A stretch of DNA of 64,000 nt from Prochlorococcus sp. AG-412-J13 (GTDB taxonomy: Bacteria; Cyanobacteriota; Cyanobacteriia; PCC-6307; Cyanobiaceae), in assembly GCA_003214815.1 (NCBI GenBank), contig QCLE01000009.1, forward strand, positions 1-64,000, written 5' to 3'. The translations under genes and the position numbers were made by a program. Positions 1-64,000 of this stretch are shown one piece after another; position 1 is the stretch's first letter; the number at the start of each line of letters is the position of its first letter. The notes below the pieces were generated by a model. It saw only the letters and a list, made by a program, of their open reading frames with translations. It did not search any database and was not told where the DNA came from.

Positions 1-139
1 TACTATAAGAGTATTTATCATGGTTAAACGTTGTTTTCTTATCCTTGTTAAATGATTTAACTAATATTGTAGTAGTGAGGATTATTATAAGTAAGATTAG
101 TAAATCTCCAACAGTTATACCTCTCTCCTTAAGATTCAT
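1..139 (-). CDS. small membrane protein, N-terminal part (runs off window)
   Basis: An ATG-started frame of 46 codons runs to the window edge without a stop. It begins MNLKERGITVGDLLILL and continues as a hydrophobic segment (about residues 10-26) followed by a Lys/Asn-rich polar part. One N-terminal membrane helix with a cytoplasmic or periplasmic tail is the natural reading. I do not recognise a function; similar short membrane proteins are common in picocyanobacterial islands, as far as I recall. The 3' end lies outside the window, so length and integrity are unknown. Confidence 0.55.
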   Translation of the reverse strand, partial: MNLKERGITVGDLLILLIIILTTTILVKSFNKDKKTTFNHDKYSYS

Positions 140-477
140 TGTAAATTTTAAATTTTCTTTAATATAGCCTCTTTATATTTAAAAAATTAATATTTTTTAC
201 AAAGACACCTAAAAATATATATTAAGGAAATATAAAGAGAATATAAAAATTTCAAAACTAAAGGCTTTTAGTTCATATAAAAATAATAGGTTAAATTTAT
301 AAATGAATATAAAAAAAAATATTATCAGTTCAAACAATCCCGATTTTTTCTCTAAAGAGATGTTTGTCACAAAAAAACTCTTAACGAAAATCAACTAAAA
401 TATACTTATCAAAAACAGTTAATCTCAGATCTAGATTATAAGCATAAGGAATGGTCAAAGTTTGTTAGTAGTTAGTT
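140..477. other. no gene seen
   Basis: This AT-rich stretch holds only low-complexity A/T runs. An antisense-type frame of 61 codons at 209-394 (minus) is almost pure Phe/Ile/Leu, has no convincing start context and looks like chance translation of A-rich DNA. No clear hairpin, repeat or RNA gene was seen. Confidence 0.5.
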
Positions 478-630
478 TTAAAAGATTTCGTTAATTATAT
501 TTAAAAGTTTCTTTCTTTTAATTGTATTTTTCTCCTCCGAATATAATGTCACTTCATCATTAATAGTAGGCTTTGCTTCATAAGCTAAATACCAAAGAAT
601 AAATCCTGCAGGAAATATTAAAATATGCAT
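478..630 (-). CDS. possible 50-aa single-pass membrane protein
   Basis: A 50-residue frame starts at an internal ATG (MHILIFPAGFILWYLAYEAK). It has one hydrophobic helix at residues 2-18, then a charged tail ending in Lys/Ile-rich sequence. The open frame continues upstream to 759, but that extension overlaps the start of the divergent gene at 709, so the internal Met is preferred. The composition (one helix, then a mixed charged tail) is more protein-like than neighbouring random frames. No family was recognised. It could be a decayed or spurious frame. Confidence 0.4.
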   Translation of the reverse strand: MHILIFPAGFILWYLAYEAKPTINDEVTLYSEEKNTIKRKKLLNIINEIF

Positions 631-666
631 AACTAAAATTAGTTGACTTAAATAAAATATAGTGCA

Positions 667-687
667 ACACTTGTAATGTGCAAGTGT
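667..687. promoter_or_regulatory. inverted repeat, possible operator upstream of the RHH-like gene
   Basis: Arms ACACTTG (667-673) and CAAGTGT (681-687) are a perfect 7-bp inverted repeat with a 7-nt spacer, lying just before the start chosen for the DNA-binding-like protein at 709. Autoregulation through such a site is typical of ribbon-helix-helix repressors. The overlapping string AGTGTGACACTA (684-695) reappears in inverse orientation right after the gene, at 1077. The operator role is inference. Confidence 0.35.
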
Positions 688-708
688 GACACTAAAAAAT
701 TTTTTATT

Positions 709-1074
709 ATGCCCTCTCAGAGGAAAAGAATTGGGTTTTTGCCAAGTGAAGAAGTTCACGAAATTATTGAAAAATTGTGCTCAGCTAATGAAATTAGTCA
801 GTCAAAAGTTACAGGTTTATTGGTTGAAGAAGCATTAAGGTCTAGAGGAGTATTAGGCGACTCTTTTGATTCCAAAAGTAATGATAAAAAAGATTTTATC
901 AATTATTCTTTTGAACAAAAACCATTCTCTAAAAATAAAATAACCCCTGGTAAATGGGACGATTATACAGTTAATAAAAAAGTATTCTCCGACGATATCA
1001 AAATGATGCATGAATTCATTGAGTTTAAGTATTTTAAGAAAGTCATGAAGCAAAATAATAATATAATTGAATAA
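709..1074 (+). CDS. ribbon-helix-helix-like DNA-binding protein (hypothetical)
   Basis: The 121-residue protein begins MPSQRKRIGFLPSEEVHEII. The first 50 residues have a basic strand (KRIGFLP) followed by two amphipathic helices (EEVHEIIEKLC, QSKVTGLLVEEAL), the layout of MetJ/Arc/CopG ribbon-helix-helix regulators. The remaining ~70 residues are polar, Lys/Asn-rich and unrecognised. The frame is open from a GTG-adjacent ATG at 676, but the ATG at 709 gives the sensible domain start and leaves the inverted repeat 667-687 upstream. The target is unknown; a plasmid/phage-type or autoregulatory role is possible. Family assignment is by pattern, not by search. Confidence 0.6.
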   Translation: MPSQRKRIGFLPSEEVHEIIEKLCSANEISQSKVTGLLVEEALRSRGVLGDSFDSKSNDKKDFINYSFEQKPFSKNKITPGKWDDYTVNKKVFSDDIKMMHEFIEFKYFKKVMKQNNNIIE

Positions 1075-1504
1075 CTAGTGTCACACCTCTATCATGCATA
1101 TTAGATAGACTTTTAAGGTCATTTAGCAATCAATGAATTACTATTAATAAAACTATTACTAAATAATTGCTAAAAAAGGGATCCTAAAATTAATTGAATC
1201 TATAAAATTCAGCGGACTAAATCCTCGTGGAGATATGAACCTTAGCCCGCTTTAAAAAAATAGCAATAAAAAAATATAAATACAATAAACATGTAAATTT
1301 ACTTTCGATATAATATTGGTATATTAAAACTCTAAATCTAAATTGCAGTAACTTAAATTAGTGATGACAAACAGGATTAAATATGTGATCATTTTGAAAA
1401 TCTCCAGCAAATAGAGAAACTTAAATAGAGAAACTTAAAAATAAAGATATGTTAATTATGCTTGATAGGATAGTTAGAAATTATGAAGGAAAAGTTCTAA
1501 ATAA
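1075..1504. other. non-coding stretch with inverted repeats
   Basis: The stretch starts with TAGTGTCACAC (1077-1087), the inverse of the motif in front of the preceding gene. A 9-bp perfect inverted repeat TTTAGCAAT (1122-1130) / ATTGCTAAA (1166-1174) encloses 35 nt. The dispersed repeat at 1211-1253 follows. A 19-codon frame at 1449-1508 (MLIMLDRIVR...) is too short to judge. No gene is supported. Confidence 0.5.
1211..1253 (+). repeat. dispersed hairpin repeat, copy 1
   Basis: The element begins AGCGGACTAAATCCTCGTGG and ends in CTTAGCCCGCTTT. GCGGACTAA can pair with TTAGCCCGC (one A-C mismatch), giving a stem followed by TTT, so it can act as a weak plus-strand terminator. The same first 21 bases occur at 8,627, over 7 kb away, including the loop sequence. 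That is more identity than a shared terminator shape would need. Confidence 0.55.
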
Positions 1505-1798
1505 ATGAAACTCTTATTAATCCCACTATTAGCTTATCTTTCTTTACCAAATCCTTTACATAGCTCTCATTTTTATAATCAGAGAGATCTTATAGTCACT
1601 TAAGAAAGCACTAAAGAATCTTTCGAGTTAGCAAAGTACCTTAAAGATAATGGTGTAGTTAAATATTCAGCATATTGGTGCCCTAATTGTCTTAATCAAA
1701 GTGAACTATTTGGTAAGAAAGCTTACAAGCGACTTAATGTAGTTGAATGTGCAAGAGATGGCTTTGCTACTTTTAAAGTCATTAAATTTACCCGCTAA
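1505..1798 (+). pseudogene. broken exported thioredoxin-fold protein (WCPNC motif)
   Basis: The frame starts MKLLLIPLLAYLSL, a signal peptide, and reads through an in-frame TAA at 1601-1603 (codon 33). It continues as ELAKYLKDNGVVKYSAYWCP, then NCLNQSELFGKKAY and LNVVECARDG before running into unrelated codons and TAA at 1796. WCPNC followed by Q-x-ELFG and VECARDG is the pattern of cyanobacterial DsbA/VKOR-associated thioredoxin-like domains that act on thiols outside the cytoplasm. The expected part after CARDG (second Cys loop and cis-Pro region) is missing. The gene is therefore both interrupted and 3'-truncated. The family call is recognition from memory. Confidence 0.65.
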
Positions 1799-1852
1799 TT
1801 ACGTCCTAAATCTAATAATTTACATAACTAACCCTAGAAATAATATTGGTTA

Positions 1853-1957
1853 TTAAGAATTATCCCAAACTTGCTTGGTTCTTCTCCAACCTTGAGCGAT
1901 TAACTTTATCCTTTCATCTCTAGCTGTATAAACTATAAGTTCTTCTCTTGTTAGCAT
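1853..1957 (-). CDS. possible 34-aa hypothetical protein
   Basis: A short ATG frame gives MLTREELIVYTARDERIKLI then AQGWRRTKQVWDNS. It forms a plausible amphipathic helix with basic patches and has well-behaved codons, unlike the surrounding DNA. No family or function is recognised. It could be the remnant of a longer gene. Confidence 0.35.
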   Translation of the reverse strand: MLTREELIVYTARDERIKLIAQGWRRTKQVWDNS

Positions 1958-2115
1958 AAAAAATAATTATCTCCCGATAAACCAATAATTTTCTTATAAT
2001 CAATAGATATAAATTTCAAAAACGTATCTTTATTTTGTTTATTCTTTGAAAATCTTTTGATCCTTAAACGGTTCGAATTTATAAGCCAAAAATCTTCTTT
2101 CAAACATAATTATAT

Positions 2116-2427
2116 TTATATTTTCTCAATTGGTGCCATTGTTAATCCTTTGCTGACGAGTTGTTCATGATATAGCTCTGCCTGTTCAAGATTTCCTCTC
2201 CATAATTCCGCTGAACCTGTCTTATCAACTTTTTTGTTAAATCCCATGCCATTTTTTCACTAATACCTGGGATTATTGTCAGAAGACAATTTGCGACATG
2301 ATGATAAGTATTAAAATTATCATCAAGAACTATAATCCTTGCTTCTGGATATTTTGCTTTTGATTTCGTTTGATCTAAGACTGTACTTGGTGAATTAAAG
2401 ATTATTGTCTGTGCTAGTTATAGTCAT
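2116..2427 (-). pseudogene. broken ClpS-type Clp protease adaptor
   Basis: Read on the minus strand, the remnant gives TVLDQTKSKAKYPEARIIVL, DDNFNTYHHVANCLLTIIPG and ISEKMAWDLT. After a one-base loss in an A6 run near 2,230 it continues as VDKTGSAELWRGNLEQAELY and ending LVSKGLTMAPIEKI. The pattern (D-D-x-x-N-T, H-V followed by the helix, then GS-AELWRG.. EQAE) is the ClpS core, here in the divergent second cyanobacterial form. A second frame break lies near the ATG at 2425-2427, where that frame hits TAA after ten codons. ClpS delivers N-degron substrates to ClpAP/ClpCP. This copy cannot make the intact protein; a functional copy is presumably elsewhere. Confidence 0.75.
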
Positions 2428-2670
2428 TTTAAATTTCACCTAAGATCATCAATCGAAAAGTATTGAAAATGTCTAGAGTTTTAATTTAAAACGCGACATG
2501 CTGTATATGAAAAAGCCGATGATTTTAAATATAGTTGTTATGTTAAAACTATGTTCAGAAAGCTTACACAGATTTAAACCATTAACTTCCTAAAATGTCC
2601 GAATTTCTTTGACTGAGATATAAATACTTTATAAATAAAAAGATAATATATTGCAAATCTTGAATCTTTA

Positions 2671-2913
2671 CTAATTTGTATCAGCTACATTCTTAAAAAA
2701 ATCACAATAAGTCATCAATTCTGATTCGGTTTCAATTTTTAGATTTAAATCATCAATTGCCTCCTTGGTATCAATTCTGTAGCCATACCAATCCAGACAT
2801 AAGTCTCTCTGCCTTTGCGTGTCAGAAATCTCAAGAATATCTAATTTATTCGATGTATTTGCACAACCCCACATTAAAGCCATGAAAGGAATTAAAAAAA
2901 TTAAGCGTTTCAT
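2671..2913 (-). CDS. small lipoprotein
   Basis: The 80-residue protein begins MKRLIFLIPFMALMWGC, a lipoprotein signal peptide with a lipobox LMWGC (Cys17). The mature part is polar and helix-rich, with Cys at RDLCLDW and LMTYCDFF that could pair. I recognise no enzyme domain. It probably sits as a lipid-anchored protein on the periplasmic face. Its ATG overlaps the TGA of the upstream broken frame (bases 2910-2913), so it was probably translated by coupling with that gene when it was intact. Confidence 0.7.
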   Translation of the reverse strand: MKRLIFLIPFMALMWGCANTSNKLDILEISDTQRQRDLCLDWYGYRIDTKEAIDDLNLKIETESELMTYCDFFKNVADTN

Positions 2914-3305
2914 TTTTTTCTGTTAACTAATCCATAAATACATAATATAGGATTAACAATCAAAACAATCAAAAAAGGAGGTGGAGGACCTCCACCAACA
3001 ATTGTTCCAGAATTAATAATATTGAATAAAGCTACTGCTAACAAACAAGTCATTTAAGCTAGTTCACCTAATAAAACCTTTTTTAAAGATTTTTTATCTT
3101 AGATAGAGCTGCAAATAATCAATAAAAGACCAATTCCTAAATTACTTGCTGCTACAACATATGCAGTCCCTCTTACAATAAGTAATGTTTCCGTTGAAGC
3201 AATGCCTGCAATGGTTTCTACAGAAAAAATTAGAAGGAATATAATTTATAATCCCACCAGAATATGAAGTGACCCTGTAATTTTTAAAATATTTTTTAAA
3301 TTCAT
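2910..3305 (-). pseudogene. broken multi-pass membrane protein with three in-frame stops
   Basis: One reading frame of 132 codons runs from ATG (3303-3305) to TGA (2910-2912) with no indel and only three internal TAA codons (codons 20, 69 and 84). It reads MNLKNILKITGSLHILVGL, then IIFLLIFSVETIAGI, LIVRGTAYVVAASNLGIGLL, and after the last stop MTCLLAVALFNIINSGTIVG, GGPPPPFLIVLIV, ending YGLVNRKK. About four hydrophobic helices are visible, suggesting a small DoxX- or DUF4345-like integral membrane protein, though I cannot name the family. The last 47 codons after the third stop form an intact ATG frame that overlaps the next gene by ATGA. They could still be translated as a small membrane protein. 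Confidence 0.65.
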
Positions 3306-3948
3306 AATAATAAGCGTTTTTTATTTCTTCTTATCTTTGATCTACTTTCAATTAATACAATTATGGTTCTAACTTTTTATAAAATTTTGCGTAGACATTT
3401 TCAAAAAAAAAATCTTGCTTATGAACTTACACTTTTTGAAACATTAAAAATGCAATATTGATTTCTTATAGGTTTGATTATAAGAGTTTAACTAAATCAG
3501 TACTAGCAGGAAAGAAAGTATAAATAATATAAGAAGTAAGTAAGGAATATAAACAACTTCTTGAGGAAGTTTGGAAGAAAACCTCTATGTAAAATAGTTC
3601 CTTTTAAAAATAAGGAGTATAGGGGACCTCTGTCTTCATTGAGTCACCATAGTAACTTTCAGATGACTTTATTAAGATCCAATAAATGAAATTTAGAAAT
3701 AATTTTTCCATAAGTATATCTATAGCTTTTCTTATTGAAAACAGAATATCAAATTAAAACATCGTAGGAAATACTTATTTAGTAATCATCTCATTTATTT
3801 TCTTTTAAACAGCAGAACAAACATCACTCATCTCAGACAAGACAAGGGTTGCGGTTGATCGATATTCGTGACGTCACGATTATCAGTTACTGAAAGATAG
3901 ATATTTTTTTAATAAAAATAATTAATTACTGAAATCCAAGCTAATTTT
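3306..3948. other. intergenic stretch with gene debris
   Basis: Short plus-strand pieces look like decayed coding sequence. One is a 32-codon frame from ATG at 3363 (MVLTFYKILRRHFQKKNLAY). Another, around 3470-3592, reads RFDYKSLTKSVLAGKKV, then after two TAA codons EVSKEYKQLLEEVWKKTSM. A third is a 23-codon signal-peptide-like frame near 3688. None is intact enough to annotate as a gene. The 14-bp palindrome at 3866 is listed separately. Confidence 0.4.
3866..3879. repeat. perfect 14-bp palindrome TCGTGACGTCACGA
   Basis: The string is a perfect palindrome, with 8 of 14 bases G or C in a region that is otherwise overwhelmingly A/T. It sits about 70 bases before the frame at 3949. Such a site fits a dimeric protein-binding site or a recombination/methylation target, but nothing in the sequence decides which. 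Confidence 0.5.
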
Positions 3949-4134
3949 TTGTCTTACCTTGAAGCTACTCAAAAAGCTCAAAAGAAACGAATGATAATTA
4001 TTGGAAAATTTGCTGAATATAAAAATAATTATCCTCAAAGATCAAAAGCAAATTTAGCTTTAACAACAGTTATGAGTGAGGAAGGTTGGTTAAAATATGT
4101 CATTTGTAATGACGTTTCTGCTTTCAAAGCGTAA
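3949..4134 (+). CDS. hypothetical 61-aa protein
   Basis: The frame opens with TTG (SYLEATQKAQKKRMIIIGKF) and ends WLKYVICNDVSAFKA. It is polar and basic with no membrane helix or export signal. An alternative ATG at 3991 would give 47 residues (MIIIGKFAEYKNNYPQ). The central part looks like real protein, but the absence of an ATG at the expected N-terminus suggests the 5' end may have been lost. No function is recognised. Confidence 0.45.
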   Translation: MSYLEATQKAQKKRMIIIGKFAEYKNNYPQRSKANLALTTVMSEEGWLKYVICNDVSAFKA

Positions 4135-4289
4135 AAGGTTAAATTAAATTGACTTTCTGGGTGGCATCCTTTAGCTGAAGCTGCATCCGTTTCTAACTTA
4201 CTCGTATTTTGAAGATCAGAAGGACCTGTTCTTAAATTTCACATTATTATCTATTTCAAAAGATATAAACTTTTCATTCTATCTAAGCC

Positions 4290-4880
4290 ATGAGAGGTTA
4301 TCTCGTTGGATTATTTGAAAATAAATTCCAACTAAAGTTTAGAAATAAAGGTAATCCTAGTAATAGTATTGGTAGGCCAGAACCTATTAATTCCAATACA
4401 ACTATACATCCAGAAACACAACAACAATCATGATCTGCCTTAGTGCCTAACAAGTGTGAAGCATTTGAGATTCCAGTTAATGATGGGGCTTTTGTGATTA
4501 ACCAAGACTCTAATTACTTTGAGCATGAAGCAGTTCAACCTACTCAGGATGAATTATTTGAAACTGTATTACCAGCTATATCGAAATTAAATCTGAATGA
4601 AGTATATGGCATTGAGGCAAAATGTTCTCGCCTTGAATAAATCCAACAAAATCTTGAAATACATTCTGATATGGCTAAGCCAATAACAAGTAAAGCTAAA
4701 TACCTTTAATCCACTTGCCATTTATTAAACATAAACAAATAAACTAAAGAATTAATCAGTGAAAACTGCACTTATACAAAACGTATTCGTTTCTGGTCAA
4801 AGGCCGAAATTTCTGAATCAGCTGATGCGAGAATTCAACACTATATGAATCTCCACGATATTGTGAATACGTCATTGTAA
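4290..4880 (+). pseudogene. long unrecognised frame interrupted by four nonsense codons
   Basis: From ATG 4290 a single frame of 197 codons ends at TAA 4878-4880, broken by TGA 4431, TAA 4638, TAA 4707 and TAA near 4743, with no frame change needed. Pieces read MRGYLVGLFENKFQLKFRNK, RPEPINSNTTIHPETQQQS; NKCEAFEIPVNDGAFVIN, ELFETVLPAISKLNLNEVYG; and TKELISENCTYTKRIRFW then SKAEISESADARIQHYMNLH. The third block has clear amphipathic character. No family is recognised. It may instead be two neighbouring small genes (4290-4433 and 4443-4640) plus debris, since both pieces are open on their own. Confidence 0.45.
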
Positions 4881-4984
4881 ATGAGTGAATGAATTATAGA
4901 GAGCCCTTAACGGAAGATTTTTTTACTATAAATATTCAATATATAATTAAGTATTAATTATTAAATTGACTAAATTTAAAACTT

Positions 4985-5683
4985 ATGATTAAAACCTTAC
5001 AAATCAAAATCTTGAAAAAGTTATTGCTTGCTATAGCTTTGCCGATAACTATTTTTGGTATTAATCCTAATGAGGTCAGGTCAGAGGAATCTAAAGGTGT
5101 ATATGTTACTGGTAATTATGGAACTTCATCTTTTACTAGTGCTGATTGGAAAGCAACAGTTAATAATCTCGCTCATAAAGGAAATTTAAAATTTGATAAT
5201 GGAACTGGTTGGGAAGCAGGCTTGGGTTATGACTTCGGAAGACTTAGAACGGAATTATCATATGGTGAATCCACTAATAAGATAGAAAGTATAACTGCCA
5301 CAATAAACGAGGGGATTTTCAGCGGAACATCAGTAATATCAAGTGCATCAGGAGACTTGAAAATTAACAATGTTTTGATAAATGGATATTTAGATTTTCC
5401 CATTGGAAGGAAATTCATAAAATATATTGGAGCGGGAATAGGTGGATGTAAATTAGATATTGATAACATTACCGTTGATGGAGAAGTACTGGAATCTGCC
5501 AGTACTTGGTTGTTTGGCTATCAAGGAAAACTGGGATTAAGTTATAGACTTACTAAAAATTTCAATATCTTTGGAGAAGGAATTTATTCAGCATTTAGCG
5601 ACTTGGGTGCAGCAGGTGAAAAATATGGCTTAGAAAGTAGTAGTGATATTAATTATCGTGCAGGTCTCATTTTAAAATTTTAA
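4985..5683 (+). CDS. outer-membrane beta-barrel protein
   Basis: The 232-residue protein has a signal peptide (basic start, hydrophobic LLLAIALPITIFGIN, cleavage around residues 32-34). The rest consists of alternating polar/aromatic strands typical of the OmpA-like, surface-antigen type of small barrels. Examples are GVYVTGNYGTSSF, GWEAGLGYDFGRLRTELSYG, YIGAGIGG, LFGYQGKLGLSYRLTKNFNI and the terminal strand DINYRAGLILKF, which ends in Phe as outer-membrane proteins do. Eight strands are likely. It would be inserted in the outer membrane as a small pore, adhesin or phage-exposed surface protein. It has its own upstream AT-rich promoter region and no operon partner. Confidence 0.8.
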   Translation: MIKTLQIKILKKLLLAIALPITIFGINPNEVRSEESKGVYVTGNYGTSSFTSADWKATVNNLAHKGNLKFDNGTGWEAGLGYDFGRLRTELSYGESTNKIESITATINEGIFSGTSVISSASGDLKINNVLINGYLDFPIGRKFIKYIGAGIGGCKLDIDNITVDGEVLESASTWLFGYQGKLGLSYRLTKNFNIFGEGIYSAFSDLGAAGEKYGLESSSDINYRAGLILKF

Positions 5684-5872
5684 AGTAATTTCTAAAAAAA
5701 CTGGTTTTCTTCTAGAACTGTTCTAATAAATCCATATGCTTTTCTTGCATCTTAGATAGTTTCTATTACCACTAATAGCTTCTTATGCTGATTGAGAGTA
5801 TATTTTAAACCCTTTACATTGTTCAATTTATTGACTATTAATTAAATAAAAAGACTAAGCTTAAAGTATTAA

Positions 5873-6280
5873 ATGGATAACTATAGTAATACTGTAAATT
5901 GGTTTTTTGGAAAAGCGAGAGAATTTTTTGGACCAGAGCCGGGTGCTCTTGTACCGTTAAATATTCTTGCCGCTTTTTTCGCACATGAACACTCCGATGC
6001 TTCGATGAGAATCCTGCATGGGTATACTTCTATTGGTCTTGTTATTGGGATTTTTAGTGCATTTAGTATTTTTATGAATATCCGTTCAACATTTAAAAAG
6101 ATAAGAGTTTTCATACCTTTGCTAATAATTAATGTCTGGGCTTTCTATGTGAATACATGGGTAGCCATAAATGGTATGGGTATACCTTACGGTAAACAAT
6201 TTCATATATTTTTATCAATTTTAATTATCGCAAATTATTTTGTATTTAGAAGGTATACAAATTTAAAAGAGGTAACTTAA
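5873..6280 (+). CDS. hypothetical integral membrane protein
   Basis: The 135-residue protein starts MDNYSNTVNWFFGKAREFFG. Hydrophobic segments lie at about residues 48-68 (GYTSIGLVIGIFSAFSIF), 78-97 (VFIPLLIINVWAFYVNTWVA) and 108-125 (FHIFLSILIIANYFVF). Before them is an HEHSDAS stretch with two His and an Asp that could bind metal or sit near a quinone. There is no signal peptide. I do not recognise the family. It is intact and ATG-started, which is notable in this decayed region. It lies about 190 bases after the beta-barrel gene and may be independently transcribed. Confidence 0.65.
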   Translation: MDNYSNTVNWFFGKAREFFGPEPGALVPLNILAAFFAHEHSDASMRILHGYTSIGLVIGIFSAFSIFMNIRSTFKKIRVFIPLLIINVWAFYVNTWVAINGMGIPYGKQFHIFLSILIIANYFVFRRYTNLKEVT

Positions 6281-6414
6281 ATAATTTACTTATAAATTAC
6301 TTTAACTTAAAAATATATCGATAAATGAATGCAAATAAATGAAACGACACCTCCTCCCACCACTTTTCAAACAATTTAATAGAAGTAGTTTCTTTTCATC
6401 ATTTAGTTAAAACA

Positions 6415-6774
6415 TCTGCCAGTATTAGATGCTGAAGAGATTAAAAAGCAAGAGCAGAAAGAAGCTATTGAAAGGTTGCTCCATTAAACATTCAAAAAAA
6501 CTTTGTTAGGTCAAATTTAACTATGTTGAAATGTTCTATTGCTCCACACATGGACGCACGAGTAGCTGCTAATTCAATGGGGCATTCAATCCAAGTAAAC
6601 AATGCTACTTGCAACTCAACCTATGCAAAGAAAGATGCTATAAAAGCATTAAGGAAACTAAATAAATGAAAAGCTTTCTACTTGCAAACAAATTATATTG
6701 ATGTCATTGAGATACCCACCAAGGTGGAAATTGATCAAGAGTCTGTGTCTATTGATTTGGAAGATGATTTGTAG
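6415..6774 (+). pseudogene. tyrosine recombinase (integrase) C-terminal fragment, decayed
   Basis: After a frame break near 6,470 the frame reads SIAPHMDARVAANSMGHSIQ, then AYAKKDAIKAL-type helix sequence, then TGA (6666 area), then YIDVIEIPTKVEIDQESVSI and TAG at 6772. The block ARVAANSMGHSxxV...Y matches box III of tyrosine recombinases (MGHS followed by His/Val and the catalytic Tyr region). It resembles integrases of picocyanobacterial islands. The upstream piece (PVLDAEEIKKQEQKEAIE) is in another frame and may belong to the same gene. The catalytic Arg boxes are absent, so this is debris. The similarity is judged by eye. Confidence 0.45.
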
Positions 6775-7084
6775 ATAACTTTATTAAATTAGTGAATAAG
6801 ATTAAAAGCAACCCGAAATATTATTTTCGGAGGTAAATAGAGGTTTATATTTTGCAGAGAGGTTGTAAGTTCTTCGTGTAAGTCCAGTTGATGTATAAAC
6901 CAAACCTTTCTTTATTATTGCAGTAAGCTTATTGCTTTCATTACTTAAAGATCACCAAGAACTTTTTTATTAATCTTTTTCATTTATTAATGTTGGAATT
7001 TTAGTTTCTGGACGGTTCTACTACTTTTCTTAATTTAGCTATATTTATCTATTGCTATATTCCTTGATGTTGATAGTTTGGTAT
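6775..7084. other. non-coding stretch with two hairpins
   Basis: CCGAAA (6813-6818) pairs with TTTCGG (6825-6830) in a compact stem. A larger hairpin has arms GGTTTATA (6842-6849) and TATAAACC (6894-6901), with a 44-nt loop region that is less AT-rich than its surroundings. Together these could be a terminator plus a small structured RNA, or a mobile-element end. No coding frame is convincing. Confidence 0.4.
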
Positions 7085-7291
7085 ATGATCAATCCTTTTA
7101 AAAAACTCAATCTTTTTAAATTCAAAGAAAAGAAAAATCTTCTGACCATTGCTGAGCAGATAGAGCTAGAGCTTCGGAAAGAAAAAATTGAAAAGGCAAT
7201 AAGATCTAGAGCTTATATATCAGAAATCAATCAAAGATATAACAAGATGACTGATAAAAAGAGAAAGAACTTTTTTAGAAAAGCCGCATAA
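7085..7291 (+). CDS. hypothetical basic small protein
   Basis: From the ATG at 7085 the frame gives 68 residues: MINPFKKLNLFKFKEKKNLL, a long charged helix (AEQIELELRKEKIEKAIR) and a Lys/Arg-rich end (MTDKKRKNFFRKAA). A TTG at 7052 would add a short hydrophobic N-terminus. Predicted to be soluble, strongly basic and coiled-coil-prone. No function is recognised. The consistent helical periodicity argues that it is a real gene. Confidence 0.5.
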   Translation: MINPFKKLNLFKFKEKKNLLTIAEQIELELRKEKIEKAIRSRAYISEINQRYNKMTDKKRKNFFRKAA

Positions 7292-7347
7292 TATTTATCA
7301 GTTATTCAATTAATTTGCATTATTAATGTAATTGCTCTTGATAAGGA

Positions 7348-7497
7348 ATGCTAATTCCTCCTCACATTCCGCAAATACAATACGCTTATGATGGTGGTTT
7401 TTCTACCATTGCCTTTGGCTTATTTGGAAGCTACATTGTTTGTCTTTTAATCTTATTGATACCTTTTGTCGTTTTTAAATTTAAGAAGCAGAAATAA
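7348..7497 (+). CDS. 49-aa single-pass membrane protein
   Basis: The frame runs from an ATG (context ATAAGGAATG) to TAA, reading MLIPPHIPQIQYAYDGGFST. It has one strong helix (IAFGLFGSYIVCLLILLIPFVVF) and a basic tail KFKKQK, so the C-terminus is expected in the cytoplasm. This topology and size recur among small cyanobacterial membrane subunits, but no known photosystem or respiratory subunit is recognised. It lies between two other small intact frames, possibly co-transcribed with the gene at 7085. Confidence 0.55.
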   Translation: MLIPPHIPQIQYAYDGGFSTIAFGLFGSYIVCLLILLIPFVVFKFKKQK

Positions 7498-7569
7498 AAT
7501 TGTTTAAAAAAAAGTTGGTTAGCTTGTAAAAACTATTTTTTTTTGTTTTATTGAGTAAAACTTTTAAAA

Positions 7570-7863
7570 ATGTTAACTTTTCATTTTTTATTATTTGTCT
7601 CATTTATTTCATGGACAGGTATAGCAATTATTGGCAAAGGTAAAAATTCAACAGAGATAAAAATTCACTCACAAAAAGTTTTAGAGAGCTTTAATTTATC
7701 TATTAAGAACTTCTTTAAATTAGTTGAACTTCTTGTAGAAGAGACTACTGATTCAAACAAAAATGGAACATTAAAAGAAGTTAAAGCAAATGTTTCTATT
7801 GCAAAAAAAAATGTAATACAACTTTTTAAAGTGGAAAATAAAGAAAACAAAAAAACAGCTTAA
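7570..7863 (+). CDS. hypothetical membrane-anchored helical protein
   Basis: The 97-residue protein has an N-terminal hydrophobic segment (MLTFHFLLFVSFISWTGIAI) without a clear cleavage site. It is followed by amphipathic helices (QKVLESFNLSIKNFFKLVEL, TLKEVKANVSIAKKNVIQLF) and a Lys/Asn-rich tail. It is probably tethered to the inner membrane with a coiled-coil domain in the periplasm or cytoplasm. No family is recognised. A short AT-rich spacer with a T-run precedes the ATG. Confidence 0.6.
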   Translation: MLTFHFLLFVSFISWTGIAIIGKGKNSTEIKIHSQKVLESFNLSIKNFFKLVELLVEETTDSNKNGTLKEVKANVSIAKKNVIQLFKVENKENKKTA

Positions 7864-8198
7864 TTTTTAAGAGAAAATTCTGAGAGTGTTTAACGATATA
7901 GCACAGATTCAAGTTAACCTCATTCGCCCTTTTCAAATGGCATGAGGGTGTAGATAAACAATTAACAATTAATAACTAAAAGTGAATGGATAGAACAAAA
8001 CAAATAAAAGAAGCTCATACTTATCAATTAAACATATGGGAATAACCAAAAAAAAATGTAAATTTATGAAGGTTATAAAAGTGGCTAACTTTATTAAACA
8101 TACAAAGCAAATTCAAGAGGATACCTAATTACTCGGGCCTGCATGCTCACTTAGAAGCATCGTTGATAACGGTACAGTTAGGACTGAGACCTACTAAG
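7864..8198. other. intergenic stretch with small-frame debris
   Basis: A 19-codon frame starting at 7987 (MDRTKQIKEAHTYQLNIWE) ends at TAA. After a frame change it seems to continue as KKKCKF then YEGYKSG around 8045-8085, which looks like a broken small gene. The 3' part (8,175-8,200) contains GTTAGGACTGAGACCTACTAAG, loosely resembling the sequence after the repeat at 8,700. No intact gene is supported. Confidence 0.35.
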
Positions 8199-8462
8199 AT
8201 GACAAAATTAGAGAAGTTTCAAAATATTGGTCTTAACTCTTATGAAACAGTTAAGGTTTTTTATTTATTCAAACCAGGCATTGGGTTGGATAAAGAATAC
8301 TAACGGAATAATCATCAAGAAGAAATGGATAAGTTTATAGATAACTTAGTTACCAAACCAAGAATGCAGATTAATGAGTTCGTTGCGTTCGTTAAAGACA
8401 ATTACTTTGCTCCTGAAGGAGTAGAAGTGGAAAACGAAGTCGTTATTTGGAGATGGACTTGA
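8199..8462 (+). pseudogene. 88-codon hypothetical gene with one in-frame TAA
   Basis: The frame starts MTKLEKFQNIGLNSYETVKV and ends FKPGIGLDKEY before TAA at 8301-8303. It then continues without a frame change as RNNHQEEMDKFIDNLVTKPR, MQINEFVAFVKDNYFAPEGV and ends VVIWRWT-TGA. Both halves look protein-like. The downstream part has its own ATG at 8325 and could make a 45-residue peptide. Function unknown; no export signal. Confidence 0.5.
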
Positions 8463-8522
8463 GCTTATGAAGTACTATAATTTCCAATATTAGTTTCAAG
8501 AATTATCCATATTCGAATTATT

Positions 8523-8636
8523 ATGGACATTTTTTAATTATCTAATCTTATAAAACTAGGTATAGCTTTTACGATTCTACTGTCTAGTACTTCCATAGCG
8601 CAGAACTGGTGTAAAATCCCTGTAGGAGCGGACTAA
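8523..8636 (+). pseudogene. signal-peptide fragment of an exported protein
   Basis: In frame with an ATG at 8523 but after a TAA (8535-8537), the codons read NLIKLGIAFTILLSSTSIAQ then NWCKIPVGAD-TAA. This is a textbook signal peptide with an Ala-x-Ala-like end (SIA/QN). The mature part is only about ten residues and ends inside the dispersed repeat at 8627. It is probably the 5' remnant of an exported protein truncated at the repeat. Confidence 0.4.
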
Positions 8637-8670
8637 ATCCTCGTGGAATTTACAGATTTAAGCCCACTTT
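8627..8670 (+). repeat. dispersed hairpin repeat, copy 2
   Basis: The first 21 bases match copy 1 at 1211 (AGCGGACTAAATCCTCGTGG plus A). The second arm differs (GATTTAAGCCCACTT) but still pairs with the first: AAATC with GATTT, and most of AGCGGACT with AAGCCCACT. A retained stem with changed arm bases is consistent with a structured or terminator-like element. It lies at the end of the signal-peptide fragment. Confidence 0.55.
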
Positions 8671-8779
8671 ATATATAGCTAAGGGAAATCAGAGTGGCAA
8701 GGTAGGACTAGTCTGAGACGACTAAGAGAATCTTGAAAATATTTTCATCTCGCTCTCTCGCGATCAGTTGACACTTTAT

Positions 8780-9160
8780 CTATTGGTTGAAAAACTGGAT
8801 CTTTTTCTCAACTATTCTAAAGTTCATATCTATAGCTCCTTTTCTTAAAGGAATAATATTTTGGTATTCACCTTCATAGCAATCTTGCGCTGCTTGTTTG
8901 CTTGGGAATTGTGAGAGTACAGTAAACGGTCCGTCATATCCTTCTCTTACATCTGTTTTATAATCAACTAGTAATGTTTTTGCTCCACAACCTTTTACAA
9001 CCACATCATTTACTCTTGCGAAGTATTTACCTGCTTGCTCTGGATTTATAATTCTGCCAGAAATCATTACATAACCTACATTCCTGTTTTTTGGAACTTT
9101 ATAACCAATCGCAAGCCCAGCAAGGCACGCAATTAAACCAATTAAAATAGTTTTTTTCAT
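8780..9160 (-). CDS. DUF1330-family membrane-anchored protein
   Basis: The 126-residue protein has an N-terminal signal anchor (MKKTILIGLIACLAGLAIGY). A compact alpha/beta domain follows: VGYVMISGRIINPEQAGKYF, then the ARVNDVVVKGCGAKTLLVDY strand-helix pair, GPFTVLSQFPSKQAAQDCYE and NIIPLRKGAIDMNFRIVE. This layout (Y-x-x-x-G-x-I-x-D/NP, then F-P-S/D-x-E/QAA, then R) is that of DUF1330, a ferredoxin-like dimeric fold of unknown reaction. Two Cys could form a disulfide. It is the only intact longer gene in this part of the island. Confidence 0.75.
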   Translation of the reverse strand: MKKTILIGLIACLAGLAIGYKVPKNRNVGYVMISGRIINPEQAGKYFARVNDVVVKGCGAKTLLVDYKTDVREGYDGPFTVLSQFPSKQAAQDCYEGEYQNIIPLRKGAIDMNFRIVEKKIQFFNQ

Positions 9161-9251
9161 TTAAAATTTGATTTTTATAAATGTTATACGATCCTTTCTA
9201 AGTTGACATAAAAAATTATTGCTATTAATTATGTAGAGACTTTTTTATTAA

Positions 9252-9341
9252 ATGCCATTAGACGTATTTCTAACGTACATGTGTGTTGTGGTTATAGCTT
9301 TGCTTATTAGAAGAGAGATCAAGCTTACTAAAGCTAGATAG
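9252..9341 (+). CDS. possible 29-aa membrane peptide
   Basis: A short ATG frame gives MPLDVFLTYMCVVVIALLIR then REIKLTKAR. One hydrophobic helix is followed by a basic tail, giving an inside-positive C-terminus. Such mini-membrane proteins exist in picocyanobacteria, but this frame is too short for certainty. The following stretch to 9595 holds only broken hydrophobic frames on both strands. Confidence 0.35.
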   Translation: MPLDVFLTYMCVVVIALLIRREIKLTKAR

Positions 9342-9595
9342 TTATGAGAATTAACTCTAAAACCATAAGCTTGTTGTTAAAAATAACTGTCTGTATTTTG
9401 GTATTTGTTATTTAGTTATTGCTGTTGCTTATCCAACGCTTTCTTAGAAATAAGGCATAAATCTTTTGACCTATCGCTCCATAGATACCTATAACTATAA
9501 GAAATATCGAGAATAGGATCACTGAACAAAATCTAATTATTATTGTTATCTCTTAAATAATTTGAATATGGAAGTAGATCGAGACAATTTGTAAG

Positions 9596-9931
9596 TTACT
9601 TCTCTCTAATTTTTCTCCATCTGAAATACATATATCACATATAAATTTCTAGCATATAATTCTTTGTTCCATTTTCTAATATATTTTTTGAAAATTTATT
9701 ATTGAACATTCCACTTTCAATTAATCCTTTTTTCTAATCTATTTCCTCTTTCATTGCTGTTGTTGCTCTTATAATTTCTTCAATATTTCATATTCAACAT
9801 GTAACACCTAAACGCCCAAGATCTTTTAATCCTTTTACACTTCCCATTAAGAGTTTTGCATCTGAAGGGGAATGAGATTTGATATTAAAGAACTCTTTCT
9901 GCCAGGCTTTGTCATTCCATTTAGCAGGCAT
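9596..9931 (-). pseudogene. hypothetical gene with four in-frame stops
   Basis: One frame of 112 codons starts MPAKWNDKAWQKEFFNIKSH, continues SDAKLLMGSVKGLKDLGRLG and VTC, then shows TGA, Ile, TGA, NIEEIIRATTAMKEEID, TAG, KKGLIESGMFNNKFSKNILE, and a further TGA before TAA. No indel is needed. The two close TGA codons would restore Trp residues by a single change each. No family is recognised. The plus-strand frame 9872-10108 lies antisense to it and is discarded. Confidence 0.6.
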
Positions 9932-9955
9932 ACTAATAAAGTTGTTTTAGTTTTT

Positions 9956-10141
9956 TTAGCTTTGTTTATCTACAAAGTCCCAGACTTCATCAATAGCATC
10001 ATAAAAATCACAGGTATCTGGTTTTTTCATCTAAGAGCTTTCATAACAAACATCGATTTCAGCATTTATAAACTCTTTAATTCTTCTAATGTGATTACCA
10101 CCACCTGAGTTTTGATTTAAATTATTTATGTCATTTAACAT
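9956..10141 (-). pseudogene. small hypothetical gene with one in-frame TAG
   Basis: The 62-codon frame starts MLNDINNLNQNSGGGNHIRR and continues IKEFINAEIDVCYESS, then TAG (10031-10033), then MKKPDTCDFYDAIDEVWDFV ending DKQS-TAA. It precedes the broken frame at 9931 by 24 bases on the same strand, as in a two-gene unit. The second half keeps an ATG directly after the stop. Acidic, soluble, unrecognised. Confidence 0.5.
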
Positions 10142-10170
10142 TTTTACTAATCCATAGGTAACATTAAAAA

Positions 10171-10407
10171 GTGTCGTATTTCTACTATATAAAACTATTA
10201 TTTCTTGGCTATAAAACTAATGGAAACTTTTGCTATGACAAGCTTTTGAGTTTTGCCATACCCACTAAAATATGCTATAAAATTTATCTTCAAAAAGAAG
10301 TCTATGGAGATTGTGCTGCAGCAAAATTAGACACAAACCCGAAGATATATTTAAGAACAATCAATAATTATAGACCATATTTTTCACACTCATCTCGCAC
10401 TCCCTAA
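10171..10407 (+). CDS. uncertain frame, possible gene fragment
   Basis: A GTG-started frame of 78 codons contains a protein-like part: KICYKIYLQKEVYGDCAAAK and LDTNPKIYLRTINNY, with four Cys overall. The N-terminal third is Tyr/Phe/Leu-rich and may be non-coding. There is no clear export signal or start context. It may be the 3' remnant of a small exported protein. Confidence 0.3.
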   Translation: MSYFYYIKLLFLGYKTNGNFCYDKLLSFAIPTKICYKIYLQKEVYGDCAAAKLDTNPKIYLRTINNYRPYFSHSSRTP

Positions 10408-10740
10408 GAAGGTTCTAAAAACGTTTGAGTTTTCCGTTTAATTAACTCACTCAGAAACATTTAATTTTTAATCAACATTATTACAACAGTTGCAATTCAA
10501 AAAAATAGTCCATGGTTCAAAATGAAGAAATAAATATTTGAAGCTATCTAGAAGAACACTAAGTAAGCATATGAAATACCTTAACTATGGTCATCATTAC
10601 ATTTGTATGTTTGCAAGGAATACTAGAAGCACAATCCTATTGAATGTAGATCATTTAGAGAAATATCTCTGCCAATCTGTTGCATCTGTTTTTAAAAAAT
10701 AAATCAGCATATTTACGCATGTATATAAAAAAATAATTAT
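10408..10740. other. no gene seen
   Basis: No frame of convincing composition occurs on either strand, and no clear hairpin or repeat was found. The next features are the RNA-like stretch and the terminators next to the tRNA. Confidence 0.5.
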
Positions 10741-10820
10741 TGTAATTTCAGCTTGATCTAACAAGATCTAGGCAAAACAAAGAGGTTGATATCTAAGTCA
10801 GGCAAGTCAATCTCTTTTTT
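10741..10820 (+). ncRNA. candidate small RNA ending in a terminator hairpin
   Basis: The stretch contains a small stem GATCT-AACA-AGATC (around 10,755-10,768). A longer stem follows, AAAGAGGTTGA (10779-10789) with TCAATCTCTTT (10807-10817; one G-T pair), running into TTTTTT. That is a good plus-strand intrinsic terminator with no protein gene in front of it, so it may end a small RNA. The 5' end is unknown. It may equally terminate leftover transcription from decayed genes. Confidence 0.3.
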
Positions 10821-10839
10821 AATGTCTTAAATTAATTAT

Positions 10840-10868
10840 TAAAAATAAGACTACTTTAAAACGTAGTC
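10840..10868 (-). terminator. intrinsic terminator of the tRNA-Met gene
   Basis: On the minus strand GACTAC-GTTTTAAA-GTAGTC (10849-10868) forms a 6-bp stem followed by TTATTTTT (10840-10848). It begins about 20 bases after the 3' end of tRNA-Met. Confidence 0.6.
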
Positions 10869-10887
10869 ATTGCAGTTAGTTTTTTAT

Positions 10888-10961
10888 GTCTCAGGGCAGA
10901 CTTGAACTGCCGACCTCCGGGCTATGAATCCGGCGCTACTAACCAACTGAGCTACTGAGAC
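10888..10961 (-). tRNA. tRNA-Met (anticodon CAT)
   Basis: A 74-nt cloverleaf: acceptor GTCTCAG / CTGAGAC, D-arm AGCTCAGTTGGTTAGTAGC, anticodon stem-loop CCGGATTCATAGCCCGG with CAT, and T-arm GGCAG-TTCAAGT-CTGCC. CCA is not encoded, as usual in cyanobacteria. G1-C72 pairs, so it is not a typical initiator. An elongator Met is most likely; a tRNA-Ile with lysidine-modified CAT cannot be excluded. It marks the right end of the accessory island, and a degenerate copy of its 5' half occurs at 12572-12611. Confidence 0.9.
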
Positions 10962-11004
10962 TTGCTGTAACTTTACTATTTTACAGGTTTAATAAGCAAT
11001 ATAT

Positions 11005-12330
11005 TTATTTAATTTCTACTGAATCCATAAATGTTTTCTTCTTAGATTCTGTCGAAATCCTTCTTTGATAGTTCTTTGTATGTAGATCAATATCGTGTTC
11101 CATAGCTGCGGCTACTTTCTCGTTTCTTATTTGCTTCCATTCTTTATCTGTAGCTATGCGTATAAGCCATATATGAAGCAAATCATAGGCAGTTATACTT
11201 TTTTGTTGTGAATTCTTTGTATTCTCTCAGAATATCTCAGGTACAGAAGAAAACCAATCTGGGAAATGTTTTCTATTTCTTTGATTTAACCAACCGCCGA
11301 GGGTTATGTTATTTACACAAACTCCTAAATCATTGTTCTTATTATCTGGGTTCCATGGAAAGGTTTTATCTATTGATGACATTATCTTTAGCATAGATTT
11401 CTCATGTAAAAACTTCTGGCATTGATGGAATCGATCAAGCAAATGAAATTTATCTATCCAATGGATAAAGACACAATGAACAATGCTCATCTTTTGATTT
11501 GGTTCTCTTTTGACCTGGAATATAAACCAACATTAGACCTTTATTGTCTTCTGGTTTTATATGCCAAAGTTCGTGACGCCTTAAACCAAAAAAGAGAATC
11601 ATTGCAAATATCCATTGCTCTATTTGATATGTAAGAGCAATTGAATTTAAATATGCTTCTGCTTCTTTCTTAGTTGGTATACAGCGTATGTCATTCATAT
11701 CTGAATTGCGATCATATCTTTTTTCCTTTTACTTGATTGGGGATATAACTCTCTTAATGGTGCTAAGTCTAGCTTTCTAAGCAAGATTGGTTCATCTCCT
11801 TTGGATTCCATTAACTAATACTTGCCTGATGACGTCTAATGTATTTAATCTGTTTTATTGCTTATTAGAACCAACCTCATATTCTCCACTCCACTTCTTT
11901 AATGAGTCGAATTTAAATGGTATATCAGACTCAACTAATTTATTTAAATTGCAATGATGATTACTCATGGATGACTCTTTCATTACTTTTAATAAATGAT
12001 CTTTAGTTATTGATCTAACCTCTGACCATTTATAAATACGAGATGTAACCTCTCGGTCCCAATCTTCTGAAAGCTTTATTAATTGCGTGATGGGTACACT
12101 CGTGTTCCATTCTTCATCTCCAATGTATAAACATAAATTTGCAGCAGTTTTTATATCATCCAAATTTTTCTTGATCAAAGGTAGCAATAAACATTGGAAA
12201 AACTTATCCTTTGACCTTACTTTATATAATGCGATCTAGCTATCTTCCTTAGTGTGTGACGACAATCATTACTACTTAGTCCATCAATTATAATCTCCCA
12301 TGATTTAATATTTCTGGATCTTGATGTCAT
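11005..12330 (-). pseudogene. decayed tyrosine recombinase (integrase)
   Basis: Starting near ATG 12330 (MTSRSRNIKSWEII), the gene needs several frame changes and stop read-throughs to reach TAA at 11005. Recognisable parts follow. The N-terminal SAM-like region is at 11855-12187 (IKKNLDDIKTAANLCLYIGD, WDREVTSRIYKWSEVRSITK), then NTLDVIRQVLVNG. The catalytic core start is at 11450-11698 (TKKEAEAYLNSI, FGLRRHELWHI with the RxxEL-type Arg box). Box II is TAYDLLHIWLIRIAT, where the expected LRH is LLH, so a catalytic Arg is lost. Box III is AAAMEHDIDLHTKNYQRRIS, where MGH is MEH and the Tyr is kept. A full-length version would be about 440 residues. It cannot be functional. Confidence 0.8.
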
Positions 12331-12571
12331 AGTTTTTGTACCCTATAATCTAGGAATAATGGTTAGAAAGAGATAAAAATTACCTCGGTTGGTTAGCTAA
12401 AAAAATATACCCCAAGCAATTTAATAGTATACCCATAAGTTAAAAATAATGAAATTGGTGCTTTATCCTTCGCACTGATTAAAAATTATAAACACATTAA
12501 ATTACTGTTGTATCATTGTATTTATTTGATAGCAATAAATCTCATGAATTAATAAATACTAGTGTCAAGGT

Positions 12572-12611
12572 GCTATAAATCGCCCGCTCAACCCAGCTGA
12601 GCTTCCGAGAC
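12572..12611 (-). repeat. degenerate copy of the tRNA-Met 5' half (attachment-site remnant)
   Basis: The 40 bases align with 10921-10961, the 5' half of tRNA-Met from G1 through the anticodon loop, in the same orientation. Shared strings include GCTAT-AATC, AACC, CTGAGCT and GAGAC, with roughly three quarters identity and one or two small gaps. The anticodon-loop position reads TTTATAG instead of TTCATAG. The 3' half is absent. It marks the outer boundary of the element; the core genome starts just after it. Confidence 0.65.
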
Positions 12612-12640
12612 ATGGGAATATGGTAATGCATTTTTTGTAC

Positions 12641-13123
12641 TTAATTACCATTTTGAAAATTTAGTTGTTTATGAGCCTCATATATAGCAATACCGCATGC
12701 TACAGAAAGATTTAGACTCCTAACACCTTTTTGATCATTGTTTCCAGTCTGTAAATTCGGCATAAATATTGATATTAAAAAGTCGCTTTTATCAATAATG
12801 GAATCTGGCAATCCTGAATCTTCTCTCCCAAATAGCAAAATATCATCTTGCTTAAATTTAAAATCATTCAAATATAATCCATTTTTTTTACTAAAAGAAA
12901 TTATTCTTTTTGTTGCTTTTGAAGTCAAAAATTTTTCATAATTATCATACTTTTTAACAGTAACTAGAGGCCAATAGTCTAATCCTGCTCTTTTTAAATA
13001 TTTATCTTCTAGTTTAAAACCCAAGGGCTCTATAAGATTTAAAGGTATATTAAACGCAGCACATGATCTGGCAATATTACCAGTATTTTGTGGGATTCTA
13101 GGTTCAAAAAGAGCGACTTCCAA
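12641..13123 (-). CDS. trmL: tRNA (cytidine/uridine-34-2'-O)-methyltransferase TrmL
   Basis: A SpoU/SPOUT-class methyltransferase that uses SAM to methylate the wobble ribose of certain tRNAs. Seen: EVALFEPRIPQNTGNIARSC near the start (the E-P-x-I-P-x-NTGNIAR motif 1), FGREDSGLP (motif 2, G-R/S-E-x-x-G-LP) and SLNLSVACGIAIYEA (motif 3, the knot N-L-S-x-A). The protein is about 160 residues, normal for the family. The TTG at 13121-13123 is chosen because family members begin about three residues before L-F-E-P and it follows the cobU stop directly. A TTG at 13141 would extend it by six residues and overlap cobU. Cytoplasmic. Confidence 0.9.
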   Translation of the reverse strand: MEVALFEPRIPQNTGNIARSCAAFNIPLNLIEPLGFKLEDKYLKRAGLDYWPLVTVKKYDNYEKFLTSKATKRIISFSKKNGLYLNDFKFKQDDILLFGREDSGLPDSIIDKSDFLISIFMPNLQTGNNDQKGVRSLNLSVACGIAIYEAHKQLNFQNGN

Positions 13124-13124
13124 T

Positions 13125-13685
13125 TTAAGTAGGTATTTCAATACTTATTTCATCTATTTTGATTGCTCTGCCGTTTATTGCCAGCCAATTATCTTTTGAT
13201 ATTTTGGTTATTCTCTTTTGAAGTTCCCCGATTCTTTCAATATAAGTATTACCAATTTTATATTCAGAGACCAGACTCCAACCTACTTGTTCTCCAACAA
13301 TAATTGTTATGCTTTTTCTTTTCATTAAGAGACTCATAAGTGAATTCATTTTTGTTGACCATTCTTTTTGTCCCTTGCCAATACTTTTCATAACGAATCC
13401 GCCAATCGAATCTATTAATAATGGACCTTCTTCTTTCCTTAATGTATTTAAAAGATCTGTCGTTTCTATTAATTTCCAATCTTTTGGTCTTCTTTTTCGA
13501 TGTAAATTAATTTTATCTTGCCATTCTTTATCATCCAAATTGTTTTCAGATAAGGCAACATATGATAATTTTTTTACCTCCTTTGCAAGATGCTCTGCGA
13601 ATTCACTTTTGCCACTCTTTGTCCCCCCTGTAATGCAAACTATATGAGATGAATATTCACTAATACTTAAATTCTTTGCATTCAT
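13125..13685 (-). CDS. cobU: adenosylcobinamide kinase / adenosylcobinamide-phosphate guanylyltransferase
   Basis: Bifunctional CobU/CobP of late B12 (or pseudocobalamin) synthesis: it phosphorylates adenosylcobinamide and then transfers GMP to it. The 186-residue protein has the P-loop CITGGTKSGKSEFAEHLA at about residues 18-35, the conserved NLHRKRRPKDWKLIET (His/Arg guanylylation region, 60-75) and LLIDSIGGFV (Walker B-like). Length matches the family. It fits with cobN and B12-dependent metH in this window. It is followed directly by trmL, so the two are probably co-transcribed. Confidence 0.92.
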   Translation of the reverse strand: MNAKNLSISEYSSHIVCITGGTKSGKSEFAEHLAKEVKKLSYVALSENNLDDKEWQDKINLHRKRRPKDWKLIETTDLLNTLRKEEGPLLIDSIGGFVMKSIGKGQKEWSTKMNSLMSLLMKRKSITIIVGEQVGWSLVSEYKIGNTYIERIGELQKRITKISKDNWLAINGRAIKIDEISIEIPT

Positions 13686-13695
13686 AAACTCTCTA

Positions 13696-14007
13696 TTATT
13701 TAGAGAAATACCACCATGTTGCTAAAGGAATAATTGTGGCAGCAATTAACAACCCTATAACTATATAAGTAGCAGTTGAACTTTCAGTATCTTTTGATCT
13801 CATAGTGTTAAAATTTGGATCCACTACAGGGTTGTCAATAGATGAAGGCTGACTTTTTTCGTAATTTATAATAGTTTTCTGTTGAGTAATACCAAAATAT
13901 TTATTTATACTACTAATTTCATTTGCGTATGTAGTAGAGGGGATAAGAATAAAAATTAAGCCAGTAAAGATAAGAGAAAGTATATATTTATTGATGTTTA
14001 GGTTCAT
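13696..14007 (-). CDS. hypothetical exported protein with C-terminal membrane anchor
   Basis: The 103-residue protein has an N-terminal hydrophobic signal (ILSLIFTGLIFILIPSTTYA, cleavage after A28 likely). A short polar middle (INKYFGITQQKTIINYEKSQ) and a C-terminal helix (TYIVIGLLIAATIIPLATWW) ending in Lys follow. It is probably attached to the inner or thylakoid membrane with its middle part outside. No family is recognised. It is 10 bases upstream of cobU on the same strand, so it may share its transcript. Confidence 0.65.
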   Translation of the reverse strand: MNLNINKYILSLIFTGLIFILIPSTTYANEISSINKYFGITQQKTIINYEKSQPSSIDNPVVDPNFNTMRSKDTESSTATYIVIGLLIAATIIPLATWWYFSK

Positions 14008-14118
14008 TTTAAAAGGTTTTGGTTAATTATATATGAAAAACCATATGTTTGAGTAATTTTAAATGTACTAAACAATATAATAATTGCATAATTTAATTAG
14101 AAATAACATATTTAAAAT

Positions 14119-14745
14119 ATGGGATTCAATGGAAAATCATTAATATTAGTCGGTGCAATACTCTTTATTTTTCAGATAGCAAATTTCATTTCAATAGAAA
14201 CAATCACTCCTGAGCTTGAAAGAGCACAAGTTTTAGCTGCAATAGCTTCATTAATTATTATTTTGATAGGTTTTTTATTTAAACAATTCGAACCATTAGC
14301 TGGTGAGAAAGCTGCTTTAAAAGGAGAAAATAAGTTTCTCTTCGAAAGAAACATGCCGGATGAAGTTATTGATGAACTTGCATGGGGTTCTGAAGCGATA
14401 TTAACTTCTACAGCAGCAGCAGCAATATTAATCCACAATGATGGCGTTAATATAATGAGGAGGGGAATCACTTCAAGTAATGATTTTAAACCTGGGGAAA
14501 CTTGTCTGAGATCTATAAAAGATATGAAACTAATATCATTGGCAAACACTAAATTTTATCCTGGTAGAGATGAATTTTTTAATTTTTGTGCCGACATTCC
14601 ATCTATATTAGTTGTACCTATAAATAATAAGGCTTTTATATTGATAGGAGGCTGGAGTGCTAAGTGTTTTACGAAGTCTGATGAGAAATGGATTAATAAC
14701 TGGTCTAAAAAAATTAATAATATTTTTTCAAAAAATAAAATTTAA
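14119..14745 (+). CDS. cofactor assembly of complex C subunit B (CCB-type, b6f heme c_n attachment)
   Basis: The 208-residue protein has two N-terminal helices (SLILVGAILFIFQIANFISI and VLAAIASLIIILIGFLF). A soluble GAF-like domain (FERNMPDEVIDELAWGSEAI, LTSTAAAAILIHNDG, SILVVPINNKAFILIGGWSA) follows. This is the arrangement of the cyanobacterial/plastid CCB2/CCB4 family (DUF2930), needed to attach the extra heme of cytochrome b6. It acts at the thylakoid membrane. It is convergent with lptC, and the two stop regions overlap by four bases. Confidence 0.82.
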   Translation: MGFNGKSLILVGAILFIFQIANFISIETITPELERAQVLAAIASLIIILIGFLFKQFEPLAGEKAALKGENKFLFERNMPDEVIDELAWGSEAILTSTAAAAILIHNDGVNIMRRGITSSNDFKPGETCLRSIKDMKLISLANTKFYPGRDEFFNFCADIPSILVVPINNKAFILIGGWSAKCFTKSDEKWINNWSKKINNIFSKNKI

Positions 14746-15365
14746 AAATAAATTATTGATTTAACTCTTTTATCTTTTGCTTTAAAACTTACTGATTCAG
14801 AATTTAAATTATAGTAAGCATTTTCTGAATTTATTTCATATTTATTTTCGTTATTTTCATCTTTTATTATATATTTTACTGGATTGAAAAATTCTATTAT
14901 GTTATCTGAACCCAATATGGCTTTACCTGAATTTAAGATGATATTTTGATTTTCAAATCTAATATTACCCTCTAATAGATAGTTAGTATTTTCTATATTC
15001 CAAATAAAAGTATCAGCATATAAAATATCTCCATCTTTTTTAAGAGTTTTTAATTTAACATTCCCTTTCAATTTAAGTAGTTTATTGTTGTCTGATAATG
15101 AAGATTCTTCTGAACTAATAATATATTTAGTTTCTTCCCCATTGAGAATATTAATGATAGGTTTTATTAATTCGAATTTTAATTCAATATTGTCATAACT
15201 TGAATTTGGACTGGTAATTGAATATATTTTATCTCCACTTTTAGAGAATATAGTCATATTTAAACTGTCTATTTTTTGTGTAACTTTATTTTCATCAATT
15301 ACATTTGGGGCGCAACCAAGCATAAATAATGGCAGGAAAATTATTAATCTATAAATGTTGCTCAT
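14742..15365 (-). CDS. lptC: LptC-type lipopolysaccharide transport protein
   Basis: The 207-residue protein starts with a lipoprotein-like signal (LIIFLPLFMLGCAPN, lipobox LGC at Cys17-18). An all-beta OstA/LptC-like repeat pattern follows: SKSGDKIYSITSPNSSYDN, LKLKGNVKLKTLKKDGDILY, ADTFIWNIENTNYLLEGNIR, GKAILGSDNIIEF. LptC receives lipopolysaccharide from the LptBFG transporter in the inner membrane and hands it to LptA in the periplasm. Its start overlaps the end of metG by 17 bases, so translation is probably coupled. Confidence 0.8.
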   Translation of the reverse strand: MSNIYRLIIFLPLFMLGCAPNVIDENKVTQKIDSLNMTIFSKSGDKIYSITSPNSSYDNIELKFELIKPIINILNGEETKYIISSEESSLSDNNKLLKLKGNVKLKTLKKDGDILYADTFIWNIENTNYLLEGNIRFENQNIILNSGKAILGSDNIIEFFNPVKYIIKDENNENKYEINSENAYYNLNSESVSFKAKDKRVKSIIYF

Positions 15366-16893
15366 ACTCCAGTTTATTTATGATTGGAGTGGGTTTTGGA
15401 AGACTTGAGTTACTTACTAATAAACCCCAACTTAATTGTTGTTTCCAAGGAATTTCTTCTCTGTATATAGATCCAAGTTGTTCATTAATTTTTGTAGATA
15501 ATTCGGGCAATAATGGTAGTAATAACAATCCTATTATTCGTGTACTCTCTAAAACGTTATAAATAATTTGTTTAACTAGAGGTAGATTATCTTTCTCTTT
15601 TATTAACAGCCATGGCTGATTATCATTCAAATACAAATTTGTATTAATTGCTAGGCTAAGTACTTCATTAGCTGCTAGATCTAATTTGTAGTTATCAAAG
15701 TTATAAATATAATTTTTGACTGCAATTTTGATAGAATTTTCTAATTTATTTTCATTTAAAATTTCTTCATTATTTGGCACTTTATTATCAAACCATTTTC
15801 TAGACATAGATGATGTTCTATTTAATAAATTGCCAATTGTATTAGCTAAGTCATTATTGATAATGTCAACAAATCTTTTATCTTGAAAATCTCCATCATT
15901 TCCTAGTGATATGTCTTTAATGAGGTACCACCTTACAGGATCATTTCCATATTTTGTAAGCAATAAATCAGGGTCTAGTACATTTCCCAAGCTTTTACCC
16001 ATTTTTTGCCCCTCTCTTGTAAGAAACCCATGCCCAAAAACCTTTTTAGGAACTTTCATATTGGCAGAAATGAGCATTGCGGGCCAATATACAGCATGGA
16101 ATCTTAGAATATCTTTACCAATAAAATGAACATCAGCTGGCCATCCTTCATTAATTGATTTTTCCAATGAATGTTCTGTCGCATCAGAACTAATGGCGCT
16201 TACATATCCAAGTAAAGCATCAAACCATACATAAAAGGTATGGTTATCATAACCAGGTACAGGAATTCCCCATGTGACATTTGTTCTTGAAATTGAAAAA
16301 TCCTTTAAACCTCTAGATACAAAATTTACAATTTCATTCTTTCTTTCTATTGGCTCTATAAAAGAAGGTTCGTTGATTATTTTCTCAATTTCTTTTTGAT
16401 ATTTTGAAAGCCTAAAAAAGAGATTCTCTTCATTTTTCCATTCTAGATTTTTTTGATGTATGGGACATTTGTATGTTGATGAATTTTCTGGATTATCCTT
16501 AAATTCTTCACAACCAACACAATACCAACCTTTTTGAACCCCCATATAGATATCATCTGATGCTTTTACTCTTTCATAAAATTCATTAACAACAAATTCA
16601 TGATTTTTTGAGCTTGTTCTTATAAATTTATCAAAGGATATATTCCAATTTTTCCAATTATTATTAAAGACTTCTGAGATTTCATCACAATGTGATTTTG
16701 GTTCAATACCCTTTTCGTTAGCTGTTCTTTGTATTTTCAAACCATGTTCATCAACACCAGTGATGAAAATAACATCTTCACCTGCAAGCCTTTTATACCT
16801 AGCTATTGAGTCACATATTATTGTTGTATATACACTTCCTAAATGAGGTTTATCATTAACATAGTATAAAGGGGTAGTAATGACAAAAGTCAT
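15349..16893 (-). CDS. metG: methionyl-tRNA synthetase
   Basis: A class I synthetase of 514 residues that charges tRNA-Met in the cytoplasm. It shows the HIGH-type motif KPHLGSVY near residue 15 and a Cys cluster CVGCEEF...YKCPIH (about 124-146) of the zinc knuckle. KMGKSLGNV (KMSKS loop) is near residue 300, and the helical anticodon-binding end (NQPWLLIKE) carries the tRNA-recognising Trp region. There is no C-terminal EMAP/Trbp111 domain, so it is the short form. It is co-directional with lptC, which overlaps its end. Confidence 0.97.
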   Translation of the reverse strand: MTFVITTPLYYVNDKPHLGSVYTTIICDSIARYKRLAGEDVIFITGVDEHGLKIQRTANEKGIEPKSHCDEISEVFNNNWKNWNISFDKFIRTSSKNHEFVVNEFYERVKASDDIYMGVQKGWYCVGCEEFKDNPENSSTYKCPIHQKNLEWKNEENLFFRLSKYQKEIEKIINEPSFIEPIERKNEIVNFVSRGLKDFSISRTNVTWGIPVPGYDNHTFYVWFDALLGYVSAISSDATEHSLEKSINEGWPADVHFIGKDILRFHAVYWPAMLISANMKVPKKVFGHGFLTREGQKMGKSLGNVLDPDLLLTKYGNDPVRWYLIKDISLGNDGDFQDKRFVDIINNDLANTIGNLLNRTSSMSRKWFDNKVPNNEEILNENKLENSIKIAVKNYIYNFDNYKLDLAANEVLSLAINTNLYLNDNQPWLLIKEKDNLPLVKQIIYNVLESTRIIGLLLLPLLPELSTKINEQLGSIYREEIPWKQQLSWGLLVSNSSLPKPTPIINKLEYEQHL

Positions 16894-16961
16894 AAAGCTT
16901 TTTTATTAATACTAACAGATATTTTTTAAACTAATATCAACCTATTATATTTATTATCTTA

Positions 16962-18146
16962 TTAATAAATAAACTCTAAAAGATTACTATCATTTATAAT
17001 ATATTTAACTTTATATATTTTATTACTATATATTTCTATTGATACAAATAGAGTAATAAGTATTTCTAGTGAATAATCTGGAAAATAAACCAAAGCAATA
17101 TTTTTTTTATGATTAATCCACTTAACGAATATTATTTTATAAAAAGCTTTATTTTCATTCTTAAAAAATAATGTTAAATACTTAAATTTATCATTTTTAA
17201 AAATATTATTATTCTCTGATTGTCTATTCTTTGAATAATCAATAATCTTAGAGACTGAATCTTTACTTAGATGTTCGTAATTATTAATTTTATTATATAC
17301 TTGCCTTTGTATAATTAAATCAAGATATCTTCTTAATGGTGAAGTACATTGTACATACATTTTAAGACCTAATGATTCATGAATTCCTGGCTTTGTTGTT
17401 ATGTAACTTCTTCCCATATATTGTTTTAATAGTATATATTTAATATCACTATCATTGTATCTATTAAGTATTTCTGATGGATTGCAATTTAATTTCTGAA
17501 TCCGAAATGCAGCCGCTAAATTATATTTATCTATAAATAAACTTGTTACATAACCCATTAATATCATTGATTCAGCAACTATAATTTGAGATATTGTTTT
17601 CTCTAATTTATTTAGTAAAACCTTATCCTTATATAATTTAATATTACTATTAGGACTTTCAAAAATAATTGCTCCTTGTTTCTTTCTGAATGTAATACTT
17701 TTTTCTAATAAATTTTTAATCTCAATTAATTCTATTTCTTCTTTAGGTTCTAATTCTAATATTTCATTTGCATCTTCATATGTTAATTGATATTTTGGTT
17801 TTATTATTGCTTCAGTTATTTCATAATTATTTATTGATCCATCGTCATTGAATTCTATCGCTGCACTAATAGTTTCTGAAATTTTATTTTGAGCTAGATT
17901 TGCCTTTTCAAGAATATCACTAGGTAGCATTGGGACATATTGATCAATTAAATATAAACTGCTATTTCTCTTTCTTGCATCTAAATCAATATTAGAGTCA
18001 TGCAAAAAGAGTTTGCATGGATTACTAATATGTATCCATAAATTTTTTTTATTTCCTTCTTTTATTTCTAATGAGATAGCGTCATCAACCTCATGTGGAT
18101 CATCAGAGTCAATAATATATGTTTTTAAATTAGTTAAATCTTTCAA
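16962..18146 (-). CDS. RNB-domain exoribonuclease (RNase II/R family, short form)
   Basis: The 394-residue protein carries the RNB catalytic signature near its N-terminus: IDSDDPHEVDDAISLE with four Asp that bind Mg2+ (residues 12-27). Further on it has QYVPMLPSDI, ALISY-equivalent AAFRIQKLN, and YVQCTSPLRRYLDLIIQRQV (the conserved T-S/T-P-L-R-R-Y-x-D). It degrades RNA 3' to 5'. It is much shorter than E. coli RNase II or R (640-810 residues), because no N-terminal cold-shock domains are present and little remains of a C-terminal S1 domain. Short RNB proteins are known in cyanobacteria and plastid relatives. Confidence 0.85.
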   Translation of the reverse strand: MKDLTNLKTYIIDSDDPHEVDDAISLEIKEGNKKNLWIHISNPCKLFLHDSNIDLDARKRNSSLYLIDQYVPMLPSDILEKANLAQNKISETISAAIEFNDDGSINNYEITEAIIKPKYQLTYEDANEILELEPKEEIELIEIKNLLEKSITFRKKQGAIIFESPNSNIKLYKDKVLLNKLEKTISQIIVAESMILMGYVTSLFIDKYNLAAAFRIQKLNCNPSEILNRYNDSDIKYILLKQYMGRSYITTKPGIHESLGLKMYVQCTSPLRRYLDLIIQRQVYNKINNYEHLSKDSVSKIIDYSKNRQSENNNIFKNDKFKYLTLFFKNENKAFYKIIFVKWINHKKNIALVYFPDYSLEILITLFVSIEIYSNKIYKVKYIINDSNLLEFIY

Positions 18147-18186
18147 ATATTTATGATATTATTTTCCAACTATATTAAATATGAAA

Positions 18187-18408
18187 TTATCCTTCAGGAT
18201 TTACGAAGGGTAAAAGAGCTACAATCCTGGCTCTTTTTACAGCTAATGTAAGATCTCTTTGTTGCTTAGATGTTAAACCTGTCATCCTTCTTGGTAGGAT
18301 TTTACCCCTCTCAGTTATGAATTTTTTTAGAAGTTCTACATCCTTATAGTCAATAGGATCTCCAGGTTTGATAGGTGATAATTGTTTTTTAAAAATTGAA
18401 TTAGGCAT
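18187..18408 (-). CDS. rpsR: 30S ribosomal protein S18
   Basis: The 73-residue protein has the S18 core: [50 protein letters not shown]. It binds S6 and 16S rRNA on the platform of the small subunit. Length is standard. It lies 17 bases after rpmG on the same strand, the usual rpmG-rpsR pairing in cyanobacteria. Confidence 0.97.
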
Positions 18409-18425
18409 GATTTAATTTAATTTGA

Positions 18426-18620
18426 TTACTTTATTTCTTTGTGAATTGTCATTCTGTTTAAATGAGGATTAAACTTTTTTAGTTCTAACCTTTCAGTTGT
18501 ATTTCTACGATTCTTTTCAGTAGTATATCTTGAGACACCATTTGATCTCTTAGGATCTGTGCTTGTCCTAGCTTCAGTACATTCCAGGGTAACTACAACT
18601 CTTGTCCCTTTTTTGGCCAT
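18426..18620 (-). CDS. rpmG: 50S ribosomal protein L33
   Basis: The ATG at 18618-18620 starts [20 protein letters not shown], the normal L33 N-terminus, giving 64 residues. The open frame further upstream (to 18668) would add 16 unrelated residues and is rejected. Later motifs are [20 protein letters not shown] and [12 protein letters not shown]. The second zinc-type Cys pair is missing, so this is a Cys-poor form. It sits near the E site of the large subunit. Confidence 0.96.
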
Positions 18621-18721
18621 TTTGATTAATACTTTATTGTATAATTTTCTATTGTACATCTTCAACAAACTTTTTTGAAGATATACTCATTTCTTTTATC
18701 ACCATTGATTAAAAAATATAT

Positions 18722-21166
18722 ATGAAAGTTTCTCAAAATTGGTTGAAAAATTTAGTAGAAATTACTTCTACTCCTGAAGATCTCTCTGAGAAATTGTCTA
18801 TTGGTGGATTTGAGGTTGAATCATTAGAAGATTGTTCAGAAAATGTAAATGGTGTTGTTTTAGGTAAGGTATTATCTGTTTTAAAACACGAAGGATCTGA
18901 CAAACTTTCAATTTGCCAAGTCGATATTGGAACTTCAAGGAATTTACAGATTATCTGTGGTGCGCGCAATATTAAACCAAATATTTATGTTTATGTTGCT
19001 ACTGTGGGCGCGAAATTAAATGCAGTTGATTTAACTATTAAAAGAAGTGAAATTAGAGGTGTCATGAGTGAAGGAATGATATGCTCTCTGCAGGAACTTG
19101 GATTAGAAGACTCTAGTGAAGGTATAGAGATCATTGATGAAGATTTAGCCTTAAAACATAAATTAGGCACTCCAGGGGCTGACTTGCTTCAATTAAATGA
19201 TTTTATATATGATTTAGCCATTACAGCTAATAGACCTGACGGAATGTCTGTTATAGGTATAGCCCGCGAAATTTCTGCCCTTTTAGAATCCACCTTAAAT
19301 TTTCCAGAATTAAACCATAAATACAATATTCATTTACTTAAGGGATTTAAACTTTGTCCAGAGACTATAGAATCTAATTGCATATATACAATAAGCTGCA
19401 TTGATGGAGTAAATGGAGATAAATTGTCGCCAAAATGGCTTAAAGACCGTATAGAAAAATCAGGTATAAAGTCGATTAATCTTCTAGTTGATTTGACAAA
19501 CTATATTCTTTTAGAACAAGGTCAACCCTTGCATGCGTTTGACAAAGAAAAACTATCTAACTTAATTGGAAAGGAAGTTTCTCCAGAAGACTTTTCTATA
19601 CGAAAAGCTAAGGATAACGAAAGCCTTGTTTGTTTAGATGGTAAAAAATATGAATTAAATGAAAATATTACATTAGTTACTTGTTGCAATATACCTGTTG
19701 CTATTGCTGGGGTGATAGGTGGTTTAGAGACTTCTGTAAGCAATACTACGTCTTCTATTTACCTTGAAGGTGCTGTTTTTAATCCAGTTACTATAAGAAA
19801 ATCTTCAAAGGCAGTTGGCATAAGAACAGAATCTAGCAGTAGGTATGAAAAAGGGATTTCATCAAAAAATACAATAAGTGCAGTAACAAGGGCAATTAAT
19901 CTTTTAGAAGAATATTTTTCTATTAATTCACCAATCATCAATACTTCGAATTTAAAAAAAAGTGAGGATATATTTATTAAACTACGGAGAAATCGAATAC
20001 ATAAAATTCTTGGTCCATTAATAATTAACGATCAATTTGAAAAAAGAAATTTATCTGATAATGAAATAGTTGATAAATTAACACTTATAGGTTGTACTTT
20101 AAAGAATAAAGAATATGGCTGGGATGTAGCAGTAATTCCTAATAGATCACATGATTTAATAAGAGAAATAGATTTAATTGAAGAAATTGCTAGATTAATA
20201 GGTTATGACAGATTCGACTTAAACCTTCCTAATCCAATTAAGCCTGGAAAATTGTCATCAGAACAGTTGGCATTGAGAAAAGTAAAAAATGGTTTCACAG
20301 AAAATGGGTTTAACGAGGTACTAAGCTACTCTCTTGTTCCTGAGGATAATGAAAAACTTATAAAGATATCTAATCCTTTGTTATTAGAAACTAGTTGCCT
20401 AAGAGATAATATATGGAATGAACATTTGGAGATAGTAAATCGTAATATAAAAGCTGGACAATCAAATTGTTATATATTTGAAATTGGAAATATTTTTAAA
20501 AAGAAAACTGAGTTCATTCAAGAAGAAGTTCTCAATGGTGCGATTTATGGAAATAGAAAATTTGGAAAATGGATGAATTTGGGTAAAGATAACGATCTTA
20601 ATTATTACGAGGCCAGAGGAAAGTTAAAGGAGGCTTTATCATCTTTGAATATAATAATTGAGGATAAACCTACTGATTCAATTGATTTTCTTCATCCAGG
20701 AAGAACAGCGAAATTAGTTATTGAAGGGAAAGATGCAGGTTATTTTGGTGAAATACATCCCAAACTTCTATTAGAAAAGAAGTCATTAAAAAAAGTTTAT
20801 TTATTTAGCATAAATGTTACTAAACTCTTGGGAGCTAGTACAAGAAAAAATAAATGGATTCCAATATATAAGCAATACCCAATTGTTCCGAAAATGGAAA
20901 GGGATATAAATTTTGTTTTCAGTAAGAAATTTTTAATTAGCGAAATAACAAAACAGATAAGAAAAACAGGAAAAAATCTCTTAGAGGATGTATATTTAAT
21001 TGATGTTTTTGAAGATACTAAATTTGGAGATGACCATATAAGTTATACATTTAGATTATCTTATAGAGATAAAGATAAAACATTACTGGACTCGGACATT
21101 ACATCAATACATTCAAATATCATTTCTAATGTTGAAAAATGCTTTAATACTAAATTGAGGAATTAA
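18722..21166 (+). CDS. pheT: phenylalanyl-tRNA synthetase beta subunit
   Basis: An 814-residue large subunit of the (alpha-beta)2 enzyme. Domains in order: a tRNA-binding OB fold at about 40-150 (GKVLSVLKHEGSDKLSICQV, ICGARNI), the B3/4 editing domain at about 210-370 (INLLVDLTNYILLEQGQPLH, SSRYEKG), B5 at about 400-475, a pseudo-catalytic core, and the FDX-ACB anticodon-binding domain in the last 95 residues (YPIVPKMERDINFVF, SYTFRLSYRDKDKTL). Transcribed divergently from rpmG. It is followed by a palindromic repeat at 21179 that may act as terminator. Confidence 0.97.
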   Translation: MKVSQNWLKNLVEITSTPEDLSEKLSIGGFEVESLEDCSENVNGVVLGKVLSVLKHEGSDKLSICQVDIGTSRNLQIICGARNIKPNIYVYVATVGAKLNAVDLTIKRSEIRGVMSEGMICSLQELGLEDSSEGIEIIDEDLALKHKLGTPGADLLQLNDFIYDLAITANRPDGMSVIGIAREISALLESTLNFPELNHKYNIHLLKGFKLCPETIESNCIYTISCIDGVNGDKLSPKWLKDRIEKSGIKSINLLVDLTNYILLEQGQPLHAFDKEKLSNLIGKEVSPEDFSIRKAKDNESLVCLDGKKYELNENITLVTCCNIPVAIAGVIGGLETSVSNTTSSIYLEGAVFNPVTIRKSSKAVGIRTESSSRYEKGISSKNTISAVTRAINLLEEYFSINSPIINTSNLKKSEDIFIKLRRNRIHKILGPLIINDQFEKRNLSDNEIVDKLTLIGCTLKNKEYGWDVAVIPNRSHDLIREIDLIEEIARLIGYDRFDLNLPNPIKPGKLSSEQLALRKVKNGFTENGFNEVLSYSLVPEDNEKLIKISNPLLLETSCLRDNIWNEHLEIVNRNIKAGQSNCYIFEIGNIFKKKTEFIQEEVLNGAIYGNRKFGKWMNLGKDNDLNYYEARGKLKEALSSLNIIIEDKPTDSIDFLHPGRTAKLVIEGKDAGYFGEIHPKLLLEKKSLKKVYLFSINVTKLLGASTRKNKWIPIYKQYPIVPKMERDINFVFSKKFLISEITKQIRKTGKNLLEDVYLIDVFEDTKFGDDHISYTFRLSYRDKDKTLLDSDITSIHSNIISNVEKCFNTKLRN

Positions 21167-21178
21167 ATGTATTGTTAA

Positions 21179-21224
21179 TCTTATATGAGACTACAAACTA
21201 GTCTACATCTAGTTCTTATATAAG
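21179..21224. repeat. palindromic repeat of the TCTTATATAAGACTA family, copy 1
   Basis: The inner perfect stem is AGACTA (21188-21193) / TAGTCT (21199-21204). The outer strings TCTTATAT (21179-21186) and CTTATATAAGA (21214-21224) can pair as an extension. It lies about 12 bases after the pheT stop and may terminate it. The same words recur at 21706-21755 and 21886-21941. Confidence 0.5.
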
Positions 21225-21271
21225 ATAGGCAATAATCCTATAAAACTAATTAATGTTGTATTATAAGGATC

Positions 21272-21520
21272 ATGATCAATTTGCTATCTCTACTACTATC
21301 ATCAGTGCTATGGGTGCAAGTCCCTCAGTGGTCAGATGATTGGTCAAAATGTGCTGTTGATGTTCCTGACACTTCTTGTCATTGGTACATAACTGCACCT
21401 GATAACACATTTGGTGAAGGGTTTGACTGGGCCAGTGCTCCTTGGTTTGACGCAAACGGCTTAAGCGATATCCCTAGTATTGATAAACAAACTGCTATTC
21501 AAAAACTTCAAAGCAAGTAG
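21272..21520 (+). CDS. hypothetical exported Trp-rich small protein
   Basis: The 82-residue protein has a hydrophobic N-terminus (MINLLSLLLSSVLWVQVPQW) that could be a signal peptide or anchor. A Trp/Asp-rich segment follows (WSDDWSKCAVDVPDTSCHWY, then EGFDWASAPWFDANGLSDIP) with two Cys 10 residues apart that may form a disulfide. No known family. It is flanked by palindromic repeats and is the only gene in this patch on its strand. Confidence 0.65.
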   Translation: MINLLSLLLSSVLWVQVPQWSDDWSKCAVDVPDTSCHWYITAPDNTFGEGFDWASAPWFDANGLSDIPSIDKQTAIQKLQSK

Positions 21521-21540
21521 TACTGTCTTTAAGGCAGTAC
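21520..21540 (+). terminator. hairpin directly after the Trp-rich gene
   Basis: GTACTGTC-TTTAA-GGCAGTAC forms an 8-bp stem (one G-T pair) starting at the last base of the stop codon. It is not followed by a T-run, so termination would be weak. It may instead stabilise the mRNA 3' end. Confidence 0.4.
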
Positions 21541-21945
21541 GGGTAGACATAAAAGCTTTTTATAGCAATACTTTTTAGAGATTATTTTTTTCCTGGACAT
21601 TGAAAGGACATAATTTATTGATAAATCAATTAATTTTTAATTGTTTTTCAGTCATTAAGCAATTATGGGATGGTTTATTCAAATTGATAAATTATTATAT
21701 CTTATTAGTCTATTATAAGAATACATTATAGACTATTATTAAGTCTCATATAAGAAATGCTATACTAATAAATTTCTTATATTTTTACAAAGTAAATTTT
21801 TTTTAATTTCCATTTATTCAAAATAATTGTATACATTAATTTAGTAATAAATAATTTATGAAGTTCAGCAATTCAATAACTCGCAGCGATCTTATATTAG
21901 ACTATTAAGTAGACTTATAATTAGTCTTATATAAGAATCGCAATA
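21541..21945. other. gene-free stretch with inverted repeats
   Basis: No protein frame is supported. The stretch contains TAGTCTAT (21706-21713) / ATAGACTA (21728-21735), a perfect 8-bp inverted repeat. AGTCTCATATAAGA (21742-21755) and the long inverted repeat at 21886-21941 follow. The rest is near-pure A/T. Confidence 0.55.
21886..21941. repeat. long near-perfect inverted repeat, 21-base arms
   Basis: Left arm GCGATCTTATATTAGACTA and right arm TTAGTCTTATATAAGAATCG (plus C) pair along almost their full length: one extra base and one mismatch over 21 positions, with about 16 nt between. GC is concentrated at the outer ends (GCGAT/ATCGC). It ends only four bases before the stop of the J-protein gene on the minus strand, so it can serve as a terminator for that gene. 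Its sequence words are shared with the copies at 21179 and 21706, which suggests a repeat family. Confidence 0.6.
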
Positions 21946-22136
21946 CTATCTTCTATATAGATTTTTTAGCAATTGATACGCTTCATTTAATTTTCTCATT
22001 TGATCTGTTGATCCTCCAGCATCTGGATGCGTCTCTATGGCTATTGATTTATAGGCCTCCCTATTTTTTCGTAATGTATGAGCTGATCCTGCGGATGTTG
22101 ATAATTTCAATAATTTAAGTGCTCCACGTACCGTCA
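21946..22136 (-). CDS. minimal J-domain protein
   Basis: The 63-residue protein starts MTVRGALKLLKLS (ATG 22134-22136). It contains helix II, YKSIAIETHPDAGGSTDQMR, with the His-Pro-Asp motif that stimulates DnaK ATPase, and helix III, KLNEAYQLLKNLYRR. It is only a J domain, without Gly/Phe, zinc or client-binding parts, so it may recruit DnaK to a specific partner. A TTG at 22149 would add four residues. It follows the 146-residue gene by about 20 bases on the same strand. Confidence 0.78.
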
Positions 22137-22158
22137 TTGTTGAGTCCAAAATTTCATA

Positions 22159-22599
22159 TTAATTTGATCTGTTATTTCGCTTAAATCTACTAACAAACCT
22201 CCTTATTAGTGTTGGTATCCTATTAATTAAATCTGATGTAGCAAAAGGGTCTTCTAAAACGCCAATCATTAATAAAACAATTTCAAGGGATGGATTTTTC
22301 TTTATCCAAAATGGGCATAATTCAGATATAAATTTATTGGATGCACTCCACGTGAAGGGTAGATTTTCTGTTCCATCAAGATTTGGCCATTTATCCCTTC
22401 CAAACCAATCCATCGAATCCTTTACTATATGATCGTTAGGAACTGTTCCATATAAGTTTTTCCAATGACTAATTAACGCTACTCGACATTTTATTAATTC
22501 AGTTTCTTTAATTGTATTAATTTGAATATCAATAATATTCTCCTTTAATTTTTCACTATTAATACTTCTTCTTAGATTCTTTACTTTTTTTTTCAACAA
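22159..22599 (-). CDS. hypothetical conserved-looking soluble protein
   Basis: The protein is up to 146 residues and Trp-rich: LIKCRVALISHWKNLYGTVP, KDSMDWFGRDKWPNLDG, LPFTWSASNKFISEL, with a basic C-terminus (RRFVSRFKRNNRSN). No signal or membrane segment and no recognised family. The start is uncertain: a TTG at 22599 overlaps the frame of the upstream broken RHH gene by 41 bases. An AAGGAG just upstream of an ATT-ATT-GAT-ATT context near 22,535 hints at a shorter product of about 125 residues with a rare start codon. The neighbouring J protein may be a partner. Confidence 0.65.
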   Translation of the reverse strand: MLKKKVKNLRRSINSEKLKENIIDIQINTIKETELIKCRVALISHWKNLYGTVPNDHIVKDSMDWFGRDKWPNLDGTENLPFTWSASNKFISELCPFWIKKNPSLEIVLLMIGVLEDPFATSDLINRIPTLIRRFVSRFKRNNRSN

Positions 22600-22961
22600 A
22601 CTTGGGAAGGCTTATGTTTAAGTTGCCTTTTTCTTCATATTGTTCTTTATTTGAAACTCTTTTATTTAAAGATATCTCATTAACTTCTTTTTTTAATTTC
22701 TGATTTAAATAATACCAATGAATTATTTTCATCAATATTTAAATTTTCATTATTATTCTTTTTCTCGTTAAAGTCTATTTCTTGCTGTTTGTTCTAAGGT
22801 AATAAATCATCTTCTTGAAGAAGTTCTTTAAGTATCTTTTCAATTACAGGTCCTCTTGCTCTAAATCCCCACTCTTTTCGTAATTGATCAAACCTGGAAA
22901 TTAGTTCCTCAGGTAAATCAATTGAAATTCTTTTTATATTTGAATTTTCAGGAATATTCAA
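22559..22961 (-). pseudogene. ribbon-helix-helix-type protein interrupted by TAG and a frameshift
   Basis: A TTG-started frame reads MNIPENSNIKRISIDLPEEL, ISRFDQLRKEWGFRARGPVI and EKILKELLQEDDLLP, then TAG at 22794-22796. The first 45 residues are a good CopG/MetJ-like fold (basic beta strand RISIDLP, helices EELISRFDQL and RGPVIEKILKELL). The same frame goes on as NKQQEIDFNEKKNNNENLNI. After one base in an A7 run (near 22,690) it continues KKEVNEISLNKRVSNKEQYE to TAA at 22559. The 55-residue N-terminal domain could still function alone. Confidence 0.55.
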
Positions 22962-23178
22962 TAATATTTTTCTTTAATAGTAAGAATTTTATTTAATCTT
23001 ATTCAAAAGAAATTGAAAGTCCATATGGAATATTGTTTTTAAATTAAAACCAACTTATTTTTATGTCACAAGTCAATTATGTATCTTTTTATAATAAAAA
23101 TAAAAATAAAAAATGTTTAATTGTTATTTCAATTCATCTAAAGAAAAAAAGAGTTTTTATCAACACAAGAAATTAGAA

Positions 23179-23292
23179 ATGCTTAATTATATTAAAGACT
23201 CACTTGAACGTAAAATCGCCTCCGTAACAGCTTCTATAGAAGTTTTAGAAAGCCAAATAAGCAGGGATAACGAAGTTGAAGTAACTAAGTAG
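23179..23292 (+). CDS. hypothetical 37-aa coiled-coil peptide
   Basis: The frame from ATG 23179 gives MLNYIKDSLERKIASVTASI then EVLESQISRDNEVEVTK, a regular heptad-like helix. The frame is open up to an ATG at 23113 (59 residues), but the added part is irregular and Lys/Asn-rich. No function is recognised. The clean helical pattern suggests a real small protein. Confidence 0.45.
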   Translation: MLNYIKDSLERKIASVTASIEVLESQISRDNEVEVTK

Positions 23293-23295
23293 TAT

Positions 23296-24126
23296 TCAAA
23301 CAAAACTTTCTAGAAGTTTTTCAGGTCCAAATTTCTTTAAATAATTAATATTCGATTTTTCAGTTACTAATAGATATCCTGCAAAGCCTAAACCGTTAAT
23401 ACTGAAACCATGAATATGATCATTTTTTCTCTTTATAATAGCGATCCATTTATTAGTTAATAAAATATTGTAAGGATGTATCGGTTTCTTATCACTAATA
23501 GGGTCCCCAAGTCCTAATTTCTTGCATAATTCTAAATAAAATTCAAAAAGAAATGATGAATTTTCTAAAAAATTAAATTTAGATACAATAATATTTTTTT
23601 TAAGCTTACTATTTATATCTTGATATGAGTTCATCTCTAAAAACCACTTTTCTCTTGGGCATGATATCTCATCTCTAGATCTACGAAGAAGTTGAAAATG
23701 CCTGTGCGGTTGACTTGCTCCCGCAATTGGAGAACTATTGAAAAACCATAAACCACTAGTATCTTTATTAACTTGTTGGATAGCTCTCCAATCATTAATA
23801 TCTAACCATCCATTTTGAGGTTTCCATTTATTTGTAATTAGTAAAATATGTCCTTTTTGTACAGGGTACTTGTTTAATATCAATTGATGCTTATCACCAA
23901 TTTTATCAATTTCTAGTATCTTTTCCCACGGACAAAATGGATTCTGCTTAGGACCATATATTATTTTTTTATTAAATTTTAAAGTATCGAGTTTCCTAAT
24001 TATGAAGTCGTCTTTTTCATATAAATCGCTTGTAATAATATCAGTTTTGAGAGGATATAATGAATCATCATCAATTGATAATCGAGTTTGTTCTAGTGCT
24101 TTTTTCCAATATATTTCTAAACTCAT
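23296..24126 (-). CDS. diadenosine tetraphosphate phosphorylase (ATP adenylyltransferase)
   Basis: The 276-residue protein is related to yeast Apa1/Apa2. It cleaves Ap4A with phosphate to ATP and ADP. Seen: NPFCPWEKILEIDKIGDKHQ, LILNKYPVQKGHILLITNKW (the HIT-like strand region) and FNSSPIAGASQPHRHFQLLR with the nucleotidyl-accepting His in H-x-H-x-Q. The Apa C-terminal region is KPIHPYNILLTNKWIAIIKR. Cytoplasmic. Three bases separate its stop from that of the convergent small gene. Confidence 0.88.
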   Translation of the reverse strand: MSLEIYWKKALEQTRLSIDDDSLYPLKTDIITSDLYEKDDFIIRKLDTLKFNKKIIYGPKQNPFCPWEKILEIDKIGDKHQLILNKYPVQKGHILLITNKWKPQNGWLDINDWRAIQQVNKDTSGLWFFNSSPIAGASQPHRHFQLLRRSRDEISCPREKWFLEMNSYQDINSKLKKNIIVSKFNFLENSSFLFEFYLELCKKLGLGDPISDKKPIHPYNILLTNKWIAIIKRKNDHIHGFSINGLGFAGYLLVTEKSNINYLKKFGPEKLLESFV

Positions 24127-24174
24127 TTAAAAAAAATTATCATAATCATTCTAAAAAAAATAATAAATTTGTAA

Positions 24175-24558
24175 TTACTTTTTATTAAATTGATATTCTT
24201 TCAATTTTTCTAGAGGTATTGATTCTAAGACTACAATATTTGTTGATTCTAATATGACTTTTGGTGCAAGACCGTCTAATAATGCTTGCTTCCACCTATC
24301 AAGACAAATACACCAATGATCACCATCCTTTAATCCTGGGAAGGAATAAATAGGCATGGGAGTTATTAAATCATTACCTTGTGATTTACTATATTTCAGG
24401 AAATTATCGTCCATTACACAACATATAGAATGATTCCCTACGTCATTTTTGTCATAGTTGCAAAATCCATCTCTGAACCAGCCTGTCATAGGTGCACAAC
24501 TACAAACCTCAATTTTTTCTCCTAAAACATTCAATTGAACTTGATTATTTATGGTCAT
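24175..24558 (-). CDS. DUF2237 family protein
   Basis: The 127-residue protein matches the DUF2237 pattern: NVLGEKIEVCSCAPMTGWFR then DGFCNYDKNDVGNHSICCVM (clustered Cys), PMPIYSFPGLKDGDHWCICL, and LDRWKQALLDGLAPKVILES. The family is small, cytoplasmic and uncharacterised; the conserved Cys pattern suggests metal binding. ATG-started, alone between the Ap4A phosphorylase gene and a divergent small gene. Confidence 0.85.
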   Translation of the reverse strand: MTINNQVQLNVLGEKIEVCSCAPMTGWFRDGFCNYDKNDVGNHSICCVMDDNFLKYSKSQGNDLITPMPIYSFPGLKDGDHWCICLDRWKQALLDGLAPKVILESTNIVVLESIPLEKLKEYQFNKK

Positions 24559-24657
24559 AGTTTTTTTTAATAATAATAAAACACCAACATTTCTTAAAAA
24601 AAGGTTGACGAGTATGGGGGGTAAGGAAGTAATAATTCTAATAAGGTTTTTTTCATT

Positions 24658-24876
24658 ATGGATTGGGACTTTACTGAAAACATAGCATTTAAAGCTCTTT
24701 ATGACGCTTTTAAAGATAGTGAAGAAACTTCCGCATTAGAATTCTTATCTAGTGATGGTGCTTCATACTATCTTGAATTAACACAGGACGCAGCGGGTGA
24801 GGGACTTGATCTGGGTGATAATGAAATGATGGAAGAACTTAAGGAAGAAATTATTGAATATCTAGAAAACAACTAA
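24658..24876 (+). CDS. conserved cyanobacterial hypothetical, acidic
   Basis: The 72-residue, strongly acidic protein reads MDWDFTENIAFKALYDAFKD, a serine-rich link and ASYYLELTQDAAGEGLDLGD, ending MMEELKEEIIEYLENN. No membrane segment or export signal. I recall similar short proteins in Prochlorococcus and Synechococcus but know no function. Divergent from the DUF2237 gene; its stop is 10 bases from the metH stop. Confidence 0.75.
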   Translation: MDWDFTENIAFKALYDAFKDSEETSALEFLSSDGASYYLELTQDAAGEGLDLGDNEMMEELKEEIIEYLENN

Positions 24877-24885
24877 ACATTTAGC

Positions 24886-27800
24886 TTAGGCGCTGAAATA
24901 TTTAGCTTTTGAGTGTAGTGAAATGATAGCTGTAGTACTTTGTTCTGGATGCAGTTGTTCAGATTCATCCATGGTCAAGTTAATTCTTTTTGCATCCAAT
25001 AATGATAATTGTTTGTTTGAATCAGATACTTTTGGACATGCAGGATATCCAAAGGAATATCTAGCCCCTCTATATTTTTGAGCTAGTATTTCTCTATTTT
25101 TGTCTGGTTCATCAGTCCTAAACCCACATTCAATACGAATTAATGCATGGACATACTCAGCTAGAGCTTCTGCTAATTGCACTGTAAGACCATGGAATAA
25201 TAAATAATCGCTATATTTATCTTCTTTAAATAATTTTTGAGAATATTCACTAGCAATATCACCCATTGTTACTGCCTGCATAGGAAATATATCTATTGGT
25301 TTACCATTTTTTAAATCACAATAGAAATCAGCTATGCAAAGATTATTCCCAGATTTTTGTCTTGGAAAATTGAATTGGGAAATTTTATTTAATGATTTAT
25401 CATCAAATAGAAGAATACTATTATCCTTTCTACCACATCTGAAATATCCATAAACTGCTTTGGGTGAAATAAGTTTTTTATCTACAATTGTCTCTAACCA
25501 TTTATCTAACAATGGTTTAGCAAATGAATCCAGATAGTTATTGTATTCATCTACGCTTTGGTTTTTCCCTTTTTTTATTTGCCATTGTCCGCTGAATAGA
25601 GCTTTTGTATCTAAATAAAAAATTAACTTATTTAAATCAATATCAACGTCGGATAAGACTTTCGTCCCCAAAAAAGGAGCTTGAATTGGTTCTTCTTCAT
25701 TTACAAATTTAGATCTTATAAAATTGTCTTTTAAATTTAATTTGGAAGTCTCAGTACGTATGGATATTGATTTATTAACCGCTTTTGAGTTAGTTTTTGA
25801 TGAGGCTAAATTAATACTAATACCCTCATTATTAATAAATCCCTCTGTATTTGACCAATTTCCCTTTTTTTTATTATCCATATATTCATTCATGAATTTA
25901 AGATCAGTGAACGCATCTTTTCCGTACAATATTTTCCCTTTATATATTTTGCTGCAGTCCTCATTTACAAATTTTGGAGTTAACGCTGCACCTCCTAATA
26001 TGACTGGTACACTAATATCTTCTTTGTTAAAAGCCTCTAAATTATCTTTCATAAATGCAGTTGACTTAACAAGTAATCCGCTCATAGCAATGCAATCTGC
26101 ATTGTGCTTCTTTTGTGCATCTATAATTGCTGAAACATCTTGCTTTATTCCAAGATTTATTACGTCATAACCATTATTTGTAAGTATTATGTCAACCAAA
26201 TTTTTACCAATATCATGAACATCGCCTTTGACTGTTGCAATTAAGAGTTTTCCATTTGATATGTTTTCATCTACAGTTTCCATATATGGTTCTAAAATTG
26301 AAACAGCAAATTTCATTGTTTCAGCGGATTGGAGTACGAATGGTAATTGCATTTGACCTGAGCCAAATAAATCGCCTACTACTTTCATCCCATCTAGTAA
26401 AAAGGTATTAATTATTTCAAGAGGTTTATATTTTTTTAGCGCTTTATTTAATTGATCTTCTAAACCTATTTTTTCTCCATCAATAATATGATTTTTTAAA
26501 CTTTCTTCCAGAGTTAAGTTTTTAATTTCTGAAGATGCTCTTTTGAAATCCTGAATAGATAAATCTTGAAAAGCCTTAGTGAGTTCTACTAATGGATCAT
26601 AAGTACAAATATCATCTTCAAATTCTCTTTTGTCATATATCAAATCTAAGCAAAGCTTTTTAGTTTCATCAGAAATTTTTGATAATGGCAAAATTTTATT
26701 TGGCGCGATAATAGCGGAATCCAATCCTGCTTTGATGCATTCATCTAAAAATATTGAATTTAAATTAATTCTAGATAATGGTGATAGACCAAAACTTATA
26801 TTCGATATCCCCAATATAATATGAATTTCTGGGAAATTTTCACGAATTTTTGATATAGCAGTAATTGTTTCTTTAGCGTTTAATCTATCTTCTTCTATCC
26901 CAGTAGATATTGGCAGTGCTAATGGATCAAAAAAGAGCTCATAATCTGATAAACCACATTCTCTTGTTTTATTAATCGCTCGTTTAACAATGTTAAATTT
27001 TTTATCTGCATTCCTTGCCATTCCATCTTCATCAATAGTTCCAACAACAAGTCCTGAACCATACCCCAAGGCTAAATTTAGAACTTGATCAAATCTTTCA
27101 TCACCGTCTTCGTAATTAGTAGAATTTATAATACATTTACCTCCAGCTGACTTTAATCCACTTTCCATTTTGTCAGCATCTGTAGAATCAATCATTAATG
27201 GTAAATTTATGTTGGTAACTAGTCTTGAAGTTATTTCTTTCATATCTTTCACACCGTCTCTTCCCACATAATCAACATTCACATCAAGAACGTGTGCATT
27301 TTCTTTTTGTTGTTGCTTGGCAATTGAAACTAGGCCATCCCAATCGTCGTTATTTAGCAACTCCCTTACCTTTTTAGATCCACTTGCATTTAATCTTTCT
27401 CCTACAATCAAAATTGAATTATCTTGTTTGTATGGCACAGAATTGTATATTGATGATGCAGAAGGAATATATCCACATGTATTGTACTTAGCATTTTTGT
27501 TAGTCCTTTCGTTAACAATAATTTCATCAATTATTGTAGATAGATATTTAATATGCTCAGGTGTAGTCCCACAACATCCACCTATTAATTGAACATTAAA
27601 GTCATATATAAAATTCATTAACTGCATTTTTAATTCTATTGGCTTTAATCTGTAGTGAGCTACACCACCAATATTTTCAGGTAGACCTGCATTGGGAATA
27701 CAACTTATAGCGAAGGGTGAATTTTCAGACAAATATTTAATATGTTCCTTCATTTGTTCTGGACCAGTTGCACAATTTAGTCCAAGAATATCTATATTAA

Positions 27801-28452
27801 ATGGCTCTAATATTGTTAATGCAGATGCGATGTCAGATCCAACAAGCATAGTACCTGTTGTTTCCATTGTTATAGATACCATTATGGGTATATCTATATT
27901 TTTAATATCAAGTACTTCTTTTGATGCTAATAAGGCAGATTTAATTTGCAATACATCTTGACAAGTTTCAATTAAAAGAAGATCAACTCCTCCATCTATA
28001 AGACCATATATTTGTTCTTTATATGATTGCTTTAATTCATCAAAATCTATATGTCCTAATGTGGGTAATTTAGTGGTAGGTCCAATTGAACCAGCAACAA
28101 ACCTTGGTTTATCAACTGATCCATATTTGGTTGCAGCTTTTTTTGCTATTAATGCAGCATTTTTATTTATGTCATATGCCTTATCAGCTATATCATATTC
28201 ATCAAGAACTATGGATGAGGCTCCAAAAGTATTAGTTTCTATAACATGACAACCTGATTCTAAGAATGAATTATGAACCTTTTCAACTACGTTTGGTGAT
28301 GATAAAACAAGGTTTTCATTACAACCTTCTAACTCTTTTCCTCCAAAGTCATCTGCAGTAAGATTTAAGTTCTGAAATGATGTTCCAGTACCTCCGTCAA
28401 AAATAATTAATGGCTTTTCTTCTCTATTTAGATAGGTTCTGAAGGATTCCAT
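24886..28452 (-). CDS. metH: cobalamin-dependent methionine synthase
   Basis: A 1188-residue enzyme transferring a methyl group from methyltetrahydrofolate via B12 to homocysteine. The homocysteine domain (1-320) has LNCATGPEQ and GGCCGTTPEHI, giving the three zinc Cys. The pterin-binding domain (345-600) has GERLNASGSKK and the SGLVVGTIDEDGMAR region. The B12 cap/Rossmann domain has VKGDVHDIGKNLVDIIL (D-x-H-x-x-G near residue 745). The reactivation domain ends with YRGARYSFGYPACPK, the SAM-binding signature. All modules are present. It needs the B12 made with CobN/CobU here. No cobalamin riboswitch fits in the short space to ilvE. Confidence 0.97.
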   Translation of the reverse strand: MESFRTYLNREEKPLIIFDGGTGTSFQNLNLTADDFGGKELEGCNENLVLSSPNVVEKVHNSFLESGCHVIETNTFGASSIVLDEYDIADKAYDINKNAALIAKKAATKYGSVDKPRFVAGSIGPTTKLPTLGHIDFDELKQSYKEQIYGLIDGGVDLLLIETCQDVLQIKSALLASKEVLDIKNIDIPIMVSITMETTGTMLVGSDIASALTILEPFNIDILGLNCATGPEQMKEHIKYLSENSPFAISCIPNAGLPENIGGVAHYRLKPIELKMQLMNFIYDFNVQLIGGCCGTTPEHIKYLSTIIDEIIVNERTNKNAKYNTCGYIPSASSIYNSVPYKQDNSILIVGERLNASGSKKVRELLNNDDWDGLVSIAKQQQKENAHVLDVNVDYVGRDGVKDMKEITSRLVTNINLPLMIDSTDADKMESGLKSAGGKCIINSTNYEDGDERFDQVLNLALGYGSGLVVGTIDEDGMARNADKKFNIVKRAINKTRECGLSDYELFFDPLALPISTGIEEDRLNAKETITAISKIRENFPEIHIILGISNISFGLSPLSRINLNSIFLDECIKAGLDSAIIAPNKILPLSKISDETKKLCLDLIYDKREFEDDICTYDPLVELTKAFQDLSIQDFKRASSEIKNLTLEESLKNHIIDGEKIGLEDQLNKALKKYKPLEIINTFLLDGMKVVGDLFGSGQMQLPFVLQSAETMKFAVSILEPYMETVDENISNGKLLIATVKGDVHDIGKNLVDIILTNNGYDVINLGIKQDVSAIIDAQKKHNADCIAMSGLLVKSTAFMKDNLEAFNKEDISVPVILGGAALTPKFVNEDCSKIYKGKILYGKDAFTDLKFMNEYMDNKKKGNWSNTEGFINNEGISINLASSKTNSKAVNKSISIRTETSKLNLKDNFIRSKFVNEEEPIQAPFLGTKVLSDVDIDLNKLIFYLDTKALFSGQWQIKKGKNQSVDEYNNYLDSFAKPLLDKWLETIVDKKLISPKAVYGYFRCGRKDNSILLFDDKSLNKISQFNFPRQKSGNNLCIADFYCDLKNGKPIDIFPMQAVTMGDIASEYSQKLFKEDKYSDYLLFHGLTVQLAEALAEYVHALIRIECGFRTDEPDKNREILAQKYRGARYSFGYPACPKVSDSNKQLSLLDAKRINLTMDESEQLHPEQSTTAIISLHSKAKYFSA

Positions 28453-28471
28453 TTATAGTAAAAGTCGATTT

Positions 28472-29389
28472 TTATATTGAAATTCTTGTTACCCAATCAT
28501 AATAGTCTTGAGAACGACCTTCTGTTATTTCTATAAGCTTATTTTTTAATTTATTCATTATTGGTCTTTCAACATTTAATTCAGTTGATTCAATTTTTTT
28601 AACTGGTGTAATTTTTGCTGCTGTACCAGTTAGAAAAACTTCATCAGCTATTAATAATTCTGTTTTATCAACAGGCCTTTCAATTACATTTATTTCAAAT
28701 GATTTTGCTAATTCAATTACGCTAGCTCTGGTAATCCCCTCAAGGATATCTTGATCAACACCAGGAGTTATTAAGTCTCCATTTCTTACTATAAATAAAT
28801 TCATACCACTAGCTTCGCTTACCTTACCACATGAATTTAATAGCAAGGCTTCATCAAACCCCGATAAACTAGCCTCGGTTTTAGCTAATGAACTAGTAAT
28901 ATAAGCACCACTTATTTTTCCTCGCAATGGGAGAGATCTATCTTCTTGCCTTGTCCAACTACTAATTCGACAAGAAACACCGTCTGGGGATAGATAATCT
29001 CCTAGTTCAATACAATAAATAAAGAAATCTGTTTCAATATTGTGTAACCTTGGAGCTATACCTAAATCGCTTGTATATACAAATGGTCTTATATAAATAG
29101 GGTTTTTTGGCTTGTTTCTTTTTATTACTTCTTCTAAGGCTTTAAAAATATATTCTTCAGATATATCAGTTAAGAGTAATTTTGCACTTTGAGATAATCT
29201 TTTTATGTGTTTATCAGTTCTAAACAAAAGGAATTCTTCTTTATTCGAAGGGTTAGGTATCGCTCTCATTCCTCCAAATGCAGCAGTGCCATAATGTAGT
29301 GCATGAGTAGCTATTGATATTTTCGCTTCTTTAAATGGAATACATTTACCTTCGAACCAGGCGTATGGAAGAAATTCATGCATATTCAA
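28472..29389 (-). CDS. ilvE: branched-chain amino-acid aminotransferase
   Basis: A fold-type IV PLP aminotransferase of 305 residues for the last step of Leu, Ile and Val synthesis. Seen: WFEGKCIPFKEAKISIATHA then LHYGTAAFGGMRA, the PLP-lysine region GKISGAYITSSLAKTEA (Lys near 158), GFDEALLLNSCGKVSEASGM then NLFIV, and the C-terminal FLTGTAAKITPV (PLP phosphate loop). Cytoplasmic. It lies about 20 bases upstream of metH on the same strand, so the two may form an amino-acid transcription unit. Confidence 0.95.
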   Translation of the reverse strand: MNMHEFLPYAWFEGKCIPFKEAKISIATHALHYGTAAFGGMRAIPNPSNKEEFLLFRTDKHIKRLSQSAKLLLTDISEEYIFKALEEVIKRNKPKNPIYIRPFVYTSDLGIAPRLHNIETDFFIYCIELGDYLSPDGVSCRISSWTRQEDRSLPLRGKISGAYITSSLAKTEASLSGFDEALLLNSCGKVSEASGMNLFIVRNGDLITPGVDQDILEGITRASVIELAKSFEINVIERPVDKTELLIADEVFLTGTAAKITPVKKIESTELNVERPIMNKLKNKLIEITEGRSQDYYDWVTRISI

Positions 29390-29425
29390 TTTATTTAATT
29401 AAGGTAAACTTGTTTTATCCTACTT

Positions 29426-32400
29426 ATGTATTCTAAACCTTATTTATATATAAAAATGCACAGGATATTAAATATAGCGGGAAATGAAAAGAATAAAGAT
29501 GATTTAATTGAGCAACCAGCGGCAGATTTTATTTTTATAACAAGTGTCAAGGCCGATTTAAATCTCATATCAAACTTATTGTTAGAAAAAGAATTTGCTT
29601 CATTAATAAATAATATAAGAGCTTTAGAAATTTCTAATTTAAATTCCTCAGCACAGATTGATAATTATTTTTTAAAAACAATTAATTATGCAAAAGTTGT
29701 CGTACTAAGAATTTTCGGAGATAAAGGTACATGGAACTATGGAATTGAACAACTTTTAAATTGGCAAGCAGTTAATAAAAAAAGGAAGTTAGTAATCCTA
29801 TCAGGTACCATTGATCAGGAAATTTCCTTATGTGAAATAAGTAGTATAGATAAAAATATTGCATTAAATATTTCTAGATTACTAAGATCTGGAGGACTGG
29901 ATAATTATAGAAAATTTCTTAATTGCTTAAATTATCTACAGGTAGATGAATCATTAATTCCTGCTAAGTTTTTGAATATTACTTTTTATGCAGATCCTTA
30001 TTTACATGATTGGAAAATTGAAAAAGGCGAAAAGATAGGAATAATATCCTACAAATCACTTTTTTTGGCTAATGAAATTGAAATAAACGAAAAACTTAAC
30101 TTGCAGTTAAGAAAATGCGGACTATCGCCTAAAACATTTTTTATTTCATCACTAAAAGATCATATTATTCAAAAGAAATTAATTGACATTTTTAAAAAAG
30201 AAGATATTAAACTAATAATTACCACAACTTCATTTTCTTCATCTCAAATCAAAAATAACGATTTAATTGAAAATTCTACAAATATTTTTACTTCTCTTAA
30301 AATTCCAATTTTACAGCTTCTTTCTTCTAATAGATCAAGAATAAATTGGTTAAATTCATCCATTGGAATGAATTCATCTGATTTATTAATGCAAATAATT
30401 ATTCCCGAATTTGATGGAAGAATTACTACCTGTCCTTCAGCATTTAAAGAAATAATTTCTGAAAAAAATACACTTTATAGTGAAATAAGTAGTTACAAAG
30501 CTGATCAAATAGGTATTAAATGGATTTCAAAACTTGCTACAAATTATGTGAAACTTCAAAATCTTAATAATTTTGACAAAAAAATTTGTTTAGTAATAGG
30601 TAATTATCCAGTAAAGAACGGAAGAATCGGTAATGGTGTTGGTCTTAATACACCATCTTCGATAATAAATATTCTTAACTGGTTAAAAGAAGAAGGTTAT
30701 GACCTTGGATCTTGTAATTATCCCCAAGATTCTACGGAATTAATGTCAATACTTATAAAAACTAGAACTAATGATATTGAATCTCAAAATAATAAACCAT
30801 TAGATTACTTACCACTTACTGAATATTTAAAATATTGGAATTATTTAGAACTTGAACCAAAAAACATTATTGTTAATCGTTGGGGCAAACCATCTGATGC
30901 GATCGATCTTGATAATCAAGGCTTCTCAATAAATGGTCTTAGATTTGGAAAAATAACATTATTGATTCAACCTCAACGGGGATATGATGCTTACACTGAT
31001 AAAGATATTCATTCGCCTGATCTGCCACCTCCTCATAGATATTTAGCTCAATATTATTGGATAGAAAAAGTTTTTAATGCAAATGCTATATGCCATATTG
31101 GTAAACATGGGACTGTTGAATGGTTACCTGGCAAATCTATAGGTCTCAGCAATAAATGTTTCCCAAATATTATTTGCCCAGCTATACCTAATATATATCC
31201 CTTTATCGTAAATGATCCTGGTGAAGGCTCACAGGCTAAAAGAAGAACTGCTGCGACAATTATTGATCATTTAACACCTCCTTTGGATAGGTCAGAATTA
31301 TATGGAAAATATTCAATTTTGGAAAATTATTTAGACGAATATTTTGAAGCAAAATTATTAAATTCTAGTCGTATTGAAATTATAGAAAAATCCATTTTTG
31401 AATTAATTAAAAAATATTTTAGTGAAATTACTTTAAAAAATAAAAATAATCAAATTGAAGAAATTGATTCATTTCTTTGCAAAATTAAAGAATCTCAAAT
31501 TAGGACGGGTTTGCATGTTTTTGGCAATAGGCAGAATGACATTAATGAAATAAATTTATTCTTATGTATTGCTAGAGTGCCTAATGCCAATCGAATTGGT
31601 GTTGTTCAATATATAGCAAAACATTTAAAACTAGATTTAAATCCTTGGACAAATAAATATGATAAAAAGTTAAGTGAAAAGGATAAAAAAATATTATTGA
31701 CTTTTTCTAACAAAAACATTTTAAACTTTAGAATGGCTATTGAGTTTTTGGAACAACAATCAAAGTATTTAATATATTTGTTTTTTTACAAAAAGAAAGC
31801 CAATATAAAAAATCTAGAAATATATAAAAATCAGAAAATAATAGACTATTTCTTTAATGAAAAAAAACATAATAAGTATTTTTTATTATTAAAAAATGAG
31901 ATACTATATCCAATCATTAATTCTTCATATAATGAGAAATTATCATTTATTAATTCATTAAGTGGACAATATGTAAAAAGTGGTCCATCTGGAGCACCTA
32001 CGAGAGGTAAAACTGAAGCTTTACCCACTGGTAAAAATTTCTTTTCAGTTGATTCTAGAGGACTGCCAACTGAATCAGCATGGAGTGTTGGTTGTCAATC
32101 CGCGTCTCAAATACTTGACTTATACAAACAAGATAATGGAGAAGATTTAAAAAATATAGCAATATCTGTATGGGCAACATCCACGATGAGAAATGGTGGT
32201 GAAGACATTTGTCAAATTCTATATTTATTAGGAGTACAACCTATTTGGGATGGACCTTCAAGAAGAGTAATAGATTTAGAAATCATACCTATATCTGTTC
32301 TCGAAAGACCAAGGGTTGACGTTACTTTAAGGATTTCCGGAATGTTTAGAGATGCATTTCCTCAGCTAGTTAAATTAACTTCTAATGCAATAAATCTTGT

Positions 32401-33193
32401 TTCTAATCTTAATGAGAATAATAAATTTAATCCTATTGCAGGAGCATTGAAGGAGGGTGATCCAATTAAACGTATATTTGGGTCAGCCCCAGGTTCATAT
32501 GGAGCTGGTCTACAAGAACTAATATCAAATTCTAATTGGGAAAATATTGATGACTTTGGAGAATCTTTTCTTAATTGGAGTAAGTGGATTTACAGTGATA
32601 ATCTTGAACCAATAGAGGATAGAAAATCATTAGAAAATGCTCTTAAAAATGTGCAGTTAGTAGTCCATAATCAAGATAATAAGGAACATGATATTTTAGA
32701 TTCTGATGATTATTATCAGTTTCAGGGTGGTTTATCTTCAGCAATTAAGAAAATAAGCGGTAAATTACCTGAAATGTATCATGGTGATTTATCTAAATAT
32801 GGATTATCTAAAATTTCAAAATTACAAGATGAAATTAATAAAGTTGTTATATCAAGAATTCTTAACCCTAAATGGATAAATGGGATGAAGGATAATGGTT
32901 ATAAAGGAGCATTTGAATTTTCAGCGACCCTAGATTACTTATATGCTTTTGATGCCGCTTCTGAAGTAGTATCAGATTGGTGTTATGAAGAAGTATATAA
33001 ATCATGGTTATGTGATCAGGATCTTAAGAAATTCTTTATAGAGAATAATCCATGGGCTTTAAGAGATATTGCACAAAGATTTCTTGAAATCATCAATAGG
33101 AAAATGTGGAGTAATTGTTCTTCTGAAGTCATTGAAAATTTAAAGCACATAATTTTCAACACTGATTCAATAATTGAAAAGAACGAATTCTGA
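29426..33193 (+). CDS. cobN: cobaltochelatase CobN subunit
   Basis: The 1255-residue large subunit inserts cobalt into hydrogenobyrinic acid diamide in B12 synthesis. It belongs to the CobN/BchH superfamily. CobN is preferred over magnesium chelatase BchH because of the pairing with cobU and metH and the typical ITTTSFSSSQ/ILQLLSSNR N-terminal third. Core motifs are GNYPVKNGRIGNGVGLNTPS, PQRGYDAYTDKDIHSPDLPP, CHIGKHGTVEWLPGKSIGLS, PFIVNDPGEGSQAKRRTAAT, and near the end MYHGDLSKYGLSKISK. Length matches the family. Transcribed alone and divergently from ilvE. Confidence 0.92.
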   Translation: MYSKPYLYIKMHRILNIAGNEKNKDDLIEQPAADFIFITSVKADLNLISNLLLEKEFASLINNIRALEISNLNSSAQIDNYFLKTINYAKVVVLRIFGDKGTWNYGIEQLLNWQAVNKKRKLVILSGTIDQEISLCEISSIDKNIALNISRLLRSGGLDNYRKFLNCLNYLQVDESLIPAKFLNITFYADPYLHDWKIEKGEKIGIISYKSLFLANEIEINEKLNLQLRKCGLSPKTFFISSLKDHIIQKKLIDIFKKEDIKLIITTTSFSSSQIKNNDLIENSTNIFTSLKIPILQLLSSNRSRINWLNSSIGMNSSDLLMQIIIPEFDGRITTCPSAFKEIISEKNTLYSEISSYKADQIGIKWISKLATNYVKLQNLNNFDKKICLVIGNYPVKNGRIGNGVGLNTPSSIINILNWLKEEGYDLGSCNYPQDSTELMSILIKTRTNDIESQNNKPLDYLPLTEYLKYWNYLELEPKNIIVNRWGKPSDAIDLDNQGFSINGLRFGKITLLIQPQRGYDAYTDKDIHSPDLPPPHRYLAQYYWIEKVFNANAICHIGKHGTVEWLPGKSIGLSNKCFPNIICPAIPNIYPFIVNDPGEGSQAKRRTAATIIDHLTPPLDRSELYGKYSILENYLDEYFEAKLLNSSRIEIIEKSIFELIKKYFSEITLKNKNNQIEEIDSFLCKIKESQIRTGLHVFGNRQNDINEINLFLCIARVPNANRIGVVQYIAKHLKLDLNPWTNKYDKKLSEKDKKILLTFSNKNILNFRMAIEFLEQQSKYLIYLFFYKKKANIKNLEIYKNQKIIDYFFNEKKHNKYFLLLKNEILYPIINSSYNEKLSFINSLSGQYVKSGPSGAPTRGKTEALPTGKNFFSVDSRGLPTESAWSVGCQSASQILDLYKQDNGEDLKNIAISVWATSTMRNGGEDICQILYLLGVQPIWDGPSRRVIDLEIIPISVLERPRVDVTLRISGMFRDAFPQLVKLTSNAINLVSNLNENNKFNPIAGALKEGDPIKRIFGSAPGSYGAGLQELISNSNWENIDDFGESFLNWSKWIYSDNLEPIEDRKSLENALKNVQLVVHNQDNKEHDILDSDDYYQFQGGLSSAIKKISGKLPEMYHGDLSKYGLSKISKLQDEINKVVISRILNPKWINGMKDNGYKGAFEFSATLDYLYAFDAASEVVSDWCYEEVYKSWLCDQDLKKFFIENNPWALRDIAQRFLEIINRKMWSNCSSEVIENLKHIIFNTDSIIEKNEF

Positions 33194-33194
33194 A

Positions 33195-33842
33195 TTATCT
33201 GCCTAATAGTGAAAGTCCATGACTATCTGTTCCACATGTTTTTAACATTGAATATTTATTTGCTAATTTTTCTATTTCTGAACAGACAAATAAACTAGGT
33301 TTCCATTTTTCATTAAGTTCATAATCGTACCAAACCTCTATTCCATCAATACCTTGTATTTTTGCCTCTGGAATTAATTTATAAAAGGGAATCCTATACC
33401 TTGCTGGATGTGCAAGAAATGATAAACCACCAGCTAAATTTATTGCTTTAATAACTGATTTAATATTTAAATCATTACCTATTGGAGATTCTCCAAGGAT
33501 GTAGGGATTAAGATATCTACTATTTATATCTATTCCCAACCCAAGTACATGTACTAAACATCCTAGAATCAAACAATTAATTTCTATTCCAGAAATTAAT
33601 TCAAAAGAATCTTTAGGATAATATCTGAGTATATTATTTTTTTTAATGTATTCATGAGCTTTAATTGTATGATGATCGGTTATTGATATAAATTTCAAGT
33701 TATATTTATAAGCTTGTTCTAAAAGTTCATACGGTTCTAGACTGCCATCACTAAATTTTGTATGACAGTGAAAATTAATATTTTTTGGACAACTATATTT
33801 ATTAATATTGGAAGTTAATTTTATTAAATTTTCCCTATTCAT
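33195..33842 (-). CDS. PHP-domain metal-dependent phosphoesterase
   Basis: The 215-residue protein has NFHCHTKFSDGSLEPYELLE near the start (H-x-H and D of the PHP site), FISITDHHTIKAHEYIKKN, LISGIEINC, LSFLAHPARYRIPFYKLIPE and, at the end, CGTDSHGLSLLG. These supply the His/Asp/Glu set for a trinuclear metal centre. The substrate is unknown; relatives cleave 3',5'-bisphosphonucleotides or histidinol phosphate. It overlaps hemJ by eight bases on the same strand. Confidence 0.88.
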   Translation of the reverse strand: MNRENLIKLTSNINKYSCPKNINFHCHTKFSDGSLEPYELLEQAYKYNLKFISITDHHTIKAHEYIKKNNILRYYPKDSFELISGIEINCLILGCLVHVLGLGIDINSRYLNPYILGESPIGNDLNIKSVIKAINLAGGLSFLAHPARYRIPFYKLIPEAKIQGIDGIEVWYDYELNEKWKPSLFVCSEIEKLANKYSMLKTCGTDSHGLSLLGR

Positions 33843-34401
33843 TATTTAATGAATTCTCATTTTTCTTTCTAATCTTTGCATATAATTGTATAGAAGCCAA
33901 CATAAAAATAACAAGGCCAACTACACTCCATGTAGCAACGCTTGTAGGAAAATTATTTTTAAAAATAACTAAAAGTACAATTATAAATAATAATAAAGTA
34001 GGTAATTCATTTAATAATCTTAAGTTTTTGGCTGAAATTGTTGAAATACCATTTTGTAATGAATACATGATTTTATAACAATAAGAATGATAAATTACTA
34101 ATCCCAAAACGAAAGAAATTTTGATTTGCAACCACTTTTCACTTAACCAACTTGGCTGCATAATAACCATACATATAGCCATACTTAAAGCTAATATCAT
34201 CCCAGGAGTTGTGATTATATTAGCTAACCTTTTTTCCATCAAGGTATATTGATTATTAAAGGCTATTTTTAATTTATTATCCATATTTTTAGATTCTTCA
34301 TGATATATAAAAAGTCTCACTAAATAAAAAAGTCCCGAAAACCAAACGATTACACCAATTATGTGAAGTGATTTAAACCAGAGATATGCTTCAGCTGCCA
34401 A
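33835..34401 (-). CDS. hemJ: protoporphyrinogen IX oxidase, HemJ type
   Basis: A 188-residue membrane protein with about four or five helices: AYLWFKSLHIIGVIVWFSGL then FYLVRLFIYH, then MILALSMAICMVIMQPSW, IKISFVLGLVIYHSYCYKI and VVGLVIFMLASIQLYAKI. The first His (H13) and the W-F-x-G-L-F-Y-L signature are diagnostic of HemJ. HemJ oxidises protoporphyrinogen for heme and chlorophyll in cyanobacteria lacking HemY. Translation of the PHP gene is probably coupled to it by overlap. Confidence 0.9.
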   Translation of the reverse strand: MAAEAYLWFKSLHIIGVIVWFSGLFYLVRLFIYHEESKNMDNKLKIAFNNQYTLMEKRLANIITTPGMILALSMAICMVIMQPSWLSEKWLQIKISFVLGLVIYHSYCYKIMYSLQNGISTISAKNLRLLNELPTLLLFIIVLLVIFKNNFPTSVATWSVVGLVIFMLASIQLYAKIRKKNENSLNNE

Positions 34402-34489
34402 ATTACTAGATTATTTTATGAATATATATTTTTAATATAGTTATATTTAACAATATCAAGAAATCTATTTTTCAAAAATTAATTAATAT

Positions 34490-36448
34490 TTATAACTCGT
34501 GAAAATATTCATATATATCATTTACTGAATTTTTTCCAAGTCCTTTAACTTTAGATAATTCCTCTTTACTAGCTATTCTTATCGCTTCTATTGATTTAAA
34601 ATGTTCAAGCAATTCTCTTATTCTTGAGGGACCCAATCCACTGATTTGGGATAGTTGTGATCTATTCATTCTCTTAGATCTTTTGTCTCTATGAAAAGAT
34701 AATGCAAATCTATGTGCTTCATCTCTTATCCTTCTTAATAGAAGAACTCCTTTTTGATTTTCATCAGTATCAAGAGACTTTGTAAAGCCTGGAATAAATA
34801 TTTCTTCATTTTTTTTTGCCAATGAACATATAGTAACTTCTTCTTCAAGATTTAATTCACTTAATGCTTTAATAGCTGCATTTAACTGTCCTTTGCCTCC
34901 ATCAATCATTATTAAATCAGGCCAATCAGATAGAAGTTCATTATCTAATTTGCTATTCGTTTTATCATTTAATATTGAAAAATCTCCTCCGCATTTTTTA
35001 AATCTTGACCATTTTCTAAACCTTCTATGTATAACTTCATATATCGAGGCATAATCATCACTATGTCCAATAAAAACGTTTGGATCTTTTATCTTATATT
35101 TCCTATAATGCTGTTTAGAAGGAATACCATCAATAAAAACTACTTGTGATGCTACAGGGTCTGTACCTTGAATGTGGCTTATATCATACCCTTCAATTCT
35201 TTTAGGTTGTTCGTTTAATTCAAGTATTTGAGCAAGATCCTCAATTGAAGATTCATTATCTTGTATCCCATTTAATATTCTATCTAATTCTAATTTTGCA
35301 TTTTTTAAAACCATCTCTACTGTTTCATGTTTTTTATTTCTTTTAGGAATAATAATTTTTACTTTCTTTTTTCTTAACTCCGTTAACCAATCCTCTATTG
35401 TTGTTTGTTTTGGAATGTTATATTGAATAAGAATTTCTGATGGTATTTCTACCCGTTCAACATTCATATAATGCTCTTCTAATACCCTTAGTAATATAAG
35501 ATTTTCATCTTCATTATTTAATTTTTGACTATAGCCAATTCTCCCAATTAGCTTGCCAGATCTCATTTGAAAAATTTGGATACTAGCTACGTTTTTTTCA
35601 GAAACTATTCCAAAGATATCTCTATTAATTGATGAATCTGGGATTGATATTTTTTGTGATTCAGTTAATAATTTTAAACCTGAAAGTTGGTCTCTTATTT
35701 TAGCTGCATTCTCATAATCCAAATCATTTGAGAATTGCATCATTTTTTTTTGTAGAAATATTTCTAAGTCATCATTTCGTCCCTGAAATATCATAGATAC
35801 TTGTTTCATTATTTGTTTATAATCTTCAGAAGAAATTACTTCTTGGCATACACCTGGACATCTTCCTATTGAATAATTCAAACAAGTTCTATCTTTATAA
35901 ACTGGTCTTGGTCTTTGTCTAAGTGGAAATATTTTTTTCATAGTAAATAATGTTCTCCTTAATAATCCGACATCAACATAAGGTCCATAATATCTATCTA
36001 AATTATTTCTATTTCTTCTTCTTCTTGTAATAAATATCCTAGGATATTTCTCACTCCAAGTTATGCAAAGATATGGATATTTCTTATCATCCTTTAAAAG
36101 AATATTAAAGTATGGTTTGTTTGTTTTTATTAAATTTGACTCTAAATTAAGTGCTTCATATTCGCTATCTGTAACTATAATTTCGATTTCAGTGATTTGA
36201 CGAACCATGAGACTTAGTCTTGGAGTTAAATCTGAAAAATTATTGAAATAACTACTTACTCTACTGCGTAGTTTTTTAGATTTGCCAATATAAAGTAGAT
36301 TATTATCTATATCTTTAAAAAGATAACAACCAGATGATTTTGGAATTTCAGATAGTCTTGATTTTAATAACTCCTTATTATTAATTAATTTATATTCAAT
36401 TTTAAAATTATATTTATTATCTTTTGTTTTGACAGAGGAATTACTCAT
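34490..36448 (-). CDS. uvrC: excinuclease ABC subunit C
   Basis: The 652-residue nuclease makes the incisions on both sides of DNA damage. GIY-YIG domain: SGCYLFKDIDNNLLYIGKSK then LRSRVSSYF (about 39-70). UVR domain: LDYENAAKIRDQLSGL (about 235-250). RNase H-like nuclease: GYDISHIQGTDPVASQVVFI, then DLIMIDGGKGQLNAA. Two helix-hairpin-helix motifs are at the end (QLSQISGLGPSRIRELLEHF, LSKVKGLGKNSVNDIYEY). Length is standard. UvrA/UvrB lie elsewhere. Confidence 0.96.
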   Translation of the reverse strand: MSNSSVKTKDNKYNFKIEYKLINNKELLKSRLSEIPKSSGCYLFKDIDNNLLYIGKSKKLRSRVSSYFNNFSDLTPRLSLMVRQITEIEIIVTDSEYEALNLESNLIKTNKPYFNILLKDDKKYPYLCITWSEKYPRIFITRRRRNRNNLDRYYGPYVDVGLLRRTLFTMKKIFPLRQRPRPVYKDRTCLNYSIGRCPGVCQEVISSEDYKQIMKQVSMIFQGRNDDLEIFLQKKMMQFSNDLDYENAAKIRDQLSGLKLLTESQKISIPDSSINRDIFGIVSEKNVASIQIFQMRSGKLIGRIGYSQKLNNEDENLILLRVLEEHYMNVERVEIPSEILIQYNIPKQTTIEDWLTELRKKKVKIIIPKRNKKHETVEMVLKNAKLELDRILNGIQDNESSIEDLAQILELNEQPKRIEGYDISHIQGTDPVASQVVFIDGIPSKQHYRKYKIKDPNVFIGHSDDYASIYEVIHRRFRKWSRFKKCGGDFSILNDKTNSKLDNELLSDWPDLIMIDGGKGQLNAAIKALSELNLEEEVTICSLAKKNEEIFIPGFTKSLDTDENQKGVLLLRRIRDEAHRFALSFHRDKRSKRMNRSQLSQISGLGPSRIRELLEHFKSIEAIRIASKEELSKVKGLGKNSVNDIYEYFHEL

Positions 36449-36457
36449 TTATAATAG

Positions 36458-36946
36458 TTAACCCCCATAATTCCAGCCAGTTGAAGATAAATTGAGGGAA
36501 TCTACATCATTATTCAAATAAGCAGATTGAACTTCTCCTACAAAAACAGTATGGTCTCCATGAATAACACTTCCAACAACACTACATTCAAATCCACCTA
36601 CGCTATCAACTAATATAGGCAAACCAAGCTCACCTAAATTAAATTCAACAGATTCAAATCTGCCTCCTAATGCTTTTTGGGGTTTAAAGAAAACAGCTGC
36701 TAGATCCTTTTGATCACTTTTGAGCACATTTAATGAGAACTTATTTGTGGATTTTATTATTTCATGACTAGAACCCTCTGCTCTTACAGCCATAACGACT
36801 AATGGGGGATTGAAGGAACCTTGAGTCACCCAACTAGCAGTAAATCCATTTACTTCATTTTTATCTTCGTTTCTAACTCCACAAATAAATAATCCGTGAG
36901 GTATTTTTCTTAATAAGATTTTTTTTGCTTCTAGATTTAATGTCAT
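36458..36946 (-). CDS. flavin reductase-like FMN-binding protein
   Basis: The 162-residue protein has the flavin-reductase split-barrel pattern: KILLRKIPHGLFICGVRNED, GFTASWVTQGSFNPPLVVMA (FMN phosphate-binding T-A/G-S-W-x-T-Q-x-S), SFKFSLNVLKS-like FSLNVLKSDQKDLAAVFFKP and HTVFVGEVQSA. Relatives supply reduced flavin or act as the flavin part of flavo-diiron proteins. The partner is unknown. It lies ten bases upstream of uvrC on the same strand. Confidence 0.88.
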   Translation of the reverse strand: MTLNLEAKKILLRKIPHGLFICGVRNEDKNEVNGFTASWVTQGSFNPPLVVMAVRAEGSSHEIIKSTNKFSLNVLKSDQKDLAAVFFKPQKALGGRFESVEFNLGELGLPILVDSVGGFECSVVGSVIHGDHTVFVGEVQSAYLNNDVDSLNLSSTGWNYGG

Positions 36947-37005
36947 AATTGATTTATCTAATAAACTTATTTTAACTAAATTTCTTATTTGATCATAATA
37001 AATTC

Positions 37006-37479
37006 ATGAAAATTCTTTATCCAGGTACATTTGATCCACTGACATACGGGCATATTGATTTAATAGAAAGGGCTGAAAAATTATCTGGAAATTTAATTGT
37101 TGCTGTTTTAGAAAATACTTCTAAAACACCAACATTTAATCTTCAAAAAAGAATATTACAAATAAAAAATTCTCTTTCTCATTTACCTAATGTTGAAGTT
37201 ATTTCTTATTCAGGCCTCACTGTGGATTGTGCAAAGGATTTAAAAGCTAATCTTATTTTAAGGGGCTTAAGAGCAATGAGTGATTTTGAGTATGAACTCC
37301 AGATTGCACATACAAATAAATCTCTAAATAATGATATTGAAACTATATTTTTATCAACAAATACAAATTTTAGTTTTCTTAGTAGTTCTTTAGTAAAAGA
37401 AGTTGCGAAATTTGGTGGTGAAATAAATCACATGGTACCCCCCTCTGTTGAAAGGGATTTAAAAGAATATTTTAAATAA
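37006..37479 (+). CDS. coaD: phosphopantetheine adenylyltransferase
   Basis: The 157-residue enzyme makes dephospho-CoA from phosphopantetheine and [22 protein letters not shown] carries the T/H-x-G-H nucleotidyltransferase motif. [37 protein letters not shown] and [15 protein letters not shown] follow in family order. Length is typical. It is transcribed divergently from the flavin-reductase gene, and its stop faces that of dacB. Confidence 0.96.
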
Positions 37480-37484
37480 TATAT

Positions 37485-38714
37485 TTATTTACATGATTTA
37501 ATGTAATAAACATCACGTAATAATCTAAAAGCTTTTTCTTTATCAATATTATTAGAATTTTGGATAATGCTAATAATTATTGGCTTGTCATTTTTATATA
37601 AAAAGCCAGATAATGCAAATACATTTGAAAGACTACCGGTTTTTCCAAAAAACTTTCCAGATAATTCACTATTTACAAATCGTTTAGCTAATGTTCCTCT
37701 TATTCCCATAATTGAAAGTGTAGATTGATAAGCTTGAAAATTTTTAGAATATCTCATTTTATCTAAAAATAATACGACTAACTTTGATGTAATTTTATTT
37801 TTTCGTGACAATCCACTAGCATCTGCAAAGTATGTATTAGTTACTGGGAGACCTTTATTTTCTAACCATTTTTTCAATTTTATATAATCATTATCGTTCC
37901 ATGTATTTGAGGCATTTTTAAAGAGAGATTCCGCAGTAAAATTATGACTTTCAGAATTTGTTAGAGTTAATAATGAAAGAATTGGAGTTGAATATATTTT
38001 ATTTATCTCGATAATATCTTTTAAATAGAATATTTTTTCTGAATCAAAAAAATTTATATTTACATTTGATTTTTGATATTTATTTTTTAAATAGTTTTTA
38101 ATAAAAATTTTTAAAGCATAAATATCTTCATATTTATTGTGATTACTTTCTATTGCAAGAGATGTTATTGGAGATCCATATTCATAAAGTTTATCAGTAT
38201 TTGTCCAACCCTTAGGCCAATATAATTTTGAATCTATTTCTACAATATTAAAGTTAATAATTTTATTTTCTTTAATATTCGAAATTAGTTCTATTATATT
38301 TTCATAATTCAGATCTGGGTCACCCTGACCAAGCAAATAATAATTGTTTTTATTTTTTTTAAATAAAGAAGTTTTTAAATTATTATTTAATTTATATTTA
38401 CTTAAAACATAAGCTGATGAAAATAATTTTTGATTTGATGCTGGCAACCTTGGAACTTCATCATTATAGGAACTAATTATTGTACCGTTATTATTGATAA
38501 TTGATACACTAAAAGAATCATCAAGAGTTTGATTCAATAAAGCATCATAGGTAGGACATGTTTTATTTTTAGTAATTATTCCAGGGAAATTAAAATAAAT
38601 ACTATTTAAAATAGTTATTTTTTGATTTGTTAGTAAATATCTTATTAATAAAGGAGAGGTTACTAATACAATAACAATTAAGAAAAATGAATAAAATTTT
38701 TTTATCACATTCAA
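37485..38714 (-). CDS. dacB: D-alanyl-D-alanine carboxypeptidase / endopeptidase (PBP4 type)
   Basis: The 409-residue serine peptidase of class C penicillin-binding type has an N-terminal membrane signal (FYSFFLIVIVLVTSPLLI). The active-site S-x-x-K is in RLPASNQKLFSSAYVL (about 95-110). ADASGLSRKNKI is the second motif, and SGKFFGKTGSLSNVFALSGF carries K-T-G. It trims peptidoglycan cross-links in the periplasm. It lies one base after the DUF1995 gene. Length is slightly below the E. coli protein. Confidence 0.9.
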   Translation of the reverse strand: MNVIKKFYSFFLIVIVLVTSPLLIRYLLTNQKITILNSIYFNFPGIITKNKTCPTYDALLNQTLDDSFSVSIINNNGTIISSYNDEVPRLPASNQKLFSSAYVLSKYKLNNNLKTSLFKKNKNNYYLLGQGDPDLNYENIIELISNIKENKIINFNIVEIDSKLYWPKGWTNTDKLYEYGSPITSLAIESNHNKYEDIYALKIFIKNYLKNKYQKSNVNINFFDSEKIFYLKDIIEINKIYSTPILSLLTLTNSESHNFTAESLFKNASNTWNDNDYIKLKKWLENKGLPVTNTYFADASGLSRKNKITSKLVVLFLDKMRYSKNFQAYQSTLSIMGIRGTLAKRFVNSELSGKFFGKTGSLSNVFALSGFLYKNDKPIIISIIQNSNNIDKEKAFRLLRDVYYIKSCK

Positions 38715-38715
38715 T

Positions 38716-39342
38716 CTATAAATTTACAAAAATAGATTCATTGTCGGGTTTATTTTCAAATTCTTTTTTAAAAAAATATTTTTTATTTTCTTCTTTGAAT
38801 AACAACCAGTTATTTGGATAAATATGCATGAGAGCTGCTTTATTTAAAGGCTGAAGAAAAAAAATATTTTTCCATGTTTTGACAAAGTTTTTACGTCTCT
38901 CTCTAATAACACTTCCTATACCAATATTCGCATCTTCAAATTTTGGATTTAATGAATAATGAGTTCCTTGGTAATTATCAGACATAGGTTCAAATGAATC
39001 GATATCATAAGGCTGAGGTAGCATAGATATCATTGCACTATCAATATTATTTATATTATTTGATTCATTAAATGAATTAAAAGTAAAGATTTTCTCTTTA
39101 ATATCTGGATAGTCCCTCTGAGCCAAAGCTACCGCACCTTGATCAGCAAATGTTATGAATACATTATTATTTTTAGCTAATATCTTGTAAATAGTTATTC
39201 CAATTCTGTTAAATTTCAATCCTTCAAAATTAAATTCTATAGTAAATCTTTTATTAGAATCTAATAAACTTGGAATAATTGAATCCTCCATATTTTTAAG
39301 AGATTCGTTTAAATCTTTAGGTAGTCTGTAATTAGTTTCCAT
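38716..39342 (-). CDS. DUF1995-family protein
   Basis: The 208-residue soluble protein shows LPKDLNESLKNMEDSIIPSL, RFTIEFNFEGLKFNRIGITI, NVFITFADQGAVALAQRDYP, then IDSAMISMLPQPYDID and LNPKFEDANIGIGSVIRERR. This matches the cyanobacteria/plastid DUF1995 family (a P-loop-less, adenylate-kinase-associated fold in plants). The function is unproven. It shares one base with the stop of the cysteine desulfurase gene, so it is in the same transcription unit. Confidence 0.85.
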   Translation of the reverse strand: METNYRLPKDLNESLKNMEDSIIPSLLDSNKRFTIEFNFEGLKFNRIGITIYKILAKNNNVFITFADQGAVALAQRDYPDIKEKIFTFNSFNESNNINNIDSAMISMLPQPYDIDSFEPMSDNYQGTHYSLNPKFEDANIGIGSVIRERRKNFVKTWKNIFFLQPLNKAALMHIYPNNWLLFKEENKKYFFKKEFENKPDNESIFVNL

Positions 39343-40514
39343 TAAAATTTGTCAATAAATATTTGAATAAGTTCTAAAAATTTATCTATTTCTGACTTAT
39401 TGTTTATTGAACCTAAAGTAACACGAATATTTGAATATAGTTCATCATCTTTAAAACCAATATTTTTAAGTGTTGAACTAGGTTTCCCAGATGAGCTTGA
39501 ACAAGCACTTCCACTACTTATTGCTATTTTATTTTCTGACATGAAATTAACAATCTTATAAGCCCTTATAGGCTCAAATCGTTTATTAAATAGTATAAAT
39601 GAAATATGATTGGGAAGCCTGTGGTTAATACTGCCCGTAATCTTTATGTGATTATTATCCTTAATTTTATTAAAAAAATAATTTTTAAGTTTATTTATAT
39701 TATTAGAAGGAAATTCAGTTATGTAATCATATAATTTTATTTTTCCTTTGATATTCTTTAATGATTCATACATTCCAGCGATTAATGGCAAAGCTTGTGT
39801 ACCTTGTCTAATTGAATATTCCTGAGTAAGTGATATATCTTTATTTTTTAAAATCTGTCTAGACTTTTCTTTGGTTAAAAGAATACCGATACCTTTTGGA
39901 CCTCCAAATTTATGAGCAGATAAACTTAAAAAATCACATTTGAGATCTTTCCAACTGAATATTCCATTACTTAATATTTGAGTTCCATCTAAATGAAACA
40001 TTATATTTAATTCTTCACATTTTGAACCTATAAATTGTACAGGTTGTATTGTCCCAATTTCACTTTGTCCCCAAATAATTGATGCAAGTTTAGTTTCTTT
40101 AGTTAACGTTTTTTCAATATTAGAAATATTTAAAAGTCCATAATTATTTACCGACCATTCACATATATCCCAGTTTTGTTTTCTTAGTTTATTAGCACAT
40201 ATAGTTGTTGCTTGATGTTCAACATTTGAAATAACAACTCTACCTTTTTTAAAAGTTTCATAAATATTATTAAATACAATACTTGTCGATTCCGAAGAAC
40301 CAGATGTAAAAATTATATCCTCTGGTTCTGCTTCAAATATATAAGCAATTTTAGATCTAATTTTTTCAAGATATTTAGAACATTTTATCCCCAGTTCATA
40401 TGTAGATGATGGGTTATGCCAATAATTCCTATAAGTTGAATTTATTATATTTAAAACATTCTCAGATAATGGAGTTGTGGATGCATTATCTAAATAAATA
40501 AAATTATTTTCCAT
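39342..40514 (-). CDS. cysteine desulfurase (IscS/NifS class)
   Basis: A PLP enzyme of 390 residues providing sulfur for Fe-S clusters and tRNA thiolation. YLDNASTTPLSENVL is near the start, IFTSGSSESTSIVFNNI follows, and SNVEHQATT has the PLP-stacking His. LSLSAHKFGGPKGIGIL contains the PLP Lys (about 206). The mobile-loop Cys is in ISSGSACSSSSGKPSSTLKN. The loop is of the class I (IscS-like) length. It overlaps dapF and DUF1995 by one base each, indicating one operon. Confidence 0.92.
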   Translation of the reverse strand: MENNFIYLDNASTTPLSENVLNIINSTYRNYWHNPSSTYELGIKCSKYLEKIRSKIAYIFEAEPEDIIFTSGSSESTSIVFNNIYETFKKGRVVISNVEHQATTICANKLRKQNWDICEWSVNNYGLLNISNIEKTLTKETKLASIIWGQSEIGTIQPVQFIGSKCEELNIMFHLDGTQILSNGIFSWKDLKCDFLSLSAHKFGGPKGIGILLTKEKSRQILKNKDISLTQEYSIRQGTQALPLIAGMYESLKNIKGKIKLYDYITEFPSNNINKLKNYFFNKIKDNNHIKITGSINHRLPNHISFILFNKRFEPIRAYKIVNFMSENKIAISSGSACSSSSGKPSSTLKNIGFKDDELYSNIRVTLGSINNKSEIDKFLELIQIFIDKF

Positions 40515-41374
40515 TAATTTACTAACATTGATCCTGAGAAAACCTTTTTAGCATTACCAGTCATCATGACTTCACAATCGTCTTTTGACCAATCAATTTT
40601 AAGATTACCTCCTGGTAAAGTTACTATGGTTTGTGAATTACAAAGTCCTAATTTGTAAGCTGCTACATGAATAGCACAAGCACCTGTTCCACAGGCTAAG
40701 GTTGGTCCTGCTCCTCTTTCCCATACTTTAACTTTGATATTATCTCTATTTAAGATTTGACAAAAATGAACATTAGTTTTATCTGGAAATAATTCATTTT
40801 TTTCAAATATAGGGCCAATTCTAGAAATAGCAATTGACTCAATGTCTTGTACAAAGAATATTAAATGAGGATTTCCCATTCCTACGGCATAACCTTTATT
40901 ATTAAAATTTTTCTCAAAAAAATCATGTGCAGGAATTGAATTTATTTTTTTTTCAATTGTTGTAGGAATATTTTTACTATCTAAAATTGGAACTCCCATT
41001 TTTACTGTTATTTCATCATTTATGTATTTAGCAATTTTTAAACCTGCTTTAGTCTCAATTTTATATTCAATATTTTTATTCTTCATTGAATCATTTATAT
41101 GGAGATACTCAACTAAACACCTAATTCCGTTCCCACACATTTGCGCTTCAGAACCATCAGAATTAAAGATTATCATTTTTGCATAATTATTTTTACTAGG
41201 TTCTTCTATAAAAATCACACCATCTGCTCCAATACCAAATTGCCTGTTGCAAATATTTTTTATATCAAAAATTTTGTTTGTCTTGTAATTTTTATATAAA
41301 TCATTTCCTCTGGAATCAATTACTATGAAATCATTTCCGTTACCTTGATATTTTTCAAAAGTTATATTTTTCAT
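40514..41374 (-). CDS. dapF: diaminopimelate epimerase
   Basis: The 286-residue PLP-independent racemase converts LL- to meso-diaminopimelate for peptidoglycan and lysine. FEKYQGNGNDFIVIDSRG starts the protein. The two catalytic Cys are in SEAQMCGNGIRCLVEYL (about Cys 80) and GPTLACGTGACAIHVAA (about Cys 229). GMGNPHLIFF is a further conserved loop. First gene of the dapF - cysteine desulfurase - DUF1995 - dacB cluster. Confidence 0.96.
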   Translation of the reverse strand: MKNITFEKYQGNGNDFIVIDSRGNDLYKNYKTNKIFDIKNICNRQFGIGADGVIFIEEPSKNNYAKMIIFNSDGSEAQMCGNGIRCLVEYLHINDSMKNKNIEYKIETKAGLKIAKYINDEITVKMGVPILDSKNIPTTIEKKINSIPAHDFFEKNFNNKGYAVGMGNPHLIFFVQDIESIAISRIGPIFEKNELFPDKTNVHFCQILNRDNIKVKVWERGAGPTLACGTGACAIHVAAYKLGLCNSQTIVTLPGGNLKIDWSKDDCEVMMTGNAKKVFSGSMLVN

Positions 41375-41479
41375 TTGTAAATAATATTCTAAATTTTAAT
41401 TATAAATTATTCCTTTTAACAATCTATTTCTATTTTATACAATGGATATTAAAATAATAATTTAACAAATAAAAATTAA

Positions 41480-44050
41480 GTGATTTCTCCTGATAAACAA
41501 TATGAAGCTGATACAAATTTATATAATCCATCTGAAATAGAAAAAAAATGGCAGTCAATATGGACAGAAAACAATTTATATAAAACCGATGAATTAACTG
41601 AGAATAGCGAAAAATTTTATGCCTTATCAATGTTCCCCTACCCTTCAGGTAATCTTCATATGGGACATGTTAGGAATTATGTTATTACAGACTTAATAGC
41701 TCGTTTTCAGAGGTTTAATGGGAAATCTGTTTTGCATCCAATGGGTTGGGACGCATTTGGATTGCCTGCTGAGAATGCTGCGATTGAAAGAGGAATTAGT
41801 CCAAGTGTCTGGACTAAAAAAAATATTTCTCATATGAAGTCACAATTAAAGCTTTTGGGACTATCAGTTGATTGGGATAGGGAATTTGCAACCTGTGATG
41901 AAAATTATTATATTTGGACACAATATCTATTTTTAGAGTTATACAAGGCAGGACTTGTATATCAAAAGGAATCAGAAGTTAATTGGGATCCTGTAGATAA
42001 TACAGTCTTAGCTAATGAACAAGTTGATTCGGAGGGTAAATCATGGAGATCTGGAGCTATAGTTGAAAAGAAATTATTAAAGCAATGGTTTTTAAGAATT
42101 ACTAATTATGCAGATGAGTTATTAAAGGATTTAGAACAATTAGATAACTGGCCAGAAAGAGTAAAAATAATGCAAGATAATTGGATTGGAAAATCAATTG
42201 GTACAAATATTAAATTCAATATCAATACCAATCCACAAGAGAAATTAACTGTATTCACAACAAGATCAGATACTTTATTTGGAGTTACCTATTTAGCAAT
42301 TTCTGTTAATCATTCATTAATTAAAAATATTTCTGATCAGGCAATCTTACAAGATATAGAGAAACTAAAACAATATCTGAAAAAAAATAAAAACAATGAA
42401 CTCGAAAAAATTGGAATAAAAACTAACTTAATAGCTATAAATCCAGTTAATTCTGAACCTATACCTATTTGGGTGGCAAGTTATGTTCTTGATGAATACG
42501 GTACAGGAGCTGTTATGGGAGTACCTGCTCATGATCTAAGGGATTTTGAATTTGCTAAGAAAAACAATATTGATATTAAACAAGTAATATTAAAGGATAA
42601 AAGTGGACTAAGTAAGGAGCTTGATAATGCTTATGTAGAAAATGGATATCTTATTAATTCAAATCAATATGATGGCGTAGCAAATACTATTGCTAAATTA
42701 AAAATTTCAGAGGAGGGAGTAAATAATGGATGGGCCGAAAATAAGATTCAATATCGTTTAAGAGATTGGTTAATATCTAGACAAAGATATTGGGGATGTC
42801 CGATACCCATAGTTAATTGCAAAAAATGTGGTTCTGTTCCATTAAACCAATCGGAATTACCTGTTTCATTACCAAAAGATATAGAAATCTCTGCTAACAA
42901 GATTAATGCTTTAGGTGATAATAATAATTGGATAAATACAACATGTCCAAAATGTGGAATAGCGGCAAGAAAAGAAACTGATACCATGGACACTTTCATG
43001 TGTTCATCTTGGTATTTTTTAAGATATCCATCTTCAAAATGTTCAACTAAGCCATTTGAAAAGATTGAAATTAATAAGTGGATGCCTGTAGATCAATATG
43101 TTGGAGGAGTAGAGCATGCAATATTGCATTTATTATATGCGAGATTTTTCACTAAAGCCTTGCGAGATAATGAACTATTTGAAATTGATGAACCATTCAA
43201 AAAACTATTAACGCAAGGAATGGTTCAGGCAGCAGCCTATAAAAACAATAAAACGGGTAAATATGTTTCTCCTTCCGATATTACTGACATATCAAATCCT
43301 ACAGATCCAATTGATAATTCTAATCTAGAAGTTCTTTTCGAAAAGATGTCAAAGTCAAAATATAATGGAATAGACCCTGAATCAGTAATTAAAAAATATG
43401 GAGCAGATACAGCAAGAATGTTTATATTATTTAAAGCACCACCAGAAAAAGATTTGGAATGGGGAGATGCAGATGTTGAAGGACAATTTAGATTTTTAAG
43501 CAGGATTTGGAAGCTTTATATAAATTATGCAAAAGATATAAATATTAAAAGTAAGTCCTATCCAGAGAAAGAAAAATCTTTAATAAAGTCAATGAACATT
43601 GCTATAAAAGAAATCTCAATTGACATATTAAATAACCAATTTAATACTGCTATTTCAGAACTAATGAAGTTTTATAATTCATTATCAAATTCCATTAATG
43701 ACGTAAACAATAAATTAAAAAAAGACGCTTTAAAAACATTTAGCATTTTGTTGGCTCCATTTGCACCTCATATTGCTGAAGAAATATGGCATCTTATTGG
43801 ATTTAAAAATTCTGTGCATTTAGAACACTGGCCTTCCTTTAATGCCGAAGCACTAAAGGAAGATTCATATGAACTAGTGATACAAGTGAATGGAAAAGTT
43901 AGAGACAAAGTAAATATTAATAATGAAATGAATGAAGATCAAATTAAAGAATTGACTCTTAAAAGACCTAACATATTAAAATGGACTCAAGATAAGGAAA
44001 TAAGAAAAATAATTATTGTTAAAGGAAAAATTATGAATATTGTTGTTTAA
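41480..44050 (+). CDS. leuS: leucyl-tRNA synthetase
   Basis: An 856-residue class I synthetase. GTG start: residues [20 protein letters not shown], then KKWQSIW. HIGH motif: [20 protein letters not shown] (about 50-70). The CP1 editing domain includes [17 protein letters not shown] and [14 protein letters not shown]. Cys pairs [10 protein letters not shown] and [10 protein letters not shown]...FMCSSWY are as in zinc-type Leu[22 protein letters not shown]. The anticodon and C-terminal domains are complete ([11 protein letters not shown]). Divergent from dapF. Confidence 0.97.
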
Positions 44051-45633
44051 GAATTTATTTTTTTTTGAATGACTAATGAATTTGGATTTGACCAATCGCC
44101 CTTAACTAAATAATCATCATTACCGAAACACATTTCACGAAGTATGAAAAATATAGGTTCATTCACTGAATTATCAAATAATGATGTTATGTCATTTATA
44201 GAATATTCTCCTCCTTCGTCTAATAAATTACTTACTTTTTGTTGATACGCAATAATATTTGCGGCTGCTTTCTTTCCAGCTTCAACTCCAGGTTGATCAT
44301 ATGCATTTATATTTACCAATTCAGCGTAGAAGGATACAGTCCTCTCAAATAAAGCGATTAAGGCACCTAGTGAAAAACAATTTAATTTTTCTAATGTGAT
44401 AGTGATACTTTGTCTGTTTTCACTAGAGAGTGCTGATCTGGTTCCTTGCAAAAAACCAGAAAGATATTCTTTAGGATTCTCTTTTTCATCAAAAATATTA
44501 GTAGATGGAGAATCTAATAATTCAATAAAAATACAAAAGAAATTATCAATACCATCTCTAAGTTGCTGAACATAAGCATGTTGATCTGTAGATCCTTTAT
44601 TACCAAAAACGGAAATACCTTGATTAACTACTTCACCGTTCCTATTAAATTTCTTACCTAATGATTCCATTATTAATTGCTGGAGATATTTACTAAATAC
44701 CTGTAACCTATCTCTATAAGGTAATACGACCATATCTCTCTTTCCAACGCCATCCCCAGTTAAATACCATGCAGATGATAATAATGCTGCGGGATTATTT
44801 TTAAAATCACTTATACGTGTGGCCTCATCCATTAATGATGCACCTCTAATAAATTCAAATATATTTTCATTAATAAGAGCTAATGGAAGTAATCCCACAG
44901 AGCTTGTAATACTTGTTCTTCCTCCAACCCAATCTTGTAAATTAAATATTTTTAACCAATTTTCGGAAGTGGCTTTATTAAATAACTTACTATCTTTCAT
45001 AGTTATAGCTATAGCATTAGAATTCCATTCAAGAGCATTATTTTCGCAATGACTTTTAATAATTTCCATAGCAATTCTAGGTTCAGGAGTACCACCTGAT
45101 TTGCTTACTACTACAAATAATGTTGTGGATAATTTTTCAGATAAGTCCTCTAACTTTTCGCTAATTAAAAAGGGATCAACATTATCGATATAAGAAAAAT
45201 TTAAGCCTTTAGAGCACTTCTGCAGTGACTCTGTAATAAGTAATGGGCCTAAACCACTTCCACCAATTCCTATCCATAGAACATCAGTATAGTTCTGATT
45301 ATTCTTATTCTTAATATCTCCATTTAAAATTTGTTTTCCAAATTCAGAGATTTCATTAATATCTGCACTAATTTCCTCTCCTATTTTTGAAGATGGAGAA
45401 ATTGATGGATTTCTAAGCCAATAATGTCCAACTTGTCTATTTTCATCAATATTTGAGATTGCACCATTTTCTAATTCTTTTATTGAAGAAAATACATCTA
45501 TAAATTTCTCTTCTAAATTTTTTATCTCTATACTTGTGAAATTAATTTTGCTTATGTCTAACCAAATATTTAATTTTTTATCAAACCAAAGATAATTACA
45601 AAATTTATCCCAAGAGTTTAAATCTCCATTCAT
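44047..45633 (-). CDS. pgi: glucose-6-phosphate isomerase
   Basis: The 528-residue enzyme interconverts glucose-6-P and fructose-6-P. Seen: [20 protein letters not shown] (sugar-phosphate loop), [20 protein letters not shown] (SIS-type S-x-S-G-x-T/P), [40 protein letters not shown] (catalytic His) and [20 protein letters not shown] near the end. It is of the cyanobacterial form, somewhat shorter than the E. coli one. Its stop overlaps that of leuS by four bases; the genes are convergent. Confidence 0.97.
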
Positions 45634-45815
45634 TTTATATATTTGTTTCTTTATATTTATTATTTAATTATATCTATATGAATAGTACATAGATTTGAAT
45701 CATTTAAATTTGTTTAAATTTTTATCTTCAAATAAATATTTTTTTGAATATAAACAATTAAAATTGAGTGTTTTTTTATATCATATGAATTTATCATTGT
45801 ATAAAATAAAATACT

Positions 45816-46472
45816 TTGGATAAATCATTTAATTACTTAATTTCGCCTGAGATATCAGAATTTAGAAGATTTTCACCAAAATTAAAAATAGGTGTACTAG
45901 CTTCTGGGAAAGGAACAAACTTTCAGGAGTTAATTAATCTCTCAGAAAAAGGAGAATTAGATATAGATATAAAAGTTCTTATAACTAACAAAGATGAAGC
46001 CGGTTGTATAAAAAGAGCTGAATGTAAAAAAATACCTCACAAAATAATAAGAGACAAAGACTTTCCGCAAAAAGAGCTATTTGAATTAGAAATTGTAAAT
46101 ACTTTAATTGATTACGATGTTGAACTTGTTGTTATGGCAGGCTGGATGAAAATTGTTACTCCATTTTTTATTAATAAATTTAAGAATAAGATTATAAATA
46201 TTCACCCTTCATTACTTCCAGCATATAAAGGTGGTTCTGCTATTAAGGACTCTATATTAAATGGTTCAAAAATAACTGGTTGTTCAGTACATTTTGTTGA
46301 AGAGGAGGTAGATAGTGGATCATTGATAATGCAAGCTGCATTGTCAATTAGAGATGATGATGATTTTGAATCACTTTCCAAAAGAATACATATGCTTGAG
46401 CATAAAATTTTACCTTACTCAATCTCTCAAGCTGGTTTTTTGATAAGAAGTAATTTTATGGAAAATTATTAG
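45816..46472 (+). CDS. purN: phosphoribosylglycinamide formyltransferase
   Basis: The 218-residue purine enzyme transfers a formyl group from 10-formyl-THF to GAR. Seen: IGVLASGKGTNFQELINL (P-loop-like, substrate site), VVMAGWMKIVTPFFINKFKN (A-G-W/F/Y-M), KIINIHPSLLPAYKGGSAIK (catalytic N-x-H, HPSLLP) and GCSVHFVEEEVDSGSLIMQA (catalytic Asp). It starts with TTG and has about 20 extra N-terminal residues. It is convergent with argC, overlapping by 17 bases. Confidence 0.95.
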   Translation: MDKSFNYLISPEISEFRRFSPKLKIGVLASGKGTNFQELINLSEKGELDIDIKVLITNKDEAGCIKRAECKKIPHKIIRDKDFPQKELFELEIVNTLIDYDVELVVMAGWMKIVTPFFINKFKNKIINIHPSLLPAYKGGSAIKDSILNGSKITGCSVHFVEEEVDSGSLIMQAALSIRDDDDFESLSKRIHMLEHKILPYSISQAGFLIRSNFMENY

Positions 46473-47511
46473 TTAACTCAAGACCTTCATCCATTGAGAA
46501 TCCACTCATAATATTTAAATTCTGAATTGCTTGCCCAGTCTGTCCTTTTAACAAATTATCAATTACAGATAAAATAATAATCCTTCCATTTCGAACATCA
46601 ACTTTAACAGAAAGAAAAATTTGGTTTGTATTTTTAACCCATTTTGTTGATGGGAATGTATCGACAGGTAAAACTTTAATATTTTTGAAATTTCTATAAT
46701 AATTATCCAAAAGAATTCTGCAATCATCAGATGTTAATCCTGGATCTCTTAATCTCCCATATATAGTAGAGTGCATACCCCTTGAAATTGGAACCAAATG
46801 AGGAGTAAATAGCAGTTCAATTTTATTTCCAGAAATTAAAGATGCTACTTGCTCGATCTCTGAGGTATGTCTATGGGTTATCAATCCATATGCTGATAGA
46901 CCTTCTCCACATTCTGATAAGAGTAGATTTTGGTTTGGTTCTCGACCACCTCCAGAAGTTCCGCTTTTAGAATCAATTACTATACCTTCATTTTCAATAA
47001 TTCCTTGCGAAAGATAAGGAGCAAGAGGAATAAGAGCAGATGTTGGATAACATCCTGGACATGCAATTAATCTTCCTTTTGAAATGGCTTCTTTATTTAT
47101 TTCAGGAAGTCCGTAGACTGCCTCTTTGCATAAATCATCATCATTCCTTTTAAAAATAAGAGCTTCTTTGGAATATACATTTTTCCATTCATCTAAGGAC
47201 TTATATCTGTAATCTGCAGATAAATCAATAACCTTAACTCCTCTATCTAATAATTTCCTTGTCAAGGTTGAAGATAGGCCATTTGGTAAACAAAGCAAAG
47301 CAACATCTGAATTGTTTGAAATATTCTCTACTGAAATTTCTTCTATATAAGGATCATTATCTAAATAAATAAAAGGGAAATTATCATTCCACTTTGATCC
47401 AGATGTTTTATTACCTCCTAAAAATGAAATTTTGTAGTTTTGATTTTTATTTAAAAGATTTACAGCTTGAATACCGCCGTAACCAGTAGCACCTACTATT
47501 GCAACATTCAT
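46456..47511 (-). CDS. argC: N-acetyl-gamma-glutamyl-phosphate reductase
   Basis: The 351-residue NADPH enzyme of arginine synthesis. NVAIVGATGYGGIQAVNLLN is the Rossmann G-x-T-G-Y-G/A-G. RLIACPGCYPTSALIPLAPY has the nucleophilic Cys (about 151). SKSGTSGGGREPNQNLL and THRHTSEIEQVASLIS follow with the catalytic His, and LVPISRGMHSTIYGRL after them. Length is normal. Transcribed divergently from ribBA with a 76-base spacer. Confidence 0.96.
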   Translation of the reverse strand: MNVAIVGATGYGGIQAVNLLNKNQNYKISFLGGNKTSGSKWNDNFPFIYLDNDPYIEEISVENISNNSDVALLCLPNGLSSTLTRKLLDRGVKVIDLSADYRYKSLDEWKNVYSKEALIFKRNDDDLCKEAVYGLPEINKEAISKGRLIACPGCYPTSALIPLAPYLSQGIIENEGIVIDSKSGTSGGGREPNQNLLLSECGEGLSAYGLITHRHTSEIEQVASLISGNKIELLFTPHLVPISRGMHSTIYGRLRDPGLTSDDCRILLDNYYRNFKNIKVLPVDTFPSTKWVKNTNQIFLSVKVDVRNGRIIILSVIDNLLKGQTGQAIQNLNIMSGFSMDEGLELTNNFP

Positions 47512-47587
47512 TTCTTTGAATTGGCAGACTTTGAGATAGGATTGTAAAGTGTTGTATTTAAGGTAACTAAAACACTATTTTTCCATA

Positions 47588-49324
47588 TTGATAGGAATAA
47601 TGAAAGAAACAAGTCCCAAATCAGATAATGGAACAATTTTGGATATAAATGAATCTTTTAAAATTGAATTTGATCCTATCAGCGATGCCTTGGCAGCGAT
47701 AAGGAATGGTGAATGCATAATTGTTGTAGATGATGAAAGAAGAGAGAATGAAGGTGATTTAATTTGCGCGGCTCAGTTTGCAACTCCTCAGCAAATTAAT
47801 TTTATGGCTACCGAGGGACGTGGTCTTATATGCCTAGCTATGCAAGGTGAAAAACTTGACTCTTTAGATTTACCATTAATGGTAGATAGAAATACTGATG
47901 AAAATCAAACAGCATTTACGATATCAATTGATGCTGGGCCTGAAAATAACGTTTCTACTGGAATTTCAGCTGAAGACCGGGCTAAGACAATTCAAGTTGC
48001 TATAAATCCAAATACAAAACCTGAAGATTTAAGAAGGCCAGGACATATTTTTCCATTAAGAGCAAAAAAAGGTGGCGTATTAAAAAGGGCAGGTCATACA
48101 GAAGCAGCAGTAGATATTGCTGCAATGTCAGGTCTTTTTCCCGCTGGAGTTATTTGTGAAATACAAAATCCTGACGGTTCCATGTCAAGACTTCCACAAC
48201 TTAAAGAGTATGCAAAACAGTGGGGAATGAAATTAATATCTATAGCTGATTTAATAAGTTATAGGTTTCAAACTGAAAGATTTGTATTTAGAAAATCCGA
48301 TGCAGTTCTTCCAAGTATTTTTGGGAATTTCAAAGCTTATGGATATGTTAATGAACTTGATGGTTCAGAGCATGTTGCATTAGTTAAACAAAAATCATCA
48401 AAATTAAGCGAGCCTGTACTAGTAAGAATGCATTCAGAGTGCTTAACTGGCGATGCTTTTGGATCATTACGTTGTGATTGTAGACCCCAATTAGAGGCTG
48501 CTTTATCAAGAATAGAAAAGGAGGAGGAGGGGGTTGTTGTTTACTTGAGACAAGAAGGAAGAGGTATTGGTCTTATAAATAAATTAAAAGCATACAGTTT
48601 ACAGGATGGTGGATTAGACACTGTTGAAGCTAATGAAAAATTAGGTTTTCCAGCTGATCTTAGAAATTATGGAGTAGGAGCACAGATATTAAGTGATCTA
48701 GGGATAAAAAAATTAAAATTACTGACAAACAATCCTAGAAAGATTGCTGGATTAGGAGGTTATGGAATAGAAGTTATTGAGAGAGTTCCATTAGTGATTT
48801 GTCCAAACGATAACAATGCAGAATATTTGAGTGTTAAAAAAACAAAGCTAGGCCACATGATTGATGAAGATAAATTTAATTCCAGGAATATCGATCCATT
48901 TATATCAATTTTTCTTGACGGAAAATATAAATCTATCGATCTAGTTCCAATAAAAAATAAAGTTATTAAATTTTGTACTGATCAAAATATTAATATTAGA
49001 CTGGAAAGTACTCCAAGATTATTAGCTTTTTGGAATCGACCAAAATTAGTGTGGCGAATTTTACATGATCAGAATAGAACTAATTTCAACATTACTGATG
49101 AAGAAATAAAGAATATAGAATTATTTATTCAGTTTTTATCCAAATATGAAAATAGTACAAAAATTGGAATTATTATATCTAGAAACATTGAGCAGGCATT
49201 ACACCCAAAAAGTAGCATCAAACTAATTAATACTAAATTTACTATTAATAATGAAATCTTATATTCATCTACAAGAAAATTTAATCTAGATAAAGAGACA
49301 TTTAGTATTGTTTTTGAAGGCTGA
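47588..49324 (+). CDS. ribBA: bifunctional 3,4-DHBP synthase / GTP cyclohydrolase II with C-terminal extension
   Basis: The 578-residue protein starts two branches of riboflavin synthesis. The RibB domain (about 30-225) has VVDDERRENEGDLICAAQFA, MATEGRGLICLAM and RRPGHIFPLRAKKGGVLKRA then GHTEAAVDIA. The RibA domain (about 230-425) has RMHSECLTGDAFGSLRCDCR (zinc Cys), VVYLRQEGRGIGLINKLKAY and LLTNNPRKIAGL. Residues 430-578 extend well past RibA (FISIFLDGKYKSIDLVPIKN onward) with no motif I recognise. A similar tail occurs in other cyanobacterial RibBA proteins, as I recall. Confidence 0.95.
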   Translation: MIGIMKETSPKSDNGTILDINESFKIEFDPISDALAAIRNGECIIVVDDERRENEGDLICAAQFATPQQINFMATEGRGLICLAMQGEKLDSLDLPLMVDRNTDENQTAFTISIDAGPENNVSTGISAEDRAKTIQVAINPNTKPEDLRRPGHIFPLRAKKGGVLKRAGHTEAAVDIAAMSGLFPAGVICEIQNPDGSMSRLPQLKEYAKQWGMKLISIADLISYRFQTERFVFRKSDAVLPSIFGNFKAYGYVNELDGSEHVALVKQKSSKLSEPVLVRMHSECLTGDAFGSLRCDCRPQLEAALSRIEKEEEGVVVYLRQEGRGIGLINKLKAYSLQDGGLDTVEANEKLGFPADLRNYGVGAQILSDLGIKKLKLLTNNPRKIAGLGGYGIEVIERVPLVICPNDNNAEYLSVKKTKLGHMIDEDKFNSRNIDPFISIFLDGKYKSIDLVPIKNKVIKFCTDQNINIRLESTPRLLAFWNRPKLVWRILHDQNRTNFNITDEEIKNIELFIQFLSKYENSTKIGIIISRNIEQALHPKSSIKLINTKFTINNEILYSSTRKFNLDKETFSIVFEG

Positions 49325-49328
49325 ATTA

Positions 49329-49766
49329 CTACTTTAAGGTTGCCTTATAAATTTTTGAACCATTAGTAAGCTTTAGAACGACGTCCATATCATCTGTCTT
49401 ACCAAAAACAGTGTGAACTCCATCAAGATGAGGCTGTGGTTCATAGACTATGAAAAACTGACTACCACCTGTATCCTTTCCTGCATGAGCCATAGAAAGT
49501 GAACCTTTTAGATGTTTATTGGAATTAATTTCACATTTAATATTATATCCAGGGCCACCAGTCCCAGGCATACCAGATGCGCCATCACGGGTATTAGGAC
49601 ATCCACCCTGTGCCATAAATCCAGGAATAACTCTATGAAATGCTAAACCATCATAAAAACCATCATTAATCAACTTTGTGAAGTTTTTAACCGTATTCGG
49701 TGCGTCGTCAATGAAAAATTCAATATTAATATTCCCTACTTCGGTCTCAAATAATGCTTTTGACAT
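49329..49766 (-). CDS. peptidyl-prolyl cis-trans isomerase, cyclophilin type
   Basis: The 145-residue single-domain cyclophilin is without signal peptide, so cytoplasmic. [20 protein letters not shown] carries the catalytic Arg. [40 protein letters not shown] (substrate pocket) and [14 protein letters not shown] follow in family order. It is the last gene of a co-directional run with DUF3110, the DnaJ gene and dnaK, all related to protein folding. Confidence 0.95.
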
Positions 49767-49799
49767 GTTTTATGTATTTATTAATTTATATATTAATAG

Positions 49800-50180
49800 C
49801 TAAAGTAACTTTTCAAGGTTTTCCTTAATGGTATTTATATCAATTTTTTCTTTATTATTATTTTCTCCCTCCCAATTATCGACTTCTAGATTTTTCTGGG
49901 GTGGTGAAATTAATAACCTATCTTCGGCAGTTTTAGGTACAAAATTTTTTTCTACTAATTTGCATTCATAATCTAATTTTATGCAGAAATCTTTTATTTC
50001 CTCTATATCAATCATTTCAACTGTTGGCGAAGGAAAATCTTGAGCTTCAAGTAGGCCACAATATCTTGTTGCATCATCCTTATCTTCAAACATAAGAACA
50101 ATAGTCCTTCCTTTAAGTTCGATAGAATGTATTCCTTCCTTATCTGTTCCTGAATTATATAAAAGAACAAATATGTTCAT
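49800..50180 (-). CDS. DUF3110 family protein
   Basis: The 126-residue protein starts MNIFVLLYNSGTDKEGIHSI and contains IVLMFEDKDDATRYCGLLEA (an ACT/ferredoxin-like alpha-beta motif), DFPSPTVEMIDIEEIKDFCI and CKLVEKNFVPKTAEDRLL. This matches the cyanobacterial/plastid DUF3110 family of unknown role. The C-terminal 25 residues are polar. It lies between the DnaJ gene and the cyclophilin gene on the same strand. Confidence 0.87.
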   Translation of the reverse strand: MNIFVLLYNSGTDKEGIHSIELKGRTIVLMFEDKDDATRYCGLLEAQDFPSPTVEMIDIEEIKDFCIKLDYECKLVEKNFVPKTAEDRLLISPPQKNLEVDNWEGENNNKEKIDINTIKENLEKLL

Positions 50181-50213
50181 ATGAGTTTTATTTTCTAATT
50201 ATATAATATTTGA

Positions 50214-51140
50214 TTAAGATTCAGAAAGTGATAGTTCTTGTAATCTTGTATATAAAGCGATTTCTTCATCATTAATATCAGCAGGTATCACTACCAGGAT
50301 TTCAACATATTGATCACCTACATTATCTTCGAATGTTAAACCTCTACCTTTCAAACGTAACATTCTTCCAGTAGATGATTTTGGAGGAACTTGAAGTGTG
50401 ACATTTCCATCAAGGGTAGGGACCTCTACAGAACAACCAAGGAGAGCATCATGAGGAAATAACTCTAATTTATAAAGAACTCTTAAACCATCAATTCTTA
50501 GACCATTTTCCGTGCGAACTTTTAACTGTAGATAATGATCTTTTCCTCCTCTTGCTATATTTTCAAGTCTTAATCGCCATCCATCTCCAGCAAAAGGAGG
50601 AGTATCAACTTCTACTACAGTTTCATCTTCAAGCTCTATTAAAATTGAAGCACCATTTAAGGCCTCAAAAGGTGTTAATTCAATAATTGTTTCAATATCT
50701 TGGAGGAGTTTAACTGGAGGTGGCTCTTCTGGAGAGGTTGTAGGGTATTCATAATTAATAAATTCATCATTATCTCCATTTATGTATTCATCTTCAAATG
50801 GTTCATTATTAAATTCATCGTATTTCTTTCCGGAGTGTTCATATCCAAATAATGAATCAAGATAATCTTGAAAATCAGGAAACCCTGTCTTGAAATTATT
50901 ATTTTCATAATCTTCCTGGATATATTCATCTGATCTATTTTTCCTTTTAATGGGATCACGTAAATATTCGTATGCTTCGTTAATTAATTTAAATCTTTCT
51001 TCTGCATTTAAATCATTTTTATTTAAATCTGGATGCCATTTTCTTGCTTCTCTCCGAAAGGCCTTTTTAAGTTCTTTATCGTCATAATCATGGGATAAAC
51101 CCAAAATCGACAAATAGTCTTTTTTAGAGGAAATAGTCAT
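50214..51140 (-). CDS. dnaJ: DnaJ/CbpA-type co-chaperone
   Basis: The ATG at 51138-51140 gives 308 residues starting MTISSKKDYLSILGLSHDYD. J domain: KAFRREARKWHPDLNKND with H-P-D, then LINEAYEYLRDP. There is no zinc-finger repeat and a Asn/Glu/Pro-rich linker instead of Gly/Phe. The C-terminal client-binding domain is complete (LTPFEALNGASILIELEDET, TPPFAGDGWRLRLENIARGG, NVTLQVPPKSSTGRMLRLKG). It is therefore a type B J-protein. It overlaps the dnaK 3' end by 17 bases. An upstream start at 51173 is rejected because it lies inside dnaK coding sequence and precedes the normal N-terminus. Confidence 0.93.
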   Translation of the reverse strand: MTISSKKDYLSILGLSHDYDDKELKKAFRREARKWHPDLNKNDLNAEERFKLINEAYEYLRDPIKRKNRSDEYIQEDYENNNFKTGFPDFQDYLDSLFGYEHSGKKYDEFNNEPFEDEYINGDNDEFINYEYPTTSPEEPPPVKLLQDIETIIELTPFEALNGASILIELEDETVVEVDTPPFAGDGWRLRLENIARGGKDHYLQLKVRTENGLRIDGLRVLYKLELFPHDALLGCSVEVPTLDGNVTLQVPPKSSTGRMLRLKGRGLTFEDNVGDQYVEILVVIPADINDEEIALYTRLQELSLSES

Positions 51141-53121
51141 TGTCCCATGGATCATCATCCCTAGAATTACCATACCTCGAATTTCTATAATTTCTATTCA
51201 TTTGATTGTCCCAAGGATCATCATCCCAATAATCGTCTGAAAAAAGTTCATCCTTTAATGATCCAAAAGTATTTTTAATACCTTGTAATGGATTATTATC
51301 AACTTTCCTTTCTACTGCAAATTTTCTGTTTAAACCAAATAATGCTTCTTGGAGAGCACTAACAGAAATTTCTAATTCTTGAGGATCATCATCATCTATA
51401 TATTCTTCAACATCTTGAATGGCTAATTCAACAGCTCGTTGTTGTCTTTCAGCTCCATAAGGTCCAAATTCTAAAGAAGCATCTCTAAGTCTTCTCTCAG
51501 CTTGCGCAATGAGAGTTAAGGCACTATTTTTTCTGTCAATAACAGATCTTTTCTTCCTATCTTCATTGGCTTTTGATTTGGCTTCATCAATTATCGAATT
51601 AATTTCTTGTTCATTTAAATTAGAGCCTCCAGAAATTGTAACTGTTTGTTTTCTTCCAGTTGTTCGATCCGTTGCACTTACTTCTAAAAGACCATTGGCA
51701 TCAATATCAAATGCTACCTGGACTTGTGGAATCCCCCTAGGTGCTGGAGGTATTCCTGATAACCTAAATTTACCAAGTGATTTATTTTCAGAAGCCAATG
51801 GTCTTTCACCTTGCCTTACTTGAACAACTACTGATGATTGATTAGCTTCTGATGTACTAAAAACATCAGATTGTCTTACTGGTATTGGTGTATTACGAGG
51901 AATAAGGACCTTCATAAGACCACCAATAGTTTCTAGACCTAATGATAAAGGTGTAACGTCATTTAGCAGTAAATCTTGTAAATCACCACTAATTATTCCG
52001 GATTGTATGGCAGCACCAATTGCAACCACTTCATCTGGATTAACAGATTGACAGGGGTCATTAGGAACAAGAGTCTTGACTAATTGTTGAACCATTGGGA
52101 TTCTTGTACTTCCACCGACAAGAACTACTTCATCAATATCTTCTGCGTTCCATCCAGAATCATCTAGAGCTATTTGCACAGGCTCCAGTAATCTATCTAG
52201 TAAATCTTGAGATAATGATTCAAATATTTTTCTATCTATAGTCTCTTCAATATGTAATGGCCCCTCTTTACTTGTGGTGATAAAAGGTAATGATATTTTT
52301 GTTTTTAGCAAGCCTGATAATTCACATTTAGCTTTTTCAGCAGCTTCAGTTAATCTCTGCAAAGCTTGTCTATCCCTTCTAAGATCAATATCATGTTTAG
52401 TAAGAAATTTTTTAGCAAGCCAATCAACTATTTTTGAGTCAAAATTATTTCCTCCTAGTTGGGTATCTCCACAGGTGGCTTTTACATCAAATACACCATT
52501 TGAAATTTTTAATAATGAGACATCAAATGTTCCTCCCCCTAAATCAAAAACCAAGACATTATTAGAGGAACTTTTTTCAAAGCCATAAGCTAAAGCAGCT
52601 GCAGTAGGTTCATTTAAAATTCTATCTACTTTGATACCAGCCAATATTGCAGAATCCTTTGTAGCTTGCCTTTGAGATTCGTTAAAATAAGCTGGTACTG
52701 TAATAACAGCAGAGTCAACAGTATCTCCAAGATATGTTTCTGCATCATTAATTAATTTTCTAATTAATGAACTGACTAACTCTTCAGGAGCATATTCTCT
52801 TTCTGTATTAGGACTAAGAACCCTTACACTTCCAGAATTATTTGCTTTAACGTTATAAGGAACAGAAATACTATTATCATCAAGTTCGTCCCAGTCGCTA
52901 CCAATGAATCTCTTTAAGTTATAAAAAGTATTCTTGGGATTTAAAACAAGTTGTCTCCTTGCTTGATCACCAATAACAATTTCTTTGTCTTTTGTAAAAC
53001 CAACTATTGAAGGTGTAGTTCTAGACCCTTCAGAATTGGCAATAACAATTGGACGACCAGCTTCTATAACTCCGACAACAGAGTTTGTAGTACCTAAATC
53101 AATTCCAACTATTTGCCCCAT
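51124..53121 (-). CDS. dnaK: Hsp70 chaperone DnaK
   Basis: A 665-residue Hsp70. ATPase: MGQIVGIDLGTTNSVVGVIE, AVITVPAYFNESQRQATKDS, VLVFDLGGGTFDVSLLKIS, VVLVGGSTRIPMVQQLVK. Substrate domain: NDVTPLSLGLETIGGLMKVL and VVVQVRQGERPLASENKSLG. The C-terminal tail is unlike E. coli: it carries two copies of DDDPWDN (one as YWDDDPWDN, one before the end DYFL) with an Arg/Asn/Tyr-rich link. This fits a cyanobacterial DnaK1-like paralog. It is followed by an overlapping type B J-protein gene, its probable dedicated partner. Confidence 0.96.
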   Translation of the reverse strand: MGQIVGIDLGTTNSVVGVIEAGRPIVIANSEGSRTTPSIVGFTKDKEIVIGDQARRQLVLNPKNTFYNLKRFIGSDWDELDDNSISVPYNVKANNSGSVRVLSPNTEREYAPEELVSSLIRKLINDAETYLGDTVDSAVITVPAYFNESQRQATKDSAILAGIKVDRILNEPTAAALAYGFEKSSSNNVLVFDLGGGTFDVSLLKISNGVFDVKATCGDTQLGGNNFDSKIVDWLAKKFLTKHDIDLRRDRQALQRLTEAAEKAKCELSGLLKTKISLPFITTSKEGPLHIEETIDRKIFESLSQDLLDRLLEPVQIALDDSGWNAEDIDEVVLVGGSTRIPMVQQLVKTLVPNDPCQSVNPDEVVAIGAAIQSGIISGDLQDLLLNDVTPLSLGLETIGGLMKVLIPRNTPIPVRQSDVFSTSEANQSSVVVQVRQGERPLASENKSLGKFRLSGIPPAPRGIPQVQVAFDIDANGLLEVSATDRTTGRKQTVTISGGSNLNEQEINSIIDEAKSKANEDRKKRSVIDRKNSALTLIAQAERRLRDASLEFGPYGAERQQRAVELAIQDVEEYIDDDDPQELEISVSALQEALFGLNRKFAVERKVDNNPLQGIKNTFGSLKDELFSDDYWDDDPWDNQMNRNYRNSRYGNSRDDDPWDNDYFL

Positions 53122-53335
53122 GATTTTAGATCGCTAAATTAAAGCAAAATTTACTAATAATTTAATTAATTTTTATCTTAGATATTTACATATAATAGTA
53201 AAAATCAAATATTTTCAACTTAATTTAAATAAACTAAGATTATTTATAACTTGTCAAAAAGATTACTATCTATTTTAGAAGATTCATTACAGATAAAGTT
53301 GTTGATGGAGTTAACCAAAATAAACTAATATGAAA

Positions 53336-53422
53336 CGGAGAGAGAGGGATTCGAACCCTCGATAAGGTTGCCCCTATACAGCATTTCCAGTGCTGCGCCT
53401 TCAACCACTCGGCCACCTCTCC
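53336..53422 (-). tRNA. tRNA-Ser (anticodon GGA)
   Basis: An 87-nt class II tRNA: acceptor GGAGAGG / TCTCTCC, D-arm GGCCGAGTGGTTGAAGGC, anticodon loop in GCACTGGAAATGC with GGA, long variable arm (TATAGGGGCAACCTTATC) and T-arm GAGGG-TTCGAAT-CCCTC. CCA is not encoded. The long variable arm and anticodon identify it as tRNA-Ser reading UCC/UCU. Confidence 0.95.
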
Positions 53423-53471
53423 CAAGATAATCATTTTAACCCTTTATCATCCCATTTTTGAGGAAATTTAT

Positions 53472-53846
53472 TTGAATAAGACTTTCACAGTAACGATTAA
53501 AAATAAGGAAACCGGAAAGGTCTACCAAGAGCAGGTTAATAGTGATGATTATATACTTAAGGAATTTGAAAAGAAAGGATTTAAGCTTGCATTTTCATGT
53601 AGAAATGGTTGCTGTACAAGTTGTGCAGTTAAAATAATATCTGGTACGTTGCAACAACCAGAAGCCATGGGTGTTTCTCAATCATTAAAAGACAAAGGTT
53701 ATGCACTTCTTTGTGTCGCTAAAGCAACTTCAGATCTTGAGGTGGAAACAACAAATGAGGACGAAGTCTACGATTTACAATTTGGACAATATTTTGGGAG
53801 GGGGAATACAAGAGTTGCGCCACCTTGGGAATTTGAGGAAGATTAA
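53472..53846 (+). CDS. [2Fe-2S] ferredoxin, plant type
   Basis: The 124-residue protein has FSCRNGCCTSCAVKIISGTL (cluster Cys C-x4-C-x2-C) and YALLCVAKATSDLEVETTNE (fourth Cys). The N-terminal ubiquitin-like beta grasp is VTIKNKETGKVYQEQV, and the final ~25 residues are an added tail (FGQYFGRGNTRVAPPWEFEE). Compared with photosynthetic PetF the first loop is C-R-N-G-C-C-T-S-C rather than C-R-A-G-A-C-S-S-C, so it is a variant ferredoxin with an unknown redox partner. TTG start. It begins a long co-directional run. Confidence 0.9.
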   Translation: MNKTFTVTIKNKETGKVYQEQVNSDDYILKEFEKKGFKLAFSCRNGCCTSCAVKIISGTLQQPEAMGVSQSLKDKGYALLCVAKATSDLEVETTNEDEVYDLQFGQYFGRGNTRVAPPWEFEED

Positions 53847-53851
53847 TTATC

Positions 53852-54700
53852 ATGTTTGAATTATGTGAAATAGAGGAACTTGCAAATCAAATAAACTTAT
53901 CCAGTTTGTATGAAATAGCCAAGAACTCAGCTCAAATTGGTAATGAAATTTTAAAAATCAATTACAATAAAATTCAAAAAATTTCGTCAAAGGGTAGGAA
54001 AGGTGATCTTGTAACCAATGTAGATTTGGAAGTTGAAAACAAAATAAAAGAATATTTACTAGAAAAGACTCCAAACATATCAATCAATGCAGAGGAATCA
54101 GGGAAATTAAACAAATCCTCGGATTTAACATGGTGTATAGACCCTTTAGACGGTACAACAAATTATTCTCATGGATATCCTTTTTTTGGAACTTCTATTG
54201 GTCTTGTATATAAAAATAAGCCAATTATAGGGGCTATATCAGTACCTTATTTAAATGAACTATATTCAGCCTGTATCGGCTTAGGATCTTTCTGCAATGA
54301 TAGTGAAATTAAAGTATCTTGTCCTCGTAATCTTTCTGATAGTTTACTTGTAACTGGTTTCTCTTATGACAGATTTGACACAGAGGATAATAATTATGCT
54401 GAATTTTGTTATTTAACACATAAAACTAGGGGAGTTAGAAGAGGAGGAGCAGCAGCTGTTGATCTAGCATTTGTTGCTGCAGGTAAAGTGGATGGATACT
54501 GGGAACGAGGGTTAGAGGTATGGGACCTAGCCGCCGGTGCTATTATTGTTAAAGAGGCTGGTGGAATTATTTCTGATTATCCATCAGGCGAATTTAATTT
54601 AATTTCTGGAAGAATACTCGCGTCCTCTCCAAGCCTTGAGAATGAATTAAAAAATGAACTAGAAAAGGTTTCTCCATTTAAAAAAAAATTCTATACCTAA
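53852..54700 (+). CDS. inositol monophosphatase family phosphatase
   Basis: The 282-residue Mg2+ phosphatase has KGDLVTNVDLEVENKIKEYL, NAEESGKLNKSSDLTWCIDP then LDGTTNYSHGYPFFGTSIGL (the D-P-L/I-D-G-T metal site), VRRGGAAAVDLAFVAAGKVD and YWERGLEVWDLAAGAIIVKE (W-D-x-A-A-G). Relatives act on inositol phosphate, histidinol phosphate or sugar phosphates. Placed just before hisZ, a histidine-pathway role (histidinol phosphatase) is possible but unproven. Confidence 0.92.
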   Translation: MFELCEIEELANQINLSSLYEIAKNSAQIGNEILKINYNKIQKISSKGRKGDLVTNVDLEVENKIKEYLLEKTPNISINAEESGKLNKSSDLTWCIDPLDGTTNYSHGYPFFGTSIGLVYKNKPIIGAISVPYLNELYSACIGLGSFCNDSEIKVSCPRNLSDSLLVTGFSYDRFDTEDNNYAEFCYLTHKTRGVRRGGAAAVDLAFVAAGKVDGYWERGLEVWDLAAGAIIVKEAGGIISDYPSGEFNLISGRILASSPSLENELKNELEKVSPFKKKFYT

Positions 54701-54718
54701 AAATCGATAAATTTTAAA

Positions 54719-55870
54719 ATGACTGATATAAAAGAAATTAAATTAGTAGATGTAAAGAATAACTCTAATATTATAAATAATTTAAATAGTATTTATAAAC
54801 TATGGGGCTATGAAGAAGTCTCACCTTCATTTATAAATACTTTAGAGACGATAAAAGGCCGTGGTGTTATTGAAGAAAATCAGGTTGTGGGAATAGTAAG
54901 TAATAATTCATTATGTCTTAGACCAGAAATGACAACATCTATTGTCAAATTGTCATCTACTAGATTAATAAATAAGAAAAGACCTATAAGATTATTCACC
55001 AATGGAATGGTCTTTGATAAAAAACAAAATAATAAAAATTCATTTAAGTTCCAAGAGAAACTGCAAAGTGGAATTGAATTAATTGGATATGATACAAAAT
55101 ACCCAGAAATTGAAGTTATTAATATATTGTTTGATGCGATCGATAATATTAATCTGAAGGATGGTTGTAATTTATTTCTACTAGTAAGCACCACAAAAAT
55201 TATGGACTTGATCTTAAATAGATATAAGAATAATAATTTTGAAGAAATTAAGAAAAGTTTGGTTAATTTTGATCAAGATAATTTATCTAAATTAGGAATT
55301 GACGAAGATGATAAATATATTCTTAAAGATCTCTTATTCACAAGAGGAGAACCAATTGCAATATTAGAAAAATTGAAAAGTATATATGGCACTAGTAAAA
55401 CTTTAGATGACTTAAATTTTTTATTTGAAACATTATCAAAAATATCTAATAAATATGGTGTTAAAATACAACTTGATCCCACGTTTCAACCTCACTTGAA
55501 TTTATATGAAGGAATAGTTTTTCAACTAATAGGGGATAATGGTAAAAATAAAAGCGTCATAGCAAAAGGAGGAAGATATGATGAGTTAGTAAGATTCTTT
55601 AGTCCTAATGAGAAAATCTTAAATGGGATTGGATTTACAATTTCTATAGACATTTTAAGAAATCTAATTAAGGAAGAAAAGTCAGATAAAAAGAAGATTT
55701 TATTAATGTTTAAAGATTCTTTTTTGTTAGAAAAAGGTATGAATGAACAAAAAGAACAACAGGAAAGAGGAAATATTGCTGTCTTACATTTAAATCCATG
55801 TGATGACTTAGCTAAAGCCAATCAAATAATGAAAGAAAATAATTGTAGTGAGATTTTGTGGGTTAAATAA
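54719..55870 (+). CDS. hisZ: ATP phosphoribosyltransferase regulatory subunit
   Basis: A 383-residue HisRS-like protein without tRNA-charging function that activates the short HisG in histidine synthesis. Seen: YKLWGYEEVSPSFINTLETI, CLRPEMTTSIVKLSSTRLIN, FQEKLQSGIELIGYD (class II motif 2-like), FQPHLNLYEGIVFQLIGDNG and KGGRYDELVRFF. The missing anticodon-binding domain and the short length fit HisZ rather than HisS. It follows the IMPase gene by 19 bases. Confidence 0.9.
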   Translation: MTDIKEIKLVDVKNNSNIINNLNSIYKLWGYEEVSPSFINTLETIKGRGVIEENQVVGIVSNNSLCLRPEMTTSIVKLSSTRLINKKRPIRLFTNGMVFDKKQNNKNSFKFQEKLQSGIELIGYDTKYPEIEVINILFDAIDNINLKDGCNLFLLVSTTKIMDLILNRYKNNNFEEIKKSLVNFDQDNLSKLGIDEDDKYILKDLLFTRGEPIAILEKLKSIYGTSKTLDDLNFLFETLSKISNKYGVKIQLDPTFQPHLNLYEGIVFQLIGDNGKNKSVIAKGGRYDELVRFFSPNEKILNGIGFTISIDILRNLIKEEKSDKKKILLMFKDSFLLEKGMNEQKEQQERGNIAVLHLNPCDDLAKANQIMKENNCSEILWVK

Positions 55871-55989
55871 AACCTCTTATAAGTTTATTTATGTTTTTAA
55901 ATTCATATATTGTTCGGACAATACTCCTAATTAAACTTGATTAACTAGTTTTTAGGAAATAAGATTTATTATGTTTGATTTTTTTTTAT

Positions 55990-57885
55990 ATGGAAAAAGG
56001 CGAAATTCGTATTAATACCGAAAATATTTTCCCAATTATCAAGAAGGCAGTATATTCTGACCATGAAATCTTTTTAAGAGAACTTGTTAGTAATAGTGTT
56101 GACGCAATAAGTAAACGAAGAATGGCTTCTATGGCTGGCGACTGCGAAAATACTGAAGAAGCTCAAGTAAAAATATCTATTGACCGTGAGCATAATACCC
56201 TAACAATTTCTGATAATGGAATTGGAATGAATGATGAAGAAATTAAGAAGTACATAAACCAAGTAGCATTCTCAAGCGCAGAAGAATTCTTAACAAAATA
56301 CAAAAAAGATAATGATGAATTTATAGGCCACTTTGGACTTGGTTTTTATTCAAGTTTCATGGTGGCAGATAGAGTTGATATATTAACTAAATCAGCAATT
56401 GGAGAATCAAAAGCTTTCAAATGGTCTTGTGATGGATCACCAAACTTCACGCTAGAGGAATCAGAAAGAGAGACAATCGGTACAGATGTGATACTTCACC
56501 TACTTGATGAAGAAAAAGAGTTTATTGAGCCTGAAAGGATTAAATCATTAATAAAAAAATATTGTGATTTTATGCCAATAGATGTCTTATTAGAAGGTGA
56601 GACAATTAATAAAAAAAATCCTCCTTGGAGAAAACAATCTAGTGAATTAAAAGATGAAGATTATATTGAGTTGTATAAATACCTTTATCCTTTTCAGGGA
56701 GATCCATTGTTATGGATTCATCTAAATACAGATTATCCATATGACATACAAGGGATATTGTATTTTCCTAAGTTGTCTGGTAGAGCTGATTGGGAAAAGG
56801 GAGAAATTAAACTATTTTGTAATCAAGTTTTCGTAAGCGATTCAATTAAAGAGATAGTACCAAAATACCTTTTACCTCTAAGAGGAGTAATTGACTCTAC
56901 GGATATACCTCTAAATGTTAGTAGAAGCGCATTACAAACAGATAGAAAAGTAAGATCTATATCATCATTTATTTCAAAAAAAATCGCTAACAAACTCAAG
57001 GATTTAATTAAAAATTCTCCAGAATTTTATGCTGAAATTTGGGATTCTATCTCTGCTTTTATTAAAATTGGTGCTATCGAAGATGAAAAATTTGCTGATT
57101 TAGTTGATAACAGTATAATTTTCGAAACAATCATAAATTCAGAGAAAGACGTAACTAAAGATATTGAAAATAAATCACTTATCAAATCAAATGATAAATA
57201 TTTCACAACTCTCGCAAATTACAAAGAACGAAATAAGATAACTGATTCTAAAAAAATAATTTACTGTTCAGATTCGATTGCTCAGTCAAGCGCATTAAAT
57301 ATCTGCTTATCTGATAACAAAGAAGTTATTAAATCAGATCCCTTAATTGATGCACAATTTCTTCCTTGGTTAGAAAGTAAAAACGAAGATTATCAGTTCC
57401 AAAGAGTTGATTCAGAAATAAATGAACTAGAGGATAAAGAATCTAATGAAATTGTAGATAAGGATGGAAAATCAAATTCAGAAAATCTTAGAGATACAAT
57501 TGTAAAAGCACTTAACAATGAAAAAGTAACAGTTAAAGTTCAGTCACTTTCAAGTAAAGGTGCTCCACCAGCGATGATCTTGCTTCCAGAACAAATGAGA
57601 AGAATTAATGATATGGGTGCTTACATGGAGCAAAAGATGCCTGGCCTGCCTGAATATCACGTGCTTTTAATTAATAAAGAACATCCTCTTATTGTTGGTC
57701 TTAATAAAATTACAGGCAATAAAATAATTATTGATAAAAAAGATCCTGTAGAAAATCCTTTGGCATCTAAAATTGCAAATCATGTTTACGATATGGCTAA
57801 ACTATCTGTTGGTGGATTAGATCAAGAACAGATTATTAATTTACAAATTAATAATGCCGAATTAATTTCAGAATTGCTTAATTAA
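55990..57885 (+). CDS. htpG: Hsp90 chaperone HtpG
   Basis: The ATG at 55990 starts MEKGEIRINTENIFPIIKKA, giving 631 residues; a TTG at 55975 would add five unlikely ones. The GHKL ATPase motifs are LRELVSNSVDAISKRRMASM (N box), TISDNGIGMNDEEIKKYINQ and FIGHFGLGFYSSFMVADRVD. The middle domain has PLNVSRSALQTDRKVRSISS. The C-terminal dimerisation domain is shorter and divergent as in cyanobacteria (SSKGAPPAMILLPEQMRRIN). Cytoplasmic; probably heat- and light-stress related. Confidence 0.96.
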   Translation: MEKGEIRINTENIFPIIKKAVYSDHEIFLRELVSNSVDAISKRRMASMAGDCENTEEAQVKISIDREHNTLTISDNGIGMNDEEIKKYINQVAFSSAEEFLTKYKKDNDEFIGHFGLGFYSSFMVADRVDILTKSAIGESKAFKWSCDGSPNFTLEESERETIGTDVILHLLDEEKEFIEPERIKSLIKKYCDFMPIDVLLEGETINKKNPPWRKQSSELKDEDYIELYKYLYPFQGDPLLWIHLNTDYPYDIQGILYFPKLSGRADWEKGEIKLFCNQVFVSDSIKEIVPKYLLPLRGVIDSTDIPLNVSRSALQTDRKVRSISSFISKKIANKLKDLIKNSPEFYAEIWDSISAFIKIGAIEDEKFADLVDNSIIFETIINSEKDVTKDIENKSLIKSNDKYFTTLANYKERNKITDSKKIIYCSDSIAQSSALNICLSDNKEVIKSDPLIDAQFLPWLESKNEDYQFQRVDSEINELEDKESNEIVDKDGKSNSENLRDTIVKALNNEKVTVKVQSLSSKGAPPAMILLPEQMRRINDMGAYMEQKMPGLPEYHVLLINKEHPLIVGLNKITGNKIIIDKKDPVENPLASKIANHVYDMAKLSVGGLDQEQIINLQINNAELISELLN

Positions 57886-57932
57886 ACAAATTGAGTCGTG
57901 TGTTAAAATTTTTAAAGATATAACTCAAAAAG

Positions 57933-58169
57933 ATGTCAAGAGTTTGCGAATTGACTGGAGCAAAAGCTAATAATGGGATGGCTGTAAGTCACTCACATAT
58001 TCGTACAAAAAAATTACAACAAGTTAACCTCCAAAAAAGGAGACTTTGGTGGGAAGAAGGCAAAAAATGGGTAAATATAAAAATTAGTACCAAAGCACTA
58101 AAATCTATACAAAAAGTGGGATTAGATAAATTTGCTAAATCAAATGGAGTTGATTTAAAAAAATTCTAA
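57933..58169 (+). CDS. rpmB: 50S ribosomal protein L28
   Basis: The 78-residue protein starts [20 protein letters not shown], continues [20 protein letters not shown] and ends [20 protein letters not shown] then LKKF. All are L28 features; the zinc Cys pattern is reduced to one Cys. Located 47 bases after htpG. Confidence 0.97.
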
Positions 58170-58174
58170 ATTCG

Positions 58175-58708
58175 ATGAGAAATTTAGTTGTAAGTATATT
58201 AATACCATTTATTCTTTTACTTAATTTTAATTCAGCAATAGCTTTTGACTTTGCTCCTGAAGTAGGGGACATTGCTCCAAATTTTCAATTAGAAGGTTTT
58301 AATAAAAACATAAAATCAAAAAAAATATGGGAATTAAATGATTTTAAAGGTAAGTGGCTTGTTATATATTTTTATCCAAAGGACTTTACAGCAGGTTGCA
58401 CTCTTGAAGCTAAAGGTTTTTCTGAATTAAAAAAAGATTTTTCAAAATATAATGCCGAAATTGTTGGGATTAGTGCTGATAATAAAGATTCTCATGAAAG
58501 TTTCTGCAGCGAGAAATCCATAAATTACACTTTATTATCTGATCCTGAAGGAGTTATTAGCGATAATTATGGTTCTTGGATTCCTCCATTTTCAGATAGA
58601 AATACTTTTTTGATTTCTCCAGAAGGGGAAATTTCTTATAGATGGATAAGTGTTTTACCTATAAATCATGCCAAGGAAGTACTTAATGTACTAAAGAAAA
58701 AAATATAA
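58175..58708 (+). CDS. peroxiredoxin Q/Bcp type, exported
   Basis: The 177-residue peroxiredoxin has an N-terminal signal (NLVVSILIPFILLLNFNSAI then AFDFAPEVG). The catalytic site is VIYFYPKDFTAGCTLEAKGF (peroxidatic Cys in P-x-x-F-T-x-G-C-T). A second Cys lies in HESFCSEKSI, followed by LLSDPEGVISDNYGSW. In related PrxQ proteins the resolving Cys is five residues after the first; here that position is not Cys, so resolution is by the later one or by thioredoxin. Predicted lumenal or periplasmic, defending against hydroperoxides. Confidence 0.9.
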   Translation: MRNLVVSILIPFILLLNFNSAIAFDFAPEVGDIAPNFQLEGFNKNIKSKKIWELNDFKGKWLVIYFYPKDFTAGCTLEAKGFSELKKDFSKYNAEIVGISADNKDSHESFCSEKSINYTLLSDPEGVISDNYGSWIPPFSDRNTFLISPEGEISYRWISVLPINHAKEVLNVLKKKI

Positions 58709-58711
58709 ATT

Positions 58712-59014
58712 TTGCACGAACTTTCATTTGGAACTTGGTTAATTCACATCTCTTCGGTCATTGAATGGATATTTACCATCTTTGTCATATACAAAATTTC
58801 TACATATAAAGAATATAATTTATTTTATTGGCTAAGCTTAGCTATGGTCCCAAACTTAATAGGAGCTATGTGCGCTATAACTTGGCATATCTATGATAAT
58901 CAAGATGTATTGTATGGATTAGTAACGCTTCAAGGGATATTTACATTTATTGGAAATTCAACATTAGCTCTTGCATCATTCATTATTTTTAAAAACAAAG
59001 AGACTTATGAATGA
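58712..59014 (+). CDS. DUF2499 membrane protein
   Basis: The 100-residue protein starts with TTG (MHELSFGTWLIHISSVIEWI). It has three helices: the first in LIHISSVIEWIFTIFVIYKI, then FYWLSLAMVPNLIGAMCAIT and TLQGIFTFIGNSTLALASFI. The His/Glu/Trp signature (HxxSxxEW and M-x-P-x-x-x-G-A-x-x-A-x-T-W-H) is that of DUF2499, conserved in cyanobacteria and plastids. The role is unknown, probably thylakoid-linked. Its stop overlaps the start of the DUF3593 gene. Confidence 0.88.
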   Translation: MHELSFGTWLIHISSVIEWIFTIFVIYKISTYKEYNLFYWLSLAMVPNLIGAMCAITWHIYDNQDVLYGLVTLQGIFTFIGNSTLALASFIIFKNKETYE

Positions 59015-59342
59015 TTTATTTATAAAATTTATAGAAAAATTAGCTTCAATTGACAATACAGCTTTGTTCGCTGCATCTATAATTCCATATGCAATCTTTT
59101 TGTTTTACTTATATAAAATTAAATCTGTTAATAAATTAGTAAAAACAGGTTATTCCTTAACAGTTTTATTTGTTTTTATAACAATAGTAGTTTCTATCTA
59201 CACCTTAAATTACTACGATAAAACCCTTGTAGAGGTTGACTTCTTGCATGGTTTAGCAGAATCTTTCTTAACCTTAAGCGATTTTGTTATTTTGTTGGGC
59301 TTCATAAAGATTTTAAATAGCTTAGAAGTAAACAACTCTTAA
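59007..59342 (+). CDS. DUF3593 membrane protein
   Basis: From ATG 59007 the protein has 111 residues (MNDLFIKFIEKLASIDNTAL). About three helices follow: FAASIIPYAIFLFYLY, YSLTVLFVFITIVVSIYTL, and HGLAESFLTLSDFVILLGFI. The features LFAASIIPYAIFL, YDKTLVEVDFLHGLAESFLT and SDFVI identify DUF3593, which is paired with DUF2499 in cyanobacteria and plants. It overlaps the preceding gene by eight bases; together they may form one membrane complex of unknown role. Confidence 0.87.
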   Translation: MNDLFIKFIEKLASIDNTALFAASIIPYAIFLFYLYKIKSVNKLVKTGYSLTVLFVFITIVVSIYTLNYYDKTLVEVDFLHGLAESFLTLSDFVILLGFIKILNSLEVNNS

Positions 59343-59408
59343 GACCTTTTACAATTTTGTGTTTTTTAGGTAAAAGTATTAGAGAATATATGAAAATAAA
59401 GTTTTTTT

Positions 59409-59669
59409 ATGCTTACTACATTATTTGCAGCTGCAGATCCAGCAACATTTTCTTGGTCTCCTAAATGCGCCATGATAATGATTACATGTAATGGTATTGC
59501 TTATGCAATAGCTAGAGCAAATATTCAAAAACCTAATGAAGGTTTTGAAATACCTAACTCAAAATTCTATGGTGGGTTAAGTCACGCATCAGTTGTAGGT
59601 GCTAATTGCTTAGGTCATATTTTCGGAATTGGAGCAATCTTAGGATTAGCCTCACGTGGTGTTTTATAA
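59409..59669 (+). CDS. psaK: photosystem I reaction-centre subunit PsaK
   Basis: The 86-residue protein reads MLTTLFAAADPATFSWSPKC. Two transmembrane helices are connected by a cytoplasmic loop (AMIMITCNGIAYAIARANIQ; ASVVGANCLGHIFGIGAILG then LASRGVL). Helix 2 has the conserved G-A-x-x-L/F-G-H. It sits at the periphery of PSI and helps bind antenna. The start and length fit cyanobacterial PsaK after a short N-terminal extension. Last gene of the co-directional run before dxs. Confidence 0.93.
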   Translation: MLTTLFAAADPATFSWSPKCAMIMITCNGIAYAIARANIQKPNEGFEIPNSKFYGGLSHASVVGANCLGHIFGIGAILGLASRGVL

Positions 59670-59686
59670 AATTTATTTATTAAATT

Positions 59687-61576
59687 TTAATTATCTAACT
59701 TAAATTTCTTAATTATTTTATCTGCCATCTGATCAGGCATAAGTCCTAATTTTTCTTTACTCTGGTCAGGTGAAGCATGATCAACTAAAACATCTGGTAT
59801 ACCAATTCTGTATACAGGAATATTTATTTCATTATCGTTAAATAATTCAACTATTGCGGAACCAAATCCACCTATTAGGGTTCCTTCTTCCATAGTTACT
59901 ACTTTTTGAATCCTACTTGCTAAAGGCTTAATAAGATCTTTATCAAGAGGCTTCACAAATCTTGCATTAATAATACAAGCATTAATGTTATTACTTTTCA
60001 GTATCTCAGATGTTTCAATAGCTGATGCAACCATTGAACCATAAGCAATAATTAAAACATCTTCTCCTTCTTCGAGTATTTCAGCTTCGCCAATATTTAA
60101 AGGTTCCCAACCCTCATCCATTACAGCCACTCCTAATCCAGAACCTCTTGGTATTCTTAGAGCTGTAGGTCCATTATGGTTAATTGATGTTATTAACATT
60201 CTCTGTAATTCAGACTCATCCTTTGGAGCCATCAATACAAAATTAGGTATGGATCTCATATAACTTATATCGTACTGACCTTGGTGAGTAGGACCGTCAG
60301 CTCCAACTATGCCAGCCCTATCAAGGACGAACGATACAGGTAAATTTTGTATCCCTACATCATGAATTAATTGATCGAAAGCACGTTGAAGAAAAGTACT
60401 ATAAATAGCCACAACAGGTTTAAGCCCATCGCACGACATTCCTGCTGCAAGAGTAACTGCATGTTGTTCTGCTATTCCTACATCGATATATTGATCTGGA
60501 ATATTTTTTTGCAATATATCTAAACCAGTACCTGTAGCCATTGCAGCTGTAATGCCAACGACCTTACTATCTTGTTCACATATTTTTAATAAGGTTTGAC
60601 CAAATATTTTACTATAACTAACAGGCTTAGGTTTCTTTGATGGAATAGATTTCCCAGTGGTCAGATCAAATGCAGACTGTGCATGATATCCTACCTGATC
60701 AGCTTCTGCATAAGGGTAACCCTTCCCTTTTGTCGTGACAACATGAACAAGTACAGGTTTTTTAAGTTTATGAGCAGCGTTAAAAGTATTAACTAAATTT
60801 CCAATATCATGACCGTCTATTGGACCCATATATGTAAATCCAAGTTCTTCAAAAACAGCTCCAACCTTGGGTACAGCTAGTCGTCTAACACTTCCTTTAA
60901 TATTTTTTAGTTCTTCTGGAATATCTTTTCCAATTAAGGGAATATTTTTTACACTTTCCTGTACACTATCGGATAAAAATTGCAAGGGTGGACTAACTCT
61001 TACCTTATTTAAGTAAGATGAAAGGGCTCCAACTGGAGGTGAAATAGACATATCATTATCGTTTAATACTACAACTAAAGGAGTATTTGGTAAGTGACCT
61101 GCATGATTTATAGCTTCTAATGCCATTCCGCCTGTTAACGCTCCATCTCCAATAACAGCAACACATTTATAATTCTCACCTTTTCTATCTCTTGCCATTG
61201 CCATGCCTAAAGCGGCAGAAATAGAAGTGCTTGCATGTCCAGCGCCAAAATGATCAAATTTACTTTCACATCTTTTGAGATATCCAGCTACACCATTTTG
61301 TTGCCTAAGGGAATCAAATTGACTGAAGCGTCCTGTTATTAATTTGTGAGGATAACCCTGATGTCCTACATCCCAAACAACCTTATCGCAATCAAGATCA
61401 AGAGTTTGATATAAAGCTAAAGTTAGCTCAACTACACCTAATCCAGGGCCAAGATGTCCACCACTAGTAGAAACCACTTGAAGATGTCTTTCTCTAATTT
61501 GACAAGCAATTTCCTCTAATTGTGAAACTGTTAAGCCATGTAGTTCATTTGGGTGACTTAACTCACTTAAAAGCAT
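59687..61576 (-). CDS. dxs: 1-deoxy-D-xylulose-5-phosphate synthase
   Basis: The 629-residue thiamine-diphosphate enzyme starts the MEP isoprenoid pathway (carotenoids, chlorophyll side chain, quinones). Seen: [71 protein letters not shown] (G-D-G of the TPP site), [32 protein letters not shown] and [20 protein letters not shown]. Complete length. It is convergent with psaK. Confidence 0.97.
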
Positions 61577-61693
61577 TGAAAAAATAATTGTTATCTACCT
61601 AATCTAAAACGCCGAGGTGCAAAATGAGTAATTTTTTTTAAATAGATCATGTAATGTTTTATTAGATTAATAATTAATGCTAAATATATATAT

Positions 61694-63235
61694 ATGAATG
61701 ATTATTTTGAAAAAATACTTCAAGCTGAAGTCTATGAAGTAGCAAAAAAAACACCATTAGAGAAAGCTCATAATTTAAGTAATACACTTAATAATGAAGT
61801 TTTCCTAAAAAGAGAAGATCTTCAAGATGTATTTTCATTCAAAATAAGGGGTGCATATAACAAAATGAGTAAGCTCTCTGATTCACAGCTTGCTCAGGGA
61901 GTTATTACTTCAAGTGCTGGCAATCATGCTCAAGGGGTTGCACTTAGTGCTCTCAAGTTAAATTGCCAAGCAACCATATTAATGCCTATTACAACACCTT
62001 TAGTTAAAGTTAATGCAGTAAAAAATTTGAAAGCAAAAGTTATATTATATGGTGACAATTATGATGAAACTTACAAAGAGGCAATAAGGATTAGCCAAGA
62101 AAGAAATTTATCCTTTATTCATCCATTTGATGATCCAGATGTAATAGCAGGACAAGGAACTATAGCTATTGAACTTGAACAGCAACTAAAAGATAAACCT
62201 TATGCAATTTATATTGCTGTTGGTGGTGGTGGATTAATATCAGGAATATCCTTATACATTAAAAATATATGGCCTAAAGTAAAAATAATTGGAGTAGAAC
62301 CTGAAGACGCAGACGCCATGACAAAATCATTGGAAGCATCAAAAATTGTGGAATTATCTTCTGTCGGTCAATTTGCAGATGGAGTGGCGGTTAAAAAAAT
62401 TGGTAAAAATACTTTTGATATAGGAAAAAAATATATAGATAAAATGATTAGGGTTAATACCGATGAAATATGTGCTGCTATAAAAGATGTTTTTGAAGAT
62501 ACTAGATCAATACTAGAACCAGCAGGAGCATTATCAATTGCAGGAATGAAAAAAGATATTTTGAATTCTAATCATTCAAATAAAAAAATGGTTGCGATAG
62601 CATGTGGTGCAAATATGAATTTTGAGCGGCTTAGATTTGTGGCAGAAAGAGCAGAACTTGGTGAGTGTAAAGAAGTAATGATGGCTGTTAAAATTCCTGA
62701 ACGTGCTGGTAGTTTAATTGATTTTTGTAAGTTACTTGATAATAGAAATTTAACTGAATTTAGCTATAGAATGTCAAATTCTAAGAATGCCCAGATCTTT
62801 GTAGGAGTTCAAGTCTATGGGTTAAATGATAAAAAAAATCTTTTAAATGTATTTAGAAATTCGGAGTACTCATTTATTGATATAAGTGATGATGAATTAT
62901 CTAAAAATCATCTCAGACATATGGTAGGTGGAAGATTACCAAAGAATTTTAAAGAAATTAATAATAGAAACTTTGTAGAGCTTTTATACAGATTTGAGTT
63001 TCCTGAAAGACCTGGCGCATTAATAAACTTTTTAAATAATATGAAATCTAATTGGTCTATAAGCGTATTTCACTACAGGAATTATGGTGCTGATGTAGGG
63101 AAAATTGTTATTGGAGTTTTAATCGATAGAAATGAAATTTTAGAGTGGAATAAATTTGTAAGAATTCTAGGCTATAAATTCTGGGATGAAACTCAAAACG
63201 ATACATATAAACTATTCCTTGGTGCATCAGATTAA
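61694..63235 (+). CDS. ilvA: threonine ammonia-lyase, biosynthetic
   Basis: The 513-residue PLP enzyme makes 2-oxobutanoate for isoleucine. DLQDVFSFKIRGAYNKMSKL has the PLP Lys (about 56). SSAGNHAQGVALSALKLN, IYIAVGGGGLISGISLYIK (PLP phosphate loop) and EPAGALSIAGMKKD follow. Two ACT-like regulatory domains are at about 330-420 (VKIPERAGSLIDFCKLLDNR) and 425-510 (FEFPERPGALINFLNN). Ile inhibition and Val activation are expected from the family. Divergent from dxs. Confidence 0.96.
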   Translation: MNDYFEKILQAEVYEVAKKTPLEKAHNLSNTLNNEVFLKREDLQDVFSFKIRGAYNKMSKLSDSQLAQGVITSSAGNHAQGVALSALKLNCQATILMPITTPLVKVNAVKNLKAKVILYGDNYDETYKEAIRISQERNLSFIHPFDDPDVIAGQGTIAIELEQQLKDKPYAIYIAVGGGGLISGISLYIKNIWPKVKIIGVEPEDADAMTKSLEASKIVELSSVGQFADGVAVKKIGKNTFDIGKKYIDKMIRVNTDEICAAIKDVFEDTRSILEPAGALSIAGMKKDILNSNHSNKKMVAIACGANMNFERLRFVAERAELGECKEVMMAVKIPERAGSLIDFCKLLDNRNLTEFSYRMSNSKNAQIFVGVQVYGLNDKKNLLNVFRNSEYSFIDISDDELSKNHLRHMVGGRLPKNFKEINNRNFVELLYRFEFPERPGALINFLNNMKSNWSISVFHYRNYGADVGKIVIGVLIDRNEILEWNKFVRILGYKFWDETQNDTYKLFLGASD

Positions 63236-63265
63236 ATTTAAGGTAAATTAGGAAAGATTTCGGTA

Positions 63266-63808
63266 ATAAAAATCAATCAATCTGATCTTAATCCCTCGCC
63301 AATATCTGAAATAGATCTAGTTACTAAAGTTGAAGCTGTTCTATATTTGAAAGGCCGACCAATAACAAAAAAGGATCTTTCAGAAATTACTAATTCTGAT
63401 ATAAACCTAATAAATGATGCAATTAAAGATCTAAAAAATAAATACTCTAATCCAAACTCAGCTATTGCATTAAATGAAGTTAATAATAGTTTTTCTCTCG
63501 AACTAAATTCTAGTCTTGATGAATACGTAGATGATTTACTTCCTTCTGAATTGAAAACATCCGAATTAAGGACATTGGCAACCATTGCAATCAAAAAAAA
63601 GATCCTTCAGTCGGATCTTATACTTCTTCGAGGTTCAGGTGCATATGATCATATTAAAGAATTATTAGAAAAGAAATTTATTGTCAAACGTAAGCAAAAA
63701 GATGGTAGATCATATTGGTTATCATTATCAGAAAAGTTTTTTCAAACTTTTGCTGTGAGTAATGAATATCTCTCAAATATAGGAAGCCATAATAATAAGC
63801 AGCAATAA
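63266..63808 (+). CDS. scpB: segregation and condensation protein B (start codon unclear)
   Basis: The winged-helix protein has IDLVTKVEAVLYLKGRPITK and KKDLSEIT (first domain), then DDLLPSELKTSELRTLATIA, IKKKILQSDLILLRGSGAYD and HIKELLEKKFIVKRKQKDG (second domain). It works with ScpA and SMC in chromosome condensation. The first ordinary start codon in frame (TTG 63347) lies inside domain 1, after the essential helix LVTKVEAVLYL. The frame is open from 63242 with only rare starts: ATT 63257, ATA 63266, ATC 63272. AGGA at 63250-63253 is suitably placed for 63266, which is used here provisionally. Confidence 0.75.
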   Translation: MKINQSDLNPSPISEIDLVTKVEAVLYLKGRPITKKDLSEITNSDINLINDAIKDLKNKYSNPNSAIALNEVNNSFSLELNSSLDEYVDDLLPSELKTSELRTLATIAIKKKILQSDLILLRGSGAYDHIKELLEKKFIVKRKQKDGRSYWLSLSEKFFQTFAVSNEYLSNIGSHNNKQQ

Positions 63809-63840
63809 TAAGTAAATGTTAGAATATATAAAATTACAAC

Positions 63841-64000
63841 ATGGTAATGCTATCTGAGATTTTCGCAGTTCTGGGCCAAACTTTATCAATTTATTCTTTC
63901 ATATTGATAATAAGAATTTTACTTACATGGTTTCCAGGTATTGATTGGAGTAACGGTATTTTATCTGCATTAACTTCTATCACAGATCCTTATTTAAATA
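63841..64000 (+). CDS. YggT-family membrane protein, N-terminal part
   Basis: The first 53 codons run to the window end: MVMLSEIFAVLGQTLSIYSF, ILIIRILLTWFPGIDWS, LSALTSITDPYLN. The helix followed by RILLTWFPGIDW and the D-P-Y/F-L pattern are the YggT/Ycf19/YlmG family, which affects membrane complex or nucleoid/thylakoid organisation in plastids and cyanobacteria. An ATG at 63847 is an alternative start. It follows scpB by 32 bases. Confidence 0.85.
   Translation, partial: MVMLSEIFAVLGQTLSIYSFILIIRILLTWFPGIDWSNGILSALTSITDPYLN

Follow-up and report, generated by a model that had tools for sequence, protein, structure and literature searches.

A foreign tRNA-Met that has very probably taken over from a cut resident gene at a Prochlorococcus island

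According to Guerrero-Bustamante and Hatfull (2024, PMC10865867), in the tRNA-dependent lysogeny of actinobacteriophages a tyrosine integrase acts on an attB that lies in a tRNA gene and has a short core, the target is not rebuilt, and the phage supplies a tRNA of the same isotype. They call the evolutionary relation between this mode and canonical integration unclear. Phages of the Rhizobium vTRX32-1 group carry a whole tRNA-Leu without the core motif, by which, the authors think, super-integration is prevented (PMC8631192). Tycheposons, as outlined in PMC10872708, have a tRNA at their border (one of seven, Met included), a tyrosine recombinase and a length of 4-200 kb.

The locus analyzed here lies in a window of 64,000 nucleotides on contig 9 of the Prochlorococcus-like genome G000 (1.83 Mb, 58 contigs). 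It shares with the actinobacteriophage system a tyrosine integrase, an attB in a tRNA gene, a target that was not rebuilt and an element tRNA of the same isotype. It differs in being a cyanobacterial island in which no phage gene was recognized among the few ORFs tested, with an elongator tRNA-Met as target, a dead recombinase and a tRNA that the host has retained. As in the Rhizobium phages, an integrating element carries a whole replacement tRNA that differs at the core motif; those elements, however, are phages with another tRNA and host, whereas here the anticodon arm differs and the anticodon is kept. Canonical tRNA islands of the Islander type (PMC4383910) likewise show a displaced tRNA fragment and an anticodon-loop crossover, but here the resident tRNA is cut, a third tRNA is intact and foreign, and the target is not regenerated in the unit that carries it. 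The initial annotation of the window likened the element to tycheposons, and such kinship is plausible by the features in common: Prochlorococcus, a tRNA-Met border, a tyrosine recombinase, cargo and a length over 4 kb (PMC10872708, PMC10187409). Recombinases lying upstream of the tRNA are also reported for tRNA-Phe and tRNA-Cys (PMC10187409). The likeness stops at the recombinase side, where the target was not rebuilt. The principle of a replacement tRNA is thus already known in phages. Our literature searches, which did not extend to the original tycheposon paper (it may contain part of this), returned no account of such replacement at the Prochlorococcus tRNA-Met; as far as they show, the island setting, the elongator tRNA-Met target, the occurrence of both layouts in one recombinase family and the long-term takeover of an apparently essential tRNA are new.

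The resident tRNA-Met and its two remnants

Among 29 trmL-side loci of relatives, 25 have a single, nearly invariant, uncut native tRNA-Met adjoining trmL, with the sequence of window 12613 onward as its upstream flank, as the initial annotation had expected of relatives lacking the element. The others hold the foreign tRNA-Met called T2 (one locus), a second foreign tRNA-Met called T3 (two), or no tRNA (one, in a distant genus). The far flank could be aligned in seven of the 25 uncut loci. The clpS flank comes next in six of these seven, with alignments that reach window base 2468 in three of the six; the seventh, G022, has different DNA in its place. The names clpS (2122-2408) and trmL (12641-13141) are our own assumption. 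Between the two genes the window is laid out as follows.

2122-2408, minus strand: presumed clpS, core gene past the left end, frame-shifted (tblastn with the intact G004 protein matches in two frames)
2469-2511, minus strand: left boundary of the foreign DNA, formed by a decayed native tRNA-Met 3' half (score 42 against a shuffled maximum of 26; adjoins the clpS flank)
2512-10840: interior, mostly decayed cargo (Pfam; comparison with G223 and G021)
4985-5683: interior cargo ORF, outer-membrane beta-barrel (Pfam)
8780-9160: interior cargo ORF, DUF1330 (Pfam); the remaining interior ORFs are without known function
10849-10868, minus strand: terminator-like hairpin and T run behind T2 (one found against 0.2 expected)
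10887-10961, minus strand: T2, intact and presumably element-borne tRNA-Met(CAT) (ARAGORN; 100% identical in G016 and G124)
10962-11004, minus strand: spacer upstream of T2, presumed promoter (alignable with T3 loci)
11005-12330, minus strand: decayed tyrosine recombinase (at least four frame-broken pieces; motifs; profile match)
12550-12571, minus strand: attachment arm adjoining the native 5' half (G016 and G124 have related sequence in this position)
12572-12612, minus strand: right boundary of the foreign DNA, formed by a decayed native tRNA-Met 5' half (score 58 against a shuffled maximum of 25)
12641-13141, minus strand: presumed trmL-like methyltransferase gene, core gene past the right end (93-95% identical in many relatives)

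Compared with the native 5' half, the 5' remnant reaches a score of 58, whereas 30 shuffled queries over 16 kb reach 25 at most; it aligns with 25 relatives, continuous with the trmL flank. The 3' half scores 42 (best of 30 shuffles 26) and is closer to the native gene than to T2, at 31 versus 24, which are alignment scores with gap cost and not identities. The shuffled-query controls rule out a chance match for either half. The halves stand about 10.06 kb apart and flank foreign DNA, which places the attB inside the host tRNA gene, with a probable crossover at about 12573-12579, in the anticodon loop.

This layout bears out part of the initial annotation and revises the rest. The intact tRNA-Met, the decayed recombinase on the same strand and the 5' half copy were all confirmed (by ARAGORN, the broken frames and the score of 58, respectively), the half copy does align significantly with tRNA-Met, and the cut native halves around foreign DNA support a remnant integrative element at this gene. 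The half copy had been read as a duplicate of the intact tRNA; it is instead the resident tRNA's own half. The element, taken to be about 1.7 kb long, gives way to foreign DNA that spans about 10 kb, with its left end at 2469-2511. Further, it had been proposed that only the 5' half of the tRNA was replaced, whereas the 3' half of T2 is foreign too and the native 3' remnant lies 8.4 kb away. Half-tRNA replacement was rejected, as T2 differs from the native gene in both halves and, in G124, lies between both cut halves. The proposal that the region upstream of T2 is element-derived is supported.

The host flank on the left of the window is also decaying: clpS is intact in G004 and frame-shifted in the window, where its start codon is apparently changed, and a neighboring ORF (1541-1765), 129 aa long and open in G004, is truncated by an in-frame stop.

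The foreign tRNA-Met T2 and its carriers

T2 and the native tRNA-Met are identical at 62 of 75 positions, with differences in both halves, and the acceptor strands of T2 pair with each other. In the anticodon arm the outermost stem pair differs and the anticodon is kept. T2 sits between the stop codon of the recombinase and DNA that, in related elements at tRNA-fMet, follows the recombinase directly; over about 680-700 bp, the DNA behind T2 is 72% identical to that behind the recombinase of three such elements. No promoter consensus was found in the upstream spacer (10962-11004).

T2-level matches occur in three of 266 genus genomes (G000, G016 and G124) and native-level matches in 188, each of these 191 genomes having one match, with no uncut native gene beside T2; G223, outside both sets, carries a native variant. 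Of the 35 tRNAs found in G000, the 30 that were read plus T2 cover all but four, which are 82-87 nt long. T2 is the only elongator tRNA-Met found there, the sole other CAT tRNA being tRNA-Ile2-like, which we take to be tRNA-Ile2. The initiator tRNA-fMet is absent among the 30 of 35 tRNAs read, probably because of an assembly gap; fMet is the target of related elements, one of which may have caused the break in the assembly.

All three carriers share an identical T2; outside it, the aligned stretch is 89% (G016) and 84% (G124) identical by BLAST. Given this flank divergence, simple arithmetic puts the chance of T2 identity at P ~2e-4 and ~1e-6, respectively. An artefact of the G000 assembly was rejected, as the same tRNA occupies the same locus in AG-459-N19 (G016) and AG-424-M03 (G124). 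In a tree of 2 kb of trmL flank (42 rows, picked from the loci at hand), a single T2 clade was rejected (p-AU 2.6e-5) and a single T3 clade was not (p-AU 0.44). T2 was thus apparently acquired more than once, although recombination could blur such a tree.

The most compact arrangement is that of G124, which reads, in the sense of the tRNA, trmL, cut 5' half, arm, recombinase scrap, T2, terminator, following DNA and 3' half.

G124, 8190-8225: 5' half of the cut tRNA (score 36, best of 100 shuffles 32)
G124, 8559-8633: T2
G124, 9004-9043: native-type 3' half (score 48, best of 100 shuffles 28)

The two halves enclose 778 bp, within which lie a whole tRNA-Met(CAT), T2, with its terminator and following DNA; this layout identifies these three as the unit that cut the resident tRNA. 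The 3' half has a terminator and following DNA of its own; over 229 bp this DNA is 77% identical to its counterpart behind T2, and from this second copy it follows that T2 arrived as a whole gene. The clpS flank is absent within the 957 bp examined behind this 3' half, so element DNA already lay behind the resident tRNA; a reading of the half as the host boundary was rejected because of that related DNA. The G016 contig stops short of the left boundary of the foreign DNA, and its native 5' half is intact at 40 of 41 positions.

The recombinase family and a second foreign tRNA

The recombinase remnant matches 19 of 266 genomes, its own included: six at the tRNA-Met locus, none with an intact recombinase gene, and 13 at tRNA-fMet. 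Eleven of these 13 have open frames of 429-464 aa (G021 has a stop, and G272 only a fragment), to which the pieces of the remnant are 38-46% identical in the best stretch. The elements at tRNA-fMet (L161-L172, L175) are thus akin to that of the window in their recombinase and, in the three compared, in the DNA behind it. They differ in that all 13 keep an intact tRNA-fMet before the recombinase, with no other tRNA in the stretches that were read. Two of them show a displaced fMet fragment: in G134 it covers nt 30-67 (97% identity) and lies 14.7 kb further on, and in G188 it is 20 nt long and sits at the end of a contig. By sequence, theirs is the ordinary target-restoring layout.

Pfam does not recognize the intact recombinase, nor does PHROGs for the one genomic member compared, and PF00589 touches only one of 13 aligned family members (E 0.02). 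The family does conserve the R, K, R, H, H and Y positions of tyrosine recombinases, and its profile matches Pfam-recognized recombinases at 96.5%. Together, these motifs and the profile match make it a tyrosine recombinase family. Cyanophage PSS2 encodes a distant relative (27%) annotated as phage integrase. A PF00589 search over 151 genus genomes found other recombinases; among 22 such loci compared with the remnant, only a 389-aa protein (two loci) gave matches, and these were weak.

In viral contigs, 77 loci encode relatives by the family alignment, which are candidates for a family of marine mobile elements. The 30 best of these 77 were scanned for tRNAs: 29 had none, and one had a tRNA-Met on the opposite strand, so that the scan yielded no free element bearing a complete tRNA. 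That one tRNA-Met (L305, 2769-2844) lies 262 bases behind a distant recombinase relative; the relatives in IMG/VR contigs (L276-L303) are 27-46% identical and without tRNA genes. The window remnant matched no viral contig, its second half no phage record, and the exact T2 and T3 patterns no viral contig. Four cargo ORFs compared with PHROGs yielded three without a match and one weak match of unknown function.

The second foreign tRNA-Met, T3, occurs in four of 266 genus genomes (G015, G010, G129 and G194) and shares 48 of 74 positions with the native gene, its anticodon arm differing along the stem and at one loop position with the anticodon kept. It is identical in G015 and G194, whose flanks differ at 111 of 281 positions. 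A native 3' half persists in G015 (score 38, best of 100 shuffles 28) and G129 (32 versus 29), with the host flank of relatives directly next to it, and in G194 (48 versus 27), about 660 bp before the host flank. The G010 candidate is not above chance (score 24, reached by 17 of 100 shuffles). A search of the T3 genomes for a native 5' half found none, and the sequences behind T3 and T2 do not match each other. In a tree of seven tRNAs, T3 joins the native tRNA-Met of other genera (99/97) and T2 falls near native types; on the 75 sites of this tree, T2 and T3 may have separate origins. The G015 genome has 1,657,990 bases, which we take to be the size of the model strain MED4. An opposite-strand tRNA-Thr(CGT) lies behind T3 in G015 (L046, 16172-16245), G010 (L047) and G129 (L173); in G015 and G129 it is flanked by T3 on one side and the native 3' half on the other. 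It may be a second tRNA that the island carries or has captured.

Reconstruction and competing explanations

The arm next to the native 5' half, which bears on whether the target was ever rebuilt, is related in G000, G016 and G124. No rebuilt tRNA was seen at the recombinase-side junction of these three. Set against six tRNA 3' halves, the arm gave p > 0.05 in 34 of 36 tests and p 0.03-0.05 in two (weak tRNA-likeness of the G016 and G124 arms), with 0/1000 for the decayed native 3' half as control. The arm may hold a vestige of a tRNA 3' half.

G223 complicates the left part of the window. Its tRNA-Met beside trmL is uncut and native-like, and behind it 2.7 kb (L211, 1876-4583) are related, in order, to the window interior and end in a displaced 3' half (score 56), native-like and not T2-like, followed by clpS. 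Window 2469-3810 matches the left end of this DNA (1342 bp, 84% identical). Elsewhere in the interior, 7960-10504 matches the fMet element of G223 in pieces (76-87%), and 8614-9195 that of G021 (86%). Among the 20 of 56 flank-comparison rows listed, only G223 rose above its shuffles. The related DNA behind its tRNA, which rules G223 out as an empty site, fits a canonical tRNA-island layout. It would be a canonical insertion, with the tRNA rebuilt, or else an older element that carried a tRNA and was healed when recombination deleted its recombinase. An uncut tRNA with a displaced 3' half means that the half at 2469-2511 is, by itself, no proof of cutting without rebuilding. The 10 kb of the window may be composite; the left part belongs either to the T2 element itself or to an older relative into which the T2 unit inserted.

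The reading we hold very probable is that an element cut the resident tRNA-Met without rebuilding it and that its own whole tRNA, T2, took over as elongator tRNA-Met. Specifically, an element with the order attachment arm, tyrosine recombinase, complete tRNA-Met (T2) and terminator would have entered the resident tRNA-Met beside trmL by recombination at the anticodon loop, splitting the gene in two, and T2 would have stood in for the unrestored gene. The tRNA halves would have decayed first, then the recombinase and most of the cargo, while selection would have kept T2, now presumably the host's elongator tRNA-Met. All carriers lack an intact recombinase, and no intact attP was found from which the attachment site or the core length could be read; integration, the order of events, the essentiality of T2, rescue by T2 and the exact point of crossover are inferred.

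Could the target instead have been rebuilt at the recombinase end, only for an accidentally carried whole tRNA to make the rebuilt copy redundant and let it decay? The intact targets of the fMet relatives and the slight tRNA-likeness of the G016 and G124 arms speak for such a course. We consider it improbable, since the nearly intact 5' half of G016 is followed by no recognizable 3' half and related arms occur at three loci not grouped in a single clade. No more probable, in our view, is a hybrid origin in two steps, a variant of the model in the initial annotation, whereby an older element gave a foreign 3' half and terminator and a small recombinase element a new 5' half, so that T2 would consist of two foreign halves. 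The window taken alone fits this, as does G223, where an uncut tRNA is followed by DNA like that behind T2 and by a displaced 3' half beside clpS. Yet that 3' half is native-like, the two strands of T2 pair with each other, and G124 still has, beside a complete T2 unit, the 3' half of the cut tRNA together with a separate terminator and following DNA. Least probable of all is that T2 and T3 are relocated or horizontally acquired host genes that came by chance to lie near recombinase remnants: although T3 groups with the native tRNA-Met of other genera, both tRNAs occur at one locus, behind related remnants and with the resident tRNA cut, and no matched genome has either beside an uncut native gene.

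Replacement of the cut tRNA by the element's own also invites a broader and more tentative model, to which we give somewhat less than even weight. Related elements may land successively in one tRNA-Met, and with each landing a tRNA would be brought in or rebuilt. Capture of a whole tRNA and its terminator from an island of this kind would free the recombinase from the need for a matching target, and the anticodon arm carried along would have diverged such that the element's own copy is spared. Self-avoidance of this kind would explain the anticodon-arm differences of T2 and T3. Each dead element would then leave its host a new tRNA gene, even in a genome of MED4 size.

These observations call for caution where a close strain has a divergent tRNA, which may belong to an element; island finders built to expect a single rebuilt tRNA with a single fragment may also misinterpret loci of this kind. 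As both layouts, together with shared neighboring DNA, occur in one recombinase family, the relation between tRNA-dependent and canonical integration becomes testable. For Prochlorococcus itself, the island very probably left a lasting replacement of an apparently essential tRNA, at a locus that has held two different foreign tRNAs.
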